Shown in pieces: positions 1 to 64,000 of a stretch of DNA of 64,000 nucleotides. Position 1 is the first letter of the stretch. Each line of letters opens with the position of its first letter. This stretch comes from Kaistella sp. (GTDB lineage Bacteria > Bacteroidota > Bacteroidia > Flavobacteriales > Weeksellaceae), in the NCBI GenBank assembly GCA_019459085.1, contig JAIBEW010000023.1, positions 1 to 64,000 on the forward strand, in the 5' to 3' direction. The translations under genes were made by a program, and so were the position numbers. The notes below the pieces were generated by a model. It was given only the letters and a program-made list of their open reading frames with translations, searched no databases and was not told the origin of the DNA.

Positions 1-41
1 AATCATTTACTTGGTTGGGGATTTTTTTGTTGTTTTAGAAT

Positions 42-76
42 CAAGAGCCAAGAGCCAAGAGTCAAGATCCAAGAGC
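42..76 (+). repeat. Five tandem CAAGAGC heptamers
   Basis: Five consecutive 7-base units (CAAGAGC, CAAGAGC, CAAGAGT, CAAGATC, CAAGAGC) abut the 5S-like fragment exactly where the 5' half of the 5S gene would be expected. Related runs lie at 186-206 and 23736-23763. There are no spacers and no coding frame. Function unknown. Confidence 0.75.
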
Positions 77-133
77 GCGCGCCGATGGTACTGTCTCGTC
101 ATGAGTGACGAGAGGAGAGTAGGTCGTCGCCAG
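77..133 (+). pseudogene. 5S rRNA 3'-end fragment
   Basis: The stretch GCGCCGATGGTACTG, an 8-bp hairpin (TCTCGTCA, TGAG, TGACGAGA), then GGAGAGTAGGTCGTCGCCAG matches what I remember of the 3' half of Bacteroidota 5S rRNA (loop E/helix V region and 3' strand of helix I). The 5' half is absent and is replaced by CAAGAGC heptamers, so this cannot fold as a complete 5S rRNA. It is followed by a hairpin and T-run as a real 5S gene would be. I read it as a truncated duplicate of a 5S gene located just upstream of the window. Identification rests on recalled consensus, not on an alignment. Confidence 0.6.
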
Positions 134-146
134 TTTTTTTAAAGCT

Positions 147-175
147 CATCAATTTATTTTGATGGATTTTTTGCT
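147..175 (+). terminator. Terminator after the 5S fragment
   Basis: CATCAA and TTGATG form a 6-bp stem with a TTTATT loop, followed by GATTTTTTG. It sits where an rRNA-operon terminator belongs. Confidence 0.6.
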
Positions 176-185
176 GTTTTAGAAT

Positions 186-206
186 CAAGAATCAAGAGTC
201 AAGAGT
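186..206 (+). repeat. Three tandem CAAGA-type heptamers
   Basis: CAAGAAT, CAAGAGT, CAAGAGT follow the second copy of the terminator module. Same family as the run at 42-76. Confidence 0.65.
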
Positions 207-499
207 CAATATGATGTAGGCTGTAAGCAATACGCAGTATGCAGCAATCGGTAACAAGCGCCAATACTTAAAGCCTAAAGCTTTCTGTCGGGTTAGATTT
301 GGATCAGTGACAAGCGTGTTATTATTCGTAACTAGAGTGTTAACGTTTCAGGCAAGCCTGTTATCGCTTAACATCAAGCTTGATAATCATCAACGGTAAG
401 CCTGATAGCTCTAAAAGACACACTTATTAGTGCTAATGTACTGATTAATGGGGTAGAAAAAGGAAATAAGTAGCGGTTAGGATTCCCCTAATAATTCTG
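207..499. other. Gene-free stretch, 293 bp
   Basis: I see no open frame of note, no tRNA and no promoter consensus. It contains a perfect 12-bp palindrome ATCAAGCTTGAT at 373-384 and two short near-repeats of AAGCCTG followed by TTATCGCT or ATAGCT (about 355-369 and 402-414). A stretch around 215-240 (GCTGTAAGCAATACGCAGTATGC) looks like degenerate repeat debris. Confidence 0.5.
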
Positions 500-2107
500 T
501 TAAAACCGGCTCAGGATGCCCCAATGAATCTTCGTGTCTCCAAATTTCACAGGATTACCGAACTCATTCCCATTCGAAATCTGAAAACTCATCAGACCAA
601 TCGGCAGAAAGAAATTGAAGCCAAGACCAAAGCTGTAGAGCTTGGGCTTCTGGGCCAGTGTTTTGTTGTTTAGTTGCGCGTACTGTCCAAACACGTCGAA
701 AAAAGCCTGGTTTCCGATCAGATATCGGTATTCCGCTCCGGCGAGCGCATAATAATCCCCTAAAAGCGAATTCTCATTGAATCCCCGCAACGAATTCCAG
801 CCGCCGAAACGCAGCAGTTCATTAGAAGTGAGTTCCGTTTTCGAGTTCAAAAGCGCTCCTTCAGCCTTCAGGTTCAGGTAATTGTTTCCTTTGATGTGGA
901 AGTTCCGTTCACCGTAAAAATAATACCGCGATTGTGCCGAAGATCCTTCTTCTGTACCGTACAGCACCGAAAGCAGGTCATATTCTGCACGCAGTTTAGT
1001 CCGGTACATAAACAGTTCAACTTCCGAAGGCTCGCTGAAGTCGTACCAAACTCCAATACCCTTTTTAGTGAAATCTGAACCCTGTACATAGAGGGAATCG
1101 AGGACTGTTGATGTTTCGAAAGTTCCCCGTAGTCCCAGTTTCTGCCGGTTATTCACATGAAAATACACCGACGGCAGAAACTTTACAGTAGCAAAGGTTG
1201 AATCCTGACGGTAAATATTGGCATTGATATTGGTTCCTAAATTCGACTTAAAAAGATAGGGAATATCGCTCTGAAGATCGAAAGTCTGGCCTTTGTCGGG
1301 ATTCCGCTGCCAGAAAATATTGATGCTTTCGAAACCATTGAACATGTTGCGGAAATTCACATTCAGGCTTCCGTTAAAGGTAAATTTATCGGTCTTGTCG
1401 TTTCCGAAACCAAGGACGCCGTCGAAGGTGTTGGATTTCTTTTTCTGAAGGAAGAGGAAAACCTGGGTTGAATCTTTCGTGAAAAGTGTTTGAGGAGGCC
1501 TTTCCAAAGCAATGAAAGGATGGTTTTGCAGGGACTGATTGATCTGAACCAGATTCCTGTCGTCATAGATTTTGCCCTGGAATTCCTTTTCCAGATTTTT
1601 CACAAAACGTTTCGGCACCTTTTCGTACCCTTTGATGACAAACGCATTTATCTTTCGTTGTTTGCCTTTATTGATGTCGATTTCAACCTCCGGAACGCCG
1701 TTGATCATGCCGAGAAACCGTGTTTTAATCCGGCTGAATGAATAACCCTTATCGATGAAATTTCTGTTAATGACTTTTTTGAGAGAATCGAGGTTTTTAG
1801 TGAAGAATTCCGGTTTTGTCTTTAATGTTCTGGCTAAGGAATCAGATATTTTAACCGTTGCTTCGTTGAAGTTTTTGCCTTTATCGTAGAAGATTTCGGT
1901 TTTTTTGCCGTTTACCGAAACGTTTTTAAGTTCAGTGAGATAATAATAACTGTTCTGCGAAAGCGAATCAAGGAATTTTACGGCAGAAACCGAATCTTTA
2001 ACCTGCTTTTTCTGCTCGGTTTTCACATCAATTAACCAAAATTCCTTTTGCTGTGCATTTGCGAAAACACAGATGAAAAAAAGTATAAAAAGGAAATGGA
2101 TTTTCAA
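500..2107 (-). CDS. BamA/TamA-like outer membrane beta-barrel protein
   Basis: This 535-residue protein begins with a signal peptide (MKIHFLFILFFICVFANA) cut before QQ. Residues roughly 90-230 look POTRA-like (alternating strands and helices, with a KGYEKVPKRFVKNLEKEF segment), and the remainder is rich in alternating aromatic/polar strands typical of a 16-strand Omp85-type barrel, ending in the C-terminal Phe usual for outer membrane proteins (WGILSRF). The start codon is TTG; no in-frame ATG or GTG lies near, and the signal peptide fixes this start. It is the last gene of the operon, 29 bases after the SDR gene. The exact role (BamA, TamA or two-partner transporter type) cannot be settled; BamA itself is normally much longer. 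Confidence 0.7.
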   Translation of the reverse strand: MKIHFLFILFFICVFANAQQKEFWLIDVKTEQKKQVKDSVSAVKFLDSLSQNSYYYLTELKNVSVNGKKTEIFYDKGKNFNEATVKISDSLARTLKTKPEFFTKNLDSLKKVINRNFIDKGYSFSRIKTRFLGMINGVPEVEIDINKGKQRKINAFVIKGYEKVPKRFVKNLEKEFQGKIYDDRNLVQINQSLQNHPFIALERPPQTLFTKDSTQVFLFLQKKKSNTFDGVLGFGNDKTDKFTFNGSLNVNFRNMFNGFESINIFWQRNPDKGQTFDLQSDIPYLFKSNLGTNINANIYRQDSTFATVKFLPSVYFHVNNRQKLGLRGTFETSTVLDSLYVQGSDFTKKGIGVWYDFSEPSEVELFMYRTKLRAEYDLLSVLYGTEEGSSAQSRYYFYGERNFHIKGNNYLNLKAEGALLNSKTELTSNELLRFGGWNSLRGFNENSLLGDYYALAGAEYRYLIGNQAFFDVFGQYAQLNNKTLAQKPKLYSFGLGFNFFLPIGLMSFQISNGNEFGNPVKFGDTKIHWGILSRF

Positions 2108-2136
2108 CGGAAGGGGATATCTAATGTCAACTCTAA

Positions 2137-2925
2137 TTAGCTGAGTTTATTATATTTCTTCATGAGTTTTTCATAAAAAAGCTGCGGCAGGATCCATTTT
2201 AGCGGCACACCGATTTTCTGACCGAATTTCCCCAAATAATAATGCGGCTTCCAGGAGTTTTTATTCAGCAGATTTTCAATATAATTTGCCACTTCCTCCG
2301 GTTCTGAACCCTCATCAACATGCGCATTCATCAAAGAATATACGTGGTCAAAGGTTTGCTGATACGGTTCCGAAACCTTTGTTTTAACCCGGTTTTCGGC
2401 AATTTTTGTTTTGATGTCGCCCAAATGCAGCGTGCAGACTTCGATATTCCACGGATACACTTCATAACGGATTGCCTCCGTCACTTTATCGAGCGCCGAT
2501 TTGGAGGCGGAATAAAATCCACGGAAAGGCAGACCCATTTCGGAACCGATGCTCGAAATATTGATGATTTTTCCTGCTTTCTGTTCCCGCATTGTGGGTA
2601 AAATGGCGCTTATCATCTGCGCCGCACCCACCAGATTAAGGTTGAAGAGTTTGAGGATATCTTCTTTTGACGAATCTTCCACAGCTCCTACCATTCCCAT
2701 TCCGGCGTTGTTGATCAACACATCGATTCGGGTTTGTGTTTTTAAAATTTCTGTAATGGCATTCTGAACCTGAGAGTTATCGGTAATATCGGTCGGAATG
2801 GTTGTAAAATAAGGTGATTCCACCATTTTTCTGCTCAGTCCGAAAACATGATGTCCTTTTTTACCGAAAAACTGCGCCAAAGCAAAACCGATTCCTGCAG
2901 ATGTTCCTGTGATGATGATTGTCAT
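2137..2925 (-). CDS. Short-chain dehydrogenase/reductase (SDR) family oxidoreductase
   Basis: A classical SDR of 262 residues: the nucleotide-binding TGTSAGIG motif lies at residues 7-14, the NNAG motif near residue 91, and the catalytic tetrad's YSASK (Tyr-x-x-x-Lys) near residue 158, with the partner Ser in the ISSIGSE segment. The family uses NAD(P)H to reduce carbonyls or oxidise alcohols. The C-terminal tail (HYYLGKFGQKIGVPLKW) resembles SDRs acting on lipid-type substrates, but the substrate is unknown. It starts six bases after aroA ends and is followed by the outer membrane barrel gene, so it is cotranscribed with both; this context gives no clear functional link. Confidence 0.9.
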   Translation of the reverse strand: MTIIITGTSAGIGFALAQFFGKKGHHVFGLSRKMVESPYFTTIPTDITDNSQVQNAITEILKTQTRIDVLINNAGMGMVGAVEDSSKEDILKLFNLNLVGAAQMISAILPTMREQKAGKIINISSIGSEMGLPFRGFYSASKSALDKVTEAIRYEVYPWNIEVCTLHLGDIKTKIAENRVKTKVSEPYQQTFDHVYSLMNAHVDEGSEPEEVANYIENLLNKNSWKPHYYLGKFGQKIGVPLKWILPQLFYEKLMKKYNKLS

Positions 2926-2931
2926 TTTTTG

Positions 2932-4155
2932 TTATTCAATAAGTTCAGCAAAATCCCGCCAAAAGTCAGGATACGATTTTTCAACGACTTCGGTACTTTC
3001 AATATTCAGTTCTTTCACGAGACAGAAAGGCGCAAAACTCATTGCCATTCGGTGATCGCTGTATGTTTCGATGATGATATTTTCATTAGGTTCAAAAAAC
3101 TTTAACGAAAAAATGGAGTCTTCAGTAATTTCTGAGATACAGCCGATTTTAAACAGTTCGTTTTTCAAAGCCAGAAGCCGGTCGGTTTCCTTTACTTTTA
3201 AAGTCGAAAGTCCGGTGATTTCGAAATGAATATTCAGTGCGGTCGCAGTTACGCATAGTGTTTGTGCAATATCCGGACAATCGTTCATGTTCACGATAAT
3301 TTTTTTCGGATAAATAAACTGCTGTTCCGGAAGAAGCGAAATTCTGCTTTCAGAACCTTCCGAAATGGTATTCACGCCAAAAAAACTCCAGTAAAGATCT
3401 TTGATCACCGAATCGCCCTGAAGTGAATACGGCCGGAAACATTTTAGATTGATGCATTGCCGCCCGATTGCAGCAAGGGAGTAAAAATACGAAGCCGAAC
3501 TCCAGTCGCTTTCTACAACGAATTTAATCAGCTGTGAAGTTTTTTCAGTTTCCAGGTTTGGTGAAATCTGGATCAGATTTCCCTCGCCATGATTTGGAAT
3601 TCCGAGATTTCTGAGAATTTTAAGCGTCATATCCAGATAAGGACGCGAGGTGACCTTCCCTTCCAGGTGAATTTCGAGACCGTTTTCCAGCTTTGGACCG
3701 ATCAGCATTAATGAAGAAATAAACTGGCTCGAAATGTTGGCAGGAATATGAACTTGGTTTTTTTTGATTTTTTTTCCGACGATTTTTAAAGGCGGAAAAC
3801 CCTCATTTTCCGTGTAGGTAATTTCCGCCCCCAGTTCATTCAAAGCATCTACGAGGGGCTTAATAGGCCTCTCTTTCATCCTTTCAGAACCGGTTAAAAC
3901 AACGGTTTTACCTTCCTGAATCGCAAAATAAGAGGTGAGGAAACGCATGGCAGTTCCGGCATGATGAATATCGATGACTGGCGCGTCGCTTTCCAGCGCG
4001 TTTTTTAAAAGCTGCGTGTCCTGTGAATTGGAAATATTCTCAATAATGATGTTTTCAAAAAGCTTGTGCAGGATTAGCAGACGGTTCGAAATGCTTTTGG
4101 AACCGCTGATTTCTATGGTTTTATTCCCCAGTAATTTTGACTTTTTTAAAAACAT
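2932..4155 (-). CDS. aroA: 3-phosphoshikimate 1-carboxyvinyltransferase (EPSP synthase)
   Basis: Sixth step of the shikimate pathway: joins phosphoenolpyruvate to shikimate 3-phosphate. The family landmarks are present in order: SGSKSISNR at the N-terminus (substrate-binding Lys and Ser), HAGTAMRFL near residue 66 (the usual NAGTAMR motif), ERMKERPI near residue 92, SSQF near 142, ESDWSSASYF near 216, the KETDR motif near 324 and YSDHRMAMSFA near 367. At 407 residues it is slightly shorter than the E. coli enzyme (427), as is common in flavobacteria. It lies 14 bases after the MazG-like gene and 6 bases before the SDR gene, inside one operon. Sensitivity class to inhibitors cannot be judged from this. 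Confidence 0.96.
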   Translation of the reverse strand: MFLKKSKLLGNKTIEISGSKSISNRLLILHKLFENIIIENISNSQDTQLLKNALESDAPVIDIHHAGTAMRFLTSYFAIQEGKTVVLTGSERMKERPIKPLVDALNELGAEITYTENEGFPPLKIVGKKIKKNQVHIPANISSQFISSLMLIGPKLENGLEIHLEGKVTSRPYLDMTLKILRNLGIPNHGEGNLIQISPNLETEKTSQLIKFVVESDWSSASYFYSLAAIGRQCINLKCFRPYSLQGDSVIKDLYWSFFGVNTISEGSESRISLLPEQQFIYPKKIIVNMNDCPDIAQTLCVTATALNIHFEITGLSTLKVKETDRLLALKNELFKIGCISEITEDSIFSLKFFEPNENIIIETYSDHRMAMSFAPFCLVKELNIESTEVVEKSYPDFWRDFAELIE

Positions 4156-4169
4156 ATCGAAGACATCAG

Positions 4170-4496
4170 TTATTTCAGCTTTTCGTTATTTTGATGACGG
4201 TCGGAATCTCTTTCGGTTTTCTTTTTCATTTTGGCGTCGAAAGCGGCCTGAAGATCGGTTCCTGTTTGGTTTGCCAAACATAAAACAACAAATAAAACAT
4301 CGGCAAGTTCTTCGCCCAGATCTTTCGTCAGATCACTTTCTTTTTCGCTTTGTTCCCCGTACCGCCGTGCAATAATTCTGGCCACTTCGCCTACTTCTTC
4401 AGTGAGAATTGCCATATTCGTGAGCTCGTTAAAATACCGGACTCCAACGTTTTTTATCCATTCATCAGCTTCCTGCTGGAGTTTTGTGATTTCCAT
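4170..4496 (-). CDS. MazG-like nucleotide pyrophosphohydrolase
   Basis: A 108-residue all-helical protein with the MazG metal-binding pattern: EEVGEVARIIARRYGE at residues 29-44 (the ExxE half) and EELADVLFVVLCLANQTGTDL at residues 62-82 (the ExxD half). Such single-domain enzymes hydrolyse nucleoside triphosphates to monophosphates and pyrophosphate, often to clear aberrant nucleotides. The C-terminal 20 residues are very charged (MKKKTERDSDRHQN). Substrate is not predictable. It lies 12 bases downstream of the lipoprotein gene and 14 bases before aroA. Confidence 0.88.
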   Translation of the reverse strand: MEITKLQQEADEWIKNVGVRYFNELTNMAILTEEVGEVARIIARRYGEQSEKESDLTKDLGEELADVLFVVLCLANQTGTDLQAAFDAKMKKKTERDSDRHQNNEKLK

Positions 4497-4508
4497 GATT
4501 CAGTTAAT

Positions 4509-5909
4509 TTACTGATAAGCACCTACAGTAGGGCTGGATGTTCTGCTGACTTTCACGATATCAAAAGGAACAGTTGCCGCGACAGCCACGTCGCCTTTGT
4601 TTTTCGCAGGTGAATCTGCTGCAACGCGTAAATTCATCATTTCCGTAAAATGATTCGTGAATTTGGGATCCTGATTTTTTAAGGACGAAATCACATTAGG
4701 ATTCGCATCGAACACAAATCCTGCGCTGCTTTCGTATTTTAAAAGGGAATTCCTTATCTGATAATTGAATATTTGCCCTGAAATCGGTTTGAACTGTACC
4801 GAATTGGGCACATTCCCGTAAACAACAGAATTCTTCAGATTTAGTGTTAAAGCACCGTTCTCCGTCTGTCCGTCCGGATTAAGCCATTCGTTTGTTACAT
4901 AAATCCCGAAAGCGGCAGTCGTAGCATTCAGATTCCAGTAATTGGCGATGGTGGAATGAACGATATTGTAAGTTCCGCCTTTGTAAATTCCAAAAGCCGC
5001 ATCACCGCAATTATTCATGACCAGATTCTCAGTACTTACTGTTGAATTCACTGCATAAATTCCGTATTCCTGGAAAGTATGGATGATGGAATTCTTAATA
5101 TTCGCAGTGGTTTCTTTTAGATCCAGACCTCTTGTTCCGCCGAAAATTCTCGCGTAATTCATATTAAGCTGCGAGCCTGATTCGAAACGGATAGAATTCC
5201 AGTTTTTCGGAACAGTGTCGTATTTGGTATCGTTCCGGTCGCCCCGGAAAATTACTTCACTGGTCAGATCTCCGTTCACATTCATGATGGCGCCCGCAGA
5301 AATCTTCATTCCGCTGTTTTTGTGGAAATACACTTTCGTGCCCTGCTGAATATTGAGAACAGATCCCGGACCCACCGTTAAATCGCCGTAAATAATTTTG
5401 GCTTTGTTGTTGGTCCAGTTGATGTTTCCGGTTAAAATATTCGTGTTGGAGCCCGTTTTAACAAAAAATTCGGCATCCTGAACGACTGAAAACAGTGTAA
5501 CATGTTGTGTGGAAGCCGGACTCTGGAAGACAATCTGGTCTTCGGCAATTGCCTGAACGCCGATTGCAGTTGGCGCAATTTCCACAAAAATATAAAGGCT
5601 GTCTTTTTTTCTTAAAGGAACATTGCTGAATTCATACCCGGATTTTCCGTCAACGTTGATGCGGTAGGGAGATTCTACGCCGCCAAAAAGGGAAATTGTC
5701 GGAATTAAAATATCTTTGTCTTCGTCATTATACACTTTCACGGCATAGGTTTCTGACCGAACCTGATGGTAAACCGTATCACAGAATACCGTATCACGCG
5801 AAAATCGCAGGTCCTGAGTCGGCGGATCAAAGGTAATATCGTCGCGGTTGCAGGAAAAAACCAGAAGCAGTGCCCAAAAGCCAAACGCGCTCAGTATTTT
5901 AAGTTTCAT
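4509..5909 (-). CDS. Secreted lipoprotein with beta-helix-like region
   Basis: A 466-residue protein beginning MKLKILSAFGFWALLLVFSC, a lipoprotein signal with the lipid-acceptor Cys at about residue 20. The ORF track extends 16 residues further upstream, but the signal peptide fixes the start at 5909. Residues about 60-130 look like an immunoglobulin-like all-beta domain; residues about 150-400 show short repeating strands rich in Asn and Gly (LTSEVIFRGD, SQLNMNYARIFG, NLVMNNCGDAAFGIY) typical of a right-handed parallel beta-helix. It is the first gene of the operon running to position 500. I know similar flavobacterial lipoproteins but no assigned function; carbohydrate binding or surface structure are possible. 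Confidence 0.8.
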   Translation of the reverse strand: MKLKILSAFGFWALLLVFSCNRDDITFDPPTQDLRFSRDTVFCDTVYHQVRSETYAVKVYNDEDKDILIPTISLFGGVESPYRINVDGKSGYEFSNVPLRKKDSLYIFVEIAPTAIGVQAIAEDQIVFQSPASTQHVTLFSVVQDAEFFVKTGSNTNILTGNINWTNNKAKIIYGDLTVGPGSVLNIQQGTKVYFHKNSGMKISAGAIMNVNGDLTSEVIFRGDRNDTKYDTVPKNWNSIRFESGSQLNMNYARIFGGTRGLDLKETTANIKNSIIHTFQEYGIYAVNSTVSTENLVMNNCGDAAFGIYKGGTYNIVHSTIANYWNLNATTAAFGIYVTNEWLNPDGQTENGALTLNLKNSVVYGNVPNSVQFKPISGQIFNYQIRNSLLKYESSAGFVFDANPNVISSLKNQDPKFTNHFTEMMNLRVAADSPAKNKGDVAVAATVPFDIVKVSRTSSPTVGAYQ

Positions 5910-5984
5910 AAGAGTAGAATTAAGGATTTCAAATTTAATGAAAATTAGTGAAAACAAATACGATTAAAAATTTTAGGTTTCTTC

Positions 5985-6015
5985 TTTGCGTAATCAAAAA
6001 AAAGTTCTATTTTTG
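5985..6015 (+). promoter_or_regulatory. rpmE2 promoter (Bacteroidota consensus)
   Basis: TTTG at 5985-5988, 19 bases, then TATTTTTG at 6008-6015, a full match to the TTTG/TAnnTTTG primary sigma-factor consensus. The start codon lies 72 bases downstream, leaving a leader of about 65 bases. Confidence 0.75.
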
Positions 6016-6087
6016 CAGTCTAAAATTTGGCAGAGGAATACCATTACTGTTTCAAAAGCAAATTTTCTAAAATTTAAATAATCAGTT

Positions 6088-6339
6088 ATGAAAAACGGAA
6101 TCCACCCAGAAAATTATAGACTTGTTGTATTCAAAGATATGAGTAACGACGAGATGTTTATCTGCAAATCTACAGCAGATACCAAAGATACCATTGAATA
6201 CGAAGGAGAAAGCTTTCCTTTGATCAAAATGGAAATCTCATCTACTTCTCACCCATTCTACACCGGTAAAACCAAATTGGTAGATACAGCAGGTAGAGTA
6301 GACAAGTTCATGAACAAATACAAGAAATTCGCAAAATAA
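6088..6339 (+). CDS. rpmE2: 50S ribosomal protein L31, type B
   Basis: An 83-residue protein opening [19 protein letters not shown] and ending [17 protein letters not shown], the type B L31 form. It has a single Cys (MFICKST), so it lacks the four-Cys zinc site of type A L31; in many bacteria the zinc-free form substitutes when zinc is scarce, but flavobacteria often have only this form. It is monocistronic, with a consensus promoter upstream and a strong terminator 22 bases after the stop. Confidence 0.95.
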
Positions 6340-6360
6340 TTTTTGCCGCATTTATAAAAA

Positions 6361-6391
6361 AGTCTTTCAATTTTTTGAAGGACTTTTTTTT
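6361..6391 (+). terminator. Terminator after rpmE2
   Basis: AGTCTTTCAA and TTGAAGGACT form a 10-bp stem (one G-U pair) around TTTT, followed by a run of T. Confidence 0.9.
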
Positions 6392-6436
6392 ATTGTAAAT
6401 TTGAAGAGAAAATTACTCCTTTAAACTGATAATTAT

Positions 6437-7597
6437 ATGCAGCTTGTTTTTTCGGATGCGCAGTATTGGGAAGACTTCCTTCCGCTCACTTTTACCCGGC
6501 CTGTTGCAGAAATGCGATGCGGAATCCTGACTTTTTCTGAAAGATGGCAGAAATTATTGGACAATTCCGATATTTCTTACATCACCGAGGATTTTCTTCA
6601 GCATAAATTCAAAAAACCGGAAGCGGTGGAAAGCCTTTTCATTGTTCCGAACTTTTTACCATCAGAGCAGGTTCTGGATCAGATTAAAAATCTGAAACTT
6701 GGTGAAGCACTCGTCTTTGAAAACGAACTTCTGGCGGTGAAAATCAACATGCAGAACTTTTCATTAAGCCATATCGAAAAGATGACGGACATTGACGAAG
6801 AGATAACTTTTTTCAGGAAAACCACAGATCTATTTTCCTACAACCAAAAAGCCATCGATTTCGATTTCGATTTAATTACAAATGGCCGGATGTCTCAGGA
6901 ACTGTCATCAACAAATGGTTTTCTGGGCGATAAAAAAGATCTTTTTATTGAAGAAGGTGCGTCGGTGGAATATTCCACCTTAAACACCAAAACAGGCAAA
7001 ATTTATATCGGAAAAAACGCCGAAGTCATGGAAGGATGCCACCTTCGCGGTCCAATTGCGCTGTGTGAAGAATCAACATTCAATCTGGGTGCTAAAATTT
7101 ATGGCGCAACAACCATTGGTCCGCATTCAAAAGTCGGCGGCGAAGTGAATAATATTGTCATGTTCGGATATTCAAACAAAGGACATGACGGCTTTGTCGG
7201 GAATTCTGTGATTGGCGAGTGGTGTAATCTTGGTGCAGATACGAACTCTTCGAACCTTAAAAACAATTATTCCACCGTAAAATTATGGAATTACAGGCTT
7301 AAAGATTTTGAAGACACCGGTTTACAGTTTTGCGGATTAATTATGGGAGACCATGCCAAAGCCGCGATCAACACGCAGTTCAATACCGGAACCGTTGTCG
7401 GAATGGCCGGAAATATTTTCAAACCCGGTTTTCCACCCAATTATATTGCCAATTTCAGCTGGGGCGGATTGAAAGACGATGAGAAATTCAGACTCGACAA
7501 AGCGTATGAAGTTGCTGCAAGAGTGATGGAAAGAAGGAAAATAGCTTTTACAGATGAAGACAAAGAGATTTTTAAATATGTTTATGCAGAATACTGA
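6437..7597 (+). CDS. GlmU-family putative sugar nucleotidyltransferase
   Basis: A 386-residue protein of the Bacteroidota GlmU-like family. The N-terminus (MQLVFSDAQYWEDFLPLTFTRPVAEMRCGILT) is the conserved opening of these proteins and stands in place of a standard nucleotidyltransferase LxAGxGTR loop, which is absent. Residues about 175-330 form a left-handed beta-helix of hexapeptide repeats (IGKNAEVMEGCHLRGPIALC, LGAKIYGATTIGPHSKVGG), ending in the NTGTVVGMAGNIFKPGFPP stretch seen in acyltransferases. The real substrate is unknown; involvement in nucleotide-sugar or envelope synthesis is inferred. Monocistronic, with a terminator 50 bases downstream. Confidence 0.85.
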   Translation: MQLVFSDAQYWEDFLPLTFTRPVAEMRCGILTFSERWQKLLDNSDISYITEDFLQHKFKKPEAVESLFIVPNFLPSEQVLDQIKNLKLGEALVFENELLAVKINMQNFSLSHIEKMTDIDEEITFFRKTTDLFSYNQKAIDFDFDLITNGRMSQELSSTNGFLGDKKDLFIEEGASVEYSTLNTKTGKIYIGKNAEVMEGCHLRGPIALCEESTFNLGAKIYGATTIGPHSKVGGEVNNIVMFGYSNKGHDGFVGNSVIGEWCNLGADTNSSNLKNNYSTVKLWNYRLKDFEDTGLQFCGLIMGDHAKAAINTQFNTGTVVGMAGNIFKPGFPPNYIANFSWGGLKDDEKFRLDKAYEVAARVMERRKIAFTDEDKEIFKYVYAEY

Positions 7598-7646
7598 TGG
7601 TACTCACGCAAATATTACCTGGTTATATTTTGATAAAAAACATCAG

Positions 7647-7674
7647 ACTTCAAACTCGTTTTGAAGTTTTTTTA
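7647..7674 (+). terminator. Terminator after the GlmU-like gene
   Basis: ACTTCAAA and TTTGAAGT pair around CTCGT, followed by seven T. Confidence 0.85.
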
Positions 7675-7727
7675 TTTTGATGTAATATATTCCGCAAATT
7701 AGTTGTCTTACCTACAGAAACAAAACT

Positions 7728-8240
7728 ATGACTCACGAAACCTTCAGAGATACGGTCTTTTGTCTTAAAGACGAAATGTACCGTTTTGCGAAAAGATTCG
7801 TGATGAGCAGTGACGAAGCGGAAGATGTTGTTCAGGATCTGATGCTGAAATTCTGGCAGAAAAAAGAAGAACTCGCGAATTTTGGAAGCCTGAAATCCTA
7901 CGCCCTGAAATCCGTTAAAAATGAATGCCTGAACCGGTTAAGGCACCACGACGTAAAAATGGGTTTTGCAGATTTTCAGGTGTACAGGAGCGAAAGGTAT
8001 CAGATGGACACTAACAATTTAAAGGAACAGATTCTTCAGTTCATCAATGCGCTTCCGGAAAAACAGAAAGCCGTAATTCACCTGAAAGATGTAGAGGAAT
8101 ATGAAGTGAAAGAGATAGCGGAAGTGCTGGAAATGGAAGAAAATGCAGTAAGGGTGAATCTGATGCGCGCGCGTCAGAAAATCAAGGAGCAGATTCAGAA
8201 ACTCATGGACTTCGAAAACAGAATGATTGAAAATTTATAA
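7728..8240 (+). CDS. RNA polymerase sigma factor, ECF (sigma-70 family)
   Basis: A 170-residue ECF-type sigma factor. Region 2 spans roughly residues 8-75, with SSDEAEDVVQDLMLKFWQK for core binding and -10 recognition; region 4 spans about 115-160 (LPEKQKAVIHLKDVEEYEVKEIAEVLEMEENAVRVNLMRARQKIKEQ), a helix-turn-helix for -35 recognition. Regions 1.1, 1.2 and 3 are missing, as usual for this group. It heads a four-gene cluster with a small membrane protein 10 bases downstream in the place of an anti-sigma factor, and two DUF4252 proteins. The cluster order recurs, to my knowledge, in related flavobacteria; the inducing signal is unknown. Confidence 0.93.
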   Translation: MTHETFRDTVFCLKDEMYRFAKRFVMSSDEAEDVVQDLMLKFWQKKEELANFGSLKSYALKSVKNECLNRLRHHDVKMGFADFQVYRSERYQMDTNNLKEQILQFINALPEKQKAVIHLKDVEEYEVKEIAEVLEMEENAVRVNLMRARQKIKEQIQKLMDFENRMIENL

Positions 8241-8250
8241 ATGACTCATC

Positions 8251-8916
8251 ATGCAGAACGACAAATCACAGGAAAAATACAGCGAAATCTTCCGCGAACT
8301 GAAAGAAGAAAAAATGGACTGGAATTTCGAAGATTTTTTAGCGAAAGCCGAAAATACCGAGATTAAAAGTCCTGAAGTTTCAGGAAAGAAAGGCGCCTCT
8401 TTCCCGAAAATATTCCTGATGGCAGCAAGCCTTGTACTGCTTGTTTCCCTCGGAATTGTCTTCAAGTTTTTCAACGGTCCAACGCAAACTGAACAGAGCC
8501 TTTTGGTGGAAAACGAAATCAGAAAACAGAAAAATGATTTTGAAAACAGCAACATCATCGCTGCCCTTCAAAACGAAGATTCCGTAACGGTGGCTTCCGA
8601 CAGTCTGGTCTCTGATTCTGCAATCAGCGGAAATAATGAGGATGTTTTGGATAAAATTCTGCCCAAACGCGGAAGATTGAAAAAGCAGGTGAGACCTCAT
8701 TTTGTTCAGAATTCTGCGCCTTTAAAATCTGCACCCGTCAATTCTGTTTCTAATTCCGATTATGAATCTGATTATGTGATCATCAACGGACAGAAAATAG
8801 AAAGTGAGCAGGAAGCGATTGACCTCACCAAGTATTCCTTCCGCATTCTTTCTGAAAATATGTCGAAAACAGTGGCACAAACTGATGCTCTTAACAACTT
8901 AAACATGGATTACTAA
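8251..8916 (+). CDS. Single-pass membrane protein, candidate anti-sigma factor
   Basis: A 221-residue protein without a signal peptide: a charged 50-residue N-terminus (YSEIFRELKEEKMDWNFEDFLAKAE), one transmembrane helix at about residues 51-73 (FPKIFLMAASLVLLVSLGIVFKFF), and an extracytoplasmic Ser/Asn-rich tail of low complexity. That topology, and its place 10 bases after an ECF sigma gene, fit a membrane anti-sigma factor, but I see no zinc-binding HxxxCxxC motif, so it would be an atypical one. The conserved-looking tail YVIINGQKIESEQEAIDLTKYSFRILSENMSKTV resembles segments found in sigma-linked hypothetical proteins of flavobacteria. Function inferred only from context. Confidence 0.75.
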   Translation: MQNDKSQEKYSEIFRELKEEKMDWNFEDFLAKAENTEIKSPEVSGKKGASFPKIFLMAASLVLLVSLGIVFKFFNGPTQTEQSLLVENEIRKQKNDFENSNIIAALQNEDSVTVASDSLVSDSAISGNNEDVLDKILPKRGRLKKQVRPHFVQNSAPLKSAPVNSVSNSDYESDYVIINGQKIESEQEAIDLTKYSFRILSENMSKTVAQTDALNNLNMDY

Positions 8917-8924
8917 AAATTTTA

Positions 8925-10187
8925 ATGATGAAAAAATTACTCTTAATATTTGCCCTTACTTTTTCGTATTTCTTCAGTGTAAATGCGCAGAAAGAAAAAC
9001 TGGATATTCTTTTTGAAAAATACCAGGAAGCCGAAGGCGTGACTTCAATAAAAATCGCCAAACCAATGTTCAATATGCTGAACAAGCTGAATATCGGCGA
9101 TTCAGAACTCGACCAAATCAAACCTCTGCTGAGTAAAATCAACGGTTTACGAATTCTGATCATCGAAAAACCGGAATCATCCTCCAACCAGGATCAAAGA
9201 CAGCAGCATATTTTCCGGAACCTTCAGACCGATATTTCAAATTCCATTAAAAATATGAAATATGAAGAACTGATGACCGTAAACAGCAAAGACAATAAGA
9301 TAAAATTCCTTTCCTCGGATGCGGTAAACGGAATTCTGGATGATCTTCTGTTAAGCATCAATTCCGAAGACAATACGGTGCTGATGATGCTCGACGGGAA
9401 GATCTCGATGGAGGATGTGAACAGGCTCGTGAACGAAGCAGAGAACTCTTCCTCAAGAACCTCTTTGGTCACCGAAAACATCAGTTCACAAGGCGTTACA
9501 CAGGTCCGGAATGTCGGTAAATTTACCGGAATTAGAGTTTCGAACGGGATAAAAGTTAATTTCACGCAGGGAGATAAGCAAACCGTAGTCGTGGAAACAG
9601 ATCCGAATCTCCAGCAATATGTTTCTACAGAAGTGGAGAGCGGAATTCTGGTGATTTCCGTTAAAAATAAAAACAAAACCGACGTGAAATTCCGAAAACT
9701 GCTTGTAACGATTGAAGCGCCAAGACTTTCCTCAGTTGCCTTAAGTTCGGGCGCTCTTCTCACCACAGTGAATACCGTTAAAGAAGATTATTTTAAAGCC
9801 GACGTCAACTCCGGTTCCAGCCTGAACGCCGATGTCAGTTCCAATGCGGTGGAAATGGAAATCACTTCCGGCGCTAACGCTAAACTGGATGTTGATACCG
9901 GAAAAATAACGGTGACCGGAACCAGCGGCTCAATGTCGACAGTTGTTGGAAGAACTCAAAGTGCAGTTTTTGACCTGACGAGCGCCGCAAGCTGCAACGC
10001 GCAGGATCTGATTGCATCAACCGCAACGGTTTCCACGACTTCCGGCGCGAATCTGAAAATTCATGCAACCCAAACGCTTAATGCGACTGCGACTTCCGGT
10101 TCATCGATTAGGTATAAAGGGAAACCTGCGAACTCTTCCGGAGTGATTAAAACGACCAGTGGCGGAAGCGTAAAACCTTTAAACTAA
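8925..10187 (+). CDS. Secreted DUF4252 - GIN-domain (DUF2807) fusion protein
   Basis: A 420-residue protein with a signal peptide (MMKKLLLIFALTFSYFFSVNAQ). Residues about 22-165 are a DUF4252 domain (repeated DILFEKYQEAEGVTSIKIAKPMF, and VLMMLDGKISMEDVNRLVNEAE at its end). Residues about 190-415 are a head-GIN/DUF2807 beta-solenoid (VGKFTGIRVSNGIKVNFTQGDKQTVVVETDPN, then repeated SSGALL, SGSSLNADVS, TSGANAKLDVDTG turns). Both parts are extracytoplasmic. It starts 8 bases after the previous gene and is followed 4 bases later by a stand-alone DUF4252 lipoprotein. No biochemical role is established for either domain; I infer an envelope-stress or surface role under the upstream sigma factor. Confidence 0.85.
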   Translation: MMKKLLLIFALTFSYFFSVNAQKEKLDILFEKYQEAEGVTSIKIAKPMFNMLNKLNIGDSELDQIKPLLSKINGLRILIIEKPESSSNQDQRQQHIFRNLQTDISNSIKNMKYEELMTVNSKDNKIKFLSSDAVNGILDDLLLSINSEDNTVLMMLDGKISMEDVNRLVNEAENSSSRTSLVTENISSQGVTQVRNVGKFTGIRVSNGIKVNFTQGDKQTVVVETDPNLQQYVSTEVESGILVISVKNKNKTDVKFRKLLVTIEAPRLSSVALSSGALLTTVNTVKEDYFKADVNSGSSLNADVSSNAVEMEITSGANAKLDVDTGKITVTGTSGSMSTVVGRTQSAVFDLTSAASCNAQDLIASTATVSTTSGANLKIHATQTLNATATSGSSIRYKGKPANSSGVIKTTSGGSVKPLN

Positions 10188-10191
10188 AATC

Positions 10192-10716
10192 ATGAAAAAA
10201 CTTTCAATCTTACTGGCTGCTGTTTTGTTTATTTTCACCCTGCAGTCCTGCGTCGTATCGCACCAGCCGAATATGGGCTTCTTCGATAATCCACATTACG
10301 ATTACAAAGGCGCAACTTTTACGAGCATCAATGTTCCGATGTTACTTGCCAAGCCTATTGTCTCGAGAACGCTTCGTGAAGAAGGCGAAAGTGAGGAACT
10401 CATCGATCTCATCAGAAAAGTAACTGATGTGAAAGTGATGACCGTTGAAAACGGAAACCCAAAAATGCTCTCGGATTTTGCGAAATATTTAACCACGAAC
10501 CGTTTCGAAGAATGGATGACGGTGAAAAAAGAAAATGAAACCATAAAATTCCAGGCGAAACAGACCGGTGAGGTCATTAAAAAACTACTGATCACGGTGC
10601 ATTCAGGCAGCGAACTGGTTTTCGTAGATGTTTCCGGCAAATTCACCGCCGATGATATCTCGAGACTCATTAATTATTCCGAGAAAAAAGACTTGAGAAA
10701 GCTCGTCTCGAAATAA
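10192..10716 (+). CDS. DUF4252 lipoprotein
   Basis: A 174-residue lipoprotein: MKKLSILLAAVLFIFTLQSC gives a lipid-acceptor Cys at residue 20. The rest is a single DUF4252 domain ending VFVDVSGKFTADDISRLINYSEKKDLRKLVSK, which parallels the end of the DUF4252 part of the preceding gene (VLMMLDGKISMEDVNRLVNEAE). The two are therefore diverged copies, one fused to a GIN domain and one not. Last gene of the sigma-factor cluster; a perfect terminator follows. Function unknown. Confidence 0.88.
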   Translation: MKKLSILLAAVLFIFTLQSCVVSHQPNMGFFDNPHYDYKGATFTSINVPMLLAKPIVSRTLREEGESEELIDLIRKVTDVKVMTVENGNPKMLSDFAKYLTTNRFEEWMTVKKENETIKFQAKQTGEVIKKLLITVHSGSELVFVDVSGKFTADDISRLINYSEKKDLRKLVSK

Positions 10717-10720
10717 ATTG

Positions 10721-10754
10721 AAATAACCCCAGATTTTTCTGGGGTTATTTTCTT
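10721..10754 (+). terminator. Terminator of the sigma-factor cluster
   Basis: A perfect 13-bp stem, AAATAACCCCAGA with TCTGGGGTTATTT, loop TTTT, then TTCTT. The symmetry could also act on the other strand. Confidence 0.9.
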
Positions 10755-10800
10755 CAAAGCAGAACCTAATATTAAATTCAATTAACTCAATCCAAACAAT

Positions 10801-10831
10801 TTTCATTTTAAATAAAAATACCTTAATTTTG
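10801..10831 (+). promoter_or_regulatory. guaB promoter
   Basis: TTTC at 10801-10804, 19 bases, TAATTTTG at 10824-10831. The -7 element is a full TAnnTTTG match; the -33 box has one mismatch. The start codon follows 14 bases later, so the leader is very short. Confidence 0.65.
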
Positions 10832-10845
10832 CAAAGAAAGTAAAG

Positions 10846-12306
10846 ATGTCTATTCAAAGCAAAATCGTAGAAACGGCCATCACTTTCGATGACGTTCTTC
10901 TTATCCCTTCTTATTCAGAAGTTCTGCCGCATCAGGTTTCCCTGAAATCACGGCTTTCCGATAAAATTACTCTTAATGTTCCCATCGTGTCTGCAGCAAT
11001 GGATACGGTAACCGAAGCAGAAATGTCGATCGCACTCGCCAGAGTCGGCGGAATCGGTTTCATCCATAAAAACATGCCCATCGCCGAACAGGCAGCACAG
11101 GTGTACAGAGTGAAGCGTTCCGAAAACGGAATGATTTCCGATCCTGTAACTTTATCCAAAGACCATACTTTAGCTGAAGCCAAGGAAATGATGGCCAATT
11201 TCAAAATTTCCGGACTTCCTGTGGTTGATAAAGACAATAAACTCATCGGCATCATCACCAACCGCGACGTAAAGTATCAGGAAAATCTCAGTGCAAAAGT
11301 GGAAGAACTGATGACGAAAGATAAACTCATCACTTCCGATAAAGCCACAAACCTGGAAGAGGCAAAAGATATTTTGTTGCGAAACCGTGTTGAAAAACTT
11401 CCGATCGTGGATAAAGATTTCAAACTGGTAGGTTTGATCACCATAAAAGACATCGACAATCAGCTTGAATATCCAAACGCCAACAAAGACGAAAGCGGCA
11501 GACTGATTGTCGGCGCCGGAGTTGGAGTGGGAGAAGATACAATCGAAAGAGTTTCAGCCCTCGTGAAAGCCGGTGTTGATATTATCGCAGTAGATTCCGC
11601 ACACGGACATTCGAAAGGAGTGCTGGATAAAATTTCAGAAATCCGCAAAAATTTCCCGGATCTCGATATCGTTGGCGGAAATATTGTTACCGCAGAAGCG
11701 GCAAAAGATTTAATAAAAGCAGGTGCAAATATACTAAAAGTGGGAGTGGGACCGGGTTCCATCTGTACTACAAGAGTTGTTGCAGGAGTAGGAGTGCCGC
11801 AGCTTTCAGCGATTTATAATGTTTTTGAATATGCAAAAAGCAAAAATGTTGCGGTAATTGCTGACGGAGGCGTAAAACTTTCCGGAGATATCGTAAAAGC
11901 TCTGGCTTCCGGAGCCAACGCGGTGATGCTGGGTTCACTTCTGGCCGGAACAGATGAAGCGCCGGGCGAAGAAATCATCTTCCAGGGTCGGAAATTTAAA
12001 GCATATCAGGGAATGGGATCGCTTTCAGCCATGAGACGTGGCGGGAAAGAACGTTATTTCCAGAGCGAAGCCAAAAAATTTGTTCCGGAAGGAATTGAAG
12101 GCCGCGTTCCACACAAAGGAAAACTCGAAGAAGTCGTATTTCAGCTAACCGGAGGCATCAGAGCCGGAATGGGCTATTGCGGAACGAAAGACATTGACAC
12201 TTTGCAGAAAGACGGCAAAATGGTTATGATAACCGGAAGCGGACTAAAAGAATCGCATCCGCATGATGTGATCATTACGCAGGAAGCGCCGAATTATTCT
12301 GTCTAA
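10846..12306 (+). CDS. guaB: Inosine-5'-monophosphate dehydrogenase
   Basis: Converts IMP to XMP with NAD+, the committed step of guanine nucleotide synthesis. The 486-residue length is standard. Residues about 1-90 and 205-486 form the TIM barrel, interrupted by a pair of CBS domains at about 95-205 ([43 protein letters not shown] and its second copy). The catalytic loop [18 protein letters not shown] holds the active-site Cys, and the mobile flap is [17 protein letters not shown] with its Arg. The terminal [13 protein letters not shown] is also conserved. Monocistronic, between its own promoter and terminator. Confidence 0.98.
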
Positions 12307-12331
12307 AAAAACTTAAAATATAACAATTCAA

Positions 12332-12367
12332 AACCTGCCAGTTTTAAAACTTTGGCAGGTTTTTTTT
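12332..12367 (+). terminator. Terminator after guaB
   Basis: AACCTGCCA and TGGCAGGTT pair (9 bp) around a self-complementary GTTTTAAAAC core, then a T-run. Confidence 0.9.
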
Positions 12368-12378
12368 AAATTCGCTGC

Positions 12379-12831
12379 ATGAATAAATATCTGATACTCT
12401 TCGTTGTGGTTTTCCTGACCGGCTGCAAAACCGTAGAAACGCAGTTTTCCGGAGCTGCAGGTACAGGTAAAAGCGCAACTGTTATTTCAGAAAATAATGA
12501 AGCCAAAGAATTTTATAAATTAACGGAGCTCGAAAAAAAAGGTAGAAACCAACGAACGGCTGAAGTCCTGACCTATCTTTTGGGTGATGATGATGCGGAG
12601 GATCCTTTTACCGCTGTTGTGATTGACAATTTCTCCAACTGCGATATCATTGTAAGAATTGTGGAAATAAACGGAAACGGAATCTACAATCTGCCCATTT
12701 CCAAAGGCGGTAAAAATTATTTGAAAATAAAAAAAGGTAATTACACCCTTAAAACGAAGATGTGCAGTGCTCCATATTATTCGCAAAAACAGATTGTGGA
12801 ACCGCTGATTCTCAAGCTATCCGAAAATTAA
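12379..12831 (+). CDS. DUF6759-like small lipoprotein, short form
   Basis: A 150-residue lipoprotein (MNKYLILFVVVFLTGC, lipid-acceptor Cys at residue 16). Its C-terminal 90 residues share with three other proteins in this window the pattern: NQRTAEVLTYLLGDD, then IDNFSNCDIIVRIV, YNLPISKGGKNYLKIKKGNYTLKTKMCSAPYYSQKQI. Two Cys, about 45 residues apart, are conserved in all four. This copy lacks the helical FLxxxPxD motif present in the others. I associate the domain with DUF6759 of Chryseobacterium, from memory. It starts 12 bases past the guaB terminator with no obvious promoter consensus. Confidence 0.8.
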   Translation: MNKYLILFVVVFLTGCKTVETQFSGAAGTGKSATVISENNEAKEFYKLTELEKKGRNQRTAEVLTYLLGDDDAEDPFTAVVIDNFSNCDIIVRIVEINGNGIYNLPISKGGKNYLKIKKGNYTLKTKMCSAPYYSQKQIVEPLILKLSEN

Positions 12832-12862
12832 AGCCTTTCATGATTTTGAAAGCCTTTTAGTT
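12830..12862. terminator. Hairpin between convergent genes
   Basis: AAAGCCTTTCA and TGAAAGCCTTT pair with one C-C mismatch around TGATTT; T-rich flank on the right. It probably serves both the + strand lipoprotein gene and the - strand DUF4407 gene. Confidence 0.65.
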
Positions 12863-13939
12863 TTAGTTTTTCTTACTGAGTTTTTCCTTGAAATCATCGA
12901 TTCTGAAATCGGTTCCGGCATTGCCTTTCTCTATTTTTTCTTTGGAATAGAGGCGGAAATCATTCTCGGTTTTTTCGAGCAGATAATCATAGGGTCCTAC
13001 GGATGAAATGAGTTTCACCAAAACCGGAGAAATTTCCAGACAAATGAAAAGTCCCATGATGAAAGCCGCGGCCAAACCAATAATGGCGGAGTTTTTCCCG
13101 AGTTCATCCAGAGCCTGAAGCCGCGCCGCAAAACCGTTGAAACGGTCTTCGAAGGTTTCAGTTTTGTTCCTTTCGGTTTCGATGTTGGTATAGACTTTTG
13201 AAATTTCTTTGTCCAGATAATCCAAGCGTGGAGTCACTGTTTTCTGATAGTTTTCCAGATCCTGGCGGCGCTGTTCCTTCAGTTGGGATTTCCGTTTTGC
13301 GTTCGAGCCGAAACCTACTTTTCCGCTCGTTAAACCGCTTTGTTTCCCTAAAATTTCTTTCTCGAGTTCCACCGCAGCGGAATCGTAAGATTTCTGATAA
13401 TCAGCAATTTTGGTTTGAATCTGTTTTTTTTCGGTTTCAAAAGGTCCTGACTGCTGCAGAATCCTTCCGTTCATTTCTGCCTGAAGCTGGGTTTTGTTTC
13501 TCTGAATAATGGTATTCAGCTGTTTGTTGACTTCCTTTTCAAAGATTTTCAGTTCCAGCGGTTTTGAAATAATGATTCCCAGAAATGTGGCCAAAATAAG
13601 TCTCGGAATGGCCATTAAAACCTGATTCCACCACGTTCCTGTTTTTTTGATGGAGGAAACGATGTAGCGGTCCAGATTAAAGATCATCAAACCCCACAAC
13701 ACGGCAAACGCTGTTGAAATCCAGACGTCATCAAACACCGTAAACATCGCATAACCTGCGGAAAGTGTCGCGAAAATGGCCGTAAATAAAACAATCCCGC
13801 CGATGCCTGCAAATTTGTTCCATTCAGATGGTGTTTTTCTTAAAATATGAATATTTCCGCCGGAGCAGATCAGGAGAAACTTCTGAAACCAGTTCATTTT
13901 ATGGTTTACGGGATTCGTATTAAGATTTTGCGTTTTCAT
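12863..13939 (-). CDS. DUF4407 membrane protein
   Basis: A 358-residue membrane protein. Three transmembrane helices occur near the N-terminus (GIGGIVLFTAIFATLSAGYAMF, WISTAFAVLWGLMIFNLDRYIV and MAIPRLILATFLGIIISKPLEL), then a long predicted coiled-coil region of about 150 residues rich in Gln, Lys and Glu, and a fourth helix (SAIIGLAAAFIMGLFICLEISPVLVKLI). This matches DUF4407, a family of unknown function. The ORF track begins at a TTG two codons earlier; the ATG at 13939 (MKTQNLN) is preferred. A perfect inverted repeat GTAACA-A-TGTTAC lies 22 bases upstream at 13961-13973. Confidence 0.88.
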   Translation of the reverse strand: MKTQNLNTNPVNHKMNWFQKFLLICSGGNIHILRKTPSEWNKFAGIGGIVLFTAIFATLSAGYAMFTVFDDVWISTAFAVLWGLMIFNLDRYIVSSIKKTGTWWNQVLMAIPRLILATFLGIIISKPLELKIFEKEVNKQLNTIIQRNKTQLQAEMNGRILQQSGPFETEKKQIQTKIADYQKSYDSAAVELEKEILGKQSGLTSGKVGFGSNAKRKSQLKEQRRQDLENYQKTVTPRLDYLDKEISKVYTNIETERNKTETFEDRFNGFAARLQALDELGKNSAIIGLAAAFIMGLFICLEISPVLVKLISSVGPYDYLLEKTENDFRLYSKEKIEKGNAGTDFRIDDFKEKLSKKN

Positions 13940-13960
13940 ATTCAATTGGTATTTTAAAAC

Positions 13961-13973
13961 GTAACAATGTTAC
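13961..13973. promoter_or_regulatory. Inverted repeat upstream of the DUF4407 gene
   Basis: GTAACA, A, TGTTAC: perfect 6-bp arms one base apart. On the - strand it overlaps a weak -7-like TAACATTG, so an operator is conceivable, but the evidence is only the symmetry. Confidence 0.35.
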
Positions 13974-14063
13974 AGATAGTATTAGGTTTAACCAAGTAAA
14001 TGTTTTGTGTATTTTCTGTAAATTGATTTTACAAAATAAGCTGTTGAAAATTAGGAAGTTAAT

Positions 14064-14618
14064 TTATTTTAAGCGGTCCGGATTCTGTTTCAGGAAACTG
14101 TCCCATCCGGTGTAATTTTTATCTGTAACCACATTTCCGGAGTTGAAATGATGGCAAACCGCTACCGCCAAACCGTCGGAAGCATCGAGATATTTTGTAG
14201 GAAATTCCTTTAAATTCAGCAGACTTTGTAACATCCCGGCGACCTGTTCCTTGCTCGCATTTCCGTTTCCGGTAATCGCCATTTTAATTTTTTTTGGAGA
14301 ATATTCGGTAATCGGAATGTCGCGGTGCAATGATGCCGCCATCGCTACACCTTGTGCACGACCCAATTTCAGCATGCTTTGAACATTTTTTCCAAAAAAA
14401 GGAGCTTCGAGAGCGACTTCATCCGGATGGTATTCATCAATCAAAGCCAAAGTCTTGTCGAAAATAATCTTAAGCTTGGTTTCATGATTCGGGTATTTTT
14501 TCAGAATCAGCTCATGAATCGAAACCATTTTCATCTTTCCTTTTTCCACAGAAATAATTCCGAAACCCATGATGGTCGTGCCGGGATCAATGCCCAATAT
14601 AATTTTTTCAGTTTGCAT
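14064..14618 (-). CDS. ruvC: Crossover junction endodeoxyribonuclease RuvC
   Basis: Holliday-junction resolvase acting with RuvAB. The 184-residue protein has the RNase H-like fold markers: LGIDPGTTIMGFG with the first catalytic Asp at residue 10, VALEAPFFGKNVQSMLKLGRAQG with the catalytic Glu, and DASDGLAVAVCHH with the last acidic pair. The ORF track extends 39 residues upstream; the start at 14618 (MQTEKIILGIDPG) restores the standard length and places the first motif correctly. The upstream 95 bases are shared with the divergent padR promoter. Downstream lies a gene-free gap of 124 bases to the DUF4407 gene. Confidence 0.95.
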   Translation of the reverse strand: MQTEKIILGIDPGTTIMGFGIISVEKGKMKMVSIHELILKKYPNHETKLKIIFDKTLALIDEYHPDEVALEAPFFGKNVQSMLKLGRAQGVAMAASLHRDIPITEYSPKKIKMAITGNGNASKEQVAGMLQSLLNLKEFPTKYLDASDGLAVAVCHHFNSGNVVTDKNYTGWDSFLKQNPDRLK

Positions 14619-14672
14619 TGGAGCAAATTTAAGATTAAGGGATTGAAATGCAGAAAAAATTGTCAGAATTAT

Positions 14673-14704
14673 TTTGATGCATAACAAAATTATGTATAGC
14701 TTTG
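14673..14704 (+). promoter_or_regulatory. padR-operon promoter
   Basis: TTTG at 14673-14676, 20 bases, TAGCTTTG at 14697-14704: a full match to the Bacteroidota consensus. The first ATG codons (14707, 14713) begin within nine bases of the -7 element, so the transcript would be leaderless or nearly so. The inverted repeat at 14677-14712 fills the spacer and covers the -7 element. Confidence 0.75.
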
Positions 14705-14712
14705 TTATGCAT
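14677..14712. promoter_or_regulatory. Perfect 12-bp inverted repeat, probable PadR operator
   Basis: ATGCATAACAAA at 14677-14688 and TTTGTTATGCAT at 14701-14712 are exact reverse complements with a 12-base spacer; their centres are 24 bp apart, about two helical turns. The left arm abuts the -33 box and the right arm contains the -7 TTTG and the candidate start of transcription. The geometry predicts autorepression by the PadR protein encoded immediately downstream. Symmetry and positions are seen; binding is inferred. Confidence 0.7.
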
Positions 14713-15048
14713 ATGAAAAAGAACGCTTTATACAAAGGAACCCTTCAGAATATCATCCTTAAACTGTTGACAACAGAAGTGAAGATGTACGGTTACCAGC
14801 TTACTCAGCGGGCAAAGGAACTCACGAAGGGAGAACTGGAAATGACGGAAGGCGCACTTTATCCGCTGCTGCATAAACTGGAAAATGATGGAATCATCCA
14901 TTCAGAAATCCAAAATGTAAACGGACGCGACCGTAAATATTATCTGCTCACCGACAAAGGGAAAAGACAGCAGGTGACACAGGAAGAGGAAATGAAGTCG
15001 TATCTTTTTAATTTAAATGTAATTTTTAAAATTCAGGCCGATGAATGA
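14713..15048 (+). CDS. PadR family transcriptional regulator
   Basis: A 111-residue PadR-type winged-helix protein: LYKGTLQNIILKLLTTEVKMYGYQLTQRAKELTKGELEMTEGALYPLLHKLENDGIIHSEIQNVNGRDRKYYLLTDKGKRQ carries the family pattern (MYGYQL, EGALYPLLHKLE, KYYLLTDKG), followed by a short C-terminal helix for dimerisation. The ORF track starts 13 residues earlier, but those codons lie within the promoter and inverted repeat; ATG 14713 (or 14707) gives the normal small PadR length. Its stop overlaps the next start by 8 bases, coupling it to two membrane proteins. PadR regulators of this size usually repress their own operon and respond to small hydrophobic ligands or partner proteins. Confidence 0.92.
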   Translation: MKKNALYKGTLQNIILKLLTTEVKMYGYQLTQRAKELTKGELEMTEGALYPLLHKLENDGIIHSEIQNVNGRDRKYYLLTDKGKRQQVTQEEEMKSYLFNLNVIFKIQADE

Positions 15049-15751
15049 TTCCCCTCTCACCCAAATTCGCAACTATCTTTTGGATAAAAAACTTCCGATT
15101 GATATTTTAGTGGAAGTTCAGGATCATTTTATTTCCCAGATTTCTGATCTGGAGAGAGATGATAATCTGAGTTTTGAGGAGGCATTTGAAAAAGTAAAAA
15201 AAAGCTGGCAGAAGGAGTTGAAGCCTTATTGGGACGGCGGTTGGGATTTGTTCGATAAAAACAACATGACGCGTAAATTCGAAAGGCTGTTGATCTGGAC
15301 TTCCCTCAAAAAATGTTTCAAATACTCCTTAGTGGCAATTGTAATTCTCGCTCTTGTCTCTAAAATAGTAACACTGCAGTATTTTACCGGATTCTTTCTT
15401 ATCGCGATACTGGGAATAATGCTTTGGCCCATTATAAATCTGTTCCGAAGATGGAAAACGTTTATGCTTCCGAAAAAATATGACGATTATGTCCTGACCC
15501 TTTACCAATCCTTTAATTTCATAAATTTTGTATTTGCATACTCTTTTTATCAGGTGATTTCCGGTTACCGACATGGAGGCGCGCGATTCAAGGATTTTTT
15601 CACCACTTTTGAGTTGAATGCTGACATACTGGCTGTTGTTGTCTACTTTTCCATCATCAGCATCAGTTTCTTTGCACTGATCTCGCAACAGGAATACCTG
15701 AAACGAATTGAAAGAATAAAACCTTTTCTCAAATATCTGAAATCGTCATGA
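15041..15751 (+). CDS. PadR-linked membrane protein, copy 1
   Basis: A 236-residue protein with a soluble helical N-terminal domain of about 70 residues (LTQIRNYLLDKKLPIDILVEVQDHFISQISDLERDDNLSFEEAFEKVKKSWQKEL) and about four transmembrane helices after residue 95. The N-terminal domain resembles, by pattern and by PadR linkage, the DUF1700/HAAS helical domain of Firmicutes PadR-associated proteins; that comparison is from memory. The next gene is a clear duplicate. Starts inside the padR coding region (8-base overlap), so translation is coupled. Function unknown; a sensor or effector of the PadR protein is plausible. Confidence 0.8.
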   Translation: MNDSPLTQIRNYLLDKKLPIDILVEVQDHFISQISDLERDDNLSFEEAFEKVKKSWQKELKPYWDGGWDLFDKNNMTRKFERLLIWTSLKKCFKYSLVAIVILALVSKIVTLQYFTGFFLIAILGIMLWPIINLFRRWKTFMLPKKYDDYVLTLYQSFNFINFVFAYSFYQVISGYRHGGARFKDFFTTFELNADILAVVVYFSIISISFFALISQQEYLKRIERIKPFLKYLKSS

Positions 15752-16473
15752 ATGAAATGCAACTCACTCAAATCCGCACCTACCTTTTGCAGAAAAAACT
15801 TCCGATCGATATTTTGATGGAAGTTCAGGATCATTTTATTTCCCAGATTTCTGATCTCGAGAGAGACGAAAATCTGACCTTTGAGGAAGCCCTTGAGAAG
15901 GTGAAAAAAAGCTGGCAGAACGATCTTCAACTGTATTGGGACGGCAGTTTGGATTTGAACGATACGAGCAGGTTCACAAAGAAAATGTACCGGCAGATCA
16001 ATCTGGGAATTCTAAAGGAAACCATGAAAACTGGAGTCGGCATTGTATTCCTGTTATTCATTTTGGCGCAGTTTACCGGTGTATTTGTTTTTAAGTATGT
16101 GTTGACAGTGGCAATTGTAGCTCTTACTTTTTTCCCTTTGATCAATTACCTGGTTCACCCACAAGAATTTAACCTGGCAAAAAAATATGAAAATTATGTC
16201 CTGACTTATTATCAGCAGTCTGCGGCAATATTCTTCAGTTCATTCGCGGTCTTATTGCCGAATATTTTTGAGATTTATGATCATTCCGAGGCGGTATATA
16301 GCGTCTTCCGGTTTAGTTTTGCACCTGTTCAGGGTTTCTCGCCGTTTCTTTTCTGGAGTGTGTTTTTCTTTTTGATTTTTGGAAATGTGTTGGTTTATGT
16401 AAGCCAGAGAAATTATCTTCGACAAATCCATAAAGTAAAACCTTTTCTTAAATACCTTACCCCTTCGTCTTAA
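15748..16473 (+). CDS. PadR-linked membrane protein, copy 2
   Basis: A 241-residue paralog of the preceding gene, joined to it by an ATGA stop-start overlap. The N-terminal 65 residues are nearly identical to copy 1 (LPIDILMEVQDHFISQISDLERDENLTFEEALEKVKKSWQ), including long DNA identity, while the transmembrane half has diverged strongly although both end in a similar cytoplasmic tail (KVKPFLKYL against RIKPFLKYL). That pattern suggests the soluble N-terminus is under shared constraint, for instance binding the same partner, while the membrane part has specialised. Confidence 0.8.
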   Translation: MNEMQLTQIRTYLLQKKLPIDILMEVQDHFISQISDLERDENLTFEEALEKVKKSWQNDLQLYWDGSLDLNDTSRFTKKMYRQINLGILKETMKTGVGIVFLLFILAQFTGVFVFKYVLTVAIVALTFFPLINYLVHPQEFNLAKKYENYVLTYYQQSAAIFFSSFAVLLPNIFEIYDHSEAVYSVFRFSFAPVQGFSPFLFWSVFFFLIFGNVLVYVSQRNYLRQIHKVKPFLKYLTPSS

Positions 16474-16506
16474 AATATTTACTTATTTTTAGTAAAATTT
16501 TATCAG

Positions 16507-17436
16507 ATGAACCGTAAAGAATTTCTCGCCACCACTTTTTCAGCCGGTTTAGGTCTGGCTTTTATGCCAAGCTTACTGAGCTGTGTCACGCCAATAGCAA
16601 ACCATAGCGTATTTGATCCTTTGATTTTAGGTGTAGGAGATCTTCGGAAAGTCCGCGGAAATATCTCCCGCTACACCAATAAAGGCGGAACGGTCGGGGT
16701 TTTTGAAACAAAGGAAGGTTTCCTCATCATCGATTCGCAGTTTCCTGATGCGATACAGCCGGTGCTGGACGGAATTTCATCAAAAGGCAAACCGGTACTG
16801 TTTCTCTGCAATACACATCACCACGGCGACCATACTTCCGGAAACATCGCTTTTAAAGATCAAAATACCAAAGTTGTCGCTCACCAGCGCGTACCGGAAC
16901 TGCAGCGGAAAGCTGCTGAAAAAAGCAGCAAACTCGCCGAACAGCGTTATGCAACTGTTCTTTTTGAAAAGGAATACAGAATTGATCTGGGAAATGAAAA
17001 AGTGACGGGCTATCATTTTGGGAACGGACACACTTTTGGAGATGTGATGTATCATTTCGAGAACGACAATGTGGTTCACATGGGCGATCTGATGTTTAAC
17101 AATGTGATTCCGGTTTACCGCACCGCAGACGGGTCGGATTCCCGAAACTGGATTAAAGTGCTGGAAAAAGCGCTGGCGAAATTTGATGATGACACCATTT
17201 TTATTTTCGGCCATGCGAACAAACCTGAACTGACCACCGGAAACAAAGCCAATCTGAAAGAAATGGCCAGTTTTCTGGAAGCTTCAAATGATTTTGTACT
17301 GAAAGCCATCAGTGAAGGAAAATCTACAGAGCAGCTGATGAAAGAAACTGCTTTTATTCCCGGTTTCGAAAACCGTAACACGCCGGAACGGTTTGCAGGA
17401 TTTCTGGATGAGCTGAGGAAAACATTACTAGGTTAA
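16507..17436 (+). CDS. MBL-fold metallohydrolase, exported
   Basis: A 309-residue metallo-beta-lactamase-fold protein. The metal-site residues are NTHHHGDHTSGN (HxHxDH) near residue 103, the GNGHTFGD His near 176, the HMGDLMF Asp near 195, and the closing IFGHANKPE His near 239. The N-terminus MNRKEFLATTFSAGLGLAFMPSLLSC looks like a twin-arginine-type signal with RK instead of RR and a possible lipid-acceptor Cys. A true beta-lactamase role is not implied; the family also holds quinol-linked and lactone hydrolases. It starts 33 bases after the PadR operon and may be read through from it; no terminator is visible between. Confidence 0.88.
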   Translation: MNRKEFLATTFSAGLGLAFMPSLLSCVTPIANHSVFDPLILGVGDLRKVRGNISRYTNKGGTVGVFETKEGFLIIDSQFPDAIQPVLDGISSKGKPVLFLCNTHHHGDHTSGNIAFKDQNTKVVAHQRVPELQRKAAEKSSKLAEQRYATVLFEKEYRIDLGNEKVTGYHFGNGHTFGDVMYHFENDNVVHMGDLMFNNVIPVYRTADGSDSRNWIKVLEKALAKFDDDTIFIFGHANKPELTTGNKANLKEMASFLEASNDFVLKAISEGKSTEQLMKETAFIPGFENRNTPERFAGFLDELRKTLLG

Positions 17437-17464
17437 ATTCTATCTTCTAAGATTTTGATAACCA

Positions 17465-18457
17465 TTAGTACCTCTTTATCTTCCTGACCGGAACTGAATT
17501 CCCGTTGAAATAATCCAGTGTAAATTCATATTTTGTTGTCGGGTCAAAAATTGCCCCAATTAAAACACCAGTCAATCCATAGAACATATAAAAGGTTTGG
17601 TTTTTACCATTCACATTCCCTATAAAGTAAAATTCTTCTTCTCTCTTGGTGGCTTTAGAGTAATTATTATCATCAGGAACTAAGATGTAGGGCTGCCCTT
17701 TATAAACAATGGCAAAAGTTTTCTTTATATCTACTGATTCTTTCTTACCTTCCTTCAGATAGTAAACCTTATAAATCTTATCTGGATTAGCAGCAAATTT
17801 AACATCTGAAATAATTTCTGACGGATACTGAGTCTTAAATCGGTAGTAGTTTTCGTAAATGCCATCCTTTAATTCATCTTTATATAAAGGATACTGCTGC
17901 TTATCTACATGAATAAAGTTCTGCAGGTCTTCAAAACTGTAAGAATAAATGATTTTTGGAGTGCGGTTTAAATTTTTCTCAAGAAAGCCACTAATAGTTT
18001 CATTAATTCGCCTATAATTTTCCTTCTTAGAGCTAAACACTGACTGCTTTACGATTTCATCTGCTTTATCAATAGGAGAATACTTGCCATTACTGTTCCT
18101 GGAAAACAAATAACCCTGGAAATGAATGTAGTTTCCAGAGTCCCCTCCCGCAAATGCTAACCTTTTAACATAAAGAACGAGTTCACCCTTTTCTGCATGA
18201 TCAGGATTTAGCCCGTCAACAATTTTCTGAAACTGAATCCCAAGCGGTATTTCCAATACATGAGGTTTCCCTTGAAAGGCCCCTACAGATGTGGTGTCTT
18301 CCCGGACATCAATGACTCTTATCTTAGAATATTTACTTGCTTCAACTTTTAATTCGGGCATATCGAAGTTAAATATTTCCTTTTTCTGACCGTGAAATGA
18401 ACACGACAGAAGAAAAATCAGAAAATAACATCCTTTTAAATATAATGGTTTCATCAT
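17465..18457 (-). CDS. Secreted protein of unknown function
   Basis: About 330 residues. The ORF track extends the protein 20 residues into the end of icmF; the signal peptide MKPLYLKGCYFLIFLLSCSFHGQ indicates a start at 18457 or 18454, one or four bases after the icmF stop. The mature protein alternates charged helices and strands (ELVLYVKRLAFAGGDSGNYIHFQGYLF; YKDELKDGIYENYYRF) and has a hydrophobic stretch near its C-terminus (FYMFYGLTGVLIGAIFDPTTKYEFTLDYFNG). I do not recognise a family. Base composition here is more AT-rich and less codon-biased than in icmF, which may mean it is a recent neighbour. Confidence 0.75.
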   Translation of the reverse strand: MMKPLYLKGCYFLIFLLSCSFHGQKKEIFNFDMPELKVEASKYSKIRVIDVREDTTSVGAFQGKPHVLEIPLGIQFQKIVDGLNPDHAEKGELVLYVKRLAFAGGDSGNYIHFQGYLFSRNSNGKYSPIDKADEIVKQSVFSSKKENYRRINETISGFLEKNLNRTPKIIYSYSFEDLQNFIHVDKQQYPLYKDELKDGIYENYYRFKTQYPSEIISDVKFAANPDKIYKVYYLKEGKKESVDIKKTFAIVYKGQPYILVPDDNNYSKATKREEEFYFIGNVNGKNQTFYMFYGLTGVLIGAIFDPTTKYEFTLDYFNGNSVPVRKIKRY

Positions 18458-18458
18458 A

Positions 18459-21400
18459 TTACATATTTCTTCTGTACATTCCGCCCACTTCAAACAGGGC
18501 ATTCGTAATCTGCCCAAGCGAACAGTATTTCACCGCGTCCATCATCAGTTCAAAAAGATTGGCCTGATTAATTGCGCCGTGCTGCAGATCTTCGAGTGCT
18601 TTCTGCGTGTTTGCCGCATTTGCACTTTGGTAACTTTCAAGATTTTTGATCTGAAGCTGCTTTTCTTCTTCCGTAGATCGGATGACTTCACCCGGCAGGA
18701 CTGTTGGTGAACCGTCTTTTCCAAGGAAAGTGTTCACGCCGATAATCGGATATTCGCCAGTGTGTTTCAACCATTCGTAATGCATGGATTCTTCCTGAAT
18801 TTTGGAACGCTGATACATCGTTTCCATCGCGCCCAGAACTCCGCCTCTTTCAGTAATTCTGTCGAATTCCGTATAAACAGCCTGTTCAACTAAATCCGTC
18901 AGTTCTTCGATGATAAATGAACCCTGCAAAGGATTTTCATTTTTTGCCAAACCAAGTTCTTTATTGATGATAAGCTGAATCGCCATTGCACGTCTTACTG
19001 ATTCTTCAGTCGGCGTTGTGATGGCTTCGTCATACGCATTCGTGTGCAACGAGTTACAGTTGTCGTAAATCGCGTAAAGTGCCTGAAGTGTTGTTCTGAT
19101 GTCGTTAAAATCAATTTCCTGAGCGTGAAGCGAACGTCCGGAAGTCTGAATGTGGTATTTCAACATCTGGCTTCTTTCATTGGCCTGATATTTTTCGCGC
19201 ATCGCTTTTGCCCAGATTCTTCGAGCCACCCGACCGATTACCGCATATTCCGGATCGATGCCGTTGGAGAAAAAGAAGGAAAGATTAGGAGCAAACTCAT
19301 TGATGTCCATTCCTCTGGAAAGATAATATTCCACATAGGTAAACCCGTTTGCAAGTGTAAACGCGAGCTGGGAGATCGGATTTGCGCCGGCTTCGGCGAT
19401 ATGATATCCTGAAATGGATACTGAATAAAAATTCCTTACTTTCTGATCGATGAAATACTGCTGCACATCGCCCATCAGTCTAAGTGCAAATTCAGTGGAG
19501 AAAATACAGGTGTTCTGCGCCTGGTCTTCTTTTAAAATGTCGGCCTGCACGGTTCCGCGCACGGTTGCAATGGTTTCCATTTTAATTTTTTCATACGCGT
19601 CTGCGTCCAAAACTTCATCACCCGTCAATCCGAGTAATTTCAGTCCCAAACCGTTGTTGGAAGGAGGAAGTTCACCGCTGTACGTTGGGCGGTTCAATCC
19701 TTTATCATCAAATTTTTGTTTTAAAGCAGATTCTACTTTATCCCAAAGATTGTTTTCTTCAATAAATTTCTCGCAGTTCTGGTCAATGGCTGCGTTCATG
19801 AAAAACGCAAGCAGCATCGGAGCCGGACCATTGATCGTCATGGAAACGGAAGTCATTGCATTTACGAGATCGAAACCTGAATACAGTTTTTTTGCATCAT
19901 CTAAAGTCGCGATGGAAACTCCCGCATTCCCGATTTTTCCGAAAATATCGGGCGGAAAAGCCGGATCCTGACCGTAAAGCGTCACCGAATCGAATGCGGT
20001 GGAAAGTCTTTTCGCATCCATATCTGCCGAAACATAATGGAATCTGCGGTTGGTTCTTTCCGGTCCGCCTTCACCCGCGAACATTCTCGTCGGATCTTCA
20101 CCGGTTCTTTTGAACGGATAAATTCCTGCAGTAAAAGGAAATGCGCCAGGAACGTTTTCCTGACCTTTCCAGCGGATGAGGTCGCCCCAGTCCTGGAATT
20201 TCGGCAAAGCGATTTTCGGGATTTTTAAATGAGAAAGGGTTTCGGATTTGGTTTCCACCCTGATCTCTTTTCCGCGGACGAGGTAGGTGTAGATATCCGC
20301 ATCGTGCTTCAGTTTGAAATCATGCCATCCGTTCAGGAAATACGTGTTTTCCTGAGAAAGTTCTTTTTTTGTTTTCTGGAAGACCTTTTCGATCTTTTCC
20401 TGACAGTGCTCATCTCCTTCAAGGGCAAATTTAGCACCGTCGAGCTGGTACATTTTTCTGGCAATTAAAGCCTGTTCAACAACATCTTTATCGTAAGAGC
20501 GGTTGATTTCAACAATTTCCGAAAGATAGCGCACCCTTTTCGGAGGAATAATCGTGGTTTCCTCAGAAACGTTCTGTTCTACATATTCGCTCAGATTTAA
20601 CCCTTCAAATTTTGAATTGACTTTTTTAATGAGTTCATTGTATAATTCTGTAGTTCCCCAATCGTTAAACTGGCTTGCCTTCGTGGAATACACAGGCATT
20701 TCGTCTAAATTCTTGTCGAAAAGCACATGATTTCTCTGGAACTGTTTTTTGACAGCCTGAAGCGCATCCAAAGCTCCGCGTTTATCAGATTTGTTTAAAG
20801 CCACCAAATCCGCATAATCCAGCATATCGATTTTTTCCAGTTGAGTGGAAGCACCGTACTCCGGCGTCATCACATACATCGAAACATCGGCGATATCGGT
20901 GATTTCAGAACCCGACTGGCCGATTCCGGAAGTTTCCAGAACAATGACATCAGGATGGGCAATTTTTAAAATATTTAAAGCGGAATGAATGTGTGGCGAA
21001 ACCGAAACATTGTTCTCACGCGTGGCCATCGAACGCATATACACGCGAGGATCGTTGATCGAGTTCATCCGGATCCGGTCGCCCAAAAGCGCACCGCCCG
21101 TTTTCTTCTTCGAAGGGTCGATTGAAATGATGGCGATCTTTTTTTCAGGATTTGAACGCAGGAATCTTCGAACGAGTTCGTCGGTCAAAGAAGATTTTCC
21201 TGCACCGCCGGTTCCGGTAATCCCGATAATCGGAATCGTGGAATCTTTCGCGCGCTCATTGATGGCTTTTACCAGATCGGCTTTTTCTTCAGAAAAATTT
21301 TCCACTGCAGAAATCACTTCAGCAAGGGATTTTGAATCTTCAAAACTGATTTTATCCAGATCTTCAACATGAATATCTCTTCCGGTCGGATAATCGGATT

Positions 21401-21821
21401 TTTCAACCAGATCATCGATCATGCCCTGCAAACCGAGTTCGCGGCCATCATCCGGAGAATAAATTCTCGTTACGCCGTAATCCATGAGGTCTTTGATTTC
21501 TTCGGGCAGAATAACGCCGCCGCCGCCTCCAAAAATTTTGATATGGGAAGCGTTTTTTTCCTTTAATAAATCGCAGATATATTTGAAATATTCGTTGTGG
21601 CCGCCTTGATAAGAAGTCAGTGCGATGGCATTTGCATCTTCCTGAACTGCGCAGTTCACGACTTCTTCCGCAGATTTGTCGTGCCCGAGGTGAATGACTT
21701 CAACACCGGTTGCCTGAATGACGCGGCGCATGATATTGATGGCGGCATCATGTCCGTCGAACAGAGCGGCGGCAGTAACGATTCTGATTTTGTTTTTTGG
21801 AGAATATTTTTGGGTTTCCAT
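18459..21821 (-). CDS. icmF: Fused isobutyryl-CoA mutase (IcmF), methylmalonyl-CoA mutase family
   Basis: A 1120-residue adenosylcobalamin enzyme with its chaperone built in. Residues about 10-145 are the B12-binding domain ([13 protein letters not shown], cobalt-ligating His24, and the GGGGG stretch near 98-102). Residues about 195-420 are a MeaB/ArgK-type GTPase with P-loop GTGGAGKSS (203-211), [10 protein letters not shown] and NKSDKRG. Residues about 530-1100 are the TIM-barrel mutase ([31 protein letters not shown]). Domain order matches IcmF, which interconverts isobutyryl- and butyryl-CoA and in some lineages also isovaleryl/pivalyl-CoA. In flavobacteria it usually accompanies branched-chain degradation. 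Preceded by a consensus promoter. Confidence 0.93.
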
Positions 21822-21841
21822 AGATGATTTTTCGATGTCCC

Positions 21842-21872
21842 CAAAGATAGGAAAATTTGGAAATTCGGGAAA
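21842..21872 (-). promoter_or_regulatory. icmF promoter
   Basis: On the - strand: TTTC, 19 bases, TATCTTTG (forward strand 21869-21872 and 21842-21849). The start codon lies 20 bases downstream of the -7 element. Confidence 0.65.
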
Positions 21873-21873
21873 A

Positions 21874-21900
21874 GAAAACCCTTTCGGGTTGTGAAAGGGT
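21874..21900 (-). terminator. Terminator of the small lipoprotein gene
   Basis: ACCCTTTC and GAAAGGGT (8 bp) around GGGTTGT; on the - strand it is followed by TTTTCTTTTCCC. It partly overlaps the icmF -33 region. Confidence 0.75.
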
Positions 21901-21909
21901 AGAAGACAG

Positions 21910-22299
21910 CTATTGTTTGATCAGCGTCCAGGTACCGGAAAAATTTCCTTGCGTCCACGTTCCGGAATAAGTATTGTTATCGGAGCTGAGGTTTCCGAGG
22001 AGCTTGAACCCAGTAGCAGGCGACGGACTACCGTTGAATGAGGCTCCAATAAGACCATCGTAATAAATTTCATTAGAATTACTAATGCTCGAGTGTCTCG
22101 TAATGGTGACGTTGTCGCTTTTTGAAACTTCTATCTTCAGCGATCCACTATCGTTTCCTGCAAAACTTCCTGCATAGGTTCCTTTGTAAGGCGAAACATA
22201 ATTTTCTTCTGCTTTCCGGTCCCAGTAATTGTCCATGATCTGTTGACAGGAAATCAACGGAGCTAATGCCAACAGGAAAAAAAAGAGTTTACTTTTCAT
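21910..22299 (-). CDS. Small lipoprotein, beta-rich
   Basis: A 129-residue lipoprotein with signal [18 protein letters not shown] (Cys18). The mature part is a short beta-sandwich-like chain with two similar motifs: [29 protein letters not shown] and [21 protein letters not shown], as seen in small flavobacterial proteins predicted to form lipocalin-like or solenoid sheets. No function known. Monocistronic, with TATATTTG (forward 22313-22320) as -7 element 14 bases before the start and a terminator after the stop. Confidence 0.8.
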
Positions 22300-22370
22300 T
22301 AGATCATTTTTTCAAATATAATAAAAAAGGAATTCCATTTTAAATAATTATTTTTGCGCAAACATATTTT

Positions 22371-22703
22371 ATGCAGCGTGCCATTATTTATTTCTTCGCC
22401 GGAACCGTCATCAGTTTTCTTCTGAATTATTTTCTTTTGGGAAGTCAGGGTTGGGAACTTGATCTTTACTACGGTTTTGCGTTCGGCTCGGCATGGGGGA
22501 TAGCCTATTTTCTGGATGATACAAAATTTACGCTGCCTCAGAAACTCGGGATTTCCTTTCTCGCAATGGGACTTCTGATTGTTGCTGGGGTGCTTTTGTT
22601 CAGTCTGGAGAAAGCGGTACCGTCTGTCATTAAATTTTCCATGGTTTTTGTGGCTTATTATCTTATTGCAAGTTTCCGGGGCTCCAAATCGTTAAGAAAT
22701 TAG
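22371..22703 (+). CDS. Small integral membrane protein
   Basis: A 110-residue protein with four predicted membrane helices (AIIYFFAGTVISFLLNYFLL, YYGFAFGSAWGIAYFL, LGISFLAMGLLIVAGVLLF, IKFSMVFVAYYLIASF) and a basic C-terminus. I do not recognise the family. A TATTTTTG -7 element at 22349-22356 stands 15 bases before the start. Diverges from the small lipoprotein gene across 71 bases. Confidence 0.75.
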   Translation: MQRAIIYFFAGTVISFLLNYFLLGSQGWELDLYYGFAFGSAWGIAYFLDDTKFTLPQKLGISFLAMGLLIVAGVLLFSLEKAVPSVIKFSMVFVAYYLIASFRGSKSLRN

Positions 22704-22798
22704 TAAATCTGAAGGCAAATTCAGCCATAAAAAATGGCCCATGAATGTGGAATAAAATCAACAGATTCAAATCCTTAGCATAATCTTTACCGAAAACA

Positions 22799-22829
22799 TT
22801 TCCAGTTCCGAAAAAAAACTTTACCTTTG
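22799..22829 (+). promoter_or_regulatory. rplM operon promoter
   Basis: TTTC at 22799-22802, 19 bases, TACCTTTG at 22822-22829. The leader is about 42 bases to the GTG start. Confidence 0.7.
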
Positions 22830-22853
22830 CACACCCTATTTGGGGAAAATAAT

Positions 22854-22868
22854 GTTTAATCGTTAAAC
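22854..22868 (+). promoter_or_regulatory. Inverted repeat in the rplM leader
   Basis: GTTTAA, TCG, TTAAAC: perfect 6-bp arms. It sits eight bases before the GTG start codon and overlaps a four-codon ORF (ATG TTT AAT CGT TAA, 22852-22866). A translational control element is possible. Confidence 0.4.
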
Positions 22869-22876
22869 GAAAAAGT

Positions 22877-23332
22877 GTGAATACATTAAGTTACAAAACC
22901 GTTTCAGCTAACAAAGCTACCGCTAATAAAGAATGGGTTGTGGTAGACGCTGAAGGACAACCGTTAGGAAGAATCGCTTCTAAGGTTGCAAAGATTTTGA
23001 GAGGTAAGCACAAAACGAATTTTACGCCCCACGCAGATTGTGGAGATAACGTAATCGTTTTGAATGCTGGGAAAGTAACCCTTTCCGGGAACAAGTGGGC
23101 TGACAAGACTTACATTTGGCATACTGGTTATCCAGGTGGTCAAAAGTCGATGACTGCGCTTGAACTTCAGAAAAAAGATTCTTTAAAAGTTTTGGAAAAA
23201 TCCGTAAAAGGAATGCTTCCTAAAACCAAACTGGGATCCCAACTGTTTACGAACCTTTATTTATATGAAGGAACTGAACACAAACATGAAGCTCAGCAGC
23301 CAAAAGTTATTAATATTAACGAATTCAAATAA
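22877..23332 (+). CDS. rplM: 50S ribosomal protein L13
   Basis: 151 residues, with the L13 core [50 protein letters not shown] and the [11 protein letters not shown] loop. The start codon is GTG; no in-frame ATG precedes it in the leader, and flavobacterial L13 begins [13 protein letters not shown] as here. First gene of rplM-rpsI-rpsB, five bases before rpsI. Confidence 0.97.
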
Positions 23333-23337
23333 TTAAT

Positions 23338-23724
23338 ATGTCAATAGTTCATAAAATCGGAAGAAGAAAAACCGCTGTTGCAAGAATCTACATGAAACCT
23401 GGTTCAGGAATCATTACGATCAACAAAAAGGATTCTAAAGACTACTTCGGTACCGACGTTTTGGTTTACAAATTGAATCAGCCGTTTTTGTTGACAGAAA
23501 CTGTGGGTCAGTATGACGTTACAGTGAATGTTTTCGGAGGCGGAATTACCGGTCAGGCTGAAGCCATCAGATTAGGTCTTTCTAGAGCATTGTGTGAAAT
23601 CAACGAAGAGTTCAGATTATTGCTTAAACCACACGGATTGCTTACAAGAGATGCAAGAATGGTGGAAAGAAAGAAACCAGGTCAGAAAAAAGCGAGAAAG
23701 AGATTCCAGTTCTCAAAACGTTAA
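23338..23724 (+). CDS. rpsI: 30S ribosomal protein S9
   Basis: 128 residues: [18 protein letters not shown] at the N-terminus, [21 protein letters not shown] in the middle, and the basic tail ending [12 protein letters not shown] whose last Arg reaches the P-site tRNA in S9. Length and ends are normal. Cotranscribed with rplM; the unusual 183-base gap to rpsB holds a heptamer repeat. Confidence 0.98.
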
Positions 23725-23735
23725 TTCAAAAGATT

Positions 23736-23810
23736 CAAGATGCAAGACACAAGATACAAGACATTGGTTGGAAATCTTGGTTCCTGGATCTTGGCTCTGT
23801 TATCTAATCA
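23736..23810 (+). repeat. CAAGA heptamer run with inverted counterpart, between rpsI and rpsB
   Basis: Four tandem heptamers (CAAGATG, CAAGACA, CAAGATA, CAAGACA) at 23736-23763 are followed by an inverted set (ATCTTGGTTCCTGGATCTTGG) at about 23774-23794. The two halves can pair imperfectly into a hairpin. Same repeat family as 42-76 and 186-206, here inserted in a ribosomal-protein operon. Confidence 0.65.
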
Positions 23811-23907
23811 AAAATGCCCCCTTTAGTTTAGCACCCAAACTATTCTCCCATCTAAAGAAAAGTTGATTGCGAAAAAGCGGCACGTAAACTAAAAACAAAA
23901 AAGCGAC

Positions 23908-24675
23908 ATGGCAAAAGCAAATGTTAAAGACCTTTTAGAGGCAGGAGTACACTTTGGTCACATGACCAGAAAGTGGAATCCAAATATGGCTCCATACATT
24001 TTTATGGAGAAAAACGGTATTCACATCGTAGACTTACATAAAACAGCAGTAAAATTAGACGAAGCTTGTACCGCTTTAGAAAAAATTACTTCTGCAGGTA
24101 AAAAAGTTCTTTTCGTAGCTACTAAAAAGCAGGCGAAAGAAGTTGTAGCAAAATATGCAGCTGAACTTAATATGCCTTATATCACTGAAAGATGGCCGGG
24201 CGGAATGTTAACAAACTTTGTTACGATCCGTAAAGCTGTTAAGAAAATGAACCAGATCGATAAAATGAAGAAAGATGGTACTTTCGAAACTTTATCTAAA
24301 AAAGAAAGACTTCAGGTTGACCGTCAAAGAGCCAATCTTGAGAAAAACTTAGGTTCAATTTCCGACATGGTGCGTCTTCCATCAGCACTTTTTGTTGTTG
24401 ATATTATGAAAGAACACATCGCTGTTACTGAGGCTAAAAAATTGGGTATTCCAATTTTTGCAATCGTTGATACGAATTCAGATCCAAGAAAAGTAGAATA
24501 TGTGATTCCTGGAAATGATGATGCATCCAAATCAATCGATATGATTTTGAGCGTTGTTTCAAGCTCTATCAAAGACGGTTTATCTCAAAGAAAAGCAGAT
24601 AAAGAAAAATCCAAAGAAGAAGGGGAAAAAGTAACGGCTGATGCTGATGCTGATTTCGACGCTGCTGCGGAATAA
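23908..24675 (+). CDS. rpsB: 30S ribosomal protein S2
   Basis: 255 residues. Family landmarks: LLEAGVHFGHMTRKWNPNM, NGIHIVDLHKT, ERWPGGMLTNFVTIR, and PIFAIVDTNSDPRKVEYVIPGNDDA. The C-terminal 30 residues form an acidic, low-complexity tail (KSKEEGEKVTADADADFDAAAE), common in Bacteroidota S2. In most bacteria tsf follows rpsB directly; here a strong terminator comes instead and tsf is 14 kb away. Confidence 0.98.
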   Translation: MAKANVKDLLEAGVHFGHMTRKWNPNMAPYIFMEKNGIHIVDLHKTAVKLDEACTALEKITSAGKKVLFVATKKQAKEVVAKYAAELNMPYITERWPGGMLTNFVTIRKAVKKMNQIDKMKKDGTFETLSKKERLQVDRQRANLEKNLGSISDMVRLPSALFVVDIMKEHIAVTEAKKLGIPIFAIVDTNSDPRKVEYVIPGNDDASKSIDMILSVVSSSIKDGLSQRKADKEKSKEEGEKVTADADADFDAAAE

Positions 24676-24691
24676 TAGCTATCTCGATAAT

Positions 24692-24727
24692 AAAAAAAGG
24701 TTCAGAATATTTCTGAACCTTTTTTTA
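24692..24727. terminator. Terminator after rpsB, bidirectional
   Basis: AGGTTCAGAA, TAT, TTCTGAACCT with a T-run on one side and an A-run on the other, so it also serves the convergent lipoprotein gene. Confidence 0.93.
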
Positions 24728-24746
24728 TGCTCTCTGAAATGAACGG

Positions 24747-25352
24747 TTAATTGCTTTGGTCCTTCGGATCACCGGTTGGAACATTCGGTTTTAACGAAAC
24801 TACCATGTTTTTCGTGATTTTTTTGCGCGAGACATAACTCAAATCACATAAATTGGTGGAAAGCATATAATCACCCTGCGGAATTACGATGGAGTTTTCT
24901 CCGTGAGAAGGCACCGCAAGGTTATAGAATTTGCTGCCCTGAATCCTAAGGATCATATTGCAGTCGGAATTGTTCTGAACGAGCAGAATCGCATCGGTAT
25001 TGCTCTGGTCACTGTTGAAAAGCTGGTTCAGTACCTTTACAGTGTTCTTGGAATGAACTGCCTTGTTTTCCTCTAAAATCTGAGCGTATTCTGCGGCTTC
25101 TCTTTCGGTGATGGTTTTAAATACGATGGGTTTCGGAAGTTCGCCCGGTTTCTGCTTTGGTTTCTTCGCGTTTTTCAGCGCCTGAAGTTTCTGTTTCAGA
25201 AATGGCAGATTTTTATCTCCGGGATGATTACGGATGTATTGCTCGACTTTTTTTACGTCTTTACTGTCCATAATGCTGAGCTTCGCTACAGATTCCGTTT
25301 TGCAGGATCCTAAAAGGAGTAGAAAGGAGCAAAGCAGCGTGGTGTTTTTCAT
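24747..25352 (-). CDS. DUF6759-like lipoprotein, one helical motif
   Basis: A 201-residue lipoprotein with signal MKNTTLLCSFLLLLGSC (Cys17). An N-terminal helical motif, KKVEQYIRNHPGDKNLPFLKQKLQALK, occurs at about residues 33-62; a basic Pro/Lys-rich linker follows, then the shared domain: VKVLNQLFNSDQSNTDAILLVQNNSDCNMILRI, FYNLAVPSHGENSIVIPQGDYMLSTNLCDLSYVSRKKI. Joined to trmB by an ATGA overlap, so the two are translated together; a functional tie to tRNA methylation is not implied. Function unknown. Confidence 0.82.
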   Translation of the reverse strand: MKNTTLLCSFLLLLGSCKTESVAKLSIMDSKDVKKVEQYIRNHPGDKNLPFLKQKLQALKNAKKPKQKPGELPKPIVFKTITEREAAEYAQILEENKAVHSKNTVKVLNQLFNSDQSNTDAILLVQNNSDCNMILRIQGSKFYNLAVPSHGENSIVIPQGDYMLSTNLCDLSYVSRKKITKNMVVSLKPNVPTGDPKDQSN

Positions 25353-26029
25353 CCGTTAATTCTGAATTTTATATACGTTATGGTTTTTCCTTTTGCTGAG
25401 AAAAGTCCTTCGTAATACGTTTTTATTTCTCTTAAAAGCGGCGTTCCCGGATCAAATTCCGGCGCTCCGTAAATATCGTGATTTGCGGCAATGATTTCGT
25501 GTCCCTGTCCCTGAAGCAAGCCTAAAGTATATCCATGCAGGAATTCCGAGTCGGTCTTGAGATGCATGACGCCGTCTTTTTTCAGGATTTTTTTGTACCG
25601 TTCCAGAAATTCAGGATGGGTCATCCGGTGCTTTGTCCGGCGGTATTTGATTTGAGGATCCGGAAAAGTAATCCAGATTTCATCAATTTCATCTTTGTCG
25701 AAAAAACAGTCAACGAGTTCAATCTGAGTTCTGAGAAAAGCGACATTATGGAGATTTTTCTCCACCGCTTCTTTGGCACCGAACCAAAAACGCGCACCTT
25801 TGATGTCGATACCAATAAAGTTTTTTTCAGGAAATGCTTTGGCCAGTCCAACTGAATATTCTCCTTTTCCACAGCCCAGTTCCAGAACTATGGGATTTTG
25901 GTTTTTAAAAACCTCGTCTCTCCATTTCCCTTTTAAATGAAAATTGTCCTGCGCTTCTGCTCTTGTTGGCTGAAAAACGTTCGGAAGAATTCTGTTTTCC
26001 TCGAAACGTGCCAGTTTATTTTTTCCCAT
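25349..26029 (-). CDS. trmB: tRNA (guanine-N7-)-methyltransferase
   Basis: A 226-residue class I methyltransferase that modifies G46 of tRNA. The SAM-binding motif is VLELGCGKGEYSVGLAK near residue 48, followed by FIGIDIKGARFWFGAKEA; the substrate motif WITFPDPQIKYRRTKHRMTHPEFL near 117 is diagnostic of TrmB. The ORF track begins at a TTG six codons earlier; ATG 26029 (MGKNKLARFEEN) is the conventional start. Cotranscribed with the downstream lipoprotein gene. Confidence 0.95.
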   Translation of the reverse strand: MGKNKLARFEENRILPNVFQPTRAEAQDNFHLKGKWRDEVFKNQNPIVLELGCGKGEYSVGLAKAFPEKNFIGIDIKGARFWFGAKEAVEKNLHNVAFLRTQIELVDCFFDKDEIDEIWITFPDPQIKYRRTKHRMTHPEFLERYKKILKKDGVMHLKTDSEFLHGYTLGLLQGQGHEIIAANHDIYGAPEFDPGTPLLREIKTYYEGLFSAKGKTITYIKFRING

Positions 26030-26101
26030 ATCAATTTCTTGGGGCAAAAATAATATTAAATAAAGAGAAAAGGAAGCATAAGACGGGTTAATGCGTTTTA
26101 A

Positions 26102-26914
26102 TTATTTGGCTCCGGGATTGCTCAGCGCCACCATCATTGCTTTCTGAACGGTTTTTTGCGATGCGTATTGCGCTCCGCAAACAATACTTGTAAACAGGTA
26201 ATCGCCTTTCGTCACTACAATTGAATTTTCGTTGTGTGCTGCCACTGCAAGACGGTATTTTGTATGTCCTGTGCCCTCAATCCGCACAATGATGTTGCAG
26301 TCTGACTTATTCTGAATCAGAATGATGCTTTCGCGGCTGCTCGGATCACTGTCGAAGAGTTTGTTCAGGAGCTGAACGGTCTTCTGTTTGTGTGCTTCCG
26401 GCGATTCGTTGATGAGCATTTTAAATTCATCGTCTTCTGCACTTGGCGTGGCGACAAAAGCGGGCGTGCTTGGTGCGGTTGCGGTAACTTTTTTGCCAGG
26501 AACTGCCGACACAGCCGGTTGTTCTGTAATCGTCACGGGAGCCATCGTAGCGGGATTCAGGTTTTTCGCGAGCGCTTCTTTGTATTTTGCAATCTGTTTC
26601 TGTTTAATGATCGCATTCATTTCATCAAAACTGATTTTGGTAGAAGGCCTTCTTTTCAGCGTTGCGAGCATTTCCTGCAGTGGTTTTACCCGTGCATCTT
26701 CCGGATGCGCTTTTTTGATGTACTCTTTTATCATCTCCATTATTCTCGGCTTCAGAACAGAACGTCTAGGATCATCCGGATGGGCGTCGCGTAAAAATGC
26801 ATTGATTTCGTAGATGCTTTTACTGCGCATAATCTCCGAATAATCCTTCATTTTCTTCTGTGCAGAAAGATTGCAAAGCATGAGTAGGCTAAAAATCAGA
26901 ATAATTTTTCTCAT
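26102..26914 (-). CDS. DUF6759-like secreted protein, two helical motifs
   Basis: A 270-residue protein with signal MRKIILIFSLLMLCNLSAQ; unlike the other three it has a standard signal (a Cys is present in the hydrophobic core but not in a clear lipobox). Two consecutive copies of the helical motif follow: INAFLRDAHPDDPRRSVLKPRIMEMI and IKEYIKKAHPEDARVKPLQEMLATLK (residues about 33-92). A Pro/Ala/Thr-rich linker separates them from the shared C-terminal domain (QLLNKLFDSDPSSRESIILIQNKSDCNIIVRIEG, SIVVTKGDYLFTSIVCGAQYASQK). Likely periplasmic or surface; function unknown. Monocistronic. Confidence 0.82.
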   Translation of the reverse strand: MRKIILIFSLLMLCNLSAQKKMKDYSEIMRSKSIYEINAFLRDAHPDDPRRSVLKPRIMEMIKEYIKKAHPEDARVKPLQEMLATLKRRPSTKISFDEMNAIIKQKQIAKYKEALAKNLNPATMAPVTITEQPAVSAVPGKKVTATAPSTPAFVATPSAEDDEFKMLINESPEAHKQKTVQLLNKLFDSDPSSRESIILIQNKSDCNIIVRIEGTGHTKYRLAVAAHNENSIVVTKGDYLFTSIVCGAQYASQKTVQKAMMVALSNPGAK

Positions 26915-27009
26915 AGAATTAGAACAGGAATTAAATTAACACATTAGATTTCCAACTAAATTAACGTCTTTTCCTCTATTTTATGTATAAAAAGTGGTGA
27001 AAGTTTCAA

Positions 27010-27801
27010 TTATTTCACAAGGGTTCTGAGGTTGGAATTGTCGAGTCTTTTCTGGTAAATCGGAAGGTATTTTTCGATAGCGACTTGCGCTGCCTGATAA
27101 TTTCCGGCATCAATATAAGCAGACAGACGGTCTGATGTGTAGACAAACTGCAGGAAATTTTCCACTAAATTTTCCGGGATCTTTATCTTTTCGAAATATT
27201 CGGCGCCGAAGTAGTTCTTCATTTTCTGCACGGATGTATTCATCTTTTCGTAGGCATAATAGCGCTCTTTTTTCTTTTTTTCTCCCGAAAGAATATCATA
27301 AATAGTGTCAACACTGAAGGTGAGTCCGCCGCCGGAAAATCCTGCTACCGGAAGCTGAGGCGGGTTCCCGTCTCCTTTCGGTTCCGGCAGGCCGAGCATT
27401 TTCTGTATTTCGAGTGCTTTTTCCGATGATTTAAGGGAAGCGACGTCCTTTCTTAAATTCCCCGACGGTTTAAAACGGTTGATTACGACTTCCTGAATCT
27501 CATAATAAGCAATCTTCAGCTCTACAAGATTGGTGGAATTTTCAAGCATCGTCTGGTTCAGACTCAGATCTTTTCTTTCCGTTACAATGGAGGTGAAGCG
27601 GATGCGGTCTCCACTGTTTGCAGCAATGCGGAATTCTCCGTTATAGTCACTGAGCACGGTCTTCTGCGTGTTGAGGTTCGTTACAAAAATCTGGTTGAGA
27701 TAGAGCATCGAATTGTCCCTGAGGAATACCTGTCCTTTAAAGATCTGGGCATTGATATTCACCAAGGAAAGCAACACCAAAAATGTAAATATTTTTTTCA
27801 T
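27010..27801 (-). CDS. Secreted carboxypeptidase-regulatory-like domain protein
   Basis: A 263-residue protein with signal MKKIFTFLVLLSLVNINAQ. Residues about 20-110 are a carboxypeptidase regulatory-like beta-sandwich (FKGQVFLRDNSMLYLNQIFVTNLNTQKTVLSDYNGEFRIAANSGDRIRFTSI), the domain that opens TonB-dependent receptors, here without a receptor. The C-terminal half is helical (ERYYAYEKMNTSVQKMKNYFG) and resembles flavobacterial secreted proteins of unknown role. TAATTTTG (forward 27812-27819) gives a -7 element 10 bases before the start. Confidence 0.8.
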   Translation of the reverse strand: MKKIFTFLVLLSLVNINAQIFKGQVFLRDNSMLYLNQIFVTNLNTQKTVLSDYNGEFRIAANSGDRIRFTSIVTERKDLSLNQTMLENSTNLVELKIAYYEIQEVVINRFKPSGNLRKDVASLKSSEKALEIQKMLGLPEPKGDGNPPQLPVAGFSGGGLTFSVDTIYDILSGEKKKKERYYAYEKMNTSVQKMKNYFGAEYFEKIKIPENLVENFLQFVYTSDRLSAYIDAGNYQAAQVAIEKYLPIYQKRLDNSNLRTLVK

Positions 27802-28020
27802 CTGTTGCCGGCAAAATTAAAGAGAAATTCTCTTGATGGTACAGGTTACAGAATGCGGTTCGGTTAAAGTTTGGTTAAACTTTTATCGTGAAATGTTAAG
27901 AAGCGTTAGAGTGGGGGCGTTTTAGATAAATTGTGTTAAAGAAATGCACAGAGCACCAATCTATGATTTATTTCACAGTCATTTTAATCCTTATGTTTTT
28001 GCATAAACCGATTGGAAATA
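27802..28020. other. Intergenic stretch, 219 bp
   Basis: Holds the -7 element of the gene on its left, a 15-bp near-palindrome AAGAGAAATTCTCTT (about 27819-27833) and a direct repeat GGTTAAAGTTTGGTTAAA (about 27863-27880). No open frame or clear terminator. Confidence 0.4.
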
Positions 28021-31000
28021 TCAGTCTTTAAAATATGCGTCATTCCTGTTCTTTACCAGTAGCCAGCTCGTGTAATTCACCTGGGTTTGGGTACCGAATT
28101 CCTTCCACTGCAGCAAATACCAGTAGGTGGCGGTAGGGACCGGGCGACCACTGATGGTACCGTCCCATGTGAAACGGTTCGAGGCCGTGCCACGGAAAAC
28201 TTCTGTTCCATAGCGGTCGAAGACTCGGAAGAGGGGTTCCGATTTCATCAGCAGTTCAGAATAGTTGATGACATCATTAATGCCGTCTCCGTTTGGCGTG
28301 ATGGTATTGATGAGGTTGATGATGGAGAAATCCTTCTTCACCACTTCGCAGGCTTTTAAATCCCTGACATATACGATGTGGCTGCCTCTGGGAACATTGT
28401 AAAAGATATTTGAAGCCTGCCACGCAATACCGTCCAGAGAATATTCATATGGTGGTGTTCCGCCTGTTGCTGTAACCGTTACGGTAGTGCCCTTGATGTC
28501 GATGGCGGTGAGGGTTGGGAGTTCGGCATTCGTTATACTTACAGACTGACGGTAAACACATCCGTTAAAGGTGAGATCTACCCAGTAAGTTCCCGTACCC
28601 ACACCTGTAATGGAAGAGGTGGTGGCACCGGTACTCCAGAGATAGGCACTAAAACCGGGGCCTGCATCCAGAGTGGTGAGTTTACCTGCGCAAACCGTCT
28701 GGTCTGTAAGGATATCCGATTTTTTAGGAGTTTTCACTATGACCGTTATCGGGGCAATATTCGGGCAGATGCCGGCTTTTTCAAAACGGATATAGAAAGT
28801 CTGCGTTCCCGAGACCGTAACCGGATTTGTAAGCGCACCGGTATTATTCTGTGCTGAAGTCAGCGTGGCGTGGTAAGTAGCGCTCACCGACTGATCGTTA
28901 GTGTAACTGCTGAAATACGTACTCAGATCTACCGGTCTTGTTCCGTCTAAGTTATCGTCACAAACCGTTTGGGTAGAGGCGGAAAGCAGTAACTGAATTT
29001 TGGCTCCGAAACTGAAATTCAGGGCTTTAATAACCGGCGCACATCCGTCGGGCGATTCCACGCGGATGTAGATCGTGGTGTTGACTGTATAAGACCAGCT
29101 GTTTGGCAGTGTTGCGGTATTTCCCGCAGTGGCATCAGCCAAAGTTGCGTAATACTTCACTGTAAAATAAGTAAAGTTCGTTAAAACTAAAGGAGTAATG
29201 GTGCTGAGGTCAACCGTAATGCTTCCATCTACATTCTCATCGCAGAAGACTCCGTTATAATCCGCGACGACTGCAAGAGGAAAGTAACCCAGCGTGATCT
29301 GTGCGATATTGCTGCAGCCGAGAGGTGTTTTTACGAGCGCGTACACCACAGTTCCTGCGGTTGAAACATATGCTGTTGAATTCAAAATCTCCGCGGCGGC
29401 ATTTTGAGTCTGGGCATCTGAAAGAGTGGGATAGTACTGTATGGTGACAGGCGACTGTGCCGTAACCACGGCCGTAGTGAGGTTATAGGTTCCCTGACCG
29501 TTTACATTACAGGCATTCAGGGTGGTATTCGTAACGGGCAGATCCAGAATGTTCAGGGTAACGGTAACAGTCTCGCAGTCCGGAAAATCGGGATTGTTTC
29601 CGCAGAAAGTATAAACGAAAGTATCTGTTCCTACAGTTCCGGGATTCGTTACAGTGTAAGTGATTACGCCGGTCGTGGGATTTACTGTTGCCGTTCCTGC
29701 TGTGGGCGGTGTCAAGATGGAAACCGTACTCGGAACCGGTGTCTGGGTAGAAGTGGTAAATGCAGGCGTAACTGTTTGGGAGACGCAAACATCAAGTGTG
29801 GCAGCAGACAGTTTTACGCAGTTCAGCACTTTATAAGAGGAGGTAAAGAGCGGCGCACAACTTCCCATCGTGACGGAAGCGGAATAGTTTCCGGGTCCGG
29901 TTGGAGTATAGGATGCAGAAGTTGCACCGGGAATCAGTGTCCCGTTGAGGTACCACTGATAAGCGTTATAGATGATTGGATCTACGGTAAGCACAATTCC
30001 GGGAACACAGGTTCCGCCGGAAGTTACAATCACCGGCGTCGTGGGGAAACCGGCAAAAAATCCACCGTAACCTACAGCATCGCTGCCCGCAGTAATTCCC
30101 GCCGTAATGGCTTTGTCGGAAACCACCGTGATGTTTCCGGTGACATTCGGAATTCCATAGGTCACCCAGTTGAGTGTTCCAGTCATTGGGAAGGGTCCTG
30201 AAGTAGCGGGAGGAGCCACACCGTTCACGGTAACGGCTGCGCCGGTTTCAGTTATAAGGTTAAGTTTTGTAGGAATATTAAGAATCCCTAGAGGATTCCC
30301 ATTGGAAAAAACAAAGTTTTCGTCGATGAGTCCCAGCTCATCAATCTGCTTCGGCAGGTAACAGTTGAGCGCCGGAATAAAATTAAAGCCACCAGTTGCT
30401 ACCCCCAATGTAGGTTCCCCGGCCAGCAGCTGATAGACGTAGGCATTTTTGGAGGTTCGGATCAGGAGATTGTAGTGGTTAGTTCCCTGAAGCTGGTACT
30501 TCGTATCGGGAATTACGAAGTATTTTCCTTCATTAATGGTAGCTAAAGGCAGTATTTCATTATTCACAAAGATCTGCGTATTGTTTTCGGTGGCAATAAC
30601 TACAGCCCCTTCCATGTTGGAACCGATACCGCCGTTACCTTTTACCAGTGCAAACTGTGTTCCGAGTAAAGGAACGGGAATCGACTGGTCCATCATGATA
30701 TCCGAACTCGAAGGGAAATTCCCGGCGTACTGTCCGTTGAAATTGCCGTTTGTAATATTAACAGGCTTGTTTGATTCTATTTTTGCACCAATAAAGCCGT
30801 CGGTGTTGGTAAGACCGGAACCGTCCATAATATACGACTGACCTTTGTTCAGGGTAAAAGACATGGTGGGATTGGTCGTACCGGTGGTTCCGTTTGAAAA
30901 CTGCACGAGCGGGCTGTAACCGGAAACGGTAACTGTTGTATTGTCCTGCGTAGCCAGAACCGAAGTCATAAAATTCAGAATGCCGTTGCTCACAGTAATC

Positions 31001-31422
31001 GGAGCCATTCCTGCATAAAATTTAGTTCCTGTTGAGGAAATTCCTTTCGAAGTGATGATCTCCCCGTGATTGTAAACGGAAAACCTCAGATTGGCATAAA
31101 ATGGAAATTCAGCATCAAGATAAAGACCTTTTGTGGTAGGGGTAAAAAGATCTGCCTGCTGTGTGGTAATTATAAAAGGTCTGGGAACATCAAATTTTTG
31201 TGGACTCCCTTTGCTGATGTTTACCGTTCCTATAATGACATTATTGTTGTAAATATTTACAGGAAAGGGAGTAGTTCTGTTTGTGGAAAGGTAAAGGGTC
31301 TGAAACTGGTTCGGATTTCCTGTCCTGTCTACCATGGGAGCAAACCAATGTTCTCTGTCCAGCTGTGCAAAAAGAGTTGATAAGGATAGCAAAAGCAGAA
31401 AAAAAGATAGAATTTTTCTCAT
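28021..31422 (-). CDS. Giant secreted protein with T9SS type B sorting domain, paralog 1
   Basis: 1133 residues. Signal MRKILSFFLLLLSLSTLFAQ (the ORF track adds four residues from a TTG). Residues about 20-460 match in pattern the IgGFc-binding-protein N-terminal region (REHWFAPMVDR, LYLSTN, ISKGSP, GEIITSKGISSTGTKFYAGMAP, QDNTTVTVSG, MDQSIPVP). Then an Ig-like domain (YQWYLNGTLIPGATSASY), a VNPTTGVITYT module, CDENVDG and CDDNLDG modules, and a TVCAGKLTTLDAGPGFSAYLWSTGATTSSI module. The last 85 residues (ITPNGDGINDVINYS, FRVFDRYGTEVFRG, PTATYWYLLQW) are the gliding-motility/type B sorting domain that directs export by the type IX system. Surface adhesin is the likeliest role. Confidence 0.87.
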   Translation of the reverse strand: MRKILSFFLLLLSLSTLFAQLDREHWFAPMVDRTGNPNQFQTLYLSTNRTTPFPVNIYNNNVIIGTVNISKGSPQKFDVPRPFIITTQQADLFTPTTKGLYLDAEFPFYANLRFSVYNHGEIITSKGISSTGTKFYAGMAPITVSNGILNFMTSVLATQDNTTVTVSGYSPLVQFSNGTTGTTNPTMSFTLNKGQSYIMDGSGLTNTDGFIGAKIESNKPVNITNGNFNGQYAGNFPSSSDIMMDQSIPVPLLGTQFALVKGNGGIGSNMEGAVVIATENNTQIFVNNEILPLATINEGKYFVIPDTKYQLQGTNHYNLLIRTSKNAYVYQLLAGEPTLGVATGGFNFIPALNCYLPKQIDELGLIDENFVFSNGNPLGILNIPTKLNLITETGAAVTVNGVAPPATSGPFPMTGTLNWVTYGIPNVTGNITVVSDKAITAGITAGSDAVGYGGFFAGFPTTPVIVTSGGTCVPGIVLTVDPIIYNAYQWYLNGTLIPGATSASYTPTGPGNYSASVTMGSCAPLFTSSYKVLNCVKLSAATLDVCVSQTVTPAFTTSTQTPVPSTVSILTPPTAGTATVNPTTGVITYTVTNPGTVGTDTFVYTFCGNNPDFPDCETVTVTLNILDLPVTNTTLNACNVNGQGTYNLTTAVVTAQSPVTIQYYPTLSDAQTQNAAAEILNSTAYVSTAGTVVYALVKTPLGCSNIAQITLGYFPLAVVADYNGVFCDENVDGSITVDLSTITPLVLTNFTYFTVKYYATLADATAGNTATLPNSWSYTVNTTIYIRVESPDGCAPVIKALNFSFGAKIQLLLSASTQTVCDDNLDGTRPVDLSTYFSSYTNDQSVSATYHATLTSAQNNTGALTNPVTVSGTQTFYIRFEKAGICPNIAPITVIVKTPKKSDILTDQTVCAGKLTTLDAGPGFSAYLWSTGATTSSITGVGTGTYWVDLTFNGCVYRQSVSITNAELPTLTAIDIKGTTVTVTATGGTPPYEYSLDGIAWQASNIFYNVPRGSHIVYVRDLKACEVVKKDFSIINLINTITPNGDGINDVINYSELLMKSEPLFRVFDRYGTEVFRGTASNRFTWDGTISGRPVPTATYWYLLQWKEFGTQTQVNYTSWLLVKNRNDAYFKD

Positions 31423-31444
31423 GGGTGAATACAAGAGTTCATAA

Positions 31445-31452
31445 CAAATTTA
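31445..31452 (-). promoter_or_regulatory. -7 element of paralog 1
   Basis: TAAATTTG on the - strand, 22 bases before the start codon. The same octamer stands at nearly the same distance before both other paralogs. No good -33 box is visible. Confidence 0.5.
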
Positions 31453-31497
31453 ATAATTAAAATCATTATTCAGTTAAGATTGTTCAATAAAAAAAAC

Positions 31498-31523
31498 AAA
31501 AGCACGGTTTTAACCGTGCTTTT
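31498..31523. terminator. Terminator between paralogs 2 and 1
   Basis: AAAAGCACGGTT and AACCGTGCTTTT, a perfect 12-bp stem with a TT loop; on the - strand followed by GTTTTTTTT. It separates the transcripts of the two giant genes. Confidence 0.92.
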
Positions 31524-31542
31524 CAAATAAAATATTAAAATA

Positions 31543-34380
31543 TTATTCTCTGTTCTTAACCAGGATCCAACCGGTGAATTTCACAGGTGTTTTTGCAGGA
31601 GTGGGTTCAGTCCAGTTGATATGGTACCAGTATGTTCCGGTATGAACTTTTCTGTCGGCAAGTTTACCGTCCCATCTGTAATTGTTGGTTTTGTCACCAA
31701 GATGAACTAAGTTTCCGTATCGGTCATAAACCGAGAAGGTAAGATCTGTTTTATATGCAAGTGCGCTGTAATCAACATAATCGTTTGATCCGTCTCCATT
31801 CGGAGTTATGGCATTTACGAGATTTGGTACGGTAACTTCTACAATAACAGGCTCACAGTCATAAATGTCTTTAACATAGAAAATATTCTGACCTCTTGGA
31901 AGATTGTTGAAAGTGTTTGAATCCTGCCAAATCACATTGTCTATCGAATACTTGTAAGGAGGAGTTCCTCCGGTAACAGTTAGTGTTACTGCATTGTTTA
32001 CAATGTCAACGTTTGTTATAATAGGATTTGTTACTTTATGCACTTTTACGTTCTGTAGAGTAGGACAGTCATCTGTCTCAAGAATCACCCAGTATTCCCC
32101 AACCGCAACATTGCTGATGGACTGTGTAGTAGCACCGGTGCTCCAAAGATAAGATTGGAATCCTGGACCTGCGTCCAGAGTGGTGGTATCTTCAGCACAG
32201 ATGTATTTGTCTACAAGAACCGATGATTTTTTTGGAGGTTTTACCGTTAAGGTTATTTTGGCAATTCTGAAACAGCCACCGGCATTATATACTCTTACAT
32301 AAACTTCAGAACTTGGGGCAATATAAGTTAGGAAGTTCATAATTTCATTGGTTCCGTTCGTCGCATCGGTAACAGATGGGTAATATTTTTTAGTTACCAA
32401 AGGCTCCAGTGTTACAATGGCCGTAGAAAGGTCAAACTGTCCTGTTGCAGGATTTGCCTCAATGAAGCAACTGCTCAAAGCACCATTCTGTACTACCGGG
32501 TAAGGAATCGCCGTAAAATTAACGGTTACCTGTTCGCAGTCAATAAACTCGGGTGCATTTCCACAGAACTGATACACAAGCGTGTCTGGGCCAACATAGC
32601 CAGCAGTTGGTGTGTAAGTTATCACTCCGTTTGTGGGGTTAACTACAGCGGTACCGTTAGTCGGAGGCGTTATTATGGTTACTGTTGAAGGAACCGGTGT
32701 TTGCGTAGAGGATGTGAATGCAGGTATAATGTTAACTGCCGCACAGGCTGCTAAGTTTACAGTGGTCTCAGCCAGACATGTAAATACCTTATAAATAGGA
32801 GTGGTGGCCGGTGCACAGCCTCCAACGGTTACTGTACATGTATAATCGCCAGCTACCGTAGGTACATAGGTGTTTTGTGTAGCACCAGGAATAGGATTTC
32901 CATTCAGGTTCCACTGATAACTGTCGTAACCGTCATCTACTTCAAGAATAATTCCCGGGATACAGTCGCCGATTTGTTTGGAAATTACAGGAATCGAAGA
33001 GAAGCCTGCGAAATATCCTCCATATCCGGATGTGCTGAATCCTCCGTTAATACCAGCAGTTACCGCTTTATTGGAAACAATGGTCAAATTATCGGTAACC
33101 GATGGGATGATAAGGCTATACGTTACCCAAGTTGTATTTCCAGTAAGTAGGAATGGCCCCTCAGCAGCAGTGGGAGGTACTCCATTTACAGTCACAACAG
33201 CGCCCGCTTCTGTTAAAATATTTAATTTTACTTGTATACCCGATGGTTTAACACTCGCACCTGCGCCACCTGTTGGCATTTCATTAACCTTGCCAATCTC
33301 GTCGATCCTTCTGGGTAAAAAGCAGTTTAATGGAGGAATATAGTTAAAACCGCAGGTTGCATTGCTGTTATTAACGGCAACCAATTGGTATAAATAAACA
33401 TTTTTTGAAGTGGTGACGAGCATATTCGCATGCGTGCCGCCTTGCACAACATAATCGTTTCCGGAAATTCTGTACCACTGACCCTGATTCAATGTTGCAA
33501 CAGCAACTGCAGCGCCATTCAAAAAAACTTGGGTGTTATCTTCGGTAGCTACAACAATTCCGCCTTCTAAATCTGCAGCAGTAGATCTTGTCCTTACCAT
33601 GGCAAATGTATTCCCAAGACGCTCGACAGGTACTGATTGATCGAGTATAATATCTGCTCCTGAACTGAATGATGCTGTGCCAAAGTTGCCAAGCATATTT
33701 CCGTTTGTAAGCGTAATAGGTTTATCAGCAACAATTTTTGCCCCCATAAAGGCCGCCATATTGGAGCCTGGGTTTCCAGAGCCTGCGAAAACAAAAGATT
33801 CACCCTTGTTTAAAGTAAAAGTATGGGTAGTAGTTCCTGGAGGAACGTTGGTGCCTAGAAATGTCACCCCTGGGTTCCAAGTTGCCGTTACAACAGTGTT
33901 GTTTTCAGTAGCTAATACGCCTGCAGTAAAGTTATTTCCAGAACTATTATATTGAGAAGGGGTATTTGCGACAAAGAATTCTTTTCCTATTCCCGCTTTA
34001 CCTTTACTGGTAAGAATTTCTGCATGGGTAGTGCTACTTGCTAACCTTAAAGTACAGTAAAAGGGTTGAGGAGCGTTAAGATACAAGCCTCTGGTAATTT
34101 TTGTAAAATTAAGTGATGGAGTGTCAACCGAAATGTCTGGTTCATTAACAAGATAAGTTTGAGGACTGCCTTTACTGATGATAACTGTAGTCAACACAAC
34201 ATTATTACTGGATATTGTTACTGGAAATGGTGTTACAGAATCGGTAGACAAATATAGCCTTCTCCCTGTCAGTGATGAAGATTCATAAAAGGGCGCTATC
34301 CAGTGTTCTGTGTCTCTTTGTGCCGATAAGTTTCCTATGGACAAAAAGAAAACGGTGAGTAAGAGTAAAAATTTTTTCAT
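31543..34380 (-). CDS. Giant secreted protein with T9SS type B sorting domain, paralog 2
   Basis: 945 residues, signal MKKFLLLLTVFFLSIGNLSAQ. Same plan as its neighbours: IgGFc-binding-like N-terminal region (RDTEHWIAPFYES, LYLSTDSVTPFPV, ISKGSPQTY, EILTSKGKAGIGKEFFVANTP, ILDQSVPVERLGN), Ig-like domain (YDSYQWNLNGNPIPGATQNTY), a VNPTNGVITYTPTAGY module, one LDAGPGFQSYLWSTGATTQSI module and the type B sorting domain (ITPNGDGSNDYVDYS, FSVYDRYGNLVHLG, TGTYWYHINW). It lacks the CDENLDG modules, which accounts for most of the length difference. Its base composition is more AT-rich than the other two. Confidence 0.87.
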   Translation of the reverse strand: MKKFLLLLTVFFLSIGNLSAQRDTEHWIAPFYESSSLTGRRLYLSTDSVTPFPVTISSNNVVLTTVIISKGSPQTYLVNEPDISVDTPSLNFTKITRGLYLNAPQPFYCTLRLASSTTHAEILTSKGKAGIGKEFFVANTPSQYNSSGNNFTAGVLATENNTVVTATWNPGVTFLGTNVPPGTTTHTFTLNKGESFVFAGSGNPGSNMAAFMGAKIVADKPITLTNGNMLGNFGTASFSSGADIILDQSVPVERLGNTFAMVRTRSTAADLEGGIVVATEDNTQVFLNGAAVAVATLNQGQWYRISGNDYVVQGGTHANMLVTTSKNVYLYQLVAVNNSNATCGFNYIPPLNCFLPRRIDEIGKVNEMPTGGAGASVKPSGIQVKLNILTEAGAVVTVNGVPPTAAEGPFLLTGNTTWVTYSLIIPSVTDNLTIVSNKAVTAGINGGFSTSGYGGYFAGFSSIPVISKQIGDCIPGIILEVDDGYDSYQWNLNGNPIPGATQNTYVPTVAGDYTCTVTVGGCAPATTPIYKVFTCLAETTVNLAACAAVNIIPAFTSSTQTPVPSTVTIITPPTNGTAVVNPTNGVITYTPTAGYVGPDTLVYQFCGNAPEFIDCEQVTVNFTAIPYPVVQNGALSSCFIEANPATGQFDLSTAIVTLEPLVTKKYYPSVTDATNGTNEIMNFLTYIAPSSEVYVRVYNAGGCFRIAKITLTVKPPKKSSVLVDKYICAEDTTTLDAGPGFQSYLWSTGATTQSISNVAVGEYWVILETDDCPTLQNVKVHKVTNPIITNVDIVNNAVTLTVTGGTPPYKYSIDNVIWQDSNTFNNLPRGQNIFYVKDIYDCEPVIVEVTVPNLVNAITPNGDGSNDYVDYSALAYKTDLTFSVYDRYGNLVHLGDKTNNYRWDGKLADRKVHTGTYWYHINWTEPTPAKTPVKFTGWILVKNRE

Positions 34381-34404
34381 AAATATTTAGGCTTTACATT
34401 TCTA

Positions 34405-34412
34405 CAAATTTA
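34405..34412 (-). promoter_or_regulatory. -7 element of paralog 2
   Basis: TAAATTTG on the - strand, 24 bases before the start codon, as for the other two paralogs. Confidence 0.5.
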
Positions 34413-34562
34413 ATAAAATTTATTAATCAGTGGAGAAAAAAAATTGAAAATTATCTGATTTCGCGCAATTTTTATATTTTAAATGCATTTTATTAGCTTA
34501 ATTTTCATTAATAATGTAATTGTTTAAGGGGAAAATTGAAATGTATTTAAAAAGAATAAGAA

Positions 34563-34594
34563 GCCAAAAAAACCGGAAGAAAATACTCCCGGTT
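34563..34594 (-). terminator. Terminator after paralog 3
   Basis: On the - strand AACCGGGAG and CTTCCGGTT pair (one G-U) around TATTTT, followed by TTTTTTGG. It lies between paralogs 3 and 2 in a 222-base gap that otherwise holds only the paralog 2 promoter region. Confidence 0.85.
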
Positions 34595-34602
34595 CTAATA
34601 AA

Positions 34603-37600
34603 TTATTCTCTGTTTTTCACGAGAATCCATCCCGAATAAGATACTGGAAGCTGAGTGTCGGGCTCAATCCATTTCAGAAGATACCAGTACGTTCCGGTAT
34701 TCAGTGGGCGGCCGCCGATTCTCCCGTCCCATATATAAATTCCTTTTTTCGAGGAATAAATTGGTGAGCCGTAGCGGTCGTAAATCTGGATCGTTACATC
34801 TTTTTTAACCCTTAAATCCGAATAGTCAAGCACATCATTGATCCCGTCTCCGTTCGGAGTAATGGCATTGATGATGTTGAAGATCAGAAAATCTTTTGTC
34901 ACTGCTTTGCAGTTTTCTGCTGAGATCACATATACCGTATGAATTCCCATCGACAAACCCGTGAACACATTTGATAACTGATAGGTAACACCATCCAAAG
35001 AGTACTGATATGGTGGTGTGCCTCCCGAAACGTTTATAGTAGCGGTCAGTCCGTTAAGGTCAATACTAGTAATCACCGGTGAAGGTGCTGCCAGAACATT
35101 TACAGACTGACGGTAAACACAGCCGTTGAAACCTAAATCTACCCAGTAACTGCCTACACCAACCGAAATCGATTGTGTTGTAGCGCCGTTGCTCCACAGA
35201 TAACTGCTGAAACCGGGACCTGCATCCAGAACCGTCAGTTCAGTTGCGCAGATGGTTTGGTCTGTTAAAGTGGTAGAGGCTTTCGGTGATTTTACGGTGA
35301 TGGTGAGTTTGGCTGTATTCGGGCAGCCGCTCGCACTTTCAAATCTAATGTAAAATATTCCAGTTCCGGTAATGGTCTGATTTGCTGCTACAGCCCCGGT
35401 TGCATTCTGTGCATTTGCTAAAGTGGTATAAAAAGTGAGGATAACACCGGGATCAGCCGTGAACAGATTTTTAAAACTGTTCAGATTCACCGCTTCAGAA
35501 CCGTTTAAATCATTATCACAAACTTCTGCTGTACCATTTGCGGTGAGTAACGGAATTTTATTGCCGACAGTAAAATTGATCTGTCCGTTTGCAGGCGCAC
35601 AGTTTCCTGACAAACCGTCGACCCTTACATAAACTGTTGTCGCTGTGGTGTAACTCCAGTTATTTGGTAGCGTATTGTTATTCCCGGCTGCTGCATCTGC
35701 AGCGCTGAGGTAGTATCTCACATTGAAATTTGCAGAATTGGTGACAATCTGCGGAGTAATGTTTGAGAAATTTACCTGAACAATTCCGTCAAAATTATCA
35801 TCGCAAAGGCTGCTGTTGAAATTTGCAACTGTCAGGTTTGGAGCGGCCACACCGGTTACGGTAACCGTTTGACGGTAAACACATCCGTTAAAACTAAGAT
35901 CTACAAAATAATTCCCGGAACCCACGGTAATCGTTTGAGTTGTTGCTCCTGTGCTCCATAAGTACGCATCAAAGCCTGTTCCTGCATCTAAAACGGTTGT
36001 GGATGTGGAACAGATAGTCTGATCGACCAAAACCGGCGACATTTGGGGTGACTTTAAAGTGACCGTAAGTTTTGCCACATTGGCACAGGCATTCGCACTC
36101 TGAAATCTGATGTAAAAAATACCTCCTGTTGCGGTGATGATCTGCGAGGCAGGAACAGGAGCCGTTGCATTCTGTGCATTGGCCAGTGTGCTGTAGAATG
36201 TTAAAGTAACAGCAGGATCAGCTGTAAATAGAGGTTTATAGTTGTTGAGGTCTACAGTCTCGGAACCATCCAGATTATTGTCACAGACTGAGGTCGTTGC
36301 ATCTGCTGTTAAAAGTGGAGTTTTAGGAGCAATCTGGAAGTTGATCTGGCCAAAAACTGTTGGGCAGCTTCCTACAATACTGTCGACTCTTACATAAACA
36401 GTGGTATTTGCAGTGTAACTCCAGTTGTTAGGCAGTGTATTATTGTTCCCCGCGTTTGCGTCTGCCTGAGTCAGATAGTAGCGAACCGTAAAACTTGGTG
36501 CATTATTAACAATTACCGGAGTAATAAGAGAAAAATCAACAGGAATAATACCGTCTAGGTTCTCATCACAGATCGATGCATTGAAATTTGCGGTATTGAT
36601 ATTTGGAGATGGATTAACCGTCAGCTGAATTGTAGTGGGTTTTGAACAGCCAAATGCTGAAGTAACATTTACATAAACGGTTCCGGCAACTGATGTGTAG
36701 GATCCGGGTAATATGATTTGATTCGTTAGAGCAGCATCGGTGTAATAAGTAGCGGTGGTTCCGGCATCGGGTGAGACACTTACTGAAGTAAGGTCAAAAA
36801 TTCCTCCTCCGTCAGTTGTAGCGCAGGAAGCAATTGCGACTGAAAGAACCTGAAGCACATCTATATTCAGATTAATCCTGAAATATTCAAATGCAGCAGG
36901 ATTTCCGTTTCCTTCGATATAATAAATAAATGTATCCGTAGCATCGGCAGTAAGACCCGGATTCGGAGTATAGGTAATCTGTCCTGTAGTACTGTTTACC
37001 GTGGCGGTTCCGTTTAGCGGCTGCAGAATAATGGCAGTACTGGAAGGAACAATGGTTTGCGTGGAATTGGTAAAAACAGGCGTAATAACTTTAGTGTTGC
37101 ACGAGCCGATATTATAAACCGTGGTCGTAATGGGTGGACACAGGGTATAAATATAAGGATCGGTTAGTTTCGATTCGCAGTTCGTTTTGGTAATTAAACA
37201 GGTGTAGGATCCGGCGCCGTACAGTTCCGGATTTATGAAATATGCCGTAGCTCCCGGAATAGGGCTGCCGTTTAAAAACCACTGGTAGGAGTCATAACTG
37301 TTGTCTACCTGAAGCAGTACACCCGAATAACAGTCGCCAGTTTTTACAATTACCGGAACCGAGGAAAATCCTGCAAAATAACCGCCGTAACCTACCGCTC
37401 CGCTTCCCGCTGCAATTCCTGCCGTGACAGATTTTGTGGAATTTACGGTGATATTCCCCGAAACGTCGGGAACGGAATAGGTTACCCATGCCGGATTCCC
37501 GTTCACAGGATATGGTCCGTTTGCTGCAGGAATTGCCGCGCCATTGATGGTAACAGCAGCTCCTGTCTGCGTAATGATATTGAGTTTTGTATTGTATGTG

Positions 37601-38712
37601 GTTCCGCCCAGTTGGTTGATGAAGCCGATTTCATCAATCTTATTGGGAAGAAAACAGCTCAAAGGCGGTATATAGTTGAAGCCCCCCGAAGGATAAACAT
37701 TTCCGGATGAAGTTCCGGCAAGAAGCTGATAAACATATGCGTTTTTTGAAGTCTGGATGCTAACGTTATAATGGAGATTTCCCTGGTTGATATAGCTGGA
37801 TCCGGGAATATACGTATACTCTCCGGTATTTAAAGTGACTCCCGTAGGTACGCCATTAACCGTAATTTGGGTATTGTCCTGAGTGGCAACAATAAGCACG
37901 GTTTCCATCCCTGAAGATATCGGACCATTCCCTCTTACTACAACGAAATCGCTTCCAAGCCTTTCGACCGGCACCGACTGGTCCATCAGGATATCATTGT
38001 TAGTAAAATTGAAGTTGGTATAAATCCCGTTGAAATTTCCGTTGGTTACCGAAATCTGTTTGTCAGCTACAATTTTAGCGCCGATTAATCCGTCCATATT
38101 GGCAGGAGAATCAAGACTGATGGCATCAAGAATATAGGATTGCCCTTTGTTCAGGATGGTTGTTCTTGTGGGTGCAGAAATACCGTCAGAAAAAACAACG
38201 GCCGGATTATATCCTGATATTGTAACTGTGGTATTATCTTCAGTTGCAGTGATTCCGATGGTCGCATTTACATAATCTGCAGAACCTGTATTGGCAGCCA
38301 TTGCTGCATAAAAAGTCTTGCCCAGACCTGCCAAACCTTTTGAAGTAATAATTTCAGCATGATTGGTGATGGCAAAACGGTAATTCGCAAAAAACTTTTT
38401 CGGGCCTTTTACATTAATACCTTTAGCAACAGGAGTGAAGAGTTCAGACTGCGAAACAGCCATCATGAAATTTCCCGGAATACTCACTTCCGCAGGGCTG
38501 CCCTTACTGATCTGCACGGAATTAAAGAGCACATTATTATTAAAGATCTGAACCGTAAAAGGAACCGTTTCGTTCGTTGAAAGATATAAATTGCTTTCAA
38601 GATTACTTGTTCCGGCGCTGGCCGACATTGGCGCGAACCAGTGGTCTGTATCCAGCTGTGTGTATCCGAAAATCCAGAAAAATGATAAAATTATAGTAAT
38701 GATTTTTTTCAT
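34603..38712 (-). CDS. Giant secreted protein with T9SS type B sorting domain, paralog 3
   Basis: 1369 residues. The ORF track starts 11 residues upstream; the signal peptide MKKIITIILSFFWIFGYTQ indicates 38712. N-terminal IgGFc-binding-like region (LDTDHWFAPMSASAG, LYLSTNETVPFTV, ISKGSPAEV, EIITSKGLAGLGKTFYAAMA, LMDQSVPVERLGSDF), Ig-like YQWFLNGSPIPGATAYF, a TVNSTTGQITYTPNPG module, then two tandem copies of a 254-residue unit containing CDENLDG, CDNNLDG and LDAGTGFDAYLWSTGATTQTI submodules, and the type B sorting domain (ITPNGDGINDVLDYS, IQIYDRYGSPIYSS, TGTYWYLLKW). Separately transcribed. Large modular surface protein; ligand unknown. Confidence 0.88.
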   Translation of the reverse strand: MKKIITIILSFFWIFGYTQLDTDHWFAPMSASAGTSNLESNLYLSTNETVPFTVQIFNNNVLFNSVQISKGSPAEVSIPGNFMMAVSQSELFTPVAKGINVKGPKKFFANYRFAITNHAEIITSKGLAGLGKTFYAAMAANTGSADYVNATIGITATEDNTTVTISGYNPAVVFSDGISAPTRTTILNKGQSYILDAISLDSPANMDGLIGAKIVADKQISVTNGNFNGIYTNFNFTNNDILMDQSVPVERLGSDFVVVRGNGPISSGMETVLIVATQDNTQITVNGVPTGVTLNTGEYTYIPGSSYINQGNLHYNVSIQTSKNAYVYQLLAGTSSGNVYPSGGFNYIPPLSCFLPNKIDEIGFINQLGGTTYNTKLNIITQTGAAVTINGAAIPAANGPYPVNGNPAWVTYSVPDVSGNITVNSTKSVTAGIAAGSGAVGYGGYFAGFSSVPVIVKTGDCYSGVLLQVDNSYDSYQWFLNGSPIPGATAYFINPELYGAGSYTCLITKTNCESKLTDPYIYTLCPPITTTVYNIGSCNTKVITPVFTNSTQTIVPSSTAIILQPLNGTATVNSTTGQITYTPNPGLTADATDTFIYYIEGNGNPAAFEYFRINLNIDVLQVLSVAIASCATTDGGGIFDLTSVSVSPDAGTTATYYTDAALTNQIILPGSYTSVAGTVYVNVTSAFGCSKPTTIQLTVNPSPNINTANFNASICDENLDGIIPVDFSLITPVIVNNAPSFTVRYYLTQADANAGNNNTLPNNWSYTANTTVYVRVDSIVGSCPTVFGQINFQIAPKTPLLTADATTSVCDNNLDGSETVDLNNYKPLFTADPAVTLTFYSTLANAQNATAPVPASQIITATGGIFYIRFQSANACANVAKLTVTLKSPQMSPVLVDQTICSTSTTVLDAGTGFDAYLWSTGATTQTITVGSGNYFVDLSFNGCVYRQTVTVTGVAAPNLTVANFNSSLCDDNFDGIVQVNFSNITPQIVTNSANFNVRYYLSAADAAAGNNNTLPNNWSYTTATTVYVRVDGLSGNCAPANGQINFTVGNKIPLLTANGTAEVCDNDLNGSEAVNLNSFKNLFTADPGVILTFYTTLANAQNATGAVAANQTITGTGIFYIRFESASGCPNTAKLTITVKSPKASTTLTDQTICATELTVLDAGPGFSSYLWSNGATTQSISVGVGSYWVDLGFNGCVYRQSVNVLAAPSPVITSIDLNGLTATINVSGGTPPYQYSLDGVTYQLSNVFTGLSMGIHTVYVISAENCKAVTKDFLIFNIINAITPNGDGINDVLDYSDLRVKKDVTIQIYDRYGSPIYSSKKGIYIWDGRIGGRPLNTGTYWYLLKWIEPDTQLPVSYSGWILVKNRE
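35082..36605 (-). repeat. In-frame tandem duplication of a 254-residue unit
   Basis: Within paralog 3 the sequence repeats with a period of 762 bases: for instance CCTGCATCCAGAACCG at 35219 and CCTGCATCTAAAACGG at 35981. Both units read CDxNxDG, ITPxIV, NxNNTLPNNWSYT, VCDNxLxGSExVxLN, FTADPxVxLTFYxTLANAQNAT, LDAGxGFxxYLWSxGATTQ, NGCVYRQxV. Boundaries are approximate. Confidence 0.85.
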
Positions 38713-38732
38713 AATAAAAAAAGAAAGGGTGA

Positions 38733-38740
38733 CAAATTTA
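38733..38740 (-). promoter_or_regulatory. -7 element of paralog 3
   Basis: TAAATTTG on the - strand, 20 bases before the start codon, with TTTTG about 22 bases further upstream as a possible -33 box that overlaps the tsf terminator. Confidence 0.5.
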
Positions 38741-38763
38741 ATCATTAATTACCAATATTATAC

Positions 38764-38796
38764 AAAAAAAATCTCCGTGAAAATTTTCCACGGAGA
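38764..38796 (-). terminator. tsf terminator
   Basis: TCTCCGTG and CACGGAGA (8 bp), followed on the - strand by eight T. Strong and clearly oriented for tsf. Confidence 0.92.
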
Positions 38797-38820
38797 CCAT
38801 ATTTTTAAAGCGAATTCTGC

Positions 38821-39642
38821 TTAGGTAAGGCTTACTCTTACAAAGCCCACAACTTTAAGATCTGCATTCACTGATTTTACATATTCGGTAACCGATACGC
38901 TTCCGTCTTTAATAAACGCCTGATGAACCAAAGTATTGTCTTTGTAGAACTTCTGCATTTTACCTTTCAGGATATTGTCGATGATATTCGCAGGTTTTCC
39001 TTCTTTAGTAAGGATGTCTCTTTCAATTTCCAGTTCTCTGTCGATTGTTTCCTGAGAAACCATCGTTTCATCCAAAGCAATCGGGTTCATTGCAGCTACC
39101 TGCATCGAAACTGCTTTTGCAGCTTCTTCAGCACCGCTAACGTTCGCAGAAAGCGAAGTAATGGCAGCGATTTTGTTTCCTGCGTGGATGTAAGCACCTA
39201 AAAACGGTCCTTCAATTTTTTCGAAAGATCCGATTTCGATTTTCTCACCAATTACACCGGTCTGCTCGATCAGTTTTTCGGCAACAGTAGATCCCTGGAA
39301 ATCAGCAGCAAGAAATTCTTCTTTTGATTTACCAAGAGCTGTTTCAGCCAAATCGTGCGCTAATTTAACAAAATCGTCATTTTTTGCCACAAAGTCAGTC
39401 TCACAGTTCAACGCGATAATCACGCCATGAGTATTGTCTGCGTTAACTTTAGCAATCACTGCACCTTCAGAAGATTCTCTGTCCGCTCTGTTTGCTGCAA
39501 CTTTTTGTCCTTTTTTTCTAAGGATTTCAATTGCTTTTTCGAAGTCTCCTTCTGCCTCAACCAAAGCTTTTTTGCAGTCCATCATCCCTGCACCTGTCGT
39601 GTTTCTTAGTTTAGCTACATCTGCAGCAACTGGTGTATACAT
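38821..39642 (-). CDS. tsf: Translation elongation factor Ts
   Basis: Guanine-nucleotide exchange factor for EF-Tu. 273 residues: the N-terminal UBA-like domain with LRNTTGAGMMDCKKALVEAEGDFEKAIEILRKKG, and the core with SSEGAVIAKV, GVIIALNCETDFVAKNDDF (the TDFV motif that disrupts the Mg site of EF-Tu) and the dimerisation region. Transcribed alone from TATCTTTG, with its own terminator, not with rpsB. Confidence 0.98.
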   Translation of the reverse strand: MYTPVAADVAKLRNTTGAGMMDCKKALVEAEGDFEKAIEILRKKGQKVAANRADRESSEGAVIAKVNADNTHGVIIALNCETDFVAKNDDFVKLAHDLAETALGKSKEEFLAADFQGSTVAEKLIEQTGVIGEKIEIGSFEKIEGPFLGAYIHAGNKIAAITSLSANVSGAEEAAKAVSMQVAAMNPIALDETMVSQETIDRELEIERDILTKEGKPANIIDNILKGKMQKFYKDNTLVHQAFIKDGSVSVTEYVKSVNADLKVVGFVRVSLT

Positions 39643-39673
39643 ATTGTTATTTTTATAATTTTATATTATGTTT

Positions 39674-39701
39674 GGCTCTGTTTTTGAGCCTTGCAAAGAT
39701 A
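39674..39701 (-). promoter_or_regulatory. tsf -7 element and leader hairpin
   Basis: TATCTTTG on the - strand (forward 39694-39701) is followed by a perfect hairpin GGCTC, AAAAACA, GAGCC (forward 39674-39690) that starts within four bases of the promoter element and so lies at the very 5' end of the transcript. It may protect the mRNA end or regulate; no -33 box is convincing. Confidence 0.55.
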
Positions 39702-39780
39702 ATAAATTTAATGCAAACTAAAAACAGGGTTTTTGCGTTATTTTAGAACGTCACAATTCAAAACACGCACAACTCTCTCA

Positions 39781-40377
39781 ATGAAAAAAATATTATATTT
39801 CGTCTTTATCCTCATGTTTTCCTTTGCCTGTTCACAGTCAAAAGGAAAGCCGAAAACAACAAAAGTTACTCAAATTACCGCTGAACAGGCTGAACAGAGC
39901 AATGATCCACAGGTCATCGCCGGTTTTCTGAAAGCAAATCCAACCCATGCGAAAGCAGCCTACCTGAAGAGTAAAATTGTCTCCCTCATTACCGCCGGAA
40001 ACAACACCGCGGCGAAGCCAACCATCAAACCGCTGACGAAAGCGGGACTAAAAACGGCCATTAAAAAAGACGTTGCTAAAGACGGCGTTAACAATAAAAA
40101 TAAGAAAACGGCGGCGGTCCTCAACCATCTTTTCAATAACGATGGGAATAAAAATGAGGCTTATGTAAATATCGTCAACAAGTCTAAATGCAACCTTGTA
40201 GTTAAATTTTCGGGCAAAAGATATTACAATCTGGATGTTCCGGCTAAAAACCAAAATTTCATTCTGATCGAAAAAGGAAAATATGTGTTAACCACAAGTG
40301 TTTGCGATGCGAAATATACTTCTTCGAAAAATATCCATAAAGATATTGTGATATCGCTTAATGCAAGTGAGCAGTAA
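39781..40377 (+). CDS. DUF6759-like lipoprotein, one helical motif
   Basis: A 198-residue lipoprotein, signal MKKILYFVFILMFSFAC (Cys17); the ORF track adds 16 residues. One helical motif (NDPQVIAGFLKANPTHAKAAYLKSKIVSLI) at about residues 41-70, a Lys-rich linker, then the shared domain (AAVLNHLFNNDGNKNEAYVNIVNKSKCNLVVKFSG, YYNLDVPAKNQNFILIEKGKYVLTTSVCDAKYTSSKNI). Very basic overall (Lys-rich). Divergent from tsf. Function unknown. Confidence 0.82.
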   Translation: MKKILYFVFILMFSFACSQSKGKPKTTKVTQITAEQAEQSNDPQVIAGFLKANPTHAKAAYLKSKIVSLITAGNNTAAKPTIKPLTKAGLKTAIKKDVAKDGVNNKNKKTAAVLNHLFNNDGNKNEAYVNIVNKSKCNLVVKFSGKRYYNLDVPAKNQNFILIEKGKYVLTTSVCDAKYTSSKNIHKDIVISLNASEQ

Positions 40378-40380
40378 TAA

Positions 40381-40410
40381 AAAAGCTTAAGAAATTTCTT
40401 AAGCTTTTTA
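40381..40410. terminator. Bidirectional terminator between lipoprotein gene and accA
   Basis: AAAAGCTTAAGAAATTTCTTAAGCTTTT is a perfect 28-bp palindrome; it follows the + strand stop by three bases and serves accA on the other strand. Confidence 0.9.
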
Positions 40411-40413
40411 TAA

Positions 40414-41370
40414 TTATCCTTTAAACTGACCCATCGCAATGAATTTTTCCTGCCTCTGGGTTTCGAGTTCTTTTCCTGTAAATTTCGAGAACGCTTTGAT
40501 GTTCTGTAAAATAGAAGTTTTAAGATGGTCATACGCAACCTGCGGCTCATAATGTGCTCCGCCAAGCGGTTCTTCAATAATCCCGTCGATGAATTTTTCT
40601 TTTAAGGCATCCTGAGGGGTGAGTTTCAGTGCATTGGCTGCATCTTCTTTATGATCCCAGTTTCTCCAGAGGATCGATGAACAGCTTTCCGGCGCTATTA
40701 CGGTGTACCAAGTGTTTTCCAGCATATAGACTTTGTTTCCAACGCCGATTCCCAATGCGCCACCACTTGCTCCTTCACCAATAATATATACAAAAATCGG
40801 AGTTTTAAGCATCGTCATTTCGAAAATATTTCTGGCAATCGCTTCTCCCTGTCCGCGTTCTTCGGCTTCCAAACCTGGATAGGCTCCGGGTGTATCGATT
40901 AAAGAAATAACAGGAATGCTGAATTTTTCGGCAAGTTTCATCAGTCTTAAAGCTTTTCTGTAGCCTTCAGGATTGCTCATTCCGAATCTTCGGTGCTGTC
41001 TTTCTTTTGTCGTACGGCCTTTTTGAGTTCCGATGATCATCACTCTCTGACCGTCAATTGTAGCCAAACCGCCAATCATGGCAGGATCATCAGCAAAATT
41101 ACGGTCGCCGTGAAGTTCCAGAAAACTTCCTTTATCGGTGATTCCTTTAATCACATCCAATGTATACGGACGGTCCGGATGACGCGAAAGCTGAACCCTT
41201 TGCCAGGGCGTAAGATTTCCGTAGATCTCTTTCTTTTTTTCAACAATTTTATCTTCGATTTGCGAGCAGGCCAATTTTACATCAACTCCGCTTTCTTCGC
41301 CGACCAATGAACAGGTTTGGTACTGATCCATGAGTTCTTTTATCGGCTGCTCAAAACTTAAATATTCCAT
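40414..41370 (-). CDS. accA: Acetyl-CoA carboxylase carboxyltransferase subunit alpha
   Basis: 318 residues. Carries the crotonase-like carboxyltransferase fold with [61 protein letters not shown] and [15 protein letters not shown], all typical of AccA. With AccD (not in this window) it transfers CO2 from biotin on BCCP to acetyl-CoA. The biotin-side genes accB and accC lie 11 kb away in this window, in a separate operon. TAAATTTG (forward 41394-41401) is its likely -7 element, 24 bases before the start. Confidence 0.97.
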
Positions 41371-41418
41371 TTGTATGTAGAGAATTAATCTTTCAAATTT
41401 AGTAAAAATAATAGAAAA

Positions 41419-42933
41419 TTAGCGGATATTATTCACAGCATTTCTTATCCGCGCTGTACTTTCTTCTTTTCCAAGGATTTGCAGAATGTCCGGTACATCA
41501 GGTCCTTTCAGTTCGCCCACGAGACTCAGTCTTAAAGGCATCATGACTTTTCCCATGCCCAAACCTTTCGCTTCAGCAAAATCATGAATGATTTTCTTAA
41601 GATTTTCAGAGTCAAAGGTTTCAGTTTCGTTTAAAACATCGGTAAAATCTTTTAAAACAGATGGAGTGTCCTCATTCCAGGCTTTTTTCACCGCTTTTTC
41701 ATCATAAGATTGTGGGGCTTCAAAGAAAAAATGACCGTCGCGGTAAATGTCTTTCACAAAAGTAGCTCTTTCTCTTACCATCGAAATAATTTTAAGCAGC
41801 TGATCATCCGGAGAACTGTTGAGGTTGAGTCCGTCTGTGGTTTTCAGTAAAGATAAAATATCCTCGTCGGTTTTGAATTTCAGATATTCATGATTGAACC
41901 ATTCTGCTTTTTCTTTGCTAAATCTCGCTCCTGCCTTATGAACTTTATGAAGGTCGAATTCTTTAACCATATCATCGAGACTGAGGATTTCCCTATCGTT
42001 GGCCGGACTCCAGCCGAGAAGTGCCACCATGTTGATGAACGCTTCCGGGAGATAACCTTCCTCGCGGTAACCTTTCGAAATATTTCCGGTTTCAGGATCT
42101 TTAAAATTCAAAGGAAAAACAGGAAATCCGAATTTGTCGCCGTCTCTTTTGCTCAGTTTTCCTTTTCCTTCCGGTTTCAGAATTAATGATAAATGCGCAA
42201 ATTCCGGTTTTTCCCAGCCCATTGCTTCGTACAGCAAATAATGCAGACCGAGTGACGGCAGCCACTCTTCACCGCGGATAACGTGGGAAATTTCCATTTC
42301 GTGGTCATCAACAATATTGGCGAAATGGTAAGTCGGCATTCCATCGTTTTTTACGAGGACTTTATCATCTAAGGTATTTGTATTCACAGAAAATTTTCCG
42401 CGGATGATGTCTTCAAGATTCAAAGTTCTGTCGACCGGCATTTTGAAACGCACCACATAGGGAATTTTATCATTCAGTAATTGCTGAACTTCTTCGTCAG
42501 AAAGGGTTAAAGAGTTTTTCAACCGGTTTCTGGTGATGTAATTGTAGGCGAAAACCTCTCCGTTTTGCTCAAATTCTTTACGGATTTCATCCAGTTCTTC
42601 AGCGGTATCGAAAGCGAGATAAGCAAAATCGGTTTTCAGGAATTCAGCCAGATGCCGGTCGTAAATATCGCGTCTTTCCGACTGGCGGTACGGAGCGAAT
42701 TTTCCACCCTGTTTCGGGCTTTCGTCGGGAATAATCCCGCACCATTCGAGCGCTTCCATAATATAATCTTCGGCTCCTTCAACATATCGCGCGGTATCGG
42801 TATCTTCAATTCTGAGGACGAAATCGCCGCCCTGATTTTTAGCGAAAAGATAATCGTACAAAGCGGTTCTTACCCCACCTAAATGTAACGGACCCGTCGG
42901 ACTCGGCGCAAAACGCACTCTTACTTTACTCAT
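41419..42933 (-). CDS. gltX: Glutamate--tRNA ligase
   Basis: 504 residues. Class I synthetase: RVRFAPSPTGPLHLGGVRTALYDYLFAK with the HIGH-equivalent HLGG, the LRIEDTD motif, and the KMSKS-equivalent KLSKRDGD. The C-terminal anticodon-binding domain is present. The ORF track starts eight residues early; MSKVRVRFAPSP at 42933 is correct. A TAAATTTG -7 element (forward 42955-42962) stands 21 bases before the start. Whether it is discriminating for tRNA-Glu cannot be read here. Confidence 0.97.
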   Translation of the reverse strand: MSKVRVRFAPSPTGPLHLGGVRTALYDYLFAKNQGGDFVLRIEDTDTARYVEGAEDYIMEALEWCGIIPDESPKQGGKFAPYRQSERRDIYDRHLAEFLKTDFAYLAFDTAEELDEIRKEFEQNGEVFAYNYITRNRLKNSLTLSDEEVQQLLNDKIPYVVRFKMPVDRTLNLEDIIRGKFSVNTNTLDDKVLVKNDGMPTYHFANIVDDHEMEISHVIRGEEWLPSLGLHYLLYEAMGWEKPEFAHLSLILKPEGKGKLSKRDGDKFGFPVFPLNFKDPETGNISKGYREEGYLPEAFINMVALLGWSPANDREILSLDDMVKEFDLHKVHKAGARFSKEKAEWFNHEYLKFKTDEDILSLLKTTDGLNLNSSPDDQLLKIISMVRERATFVKDIYRDGHFFFEAPQSYDEKAVKKAWNEDTPSVLKDFTDVLNETETFDSENLKKIIHDFAEAKGLGMGKVMMPLRLSLVGELKGPDVPDILQILGKEESTARIRNAVNNIR

Positions 42934-43002
42934 TCTTCCAAAAAATTTAAGCTGCAAATTTAGGGAAAAATTGAGTTTATACGGAATTTGAGATATTTTA
43001 TT

Positions 43003-43010
43003 TAGTTTTG
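43003..43010 (+). promoter_or_regulatory. -7 element of the cupin gene
   Basis: TAGTTTTG, a full TAnnTTTG match, 18 bases before the ATG at 43029. No clear -33 box. Confidence 0.45.
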
Positions 43011-43028
43011 TATGAAATTAGGCATAAA

Positions 43029-43370
43029 ATGTTAGAGATTGGAGACCGACCGTGGGGGAAATATTATGTTCTGGAGGATGAACCGCACTATAAATTAAAA
43101 AGAATTGAGGTAAATCCGGGACAGAGACTTTCTTACCAGTATCATCATCACCGTCAGGAATTCTGGACGATTGTTGAAGGTGAAGCTGTTGTGGTTCTGG
43201 ATGAGGTGGAGCATATCGTTAAATACGGCGAAAGCATCTTTATTCCGCTTGGTGCCAAACACCGGATTGAAAACCGGGCTTCTGAACTTTTGGTTTTTAT
43301 AGAAGTGCAGACAGGAACTTATTTCGGCGAAGATGATATTGTGAGGATCCAGGATGATTATGCGAGATAA
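43029..43370 (+). CDS. Cupin, mannose-6-phosphate isomerase type II-like
   Basis: A 113-residue single-cupin protein: RPWGKYYVLEDEPHYKLKRIEVNPGQRLSYQYHHHRQEFWTIVEGEAVVVLD contains the first cupin motif (PGxxxxxxxHxHxxExxxxxxG) and FIPLGAKHRIEN the second. It corresponds to the isomerase domain of bifunctional GDP-mannose pyrophosphorylase/phosphomannose isomerases but stands alone. The TTG start of the ORF track lies on the promoter element, so ATG 43029 is chosen. Adjacent polysaccharide genes fit a mannose-6-phosphate/fructose-6-phosphate isomerase role, but this is inferred. Confidence 0.85.
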   Translation: MLEIGDRPWGKYYVLEDEPHYKLKRIEVNPGQRLSYQYHHHRQEFWTIVEGEAVVVLDEVEHIVKYGESIFIPLGAKHRIENRASELLVFIEVQTGTYFGEDDIVRIQDDYAR

Positions 43371-43373
43371 TCG

Positions 43374-44222
43374 CTAAAGGTTTTTATTTACTAAAAAACA
43401 GTTGTAGTAGGTTTTTGATTTTTTGTTTTGCATCGCGTGATAAATATTCTGGTCTTCGGTAAAATTAGTGGATACCTGAAACCTGAAATCATCGGCAAGA
43501 TGCTCTTTAATAAAACCATACATCATTTCGAAATCATTTTCCTCGCAATGAAATTCAATGTACATTCTCTGGATTTTATTAAAAACAGGTTTTAAATCAG
43601 GAATCAATTTGAATTCTGAGCCTTCGATGTCGAGTTTTAAAAAATCTATTTCTTTCTCGAGTTTCTCAATAAAATCTTTCAGTCTTATTTTTGGTATTTT
43701 AGAAGATGAAGCATTTTGTTGATTTTGACCGATGATTTTGCTTCCGGCATTGCCCAATTCTTCAAAATATTCAAAACCGTCGGAATCCGAGACCAGTTTC
43801 TGTTCCAGAAACACACTGTTTTCCCAGTGATAGGAGTTGATGTTCTTCTGAAGGTAACCGGCATTTTTAGTGTCGGGTTCGAAAGCGTACACCAAAGCAT
43901 CTCTGTGAGTCTGTTTAAAATACAGAACGCTTAATCCGATATTCGCGCCACAGTCAATGATCACCGGTGTCGGATTTTCCGTTTCGAAAAGATAAACGGA
44001 GCTCATGAAGATTTCATCCAGGGTATAATAATTCACTTTTTCAAGACCGTAAAACTCAGCGCCGAACAGTTTCGCCGAGTTGCCATTATTCATGATATTT
44101 TCATACAGGCCAACTATCTCTTCAAAACCAAAAAGACTCCCTTTATAAAAAGTTTTTAAATGAGGATATCGAAAAAACTTTTCTAAAACTTTGCGGGTAC
44201 TGTAACTGTTGAAGATGGACAT
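43374..44222 (-). CDS. FkbM family methyltransferase
   Basis: A 282-residue SAM-dependent O-methyltransferase: VIIDCGANIGLSVLYFKQTHRDALVYAFEPD is the SAM-binding motif of FkbM proteins and IDFLKLDIEGSEFKLIPDLKPVFNKIQRMYIEFH the second family motif. Such enzymes methylate sugars on surface polysaccharides. It ends the three-gene unit 46149-43374, three bases after the upstream glycosyltransferase, supporting a polysaccharide role. Confidence 0.88.
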   Translation of the reverse strand: MSIFNSYSTRKVLEKFFRYPHLKTFYKGSLFGFEEIVGLYENIMNNGNSAKLFGAEFYGLEKVNYYTLDEIFMSSVYLFETENPTPVIIDCGANIGLSVLYFKQTHRDALVYAFEPDTKNAGYLQKNINSYHWENSVFLEQKLVSDSDGFEYFEELGNAGSKIIGQNQQNASSSKIPKIRLKDFIEKLEKEIDFLKLDIEGSEFKLIPDLKPVFNKIQRMYIEFHCEENDFEMMYGFIKEHLADDFRFQVSTNFTEDQNIYHAMQNKKSKTYYNCFLVNKNL

Positions 44223-44224
44223 GA

Positions 44225-45187
44225 TTATTTAATTTTTCTTTTGTTCAGGATCTTGTCGGAGATGGAAAGCATAAAACTGCGTACTGGATACAGCCTGAAC
44301 ATCTCTTTTTTTGAAGTATGGAATTTTGTCATTAAATCTTCCTCCACTTTCTCCGCGATTTTTGCATATCCTTCCATCGTCAGAAGTTTTTTATTCTTCT
44401 GCATCGAGGAGATGATTCTTTTAAGAATCCTTTTGTAGGAAACAAATTTTTGGTCTTTCATCGAAAAATCAAAATGCCTGATGAGAATTTTCTTCTGTTT
44501 TTCTGTTTTTTCCACAAAAACATCGCCAACCTGCTGTTCTGCGTGAATCCTGTATTTAAAGTATTTCTCTTCAAACATATGAAACTTCCCATCAATCGTT
44601 GAATTAAGTGCAATCCATTCGTCATGGTGAAAATCTTTGATCACCGGAAAAGGCAGTATTTTGGGAATAAAACTCTTTCTCAGTGCAACTGTGGCACCCG
44701 TGACAATGTTTCCGCAATAGGCAATGATATCAAAATAATTGACTTCGATATTTTTTTCTTTAAAAAATCCGGGCACATCCCAAACAGAATATACATTTAA
44801 CAGATTGTTATTGTCATCCATTCCGTATCCGTTCGACGCCAAAACATCAATCTCAGGATGTTCATCAAAAAATTCGCAGTATTTTTCCGCTTTTTCGGGC
44901 AGCCATTCGTCATCCTGATCCGAAAGAAAAATAATGTCATTTTCACAGAGCGAAATGGCTTTCTCAAAATTTTTGACGCTTCGGAGATTTTTTTCATTCT
45001 GATAGATTCTGAAAACGGAAGGATATTTCTCTTTATATGAATGTAATATCGATATAGTAGCGTCGGTAGATCCGTCGTCGCATACCACAATTTCATCAAC
45101 AGGCCGGGTTTGACTCAGGATCGAATCGAGCTGAATTCCGAGATATTTTTCACCGTTGTAGGTGCAGAGTGCGACTGATGTTTTCAT
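44225..45187 (-). CDS. Glycosyltransferase family 2
   Basis: 320 residues. GT-A fold start: SVALCTYNGEKYLGIQLDSILSQTRPVDEIVVCDDGSTDATISIL, then DIIFLSDQDDEWLPEKAEKYCEFF (the DxD-type metal motif as DQDD), as in rhamnosyl-type GT2 enzymes. The C-terminal half is basic and Lys-rich, suggesting membrane association. ATGA-type overlap with the preceding gene and a 2-base gap to the FkbM gene. Confidence 0.92.
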   Translation of the reverse strand: MKTSVALCTYNGEKYLGIQLDSILSQTRPVDEIVVCDDGSTDATISILHSYKEKYPSVFRIYQNEKNLRSVKNFEKAISLCENDIIFLSDQDDEWLPEKAEKYCEFFDEHPEIDVLASNGYGMDDNNNLLNVYSVWDVPGFFKEKNIEVNYFDIIAYCGNIVTGATVALRKSFIPKILPFPVIKDFHHDEWIALNSTIDGKFHMFEEKYFKYRIHAEQQVGDVFVEKTEKQKKILIRHFDFSMKDQKFVSYKRILKRIISSMQKNKKLLTMEGYAKIAEKVEEDLMTKFHTSKKEMFRLYPVRSFMLSISDKILNKRKIK

Positions 45188-46149
45188 AAATCTAACCGGA
45201 AAACGGTGTTTACCCAGTTGTCCAGAGTGTATTTTCTGTAAATTTCTTCCGGAACGGGGTCGTAAGCCGTTTCAAAAAAAGTTTGTTCTAAATTACTCAA
45301 ATCTTCGTTCAGCACCAAAATATTGTTGGGATTATAAAAATCATAGTGCTTCACGTATGGGTTGGCGGTAATGATTTTACGATTCAGGGCCATCGCTTCA
45401 AATATTCGGAAACTCAGACCAGACTGATGTTCCCGCACCAAATCCAGAATCACTTTTGAAGTTTCATAATATTTGGGAATTTCAGAATGCGGAATTCTTT
45501 TCGAACTAAAAACAAAGTTGCTGTTCTCTTCAGTAAAAGGAAGATTTTTCTTCCATGTTTTTTTTCCGACAATTACAAACCTGCTTTTCAGGCCGAAAGC
45601 GTCCATTTTTTTGCTGATTTCGTAGAGTAGATTGATCCTTTCATCATAAGAACCGAGGTAGAAAAGGTCGTATTTAATGTGCTGCGGATCCGAATTTTTA
45701 TGAGCCAGATAATTGTAGTTGCTGGTTTCCTTAAAACCGTACTTTTCAATGTCTTTTTTGTCGAAAGAAAAAACGGTGTCAAAAAGGTCAATCACTTTAT
45801 CAACCGGATTTCGCACGGTGCTGTCGTACAGATAAGCAATATATTCATCGGTAAATTTTCTGATTTCCAGATGGTATTTCCTTTCAATTGCTTCGGGGTT
45901 GATGACGAGAATTTTATCCTGTTTCCCTAATTTTTTCAGTTTTTCGAGGATGAGTTCCTGCCTGTTGACATTTTTAAGGTTTTTTTTGAGAAAAATTTTA
46001 GACAAAGCGTTTTTCACGCGCGCGCGGGAATTTCGGTGTCTGTATGCCCCAATATTGAGGTGATGAGCCTCGATGCCTTTTTTCCGCAGCGTTTCTACGA
46101 TATGCTGGTCGTAATTCCAGAAATCAAAACTGATCAGGCAAATTTTCAT
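45184..46149 (-). CDS. Glycosyltransferase, CgeB/GT-B-like
   Basis: A 321-residue protein with a Rossmann-like start (MKICLISFDFWNYDQHIVETLRKKG) and a C-terminal half with SYDERINLLYEISKKM, VKVILDLVREHQSGLSFRIFEAMALNRKIITANPYVKHYDFYNPNNILVLNED, where the GLSFRIFEAMA segment is the nucleotide-sugar-binding motif of CgeB-like GT-B glycosyltransferases. First gene of the unit. It diverges from the next glycosyltransferase with about 60 bases between start codons. Donor and acceptor unknown. Confidence 0.82.
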   Translation of the reverse strand: MKICLISFDFWNYDQHIVETLRKKGIEAHHLNIGAYRHRNSRARVKNALSKIFLKKNLKNVNRQELILEKLKKLGKQDKILVINPEAIERKYHLEIRKFTDEYIAYLYDSTVRNPVDKVIDLFDTVFSFDKKDIEKYGFKETSNYNYLAHKNSDPQHIKYDLFYLGSYDERINLLYEISKKMDAFGLKSRFVIVGKKTWKKNLPFTEENSNFVFSSKRIPHSEIPKYYETSKVILDLVREHQSGLSFRIFEAMALNRKIITANPYVKHYDFYNPNNILVLNEDLSNLEQTFFETAYDPVPEEIYRKYTLDNWVNTVFRLDL

Positions 46150-46208
46150 GGGAACAAAAGTAATTATTTGAATCTAATTTTTATATTTTTGAAAAAGAAT
46201 AATTGGTG

Positions 46209-47288
46209 ATGAATAAATCTGTGCTGGTAGATTGCGAACGAATGAAGTACCCGAATTCGGGCATTGCCAATGTCTGCAGATCTTTGATGAAGGGAATTGA
46301 AGATTTGAAACCGGCTTTAGACATTGCCTTTTACGGTCCGGAAAATGAGCTGAAAAAAATCACTTCCAAGCACCGCATTCTCAACACTAAACCGTTGCAT
46401 CGGTTTTTTCCTCAAAAAACTTCCGATTACGGGCTGATTCACGTGAGCCATCAGTTGTCGAAATACTTTCATAGCATTAAAAAGAATCAGAAAAAGATCG
46501 TCACGCTTCACGATCTTAACTTTCTGCATGATGTTTCCAAATCTTCGAAACGTAAAAAATACATCAGGAAAGTTCAGCAAAATATTGGCAATGCCGATTC
46601 AATCGTCTGTATTTCCGAATTTGCGAAGAAGGATTTCCTCGAGCATGCGCATTTTTTTAAGTTGAAAGAAAATGTTTCGGTAGAAGTGGTGCATAACGGG
46701 CTGGTTTTTCCGGAACTAAAGAATTTCACATCAGAAACTTACGGATTTTTGAAATCCGGAAAATATCTTTTATCGGTTGGAGTGCTGTTTCCGAAGAAAA
46801 ATCAGCTGGTTTTGCTTGATTTTTTAGCCAAAACAGATCTTGATCTGGTTCTGGTCGCCTCTTCTTCGAAACCGGACTATAAAAATCTTTTTCTGGAGAA
46901 AGTAAAGGAACTCAAACTGGAAAAAAGAGTCCATATTTTGGAAAATGTGGAAGAAAATGAGAAGTTTTTTCTGCTTCAGAACTGTGAGGCCTATGTTCAT
47001 CCGTCGCTTGCTGAAGGGTTTGGCATTCCGCCACTTGAAGCGTTCTATTTCGGAAAACCGGTGCTCCTGAGCAGACTCACGAGTCTGCCGGAAATTGGTG
47101 GCGATCTGGCTTTTTATTTTGATGATTTTTCCGCTGAAAAAATGGCCGCTACATTTGCTGAAGGCATGGAAATTTTTAACAGTGACCGGCAGAATTTAGA
47201 GAAAAAATACCGGGCAAGAGCATCGGAATTTTCTTATCTGAATATGGCCGAAAACTATCTGAAAGTATATCAAAAACTGTTAAAATAG
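46209..47288 (+). CDS. Glycosyltransferase family 4 (GT-B)
   Basis: 359 residues. The ORF track begins at a TTG two codons early; ATG 46209 is used. N-terminal SVLVDCERMKYPNSGIANVCRSLMKGI and C-terminal VHPSLAEGFGIPPLEAFYFGKPVLLSRLTSLPEIGGDLAFYFD, the EX7E retaining GT4 motif (E at AEGFGIPPLEA). TATTTTTG at 46184-46191 is its -7 element. Its 3' end overlaps the convergent deacetylase gene by nine bases, so no terminator can separate them. Confidence 0.93.
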   Translation: MNKSVLVDCERMKYPNSGIANVCRSLMKGIEDLKPALDIAFYGPENELKKITSKHRILNTKPLHRFFPQKTSDYGLIHVSHQLSKYFHSIKKNQKKIVTLHDLNFLHDVSKSSKRKKYIRKVQQNIGNADSIVCISEFAKKDFLEHAHFFKLKENVSVEVVHNGLVFPELKNFTSETYGFLKSGKYLLSVGVLFPKKNQLVLLDFLAKTDLDLVLVASSSKPDYKNLFLEKVKELKLEKRVHILENVEENEKFFLLQNCEAYVHPSLAEGFGIPPLEAFYFGKPVLLSRLTSLPEIGGDLAFYFDDFSAEKMAATFAEGMEIFNSDRQNLEKKYRARASEFSYLNMAENYLKVYQKLLK

Positions 47289-48038
47289 CTTCAGTTTTCC
47301 CAGAATTATTTTCCATTTGAACGCGGAAAGGGTAGTGGAGTTTTTAATATCCATCCGGTTCAACGTGTAAGGGTTTTTTCGCGGGAAAGCATTGATTTTA
47401 TTCCCGATGCGCAAGGCGAATTCAATTTTATTTTCTTTGATTATTTTAAAAAATTCCTGTGTCTGAGGAAATCTGCCGTAAGGATAAGCCAGGACTTTTG
47501 TAAATGGAATTTGATTTTTTTCTAAAACTTCCATATTTTTCTGAAGATCGGCATGAATTTCTTCCGGCGTCAGCTGTTCATAATTGCGGTGGGTGTGACT
47601 GTGAAGCCCGATTTCAACCAAATTTTTATCAAGATTTCTGATTTCGTCGAAGGTCATAAAAATTCCGTCGCGGTTTTTTTCGATCAACTGAGTCGCAATA
47701 AAGATGGTGGCTTTAAAATCATACTTTTCCAGGAGCGGAAGCAGGTTTTTTTTGTTATTCAGATAGCCGTCATCAAAAGTAATGATGATCTTTTTTTCTG
47801 AAGCTTTCAATGCATTGAGTTCGTTGAAAAACAAAGTTTTATAGCCGTTCTTTTTAAGCAGAGCAAACTGTCTGTCAAGATTTTCCACCGTTACCGTCAG
47901 TTCGTTTTCCGCAACCGGAAGAACGTGATGGTACATTAAAACCGGCAGCCTTTTTTCCGGCGTCAGAAAAAGGTAAAGTTGATATTTGATGATCAAAAAA
48001 AGAAGAACGGCCAAAAGCAGCCAAAGCAGAATACTCAT
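47280..48038 (-). CDS. Polysaccharide deacetylase family protein
   Basis: 252 residues with an N-terminal membrane anchor (ILLWLLLAVLLFLIIKYQLYLFL). NodB-homology domain: PVLMYHHVL, IITFDDGYLNNKKNLLPLLEKYDFKATIFIA (metal/base Asp pair in TFDDG), and EIGLHSHTHRNYEQLT (metal-binding HSHTH). Acts on cell-surface or lipid-linked glycans outside the membrane. Overlaps the preceding glycosyltransferase by four bases (ATGA). Confidence 0.93.
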   Translation of the reverse strand: MSILLWLLLAVLLFLIIKYQLYLFLTPEKRLPVLMYHHVLPVAENELTVTVENLDRQFALLKKNGYKTLFFNELNALKASEKKIIITFDDGYLNNKKNLLPLLEKYDFKATIFIATQLIEKNRDGIFMTFDEIRNLDKNLVEIGLHSHTHRNYEQLTPEEIHADLQKNMEVLEKNQIPFTKVLAYPYGRFPQTQEFFKIIKENKIEFALRIGNKINAFPRKNPYTLNRMDIKNSTTLSAFKWKIILGKLKLF

Positions 48039-48787
48039 TTTTTACTGATTTCGTACAGTTTCATGTATTTCAAAAACGTGTAAAAAGAAGCGGTGACAGC
48101 AATATAAAATCCTGCAAGTCCGTCGAGAAAGCCCAGTCTGAAAAAATAGGTTTTAAAGAACTGAAAAAAAGGAGCAAACAGGATATTAAAAACACCGGCT
48201 TTTTTTCCTTTACTTTTCATTTTTTTCGCCATCATTGAGGTGTATCGGTTGGATTTCTCTAGATGATGAAAGATATTTTCGTAGGTATAATGATGGAGTC
48301 TTCCTTCCAAAGTTCCCACTTCATCGGAAGTGATGAACGTTTCGTGAACGACATCATCAGAATATTTTCCGTGTTTTTTCATGAAGAATCGCTCGCGGAA
48401 AACCTTTCCCCAACCGCCGTATTTCAGTTCTTTTCCAAGGAAATGATTGGAAAATTCAATAGTATAGACCTTGAAATCACTTTCCTGCTTTCCTGCTATT
48501 TCTTTGATCGACTTCAGTGCGGCTGCATCAGGAATTTCATCGGCATCCAGAAAAAGAATCCAGTTTCCTGAACATTGCTGAAGCGCGAAATTTTTCTGAC
48601 TTCCGTAACCTTCAAAATTTTTCTGTAAAAACTTTACGTTGCTGAATTTTCTGCAGATTTCTGCTGTCCTGTCGGTGCTGAAAGAATCTACAATCACGAT
48701 TTCATCTGCCAAATCCTTGACGGAATTCAGCATTTTTTCAATGATTCTTTCTTCATTGAAGGTGATGACAGCAACGGAGAGGTTCAT
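48035..48787 (-). CDS. Glycosyltransferase family 2 (LPS-core WaaE-like)
   Basis: 250 residues: SVAVITFNEERIIEKMLNSVKDLADEIVIVDSFSTDRTAEICRKF, NWILFLDADEIPDA (DxD), then KVYTIEFSNHFLGKELKYGGWGKVFRERFFMKKHGKYSDDVVHETF, the pattern of WaaE/KdtX beta-1,4-glucosyltransferases that act on lipopolysaccharide core. A hydrophobic C-terminal segment follows. Starts one base before the rocD stop codon, so it is cotranscribed with rocD. Confidence 0.9.
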   Translation of the reverse strand: MNLSVAVITFNEERIIEKMLNSVKDLADEIVIVDSFSTDRTAEICRKFSNVKFLQKNFEGYGSQKNFALQQCSGNWILFLDADEIPDAAALKSIKEIAGKQESDFKVYTIEFSNHFLGKELKYGGWGKVFRERFFMKKHGKYSDDVVHETFITSDEVGTLEGRLHHYTYENIFHHLEKSNRYTSMMAKKMKSKGKKAGVFNILFAPFFQFFKTYFFRLGFLDGLAGFYIAVTASFYTFLKYMKLYEISKK

Positions 48788-50029
48788 TTATTTTTTAAAA
48801 TCGGTAATTGTTTCCTCGATGATTCTCGCGCAGTGCAGAATCTGTTCTTCTGTAATCACCAAAGGCGGTGCAAGACGAATGATGTTGCCGTGAGTTGGTT
48901 TGGCAAGCAGACCGTTTTCCTTCAGTTTTAAGCATAGATTCCAGGCGGTAGAACTTTCCGGAGTGTCATTGATCAAAATTGCATTCAGTAGGCCTTTTCC
49001 GCGGACACCGGTGATGAGATCAGTTTTTTCGATAATTTTTTCGATTTCGTTTCTGAAAAGCTGTCCGAGTTCTTCGGCTCTTTCCGAAAGATTTTCCTCT
49101 TCCACTACGTCCAAAGCGGCCATTGCAACGGCGCAGGCCAGAGGATTTCCGCCAAAAGTGGAACCGTGCTGTCCGGGATGGATGACGTTCATGATTTCGT
49201 TGTTTGCCAATACTGCCGAAACAGGGTACATTCCGCCGGAAAGTGCTTTTCCGAGGATCAGAATGTCGGGCTGAACGTTTTCGTGATGACAGGCAATCAG
49301 TTTTCCGGTTCTTGCGATGCCGGTCTGTACTTCGTCGGCAATAAAAAGAACGTTGTGTTTTTTACAAAGTTCAGAAGCCGATTTCAAATAACCTGCATCA
49401 GGAACATAAACTCCGGCTTCGCCTTGAATTGGTTCTACAAGAAATGCAGCAATATTCTTAGCATCGCTTTCCAGAATTTTTTCTAAAGCATCTAAGTCGT
49501 TGTAGGGGATTTTAACAAATCCCGGTGTGAAAGGCCCGTAATTATTGCTCGCATCCGGATCGTTGGAGAAGGAAACAATCGTAGTCGTTCTTCCGTGGAA
49601 ATTATTTTCGCAGACAATTATTTTTGCAGCATTTTCCGGAATTCCTTTTACTTCGTAACTCCATTTCCTTGCTAATTTTACAGCTGTTTCTACGGCTTCT
49701 GCGCCTGAGTTCATCGGCAAAACTTTATCAAAACCGAAAAGTTCAGTAATTTTTTTCTCGTATTCCCCCAATTTCGAATTGTGGAAAGCACGAGAAGTCA
49801 AAGCCAGTTTTGAAGCCTGATTCACCAGCGCTTCCACGATTTTTGGGTGTGAATGTCCTTGATTTACAGCAGAATAAGCCGAAAGAAAATCGTAATATTT
49901 TTTACCTTCAACATCCCAGACAAAAACGCCTTCCCCACTTTCCAGAACCACCGGAAGCGGATGGTAATTATGGGCGCCGTGTTTTTCTTCAAGTTCTATG
50001 AAATAGGAGGATCTGTTGATGGTTTGCAT
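48788..50029 (-). CDS. rocD: Ornithine--oxo-acid aminotransferase
   Basis: 413 residues, PLP fold-type I class III. Converts ornithine and 2-oxoglutarate to glutamate-5-semialdehyde and glutamate. Landmarks: [75 protein letters not shown] and [15 protein letters not shown] with the PLP Lys. The ORF track start is 13 residues too early; [15 protein letters not shown] at 50029 is standard. Odd placement: it heads the unit that continues into a glycosyltransferase and a polysaccharide deacetylase. Confidence 0.96.
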
Positions 50030-50093
50030 TATTCTGTATTTGAGACAAAAATAATGATTTATTTTCAAGTGAGAGTAGAAACGGCGCAGATCA

Positions 50094-50612
50094 TCAATAG
50101 CGGTCGAAATCTACATAAATAACGCAACCGGGAAAAATCACCTCAAGTTCAATGACTTTTTCTAAAATAAGGTCTCTTTCCATTTCGGGGTAGGAGCCGT
50201 CTTTGGCTTGTCTGGTTGCGGAGACATACAGTTCCTTCAGATTTTTCAGCTGATTGAGTTCATGAAGATCTTCCAGAATAATTCCGGTTCTCCAGACATC
50301 CAGATATTCCAGATCAGTGAGCTGGTTGAGATAGGGCAGGCTTTTTCTGGTGATCTTCGGATGTTTCATCAGCGTTAAACTGGTAAGCTTCTTAACTTTT
50401 GAAATAGATTTTACGGCCTCGTCGCTAATCTCGGTCTGCTTCAGATAAATGGAATCTGCAATTTCAACCTTATCGAAAAGTATACCGATATAGTCGTCGT
50501 CAACTATCGAATCGATACTTGTGAAGCCCGGAATTTCTTTGGGGATCTGTTTGGAGTCTTTAATTCCGGCAAAAAGCCACCAAAAGTGTTTTTCAGCGCC
50601 CTTGAGTTTCAT
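50094..50612 (-). CDS. Leucine-rich-repeat-like protein
   Basis: A 172-residue protein without a signal peptide. Residues about 70-145 show a weak LRR rhythm ([60 protein letters not shown]). The C-terminus ends [14 protein letters not shown]. Likely cytoplasmic or secreted in a nonclassical way; no function known. It shares a spacing of 25 bases with the secreted protein gene upstream and may be cotranscribed with it. Confidence 0.7.
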
Positions 50613-50637
50613 CTTTTTTGAAGTTAATTTGTCAGAA

Positions 50638-51138
50638 TCAGTCGTACCAGTATTCTTTAGTCACTATAAAACCGGCCTTTTTAAAAGCATTCTGGATTTC
50701 TATTCCCAAATTTTCATTGTTTTTCTCGTTGGAGAGATACGGAAAAAAGAGATAGTATTTTATGGTTTCTTCTTTCGTTTCTCCTTCGATAATGGTGGTA
50801 GTGGTGACAGTGACACTGTCCCGCGGTGTTTCGAAGATAATATTGATGTCTTTACCGATGTTTTTTATGGCACTTAAAGGAACTTCCTGTTTAATGACTT
50901 GAACGCCTGTGAAATACGGACTGGTTTTGGTGATTTTAAATGACAGTATTTTTTCGTTGCTGATGGTGAACGGTTCAACAATCGTAATGGTGTCGCCGTT
51001 AAAATTGGGAGACTTGAGTTGATGTTTCACTTCTTTTTTCAGTTCGCGGTTCAGGATTTTGAGCAGGGTTTTTTCCTGCGCCGAAATATTGACGCAAAAA
51101 GAAAGAAAAAAGAGGAATAAAAACCAATTTCTTGCCAT
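50638..51138 (-). CDS. Secreted protein of unknown function
   Basis: 166 residues; the ORF track adds eight. Signal MARNWFLFLFFLSFCVNISAQ. The mature protein alternates Lys/Glu-rich helices with short strands (SFKITKTSPYFTGVQVIKQEVPLSAIKNIGKDINIIFETPRD). I do not recognise it. Confidence 0.7.
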   Translation of the reverse strand: MARNWFLFLFFLSFCVNISAQEKTLLKILNRELKKEVKHQLKSPNFNGDTITIVEPFTISNEKILSFKITKTSPYFTGVQVIKQEVPLSAIKNIGKDINIIFETPRDSVTVTTTTIIEGETKEETIKYYLFFPYLSNEKNNENLGIEIQNAFKKAGFIVTKEYWYD

Positions 51139-51183
51139 AATTCGTTCTGAATGAAGTTTCATTTTCTGCAGATTTTCACGATG

Positions 51184-51663
51184 CTATTCTTTAGTGCCGT
51201 AACTCAGTATGCCTATTTTCTCCTCTTCAATCATTGCAGTTACAAAGCTGTATTTGGAACCTGCCTTAGTCCATTCTTTTCTTTCCTTCATCTTGCCATC
51301 AGTCCATTTAACGGTACTTGTCTCAGAGATAAATCCCTTATCTCTTAGCTCCATTTCTATAAAAGCGTTATTGGGAGCACCACCATATGTCAATACCACG
51401 AAATCAATTTTACCATTGGTTGTATACTCTACTTCAACTTCATTGTATGTTTTTTCAAAATATAGCAAATCGCCGAATTCTCCTGATGCTTCATCAACTT
51501 CAGCATCGCTGAAACCTTTGTCTTTCATAAAGGAATTGACGGTTTGCCTTGTCGTCTGATGAACGATATCGTTGACGAGCGCCAGTTTTTCGTTACTGAA
51601 TTTGGTCTGTCCAAAAAGTAGGGATGTCTGAACACAAAAAAGCAAAAGAAGTAAGTTTTTCAT
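51184..51663 (-). CDS. Small secreted protein of unknown function
   Basis: 159 residues, signal MKNLLLLLFCVQTSLLFGQ. Mature part acidic N-terminal half (KGFSDAEVDEASGEFGDLLYFEKTYNEVEVEY) then a charged C-terminal region (TDGKMKERKEWTKAGSKYSFVTAMIEEEKIGILSYG). Family unknown. The next gene starts 45 bases downstream on the same strand. Confidence 0.7.
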   Translation of the reverse strand: MKNLLLLLFCVQTSLLFGQTKFSNEKLALVNDIVHQTTRQTVNSFMKDKGFSDAEVDEASGEFGDLLYFEKTYNEVEVEYTTNGKIDFVVLTYGGAPNNAFIEMELRDKGFISETSTVKWTDGKMKERKEWTKAGSKYSFVTAMIEEEKIGILSYGTKE

Positions 51664-51865
51664 GGTTTTAGTTATTAAAGGTTAATTTTTTATCAAATAT
51701 ATGATAAAATCAGGTTTGTTCTGTTTTTTTGACATATTTTTCTTTAAATGAATGAAAATAGATCTGAAGATTTATCAATAATGATGAAGATTTGTTATTG
51801 AATTGTTTATGATATACATGAAAAAGGCCGGTAAAAATACCGGCCTTAAAATATGTTTGATAAAA
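51664..51865. other. Intergenic stretch, 202 bp
   Basis: AT-rich. Contains the accC terminator at 51824-51847. No open frame, no promoter consensus of note for the left gene. Confidence 0.4.
51821..51847 (-). terminator. accC terminator
   Basis: AAGGCCGGTA, loop AAAA, TACCGGCCTT: perfect 10-bp GC-rich stem; on the - strand followed by TTTTTC. Confidence 0.92.
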
Positions 51866-53218
51866 TTAATTATCAAAATTTCTGTCCATTACAAAATCTT
51901 CCATGAATTTGGTTGTATAGTTTCCGGCAAGATAATCTTCGTTTTCCATCAGCTGTCTGTGGAAAGGAATGGTGGTCTTTACGCCTTCAATATAAAATTC
52001 TTCCAGAGCGCGTTTCATTTTTGCAATGGCTTCTTCTCGGGTTTGTGCCGTTGTAATGAGCTTTGCGATCATTGAATCGTAGTTGGATGGAATGGTATAA
52101 CCCGAATAAACATGGGTATCTACACGGATTCCGTGTCCGCCCGGAATGTTCAGTTCGGTGATTTTTCCCGGAGAAGGTCTGAAATCGTTGAATGGATCCT
52201 CAGCATTGATTCTGCATTCAATAGAATGAAGTTTCGGATAATAGTTGATACCGGAAATCGGCGTTCCTGAAGCCAAAAGAATCTGCTCTCTGATCAGGTC
52301 ATAATCTACGACTTGTTCAGTAATCGGATGCTCTACTTGGATTCTGGTGTTCATTTCCATGAAATAAAAGTTCCGGTCTTTATCCACCAGGAATTCAATC
52401 GTTCCAACTCCTTCGTAACCAATGTATTCAGCAGCTTTTACCGCAGCATTACCCATTTTTTCACGAAGTTCGTCCGTCATAAACGGTGAAGGTGTTTCTT
52501 CCGTCAGTTTCTGGTTTCTTCTCTGTACAGAACAGTCTCTTTCAGAAAGATGACAGGCTTTTCCGTACTGGTCCCCCGCAACCTGAATTTCGATATGTCT
52601 AGGTTCAACAATCAGTTTTTCCATGTACATTCCGCCGTTTCCGAAAGCTGCTGTAGCTTCCTGAACTGCAGATTCCCAGTGTTCCTGTAAATCTTCGGCT
52701 TTCCACACGGCTCTCATTCCTTTTCCGCCACCACCTGCTGTTGCTTTGATCATGACCGGATATCCAACTTCTTCAGCTAATTTTAACGCCGTTTCATAGT
52801 TTTCAATAAGGCCTTCAGAACCGGGAACACAAGGAACGCCGGCTTCCTTCATCGTAGCTTTTGCATTGGCTTTATCACCCATTCTGTCGATCTGTTCCGG
52901 AGTAGCACCGATAAATTTGATGCCGTTCTGCTGACAGATTCTTGAAAAATTGGAATTTTCTGAAAGAAATCCATAACCAGGGTGAATCGCGTCGGCATTG
53001 GTAATTTCAGCCGCAGCGATGATATTTGAAATCTTAAGATACGAATCCTTGCTCATTGGCGGACCGATACACACTGCTTCATCAGCAAACCTGACGTGCA
53101 AGCTGTCTTTATCGGCTGTGGAATAAACGGCTACGGTTTTGATTCCCATTTCCTTGCAGGTACGCAGGATACGCATTGCAATTTCGCCTCTGTTGGCTAT
53201 TAATATTTTTTTAAACAT
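51866..53218 (-). CDS. accC: Acetyl-CoA carboxylase, biotin carboxylase subunit
   Basis: 450 residues. ATP-grasp enzyme: [75 protein letters not shown] (glycine-rich ATP loop), [16 protein letters not shown] (catalytic Arg and Glu region). Carboxylates the biotin of BCCP with bicarbonate and ATP. Last gene of the pdxA-to-accC block; 88 bases separate it from accB. Confidence 0.98.
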
Positions 53219-53306
53219 CTTCTGGAGAAATTTTAAATTAAAATTTGAATTTTAAATTATTTTAAATGATGGTCATCTAAAATTATCATCTGTAATTTAA
53301 AATCCC

Positions 53307-53789
53307 TTAAGATGGGTCTACCAGGAATAAAGGCTGGTCGTATTCAACAGGAGTTGCATCATCCACCAGAATTTTTACGATTTTTCCGGAAATCTCAGAC
53401 TCAATCTGATTGAAGAGTTTCATGGCTTCAATTACACAAACTACTTTTCCAACAGCAATTTCGTCGCCTACATTAATGAACACGTCTTTATCCGGAGATG
53501 GTTTTCTGTAGAAAGTACCGATCATCGGAGATTTGATGGTGATGAATTTGCTGTCATCAGCAACCGGTTCTGAAGCGGAAGGAGCCGGAGCAGAAGGTTG
53601 TTGCGGAGCCGGACCGGAAGACTGTTGCGGAGCGGAATGGTAAACAGCGGGCTGCTGCATATAATTCATTTCATTGCCTGCAAGCGGAGTTTTAATGGTA
53701 ATTTCGAAATCCTTCGTTTTGTATTTAACTTCAGAAACTTCTGCTTTAGACACAAATTTGATCAGATTCTGTATGTCTTTAATGTCCAT
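53307..53789 (-). CDS. accB: Acetyl-CoA carboxylase biotin carboxyl carrier protein
   Basis: 160 residues. C-terminal biotinyl domain with VIEAMKLFNQIESE, the Lys of the A-M-K motif being the biotin attachment site; N-terminal IQNLIKFVSKAEVSEVKYKTKDFEITIKT; between them a flexible linker of Pro, Ala, Ser and Gln (SAPQQSSGPAPQQPSAPAPS). Transcribed from its own promoter just after the rpmF terminator. Confidence 0.97.
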   Translation of the reverse strand: MDIKDIQNLIKFVSKAEVSEVKYKTKDFEITIKTPLAGNEMNYMQQPAVYHSAPQQSSGPAPQQPSAPAPSASEPVADDSKFITIKSPMIGTFYRKPSPDKDVFINVGDEIAVGKVVCVIEAMKLFNQIESEISGKIVKILVDDATPVEYDQPLFLVDPS

Positions 53790-53814
53790 ATATGTGGTAT
53801 TTGTATTATTATGT

Positions 53815-53847
53815 CAAAGATACTAAAATTCAATAAAAAACAACAAA
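53815..53847 (-). promoter_or_regulatory. accB promoter
   Basis: On the - strand: TTTG, 21 bases, TATCTTTG (forward 53844-53847 and 53815-53822). It begins inside the T-run of the rpmF terminator. Leader about 20 bases. Confidence 0.65.
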
Positions 53848-53880
53848 AAACCACTCAAAATTGTAAAAATTGAGTGGTTT
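53844..53880 (-). terminator. rpmF terminator
   Basis: AAACCACTCAA and TTGAGTGGTTT, 11-bp stem, with a T-run on the - strand side. It lies between rpmF and accB. Confidence 0.88.
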
Positions 53881-53914
53881 TTGTATAAAAACGAAGTTTT
53901 TCTAAAGTTTTCTC

Positions 53915-54118
53915 TTAGATATCTTCAGAGGTTTCTACTGTTTTTTCCATTACTACTTTCCCTCTGTAGTACATTTTTCCTTCATGCCAGTGTGCTCTGT
54001 GATATAAGTGCATTTCACCTGAAGTTGCATCTTTTGCCAATTGAGGAACTACTGCTTTGTAGTGTGTTCTTCTTTTATCTCTTCTTGTGGACGATTGTCT
54101 TCTTTTTGGATGTGCCAT
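53915..54118 (-). CDS. rpmF: 50S ribosomal protein L32
   Basis: 67 residues, [22 protein letters not shown] at the N-terminus as in L32; the C-terminal part is longer and more charged than in E. coli, as usual in Bacteroidota. The ORF track start (15 residues earlier) is replaced by ATG 54118. No CxxC zinc motif, which this phylum lacks. Ends 4 genes of the pdxA operon before the terminator. Confidence 0.95.
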
Positions 54119-54183
54119 TGTGTAAAATTTTAATTTGATGAGCGATGAGGTTTGATTGCTCAATTCCCATCATTTTAAACTAT

Positions 54184-54705
54184 TTAATTTTTATCTTTTA
54201 ATTTTTTTAAAGCTTCCCATCTCGGGTCAACTTTCGGTTCTTCTTCAATTTCTTCTTTCGGACTGAACTGTTCCAGGATCGCTAAATCCTCATCTGAAAT
54301 ATCCGGAGATATTTTCTTCATCGGAACCGCGAGCATTACTTCTTCGTAAATCAGCTGGGCAACGTTGAAAGCGTGGTCGTTCGAAGGAATCGTAATTACA
54401 TCTTCGTCGCTGTCGTCGTATTCTTCCCCAAATTTTACGAGAACTTTCATCTCATTTTCAACAGGATGATCAAAATGATCGTTTGTGATATCACAAACCA
54501 AATTGACGGTTCCTGAGGTTTTAATCCAGAATTCCAGAAAAGTGGTGTGTTTTTCCATTAACACATCAGCGGAAATCCTGGGTTCTGTAAATTCCTGTTC
54601 AGTATCGAAAAGTTTAAAGAACTCTTTATCTATCTCAAATCTGAACGTGTGTTTGCCGTTTTTAAGTCCAGAAAACACGATGTCGTAGTTTCTAAGCCTG
54701 TCCAT
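54184..54705 (-). CDS. DUF177/YceD family protein
   Basis: 173 residues (start at ATG 54705; the ORF track adds five). Contains the DUF177 core: HFMDRLRNYDIVFSGLKNGKHTFRFEI, TSGTVNLVCDITNDHFDHPVENEMKVLVKFGEEYDDSDEDVITIPSNDHAFNVAQLIYEEVMLAVPM, and a C-terminal DPRWEALKKLKDKN. DUF177 sits beside rpmF throughout bacteria and is proposed to act in 23S rRNA or ribosome maturation; YceD in E. coli is of unclear role. Lies 65 bases upstream of rpmF. Confidence 0.9.
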   Translation of the reverse strand: MDRLRNYDIVFSGLKNGKHTFRFEIDKEFFKLFDTEQEFTEPRISADVLMEKHTTFLEFWIKTSGTVNLVCDITNDHFDHPVENEMKVLVKFGEEYDDSDEDVITIPSNDHAFNVAQLIYEEVMLAVPMKKISPDISDEDLAILEQFSPKEEIEEEPKVDPRWEALKKLKDKN

Positions 54706-54776
54706 AAAATGAGTGTGCAAAAATATGCATTTTTTTTAATATTACAAATAAATTTTAAATAAATTACGTTTTGCCG

Positions 54777-55868
54777 TTAGTGGCCGTTTTCTTCGGGCAG
54801 ATCTTCGTCTACTCCGTGACCTGCGCCAACTCTTCTGGTCGGAAGCCGGTTCGCCATTAAATCGTTGTATTCCTGCCTGTTTTTGAAAATCTTGATGGCC
54901 ATAAAAATCGCTTCGGTAAAACTCTGTTCATCCGCAATGTTCTGACCTGCAATATCGTAAGCGACGCCATGATCGGGCGAAGTGCGGATGTAAGGCAATC
55001 CTGCGGTATAGTTCACTCCTTCTTCATAAGCCAGAGTTTTAAAAGGCGCCAATCCCTGGTCGTGGTACATCGCTAAAACTGCATCGAAATTTCTGTATTT
55101 GTTGGGCTGAAAAAAACTGTCTGCCGGAAAAGGACCGAAAGTAAAAATTCCGTTGTCGAAAAGTTCCTTTATGGCCGGGGAAATAATTTCAATTTCTTCG
55201 GTGCCAATCACGCCACCGTCTCCGGAATGTGGATTGAGGCCCAGAACCGCAATTTTAGGCGTCTGAACCTGAAAATCTTCAATCAGGCACTGATTCAGAA
55301 CTCTGATCTGTTTTTTTATTTTTTCTTTTGAAATGTTTTCAGCAACATTGGCAAGTGGAATATGGTGCGTGGAGACTGCAACCTTTAAATCTTCCGTCAC
55401 CAGAAACATCAGTCCTTTTTTACCAAATTTTTCTTCGAGATAGCCGGTGTGTCCTGCGTGGGCAAAACCCTGTTTCATCATCTCGTCTTTATTGATCGGA
55501 GCAGTAACCAAAACATCGATATCGCCGTTCATTAAAGCTGTTGTAGCAGCTTCGAGAGAATCAATGGCCATCTTCGTGGATTCTTCTGTCGGTTTTCCCA
55601 ATTCGACATTCACATTGTCCTGCCAAACATTCACAAGGTTCAGTTTGCCGTTTTGTGCCTGCGAAGCTTCATTGATGTAGTTAAAAGTAAGCTGAAGTTT
55701 AAATATATTTTTCTGGAATGTAAACAGTTTTCCCGAGCCAAAAATAACCGGAGTAAAAAAGTCGGTAATACTTTTGTCTTTCAGCGATTTCATAATGATT
55801 TCCGGACCAATTCCGTTGAAATCGCCTATGGATATTCCTACTCTTACTTTATGATTTTTGGGACTCAT
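54777..55868 (-). CDS. pdxA: 4-hydroxythreonine-4-phosphate dehydrogenase
   Basis: 363 residues. Catalyses the NAD-dependent oxidation/decarboxylation of 4-phosphohydroxy-L-threonine in pyridoxal phosphate synthesis. Landmarks: VRVGISIGDFNGIGPEII, TAPINKDEMMKQGFAHAGHTGYLEEKF (metal-binding His), GLNPHSGDGGVIGTEE, ALAMYHDQGLAPFKTLAYEEGVNYTAGLPYIRTSPDHGVAYDIAG. First gene of the cluster; divergent from ribE across 52 bases. Confidence 0.97.
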   Translation of the reverse strand: MSPKNHKVRVGISIGDFNGIGPEIIMKSLKDKSITDFFTPVIFGSGKLFTFQKNIFKLQLTFNYINEASQAQNGKLNLVNVWQDNVNVELGKPTEESTKMAIDSLEAATTALMNGDIDVLVTAPINKDEMMKQGFAHAGHTGYLEEKFGKKGLMFLVTEDLKVAVSTHHIPLANVAENISKEKIKKQIRVLNQCLIEDFQVQTPKIAVLGLNPHSGDGGVIGTEEIEIISPAIKELFDNGIFTFGPFPADSFFQPNKYRNFDAVLAMYHDQGLAPFKTLAYEEGVNYTAGLPYIRTSPDHGVAYDIAGQNIADEQSFTEAIFMAIKIFKNRQEYNDLMANRLPTRRVGAGHGVDEDLPEENGH

Positions 55869-55873
55869 TTTAT

Positions 55874-55881
55874 TATCTTTG
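55874..55881 (+). promoter_or_regulatory. -7 element of ribE
   Basis: TATCTTTG, 39 bases before the ribE start. No strong -33 box. Confidence 0.4.
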
Positions 55882-55920
55882 AAGATTATTAGAATTTTAC
55901 AAATTTAGCAAAATAATCAT

Positions 55921-56526
55921 ATGTTCACAGGAATTATTGAAGCAGTTGGAATTGTGGAGAAAATTGAGAAGACCGAAAATAACATCAATTTTACGTTAAG
56001 TTGCCCGTTTTCCGAAGAATTAAAAATCGACCAAAGCCTGGCTCATAACGGTTGTTGTCTTACTGTGACCGCAATTCTCGGAAATCAGTATATGGTAACC
56101 GCAATTGATGAAACGCTGGAAAAAACAAATCTTTCTGCCTGGAAATTAGGGTCCGTGATCAATATAGAACGTTGCATGAAACTGGACGGAAGACTTGACG
56201 GGCATATTGTTCAGGGTCATGTTGACAAAACTGGCGAAGTTGTTGCTATAGAAAATAAGGAAGGAAGTTACCTTATTACCATCCGGTACAGTTCGTCCGG
56301 AAATTTCATTACAGTTCCCCAAGGTTCAGTTACGGTGAACGGCATATCGCTCACGGTGGCAAAAAGTGAAAATTTTCAGTTTTCAGTGGCGATTATTCCG
56401 TATACATGGGAATTTACGAACATGAAAAGTATGAAAATCGGGGATCTGGTAAATCTGGAATTTGATATTATAGGAAAATACGTTTCGAAATTACTAACAA
56501 ACCAAAATGTCATTAAACAAATATAA
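55921..56526 (+). CDS. ribE: Riboflavin synthase, alpha subunit
   Basis: 201 residues with two lumazine-binding barrels: MFTGIIEAVGIVEKIEKTENNINFTLSC and the second copy beginning CMKLDGRLDGHIVQGHVDKTGEVVAIENKEGSYLITIRYSSSGNFITVPQGSVTVNGISLTVAKSE. Dismutates two lumazines to riboflavin. The stop overlaps the next start by 20 bases, an unusually long overlap that must couple translation. Confidence 0.97.
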   Translation: MFTGIIEAVGIVEKIEKTENNINFTLSCPFSEELKIDQSLAHNGCCLTVTAILGNQYMVTAIDETLEKTNLSAWKLGSVINIERCMKLDGRLDGHIVQGHVDKTGEVVAIENKEGSYLITIRYSSSGNFITVPQGSVTVNGISLTVAKSENFQFSVAIIPYTWEFTNMKSMKIGDLVNLEFDIIGKYVSKLLTNQNVIKQI

Positions 56527-57961
56527 AGGCTACAGCTTAAGGGACAGAATATTCTGGGGATTTCTCCTCATCTGTTTATTAAGTATTGTAGGAACGTCTG
56601 TACTGTCTTACTTTATTTTAAGAAATAATGCAGTTGAACAGAGCCGAACCGATATGCAGAACAAAACGGAAGCGTTGATGGCATATCTCGATTATTCGGT
56701 GAGTCACACTCAGGTGCAGACCGAAGATCTTCAGGAAATCTTAAGCAATAAAGTGTATGAAATTGCCGATATCAATAAACATGATGTGGTGATTTATAAT
56801 TTAAAAGGTGATTTCCTTCTTTCCAACAAAGATTTAAGCCTTATTCCGCAGAAAAAAGTTGCGCTTCCTGTGGTCAACAAACTTCTGGCGACTGATAAAA
56901 GGGTGGATATTCAGAGCTATGACGAAAAAGCGCAAACGCATCTTTCATCCTCATATCTTCTCCTGAAAAACAATATGCTGGATCCGGTAGCCATTGTTTA
57001 TTTTCCTTATTACCACAACGAATCGGCCTATATGGAGGTGGTAAACAAATATGTGAAATACATCATTATTGTTAATCTCCTGATCATTATTTTCAGTATC
57101 TGGCTCAGCTGGATCATTTCCAATAATCTCACCAAAGCGCTCACCAGGTTTTCTGAAATGATTACGAGAATTACTCTTTTTGAGAATGATTTTCAGCCGA
57201 TAAAATATTATAAAAACGATGAGTTAAGTGCTTTGGTAAAGGCTTATAACAAAATGATTCTCCAGATTCAGGACCAGAAAGAAAGACTCAGTTTTAAAGA
57301 AAAAGAAAGCGCATGGCGCGAAATGGCGAAACAGGTGGCACACGAAGTTAAAAATCCGCTGACTCCAATGAAACTCACCATTCAGAATTTTCAAAGGAAA
57401 TTTGATGCGAATGATCCGCAGATTAAAGAAAAAGTGAAACACATGAGCGACACAATGGTGGACCAGATTGATCTGATTGCTACAGTCGCAAGTGCCTTCT
57501 CCCAATTTGCCCAGCTTCCGGAAAAATACAATGAAACCTTCAATCTGAACAGTGAAATCTTACACATCATAGGTGTTTTCAGTGATGACGAGATATTTGT
57601 GCATTCGAACAAGGAAAATATCATGATTCATATGGATAAGATTTATCTCAACCGGATTATTACAAATCTCATCACCAATGCCAAACAGGCGGTTCATGAC
57701 GACCGCCCGCCGATCATCAATGTCGATCTTGAACAGTACAACAAACGCGTAGTGATTTCGGTGGAAGATAACGGAACCGGAATTCCCGAAGAAATTCATC
57801 ATCGCATTTTCGAACCCAATTTCACATCAAAAAGCGGCGGAATGGGACTCGGTCTTACGATGATCCGGAAAATGATTGAAGATTATAAGGGTGAAATTAC
57901 CGTAAAATCTACCGTAGGAAAAGGCACAAAGTTTACCATTCTTTTGCCGACCAATTTATAG
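56507..57961 (+). CDS. NtrY-like sensor histidine kinase
   Basis: 484 residues. N-terminal membrane helix (FWGFLLICLLSIVGTSVLSYFIL), a periplasmic stretch of about 145 residues, a second helix at YIIIVNLLIIIFSIWLSWIIS, HAMP-like linker, then the kinase: SAWREMAKQVAHEVKNPLTPMKLTIQNFQRKF with the phosphorylated His, NLITNAKQAVHDDRP (N box), VEDNGTGIPEEIHHRIFEPNFTSKSGGMGLGLTMIRKMIEDY (G boxes). The H-box spacing is the NtrY type. No response regulator is encoded nearby. Ends with an overlap of one base with the next gene. Confidence 0.92.
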   Translation: MSLNKYKGYSLRDRIFWGFLLICLLSIVGTSVLSYFILRNNAVEQSRTDMQNKTEALMAYLDYSVSHTQVQTEDLQEILSNKVYEIADINKHDVVIYNLKGDFLLSNKDLSLIPQKKVALPVVNKLLATDKRVDIQSYDEKAQTHLSSSYLLLKNNMLDPVAIVYFPYYHNESAYMEVVNKYVKYIIIVNLLIIIFSIWLSWIISNNLTKALTRFSEMITRITLFENDFQPIKYYKNDELSALVKAYNKMILQIQDQKERLSFKEKESAWREMAKQVAHEVKNPLTPMKLTIQNFQRKFDANDPQIKEKVKHMSDTMVDQIDLIATVASAFSQFAQLPEKYNETFNLNSEILHIIGVFSDDEIFVHSNKENIMIHMDKIYLNRIITNLITNAKQAVHDDRPPIINVDLEQYNKRVVISVEDNGTGIPEEIHHRIFEPNFTSKSGGMGLGLTMIRKMIEDYKGEITVKSTVGKGTKFTILLPTNL

Positions 57962-58659
57962 TGAAGGCTTTTCAGTTCAAAAATTTTTCTCTACTTCAGC
58001 ACGAAGAAGTGTTTAAAATCGGCACAGACGGTGTTTTGCTCGGTGCAATGTCAACTGTTGAAGAAGCGGAACGGATCCTGGAGATCGGAGCCGGAAGCGG
58101 CCTTATTACGCTGATGGCTGCACAGCGGAACGGTGATGCATCCATCACTGCAATCGATATCAATCCCGACGCGGCTCAATTGGCGGCCGAAAATTTTAAG
58201 AATTCTCCTTTTCATCAAAGAATGAAATCACTTCAAGCTGATTTTAAAAGCTTTGAATCTGAAGAAAAATTTGATCTGATTCTTTGCAATCCACCATATT
58301 TTGAAGAAAATCCGTCTGTGAAGCATGTTCTTGCGAGGCAACAAACCGAACTTGATTTCCGGTCTTTAATCAGCCGTTCAGCATTGCTGCTGTCACCTTC
58401 AGGAATTTTTTCAGTCATTATTCCTTATGAAGCCGGAAATGTTTTTGAGGAATTGGGTCGGGAAAATCAACTTCATTTGATTAAGAAAGTCACCATTTCG
58501 GGAATTGCAGGTTCCAAACCGAAACGTTTGGTTCTGGAGTTTAGCTTTTCGGAAAAACTTTTAGTGGAGGAGCATTTTACAATAGAAAAAAGTCCGAGAA
58601 TATACTCGGACCAATATCTTGAACTCACCAAAGAGTTTCACGTTTTCAAAAACAAATAA
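57961..58659 (+). CDS. trmN6: tRNA1(Val) (adenine(37)-N6)-methyltransferase-like
   Basis: 232 residues with a GTG start that shares its G with the kinase stop codon TAG. Class I methyltransferase: ILEIGAGSGLITLMAAQRN (SAM site), AIDINPDAAQLAAENF, and the N6-adenine motif FDLILCNPPYFEENPSVKHVLARQQTELDF. This is the TrmN6/YfiC pattern, which modifies A37 of tRNA-Val. Assignment to this exact tRNA is by family only. Confidence 0.88.
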   Translation: MKAFQFKNFSLLQHEEVFKIGTDGVLLGAMSTVEEAERILEIGAGSGLITLMAAQRNGDASITAIDINPDAAQLAAENFKNSPFHQRMKSLQADFKSFESEEKFDLILCNPPYFEENPSVKHVLARQQTELDFRSLISRSALLLSPSGIFSVIIPYEAGNVFEELGRENQLHLIKKVTISGIAGSKPKRLVLEFSFSEKLLVEEHFTIEKSPRIYSDQYLELTKEFHVFKNK

Positions 58660-58660
58660 T

Positions 58661-59371
58661 TTATTCGAAAAGTTCTGCGGTATCGAGAACTGTTACTTTT
58701 CCGTCTTCGCATCTGATGGCTTCGCCCGGAAAGTTTTGGATCATATGGTAATCGTGGGTCGCCATCATTACTGCACAGTGATTTTCCAAAGCCACCTGTT
58801 TCAGCAGCGTCATAATGTCATTGGAAGTTTCAGGATCCAGATTTCCGGTAGGTTCATCGGCAAGAATCAGTTCCGGATGATTCAGAAGCGCTCTTGCGAT
58901 CGCTACACGCTGCTGCTCACCGCCCGAAAGTTCGTGAGGCATCTTGTGTTTTTTCGATTTCATTCCCACGCTTTCCAGAACTTCATTAATCCGCTCATCA
59001 ATTTTAGCGCGGTCATTCCAACCGGTGGCCTCCAAAACGAATTTGAGGTTTTTTTCAACCGTTCTGTCGGACAGAAGCTGAAAATCCTGGAATACAATCC
59101 CAAGTTTTCTTCTCAGGTTCGGGATTTCTGAGGTGCTGAGTTTCGAAAGATCGAAACCGGCAACACTTCCTTGTCCTGCGGTAAGCGGAATATGACCGTA
59201 GAGGGTTTTCAACAGAGAGCTTTTCCCTGAACCGGTTTTCCCGATAAGGTAGCAGAACCTGCCTTTCTGGATGTGCAGATCAACATTGCTCAAAACAGTG
59301 AAATTCTTCTGCGCAATTTTGGCATTGGTCAGATTGATGATATTTTCGCCTGGGTCGTTTCTGTGTGGCAT
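58661..59371 (-). CDS. ftsE: Cell-division ATP-binding protein FtsE
   Basis: 236 residues, ABC ATPase: GKTGSGKSSLLKTLYGHIPL (Walker A), LSGGEQQRVAIARALLNHPELILADEPTGNLD (signature, Walker B). The N-terminal and switch segments and the short length match FtsE, which with FtsX controls septal peptidoglycan hydrolases. No ftsX is adjacent here, though in flavobacteria the two can be apart. Shares the 168-base gap on its left with rpmH. Confidence 0.9.
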   Translation of the reverse strand: MPHRNDPGENIINLTNAKIAQKNFTVLSNVDLHIQKGRFCYLIGKTGSGKSSLLKTLYGHIPLTAGQGSVAGFDLSKLSTSEIPNLRRKLGIVFQDFQLLSDRTVEKNLKFVLEATGWNDRAKIDERINEVLESVGMKSKKHKMPHELSGGEQQRVAIARALLNHPELILADEPTGNLDPETSNDIMTLLKQVALENHCAVMMATHDYHMIQNFPGEAIRCEDGKVTVLDTAELFE

Positions 59372-59539
59372 GTGTATTTAATTGAGGATTGATAGGGATT
59401 TAAAAGCGGAACGGTGTTTTAAAGGAAATCAAAAATAAAGAAAAGTTTCATTCCTCGCTCCATTTTTGTGAAATTTTAACAACAAAAAATGCCTGAAAAT
59501 TTACTTTTCAAGCATATCCTGTATATGATCGTTACGAGA
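59372..59539. other. Gap between ftsE and rpmH, 168 bp
   Basis: Contains the rpmH terminator at 59484-59515. No open frame and no clear ftsE promoter consensus, so ftsE may be read from an element I could not identify. Confidence 0.4.
59484..59515 (-). terminator. rpmH terminator
   Basis: ATGCCTGAAAA and TTTTCAAGCAT form a stem with one G-U pair around TTTAC, followed on the - strand by TTTTTTGTTG. Confidence 0.8.
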
Positions 59540-59698
59540 TTATCTCTTAGCTCTTGCGGAACTAATGCTTAAACTCTTTCTGCCTTTTGCTCTTCGGGCC
59601 GCCAAAACTCTTCTACCGTTTGGTGTAGACATTCTTTCTCTGAAACCGTGCTTGTTTCTTTTCTTTCTTTCGGATGGTTGAAATGTTCTTTTTGGCAT
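59540..59698 (-). CDS. rpmH: 50S ribosomal protein L34
   Basis: 52 residues, below the ORF-track cutoff. Starts [23 protein letters not shown] and ends SISSARAKR, the L34 pattern; Arg and Lys make up over a third of the protein. A full consensus promoter (TTTG, 19 bases, TATCTTTG) and a terminator make it monocistronic. In most bacteria rpmH is next to rnpA and dnaA; here it is next to ftsE. Confidence 0.95.
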
Positions 59699-59741
59699 TG
59701 CTTATATTTTTAGTTATAACTCTATCTTATTTTTCAGACTG

Positions 59742-59772
59742 CAAAGATAGGAAAGTTTTTATTTTCTGCAAA
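59742..59772 (-). promoter_or_regulatory. rpmH promoter
   Basis: On the - strand: TTTG, exactly 19 bases, TATCTTTG (forward 59769-59772 and 59742-59749), an ideal consensus. Leader about 38 bases. Confidence 0.78.
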
Positions 59773-59956
59773 TATATTTGGATTAATTTCTGCGAAACTG
59801 CCTTTTAAATCATTTGCTGGAAGGCAAAGAACATTTCTCTCTAAATTTCACGATCTTTTCAGGTACATTTTTAATCTACAACTGCGCTTCCACACCGAAA
59901 TAAGGATTAATGTGGATGTGTGAAATCTTCATTCTTCCCGCTTTACCATAAAAACT
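59773..59956. other. Intergenic remainder, about 185 bp
   Basis: Between the rpmH promoter and the nrnA -7 element. AT-rich, without repeats or hairpins I could support; no small ORF with a plausible start. Confidence 0.35.
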
Positions 59957-59964
59957 TATCTTTG
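59957..59964 (+). promoter_or_regulatory. -7 element of nrnA
   Basis: TATCTTTG 22 bases before the start codon; the -33 region is weak. Confidence 0.45.
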
Positions 59965-59986
59965 TCGACTTAAAAAAAGAAGAAAT

Positions 59987-60994
59987 ATGTTTACGCCTTC
60001 AGAAATATCAGAAATCAAAAAACTCCTGACTCCCGATAAAAAAATTGTTATCATTACCCACCACAATCCTGATGGCGACGCGATCGGTTCGAGTTTGGGA
60101 CTGAAACATTTTCTGAAACAGAAAGGTCTTGAAGCCGACGTAATTGTTCCAAACGATTTTCCGAAATTTCTGAAATGGATGCCTGAATCAAAAAAAATCA
60201 TCATTGCCGATTATAAACGAAAAGTAGCCGGCGAAGCCATTTACAATGCCGATGTGATTTTCATCCTCGATTTCAATGCCTCACACCGAAGCGGAAATTT
60301 AGTCGGACCGTGGATTGAAAAAGCACGGGCAAAAAAAATACTCATCGACCATCACCAGCAGCCGGAGGATTTTGATTTCGTGTATTCTGATGTCACTGTT
60401 CCTGCAACTTCGCAAATGATTTATCATTTCATTCAGGCGCTGGAAGAAGAAGACAAAGTAGATCTGGAAATCGCGGAATGTCTTTACACCGGAATCATGA
60501 CGGACACAGGCGGGTTCCGTTTCCGGTCCACAAGTGCTTCAACGCACCGGATTGTTGCCAATTTAATTGAAAAAGGCGCAGATCCAGCCATGATCACTTC
60601 CAACACCTGGGACACGAACACCGTTTCGCGGCTTCATTTGCTGGCTTTGATTCTGGGCAGAATTGAAGTGGTGAAAGACGGAAAAGTGGCGATTCTTTGG
60701 CTGAAACGTGATGAACTGAAGGAATTTGGTTTCCAGAAAGGCGATACCGAAGGTTTTGTGAATTATGGTTTAAGCATTATGGGCACTCAGGTTTCTGCAT
60801 TTTTTATGGAAGATTTGTATGAAGATTTCATTAAAATATCTTTCCGGTCCAAAGAAGATGTAGATGTGAATCAGTTTTCCAGAAATCATTTTAATGGAGG
60901 CGGTCACATCAACGCAGCCGGCGGGAAATACATGAAATCGATTGAAGAAACAATTGAAGATTTTAAAGAAAAAATCGAGAAAGAAGATTTTTAA
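59987..60994 (+). CDS. nrnA: DHH phosphoesterase, NrnA-type oligoribonuclease/PAP phosphatase
   Basis: 335 residues. DHH motifs: ITHHNPDGDAIGSSLGLKHFL, LDFNASHRSGN, IDHHQQPEDFDFV (DHH box), ECLYTGIMTDTGGFR, and the DHHA1 domain ending GGGHINAAGGKY. The NrnA family degrades short RNA oligonucleotides and dephosphorylates pAp. Length and motif order are normal. Its 3' end overlaps the convergent small membrane gene by four bases. Confidence 0.93.
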   Translation: MFTPSEISEIKKLLTPDKKIVIITHHNPDGDAIGSSLGLKHFLKQKGLEADVIVPNDFPKFLKWMPESKKIIIADYKRKVAGEAIYNADVIFILDFNASHRSGNLVGPWIEKARAKKILIDHHQQPEDFDFVYSDVTVPATSQMIYHFIQALEEEDKVDLEIAECLYTGIMTDTGGFRFRSTSASTHRIVANLIEKGADPAMITSNTWDTNTVSRLHLLALILGRIEVVKDGKVAILWLKRDELKEFGFQKGDTEGFVNYGLSIMGTQVSAFFMEDLYEDFIKISFRSKEDVDVNQFSRNHFNGGGHINAAGGKYMKSIEETIEDFKEKIEKEDF

Positions 60995-61260
60995 TTCTTT
61001 TTCTTTTTGTATAAAATCTGTACACCTAATATTACTACCATCACTGGAATAAAAATTAAATGATAATAAACGGGATAAGCATTTTTAAAGTACAAATTAT
61101 ATAATACAAGGATTGTAAGGGCAAATAAAAAAGTATTTATGAGCACCAATAATATATTCATTAAATTTTTCTTCTTCCAAAGAATAATTATAGAATAGAA
61201 AAAAATTAGTATGCTTACTATTAGCGGTATAACTGTAAGAATTAAAGTTTCAATTTCCAT
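60991..61260 (-). CDS. Small membrane protein
   Basis: 89 residues with three hydrophobic segments (LILTVIPLIVSILIFFYSIIILW, NILLVLINTFLFALTILVLYNLYF, PVYYHLIFIPVMVVILGVQILY) and a KKKK tail on the cytoplasmic side. Low sequence complexity, AT-rich; supported mainly by topology and intact frame. Confidence 0.6.
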   Translation of the reverse strand: MEIETLILTVIPLIVSILIFFYSIIILWKKKNLMNILLVLINTFLFALTILVLYNLYFKNAYPVYYHLIFIPVMVVILGVQILYKKKKN

Positions 61261-61329
61261 TATTTAAAACATAAATTTTATCAAAATACCGATTATACAA
61301 ACAGGAGTTTTCTTTTAGACAGTGAACAA

Positions 61330-62112
61330 TCAAAAAACCAGGTTTTTCGGCAGATTATGCAACAGTTCGGTATTGATTATTGCGGCGCAGATTTCCGGTT
61401 TTTCCCAGTGCCCGTTATGTCCGCAGTCGAGTAGATAGGATTTGATGTTGGTGCTGTCGGGCAGGCTTTTGAGCATTTCATCGGTTTTTACCCCATTGTC
61501 ATGTTTTCCTGCGATAACGAGGATTTTTCCTTCGAAATTTTCCAGGACAGAAGTTTTGTCGGTTCTTTTAATCATGCCTTTTACTGCGGCCAGAACGCCG
61601 TCAGTTGGCGTTGAAAGGGCAATTTCCTTTGCGAGTTCAATCTTTCCTTCCAGAATATCTTTTTCATTTTCGTTAAAAAGATTCGGAATTCCCGCCTTCA
61701 CGTAATTCGGATACGCCTCTTTGATGATTCTGAAACTTTTTTTCCGCAGTGCTTTCTTTTCCGCATCATCGGCGAAAAAGGATGAAAAAAAGAGGGTCAG
61801 CGTTTTCAGTTTTTCAGGAAATTTTTCAGCAAAAGCCAACGAGGTGTAACCGCCCATCGAATGTCCGAGCAAATGAAAATCCTTCAGTTTCAGTTTGTCT
61901 GTCACTTTTTTCACTTCTTCAGCCATAAATTCCATGGTGTGAACTTCACTGTATATTTTAGAGATACCGTGTCCCGGTAAATCGATTTTAATTAAAGTAA
62001 AATCGTCGGACAGATACGTTTCCATTTCTTCCCAGATCATCAGGTTTTCCATAAAACCGTGGAGCAGAACCAGCTGTTCTTTTCCTTTTCCGGATATTTC
62101 GTAGTTCAGCAT
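61330..62112 (-). CDS. Alpha/beta hydrolase
   Basis: 260 residues after dropping seven track residues that start at TTG. Fold markers: LVLLHGFMEN (oxyanion region), HLLGHSMGGYTSL (nucleophile elbow with Ser), ILVIAGKHDNGVKTDEML (Asp region) and DCGHNGHWEKPEICAAII (His). Substrate unknown; the sequence resembles carboxylesterase/2-hydroxymuconate-type hydrolases generally. Lies 88 bases upstream of, and same strand as, the exbD stop. Confidence 0.92.
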   Translation of the reverse strand: MLNYEISGKGKEQLVLLHGFMENLMIWEEMETYLSDDFTLIKIDLPGHGISKIYSEVHTMEFMAEEVKKVTDKLKLKDFHLLGHSMGGYTSLAFAEKFPEKLKTLTLFFSSFFADDAEKKALRKKSFRIIKEAYPNYVKAGIPNLFNENEKDILEGKIELAKEIALSTPTDGVLAAVKGMIKRTDKTSVLENFEGKILVIAGKHDNGVKTDEMLKSLPDSTNIKSYLLDCGHNGHWEKPEICAAIINTELLHNLPKNLVF

Positions 62113-62166
62113 TTTTCTTTTTTTGATATTCAAATATAGGGAAACTCTAAACCATCTAAATAAAAA

Positions 62167-62190
62167 TGAGCATCCAGGATGCTCAAAATT
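62167..62190 (-). terminator. exbD terminator
   Basis: TGAGCATCC, A, GGATGCTCA: perfect 9-bp stem, followed on the - strand by TTTTTATTTAG. Confidence 0.85.
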
Positions 62191-62200
62191 TTTGATTCAA

Positions 62201-62722
62201 CTACCGTATTTGCTGCTCATACACTTTTTCTTCCCAGGGTTTGAGGTCTGCAATACCATAACGTTCAGTTTGGGTGATGGCAATATCGTCCAGAATATCG
62301 ACGAAGTTTTTATAATTCGCCTCATCTGTCGGTTTAATGATAACGGTGAATTTTTCCGGATTTGGAGCATTCTTTTTGGCTTCAGCAATGATTTTTGAAA
62401 TATTTAAATCCTCAAAATAGGTTTTCAGCAGGCCTTTAGACTGCAAATCATTCGCATTGCTTTGGTGATAATAGACCTGATCATTTTCTCCAAGGATAAA
62501 AGTCACCTGATTTTTGTCTTTGATTTCATTTCCCGTCGGTATGTCTTCTTTTGCGGGAAGTCCCAGATCCATTACATTCGGCTGCAGAAAATTGGTAGCC
62601 AGGATGAAGAAAGTAATCAGCAGAAAACCTAAATCAACCATTGGAGTCATGTCGATTTGTATGAATTTCTGGGCAAGCGATTTTCTTCCGTTTTTGCTTT
62701 GCGCTGGTGTAATATTCTCCAT
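62201..62722 (-). CDS. exbD: ExbD/TolR-family biopolymer transport protein
   Basis: 173 residues; the first 25 residues of the ORF track are untranslated leader. One N-terminal helix (VDLGFLLITFFILATNFL) preceded by TPMVD with the critical Asp of ExbD/TolR, then a periplasmic domain (EDIPTGNEIKDKNQVTFILGENDQVYYHQSNANDLQSKG). Harnesses proton motive force with an ExbB partner and a TonB, none of which lie in this window. Sensitive to envelope energetics; exact partner unknown. Confidence 0.9.
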   Translation of the reverse strand: MENITPAQSKNGRKSLAQKFIQIDMTPMVDLGFLLITFFILATNFLQPNVMDLGLPAKEDIPTGNEIKDKNQVTFILGENDQVYYHQSNANDLQSKGLLKTYFEDLNISKIIAEAKKNAPNPEKFTVIIKPTDEANYKNFVDILDDIAITQTERYGIADLKPWEEKVYEQQIR

Positions 62723-62817
62723 GATTGAATTATTTAAAATTGAATAAAAGAGGAAAAGTGATAAGAAATGAATGATGATTATAAATATCAGATGCAATAT
62801 TTGTACCCTTTAAGATG

Positions 62818-62842
62818 AATTGTTGAATATTAATCAACAATT
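62818..62842. promoter_or_regulatory. Inverted repeat between exbD and the DsbD-type gene
   Basis: AATTGTTGA, ATATTAA, TCAACAATT: perfect 9-bp arms. It stands about 95 bases upstream of exbD and is separate from the DsbD-type terminator. Confidence 0.4.
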
Positions 62843-62858
62843 GCTATGCGGCATATAA

Positions 62859-62890
62859 AAAACCCTGGAAGTTTGAACTTTCAGGGTTTT
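62859..62890 (-). terminator. Terminator of the DsbD-type gene
   Basis: AAACCCTG and CAGGGTTT pair, continuing through AAGTT and AACTT around a short loop; on the - strand followed by TTTTTTATATG. Confidence 0.85.
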
Positions 62891-62918
62891 ATAATTTGAG
62901 CGAATAATTTCTGAAGCG

Positions 62919-64000
62919 CTATTTCTGGTTTTTAAAATAACCGATTCCGCAGTTCAGGAAGTTTTTGAAATCTTCTTTCGGCATATAGCCTGAAACCGGG
63001 TAGTTGATCACTTTGCCGTCCGGAGAAACCAACACATAATGCGGCTGGGAATTATTGTTGAAATTGATCTGCTGGAACAGTGACCATTTGTCGCCAATTG
63101 TTTTGATTTTTTTCATCTGACCGTTGCCCATGTCGATTTTGGTCTGCTCGCTTTCAGGAAGTTCTTCTTTGTCATCCACATAAAGAGACGCAAGAATCAC
63201 ATCGTTCTGAAGGATGGGGAGAATGTCGGGTTCACTCCAGACAAATTCTTCCATTTTCCGGCAGTTTTCGCAGCCGTAACCCGTAAAGTCGATGAGAACC
63301 GGTTTGTTTTCCTTTTTTGCCAGTTCAATTGCCTTGAAATAATCGTGCTGCGGATGCATGCCGAGAATTCCGTCTTTTTCATCATGCAGATAACTGACAT
63401 TGATCGGTGGCAAAATCCCTGAAAGCAGCTGCAGTTTTGGCCGTTCAGCTGGAATTAATCCCTGAATCAGATAAATGATAAAACCGATGCTAAGGAAACC
63501 AACAATTTTTCTCGGCAGTGAAATCTGCTGTTTTTTATCATCGTGCGGAAATCTGATTTTTCCGAACAGATAAAGCACCAAACCAATCGTAATCAGTATC
63601 CAAAGAACGATGAAAAGTTCCCGTTTCAGGAAAAATGTTTTGGAAACCAAATCTGCTTTCGACAGAAACTTTAAAGCGAGCCCCAATTCTATAAATCCTA
63701 AAAAAACTTTTACGGTATTCATCCAGCCGCCTGATTTCGGCAGACTTTGCAACGCCTGCGGAAACAATGCCAATAGTCCGAAAACAATCGCCCAACTCAA
63801 TCCGAAACCTGCCAACGCAAAAGTCAGCAACATCGGTACATTTGCAGAACCGGTAACCGCACTCCCGAGCAGACTGCCTAAAATAGGACCGGTGCACGAA
63901 AAAGAAACAATCACCAAAGTTAATGCCATGAAAAATATTCCGATAATTCCGCCGGCGTCTTCAGCTTTTGAGGATTTGTTGGCAATGGAACTCGGCAGCG
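62919..64000 (-). CDS. dsbD: DsbD-type thiol:disulfide interchange protein (partial)
   Basis: The reading frame is open to the window edge (upstream codons read ...KSSKAEDAGGIIGIFFMALT), so the track's start at 63929 is internal. The visible 360 residues are the C-terminal half: membrane segments including FMALTLVIVSFSCTGPILGSLLGS with the functional Cys of the DsbD core, several helices, and a thioredoxin domain with YGCENCRKMEEFVW (CxxC) near its start and a closing VSPDGKVINYPVSGYMPKEDFKNFL. It passes electrons from cytoplasmic thioredoxin to periplasmic proteins. Annotation is partial at the right edge. Confidence 0.9.
   Translation of the reverse strand, partial: LPSSIANKSSKAEDAGGIIGIFFMALTLVIVSFSCTGPILGSLLGSAVTGSANVPMLLTFALAGFGLSWAIVFGLLALFPQALQSLPKSGGWMNTVKVFLGFIELGLALKFLSKADLVSKTFFLKRELFIVLWILITIGLVLYLFGKIRFPHDDKKQQISLPRKIVGFLSIGFIIYLIQGLIPAERPKLQLLSGILPPINVSYLHDEKDGILGMHPQHDYFKAIELAKKENKPVLIDFTGYGCENCRKMEEFVWSEPDILPILQNDVILASLYVDDKEELPESEQTKIDMGNGQMKKIKTIGDKWSLFQQINFNNNSQPHYVLVSPDGKVINYPVSGYMPKEDFKNFLNCGIGYFKNQK

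Follow-up and report, generated by a model that had tools for sequence, protein, structure and literature searches.

The start codon of a padR gene in the window (the whole 64,000-nt stretch of DNA analyzed here) is preceded by a 36-bp block that is conserved among relatives, present in a single copy upstream of padR and found together with padR. Because of these three properties, we consider it very likely that PadR represses its own operon by promoter occlusion, the block acting as a composite operator-promoter. The first-pass annotation had proposed that the promoter of this regulator is its own operator, and sequence conservation together with the co-occurrence of padR and the element strongly supports that proposal; it is from these two kinds of evidence only that we recognize the overlap of operator and promoter that characterizes an autoregulated PadR operon. 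Taken as a whole, the locus is probably best explained as a self-repressing PadR operon with envelope-sensing membrane partners and a derived short leader. The coordinates of the features are summarized in Table 1.

Table 1. Features of the padR region, in positions of the window
Feature	Positions	Strand	Remarks
ruvC, divergent neighbor	14064..14618	-	PF02075, E=1e-41; own box TAAATTTG at 14631-14624
Candidate -33 element TTTG, not conserved	14673..14676	+	G14676 in 9/77 loci
Predicted composite operator-promoter, sharp-edged 36-bp conserved block	14677..14712	+	Per-column information, 77 loci
Principal dyad ATRCATAA-N5-TTATGYAT (half-sites 1 and 2)	14677..14697		Sole exact match in the 2.57-Mb genome
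-7 box TAGCTTTG (consensus TAnnTTTG)	14697..14704	+	TA and TTT invariant in 77/77 loci, final G in 74/77
Third half-site, A-K-G-Y-A-T	14707..14712	+	15 bp after half-site 2; pairs with half-site 1 as the outer repeat
Predicted transcription start	14709..14710	+	4-5 nt after the -7 box, as in F. johnsoniae; 3-4 nt leader
padR, small PadR (PadR-s2 type), 111 aa	14713..15048	+	PF03551, E=1.5e-21, 76.6 bits (cut-off 27)
ORF2, membrane protein, 236 aa	15041..15751	+	N-terminal three-helix domain (residues 1-62), then membrane helices; AlphaFold2 pLDDT 94.2
ORF3, paralogue of ORF2, 241 aa	15748..16473	+	79% aa identity to ORF2 in residues 1-62, 33% after

The conserved block and its half-sites

A perfect 12-bp inverted repeat had been reported at this position, and it is present: the arms ATGCATAACAAA (14677–14688) and TTTGTTATGCAT (14701–14712) are complementary at 12/12 positions and enclose a 12-bp spacer, ATTATGTATAGC. 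Its end had been placed one base before the start codon; the right arm in fact abuts the ATG at 14713, with 0 bp between them. The repeat is not due to chance. When the local 112 bp were subjected to dinucleotide shuffling, 2 of 2,000 shuffles yielded any 12-bp inverted repeat with a spacer of up to 20, and the 64-kb window holds six such repeat places, compared with two positions summed over eight whole-window shuffles.

To describe the block across species, relatives were gathered solely by PadR protein similarity, which gave 76 of them and, with the window, 77 loci. Most columns of 14677–14712 carry information near 2 bits, whereas the flanks, which are weakly conserved and A+T-rich, carry 0–1.3 bits. 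The consensus runs from half-site 1 (ATRCATAA) through GAAAA to half-site 2 (TTATGYAT), and then through A, two free bases, TTTG and two looser bases to half-site 3 (AKGYAT); three ATGCAT-type half-sites thereby surround the TAnnTTTG box. The best-conserved dyad among the 77 loci is the one formed by half-sites 1 and 2, not the outer repeat formed by half-sites 1 and 3. The third half-site is matched at 6/6 positions in 66 loci and at 5/6 in nine, and A14711 and T14712 are invariant. A fourth half-site lies at exactly +15 in nine loci, against a background of 1.4% for a single half-site; these loci come from several genera, among them Cloacibacterium, Cruoricaptor, Kaistella, Frigoriflavimonas, Bergeyella, and Epilithonimonas. 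These four-site loci contain two tandem dyads 30 bp apart, or about three helical turns, on either side of TTTG, and in seven of the nine, the AT of the start codon is also the AT of the last half-site.

The layout is thus one of ATGYAT/ATRCAT hexamers with a 15-bp period (CAT-N9-ATG). The published PadR motif is ATGT-N8..10-ACAT, with degenerate cases reported (PMC3506622); this operator, a typical and non-defining feature of PadR-s2 proteins, is not matched by the hexamer layout of the block. The half-site core is related to the published motif, but the arrangement is different, and our literature search found no PadR ATGCAT site. The first-pass annotation had assumed that one dimer on the repeat would block the polymerase. 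This is unlikely because the arm centers of the outer repeat are 24 bp apart, compared with the spacing in ATGT-N8..10-ACAT (PMC3506622), and we rejected a single dimer there on the basis of both the sequence logo and this distance. A better fit is given by two dimers bound to half-sites at a 15-bp spacing.

The promoter boxes had been described as consensus -33 and -7 elements. Both are present, separated by 20 bp between TTTG and TAGCTTTG, which fits a Bacteroidota promoter, but only the -7 box, whose consensus lies at positions -12 to -5 in F. psychrophilum (PMC9723704), is conserved. At the -33 place, 10 of the 77 loci have TTG or TTTG, and TTTTT stands there in the nearest relative; in F. 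johnsoniae, a -33 motif is likewise not evident (PMC6847099). The statement that the repeat covers the -7 box holds for its TTTG half, which lies under the right arm, whereas TAGC falls within the spacer of the repeat.

Occurrence of the block and the identity of PadR

The 2.57-Mb genome to which the window belongs, of Weeksellaceae type, contains one exact match to the dyad, and its matches with two mismatches are at the control level; a wider regulon was therefore rejected, as no further site rose above that level. With up to two mismatches allowed, the element was found in 146 of 323 family genomes, in a single copy in 145 of these, and a reversed control pattern gave 0 matches in the same 323 genomes. 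The element lies just upstream of padR. Within the window's genus, it occurs in 7/8 genomes that carry a close padR and in 0/28 that lack one (hypergeometric 1e-6), and the eighth padR-bearing genome has a diverged copy. The closest sequences by PadR are from Chryseobacterium sp. legu1, a Weeksellaceae metagenome-assembled genome (MAG), Cloacibacterium, Cruoricaptor, Halpernia, and Kaistella. The distribution is patchy: padR is present in 8 of 36 genomes of the window's own genus (G001–G035 and the window's own genome), and the element is present in 16 of the 33 genera of the family. A single family genome has two operator copies, which are 2 kb apart (G292:C22:14225-16303).

The protein itself has the winged helix-turn-helix of PadR-s2 (PF03551) and the corresponding motifs, YGYQL, EGALYPLLHKLE, and GRDRKYYLLTDKG (the GRDRKYYLLT region), within 111 aa, and these are kept in 16 aligned sequences. 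They deviate slightly from the published YGYE(I/L), EGT(L/I)YPxLxRLE, and G(P/R)RKYYx(L/I)TxxG, in a protein of about 110 aa. A second PadR, 39–42% identical to the first, is encoded in the same genome (G000:C19:134906-135139), and the sole HAAS match of this genome lies immediately downstream of it. Because a published vsr1 forward primer (PMC10812688) matches 17/19 bases at the start of its coding sequence, this second gene is very probably the Vsr1/ORF551 locus. The PadR of the window would then belong to the other Elizabethkingia-type subfamily, for which we found nothing experimental in the literature; the block thus supplies a candidate operator for a Bacteroidota PadR subfamily for which our search found none. 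Vsr1, the sister PadR, has been linked to vancomycin susceptibility in Elizabethkingia, which makes the PadR class relevant to the cell envelope in these bacteria.

Several known systems resemble the operon in part. In E. anophelis, a truncating mutation of vsr1 (PadR1 subfamily) raises vsr1 and ORF551 about 80–270-fold (PMC10812688). Vsr1-ORF551 comes from the same bacterial family and likewise has a small PadR gene overlapping a downstream membrane-protein gene, with known autorepression of over 200-fold (PMC10812688), but Vsr1 corresponds to the other PadR in these genomes, its orthologue here lying beside the HAAS match, whereas the PadR of the window belongs to the second, uncharacterized subfamily. 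LltR of Listeria monocytogenes is a PadR autorepressed about 150-fold, and its operon (lmo0599-lmo0600-lmo0601) also places a multi-span membrane protein, a DUF1700 partner, after the autorepressing regulator (PMC6624303); there, however, the partners are DUF1700/HAAS and a DUF4097 exoprotein, whereas the membrane proteins of the window are encoded in tandem and belong to a single family that matches no Pfam entry. LmrR and bcPadR1 (PadR-s2) are small PadR proteins with the same recognition-helix and wing motifs, and they bind their own promoter regions, but the Bacillota operator is ATGT-N8..10-ACAT, and the targets are drug pumps or other operons (PMC3506622).

Two readings other than self-repression bear on the block. 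A different regulator might bind it and control padR while PadR acts elsewhere. The half-site layout departs from the published PadR consensus, PadR binding here is a prediction, and upstream of vsr1, the paralogue, Johnson et al. saw no PadR consensus (PMC10812688), all of which would suit such a regulator. However, the element tracks the presence and absence of padR within the genus, no second site exists in the genome although a distinct regulator ought to have further targets, and the known PadR/membrane operons are autorepressed (PMC6624303, PMC10812688); we therefore regard a different regulator as improbable. That the repeat acts as an RNA hairpin or terminator, and not as a DNA operator, is suggested by the perfection of the inverted repeat, but the repeat is A+T-rich, has no T-run and lies upstream of the predicted transcription start, its spacer bases are conserved as well as its arms, and the half-sites follow a fixed 15-bp period, up to four in number, which makes this reading highly implausible.

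Predicted leader length of padR and ruvC

In F. johnsoniae, the transcription start lies 4–5 nt from the -7 box (PMC6847099). From this spacing and that in F. psychrophilum, +1 would fall 3–4 nt before the ATG, and the padR mRNA of the window's species is likely to be nearly leaderless. The first-pass annotation was right that such messages are uncommon in the phylum: leaderless mRNAs account for 5.5% in F. psychrophilum (PMC9723704), leaders under 10 nt for about 3.7% in B. thetaiotaomicron (PMC7366714), and of the leaders predicted in F. johnsoniae, 87% exceed 10 nt (PMC6847099). The leaderless transcript that it proposed thus stands as a prediction for this species but does not extend to the operon elsewhere. 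Only the window and legu1 have a gap of 8 nt from TTTG to the start codon; the gap is 16–24 nt in 73 loci, and 61 and 166 nt in two (these counts are for the 77 loci; the raw tally also took in loci outside the 77 and legu1 twice). Since 75 of the 77 operator loci have a gap of at least 16 nt, leaderlessness is not a property of the switch; it is a derived state, a recent local change that is not part of the switch design. The next-closest relative (L004), with a PadR 94% identical, shares the box and the third half-site but carries an additional 13 nt between this half-site and the ATG. Most simply, a leader deletion of about 13 bp would have occurred in the common ancestor of the window's species and legu1, as reconstructed without a tree. 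The operator lies 61 nt from padR in one relative (L008) and 166 nt in another (L006), in which the gap contains a tandem TTGAATC-type repeat.

Alternatively, the leader of padR might be of the ordinary kind or its coding region longer, with transcription from upstream of the repeat and translation at 14677, 14692, 14707, or 14713. No stop interrupts the reading frame as far back as 14674, ATGs in this frame lie at the first three of these positions inside the block, and a 7/8 match to the -7 box, TTATTTTG, ends at 14676. This upstream box, however, is missing in the nearest relative, whereas TAnnTTTG at 14697–14704 is near-invariant in the 77 loci. The starts at 14677–14707 were rejected as unlikely because most relatives have in-frame stops there, and both differences between the two leaderless species inside 14677–14712 would change amino acids. 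We consider this alternative unlikely, and a start at 14713 with a leader of a few nucleotides is preferred.

The divergent ruvC gene is a stronger leaderless case than padR. Its box TAAATTTG ends 5 nt before the ATG (start 14618). TAnnTTTG ends 4–5 nt before the first ATG of ruvC in 62 of 66 padR-linked loci and 6–7 nt before it in the other four; the same position was found in 19/20 Weeksellaceae genomes of a second sample that partly overlaps the first (the ruvC genes considered were those of L001–L089 and L136–L181). The box is missing in most other Flavobacteriales, with three further cases in one other family. This pattern predicts that ruvC is strictly leaderless and that this state is conserved across the family. 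Close relatives in which the padR leader is present or lost, together with the apparently leaderless ruvC, offer natural test cases for leaderless translation start, that is, for how ribosomes without Shine-Dalgarno pairing start on a leaderless mRNA. Elsewhere in the window, the genes at 45184–46149 (-) and 27010–27801 (-) are each preceded by a TAnnTTTG box at a leaderless-range distance, with gaps of 5 and 10 nt, and 15 boxes in the window lie 13–30 nt from a start.

Probable membrane-protein partners and the proposed switch

The regulator and two coupled membrane proteins had been taken to form one self-contained switch, and in outline this is supported, as padR, ORF2, and ORF3 overlap stop-to-start. 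The number of membrane proteins is not fixed at two, however: in 80/80 relatives fetched, one to four tandem membrane genes of the ORF2/ORF3 family come after padR. Among 151 of these proteins, L13, E25, D28, H29, and W56 are invariant, and most of the conservation is in the first 62 residues, whereas the membrane part is divergent. Amino acids shared by ORF2 and ORF3 use identical codons in 72% of cases in residues 1–62 and in 43% beyond, a difference that points to gene conversion, possibly of a docking domain, or to strong constraint in the N-terminal segment. The corresponding DNA (15041–15226 and 15748–15933) is nearly identical, and the rest has diverged.

ORF2 and ORF3 match no Pfam family over the cut-off, and searches of Pfam, NCBIfam, and PDB sequences for a known family gave no reliable match. 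Foldseek, run with the whole ORF2 protein and with its N-terminal domain, returned no match at E<=0.001. The AlphaFold2 model of ORF2 has helices at 3–15, 20–41, and 45–55, which form a three-helix N-terminal domain as in the HAAS-PadR dyads, a class of systems put forward as an alternative to two-component signaling (PMC11237479). The operon shares with these dyads a standalone PadR and membrane proteins with an N-terminal three-helix domain (PMC11237479), but its membrane partners lack a HAAS profile match and have KxxW instead of GxP in helix 3. PF22564 (HAAS) does not match ORF2 or ORF3 at E<=1, HAAS is absent among the 25 families listed for 66 homologues, and PF08006 (HAAS_TM) has no match over the cut-off in the phylum. 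The GxP motif, which kinks helix 3 in HAAS, has no consensus in helix 3 of the 151 proteins, which has A48, F49, K53, and W56. An hhalign comparison of the N-terminal domain with HAAS was weak (P=0.0027, 11% probability), with helices 1 and 2 in register. The domain resembles HAAS and may work like it but does not qualify as HAAS by these comparisons, and a membrane-protein family without a Pfam entry can be named as a probable PadR partner.

We propose the following mechanism. The block at 14677–14712 would be both the promoter of the padR-membrane protein operon and the operator of PadR. PadR dimers would bind ATGCAT-type half-sites 15 bp apart, first at the dyad 14677–14697 and then at 14707–14712. 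Bound PadR would occupy the promoter from about -32 up to and including the start site, along with the spacer and the -7 box, and exclude RNA polymerase, so that the operon's own product holds its expression low; occlusion by two dimers is the form that we favor, though less firmly than autorepression itself. An envelope change would be sensed by the membrane proteins, whose conserved three-helix N-terminal domain would contact and release PadR, and the regulator and sensors would be induced together until repression returns. Because there is no HAAS match by Pfam, no GxP and only a weak profile alignment, this signal transfer draws on gene linkage and conservation, and we give it an even chance. 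In the window's species and the sister strain legu1, the start codon would now abut the third half-site through the leader deletion. A broader interpretation, which we put forward tentatively and hold to be rather doubtful, is a one-operon type of membrane signaling, in which tandem, diversifying sensors would share a PadR-docking domain with no sequence relationship to HAAS, the repressor would act solely on its own promoter through three to four half-sites phased at 15 bp, and in one lineage the leader would have been lost, fusing repressor site and start codon. Downstream of ORF3, a protein with a metallo-beta-lactamase fold is encoded at 16507–17436, and this gene also adjoins the operon in three of the relatives (L003, L004, and L064).
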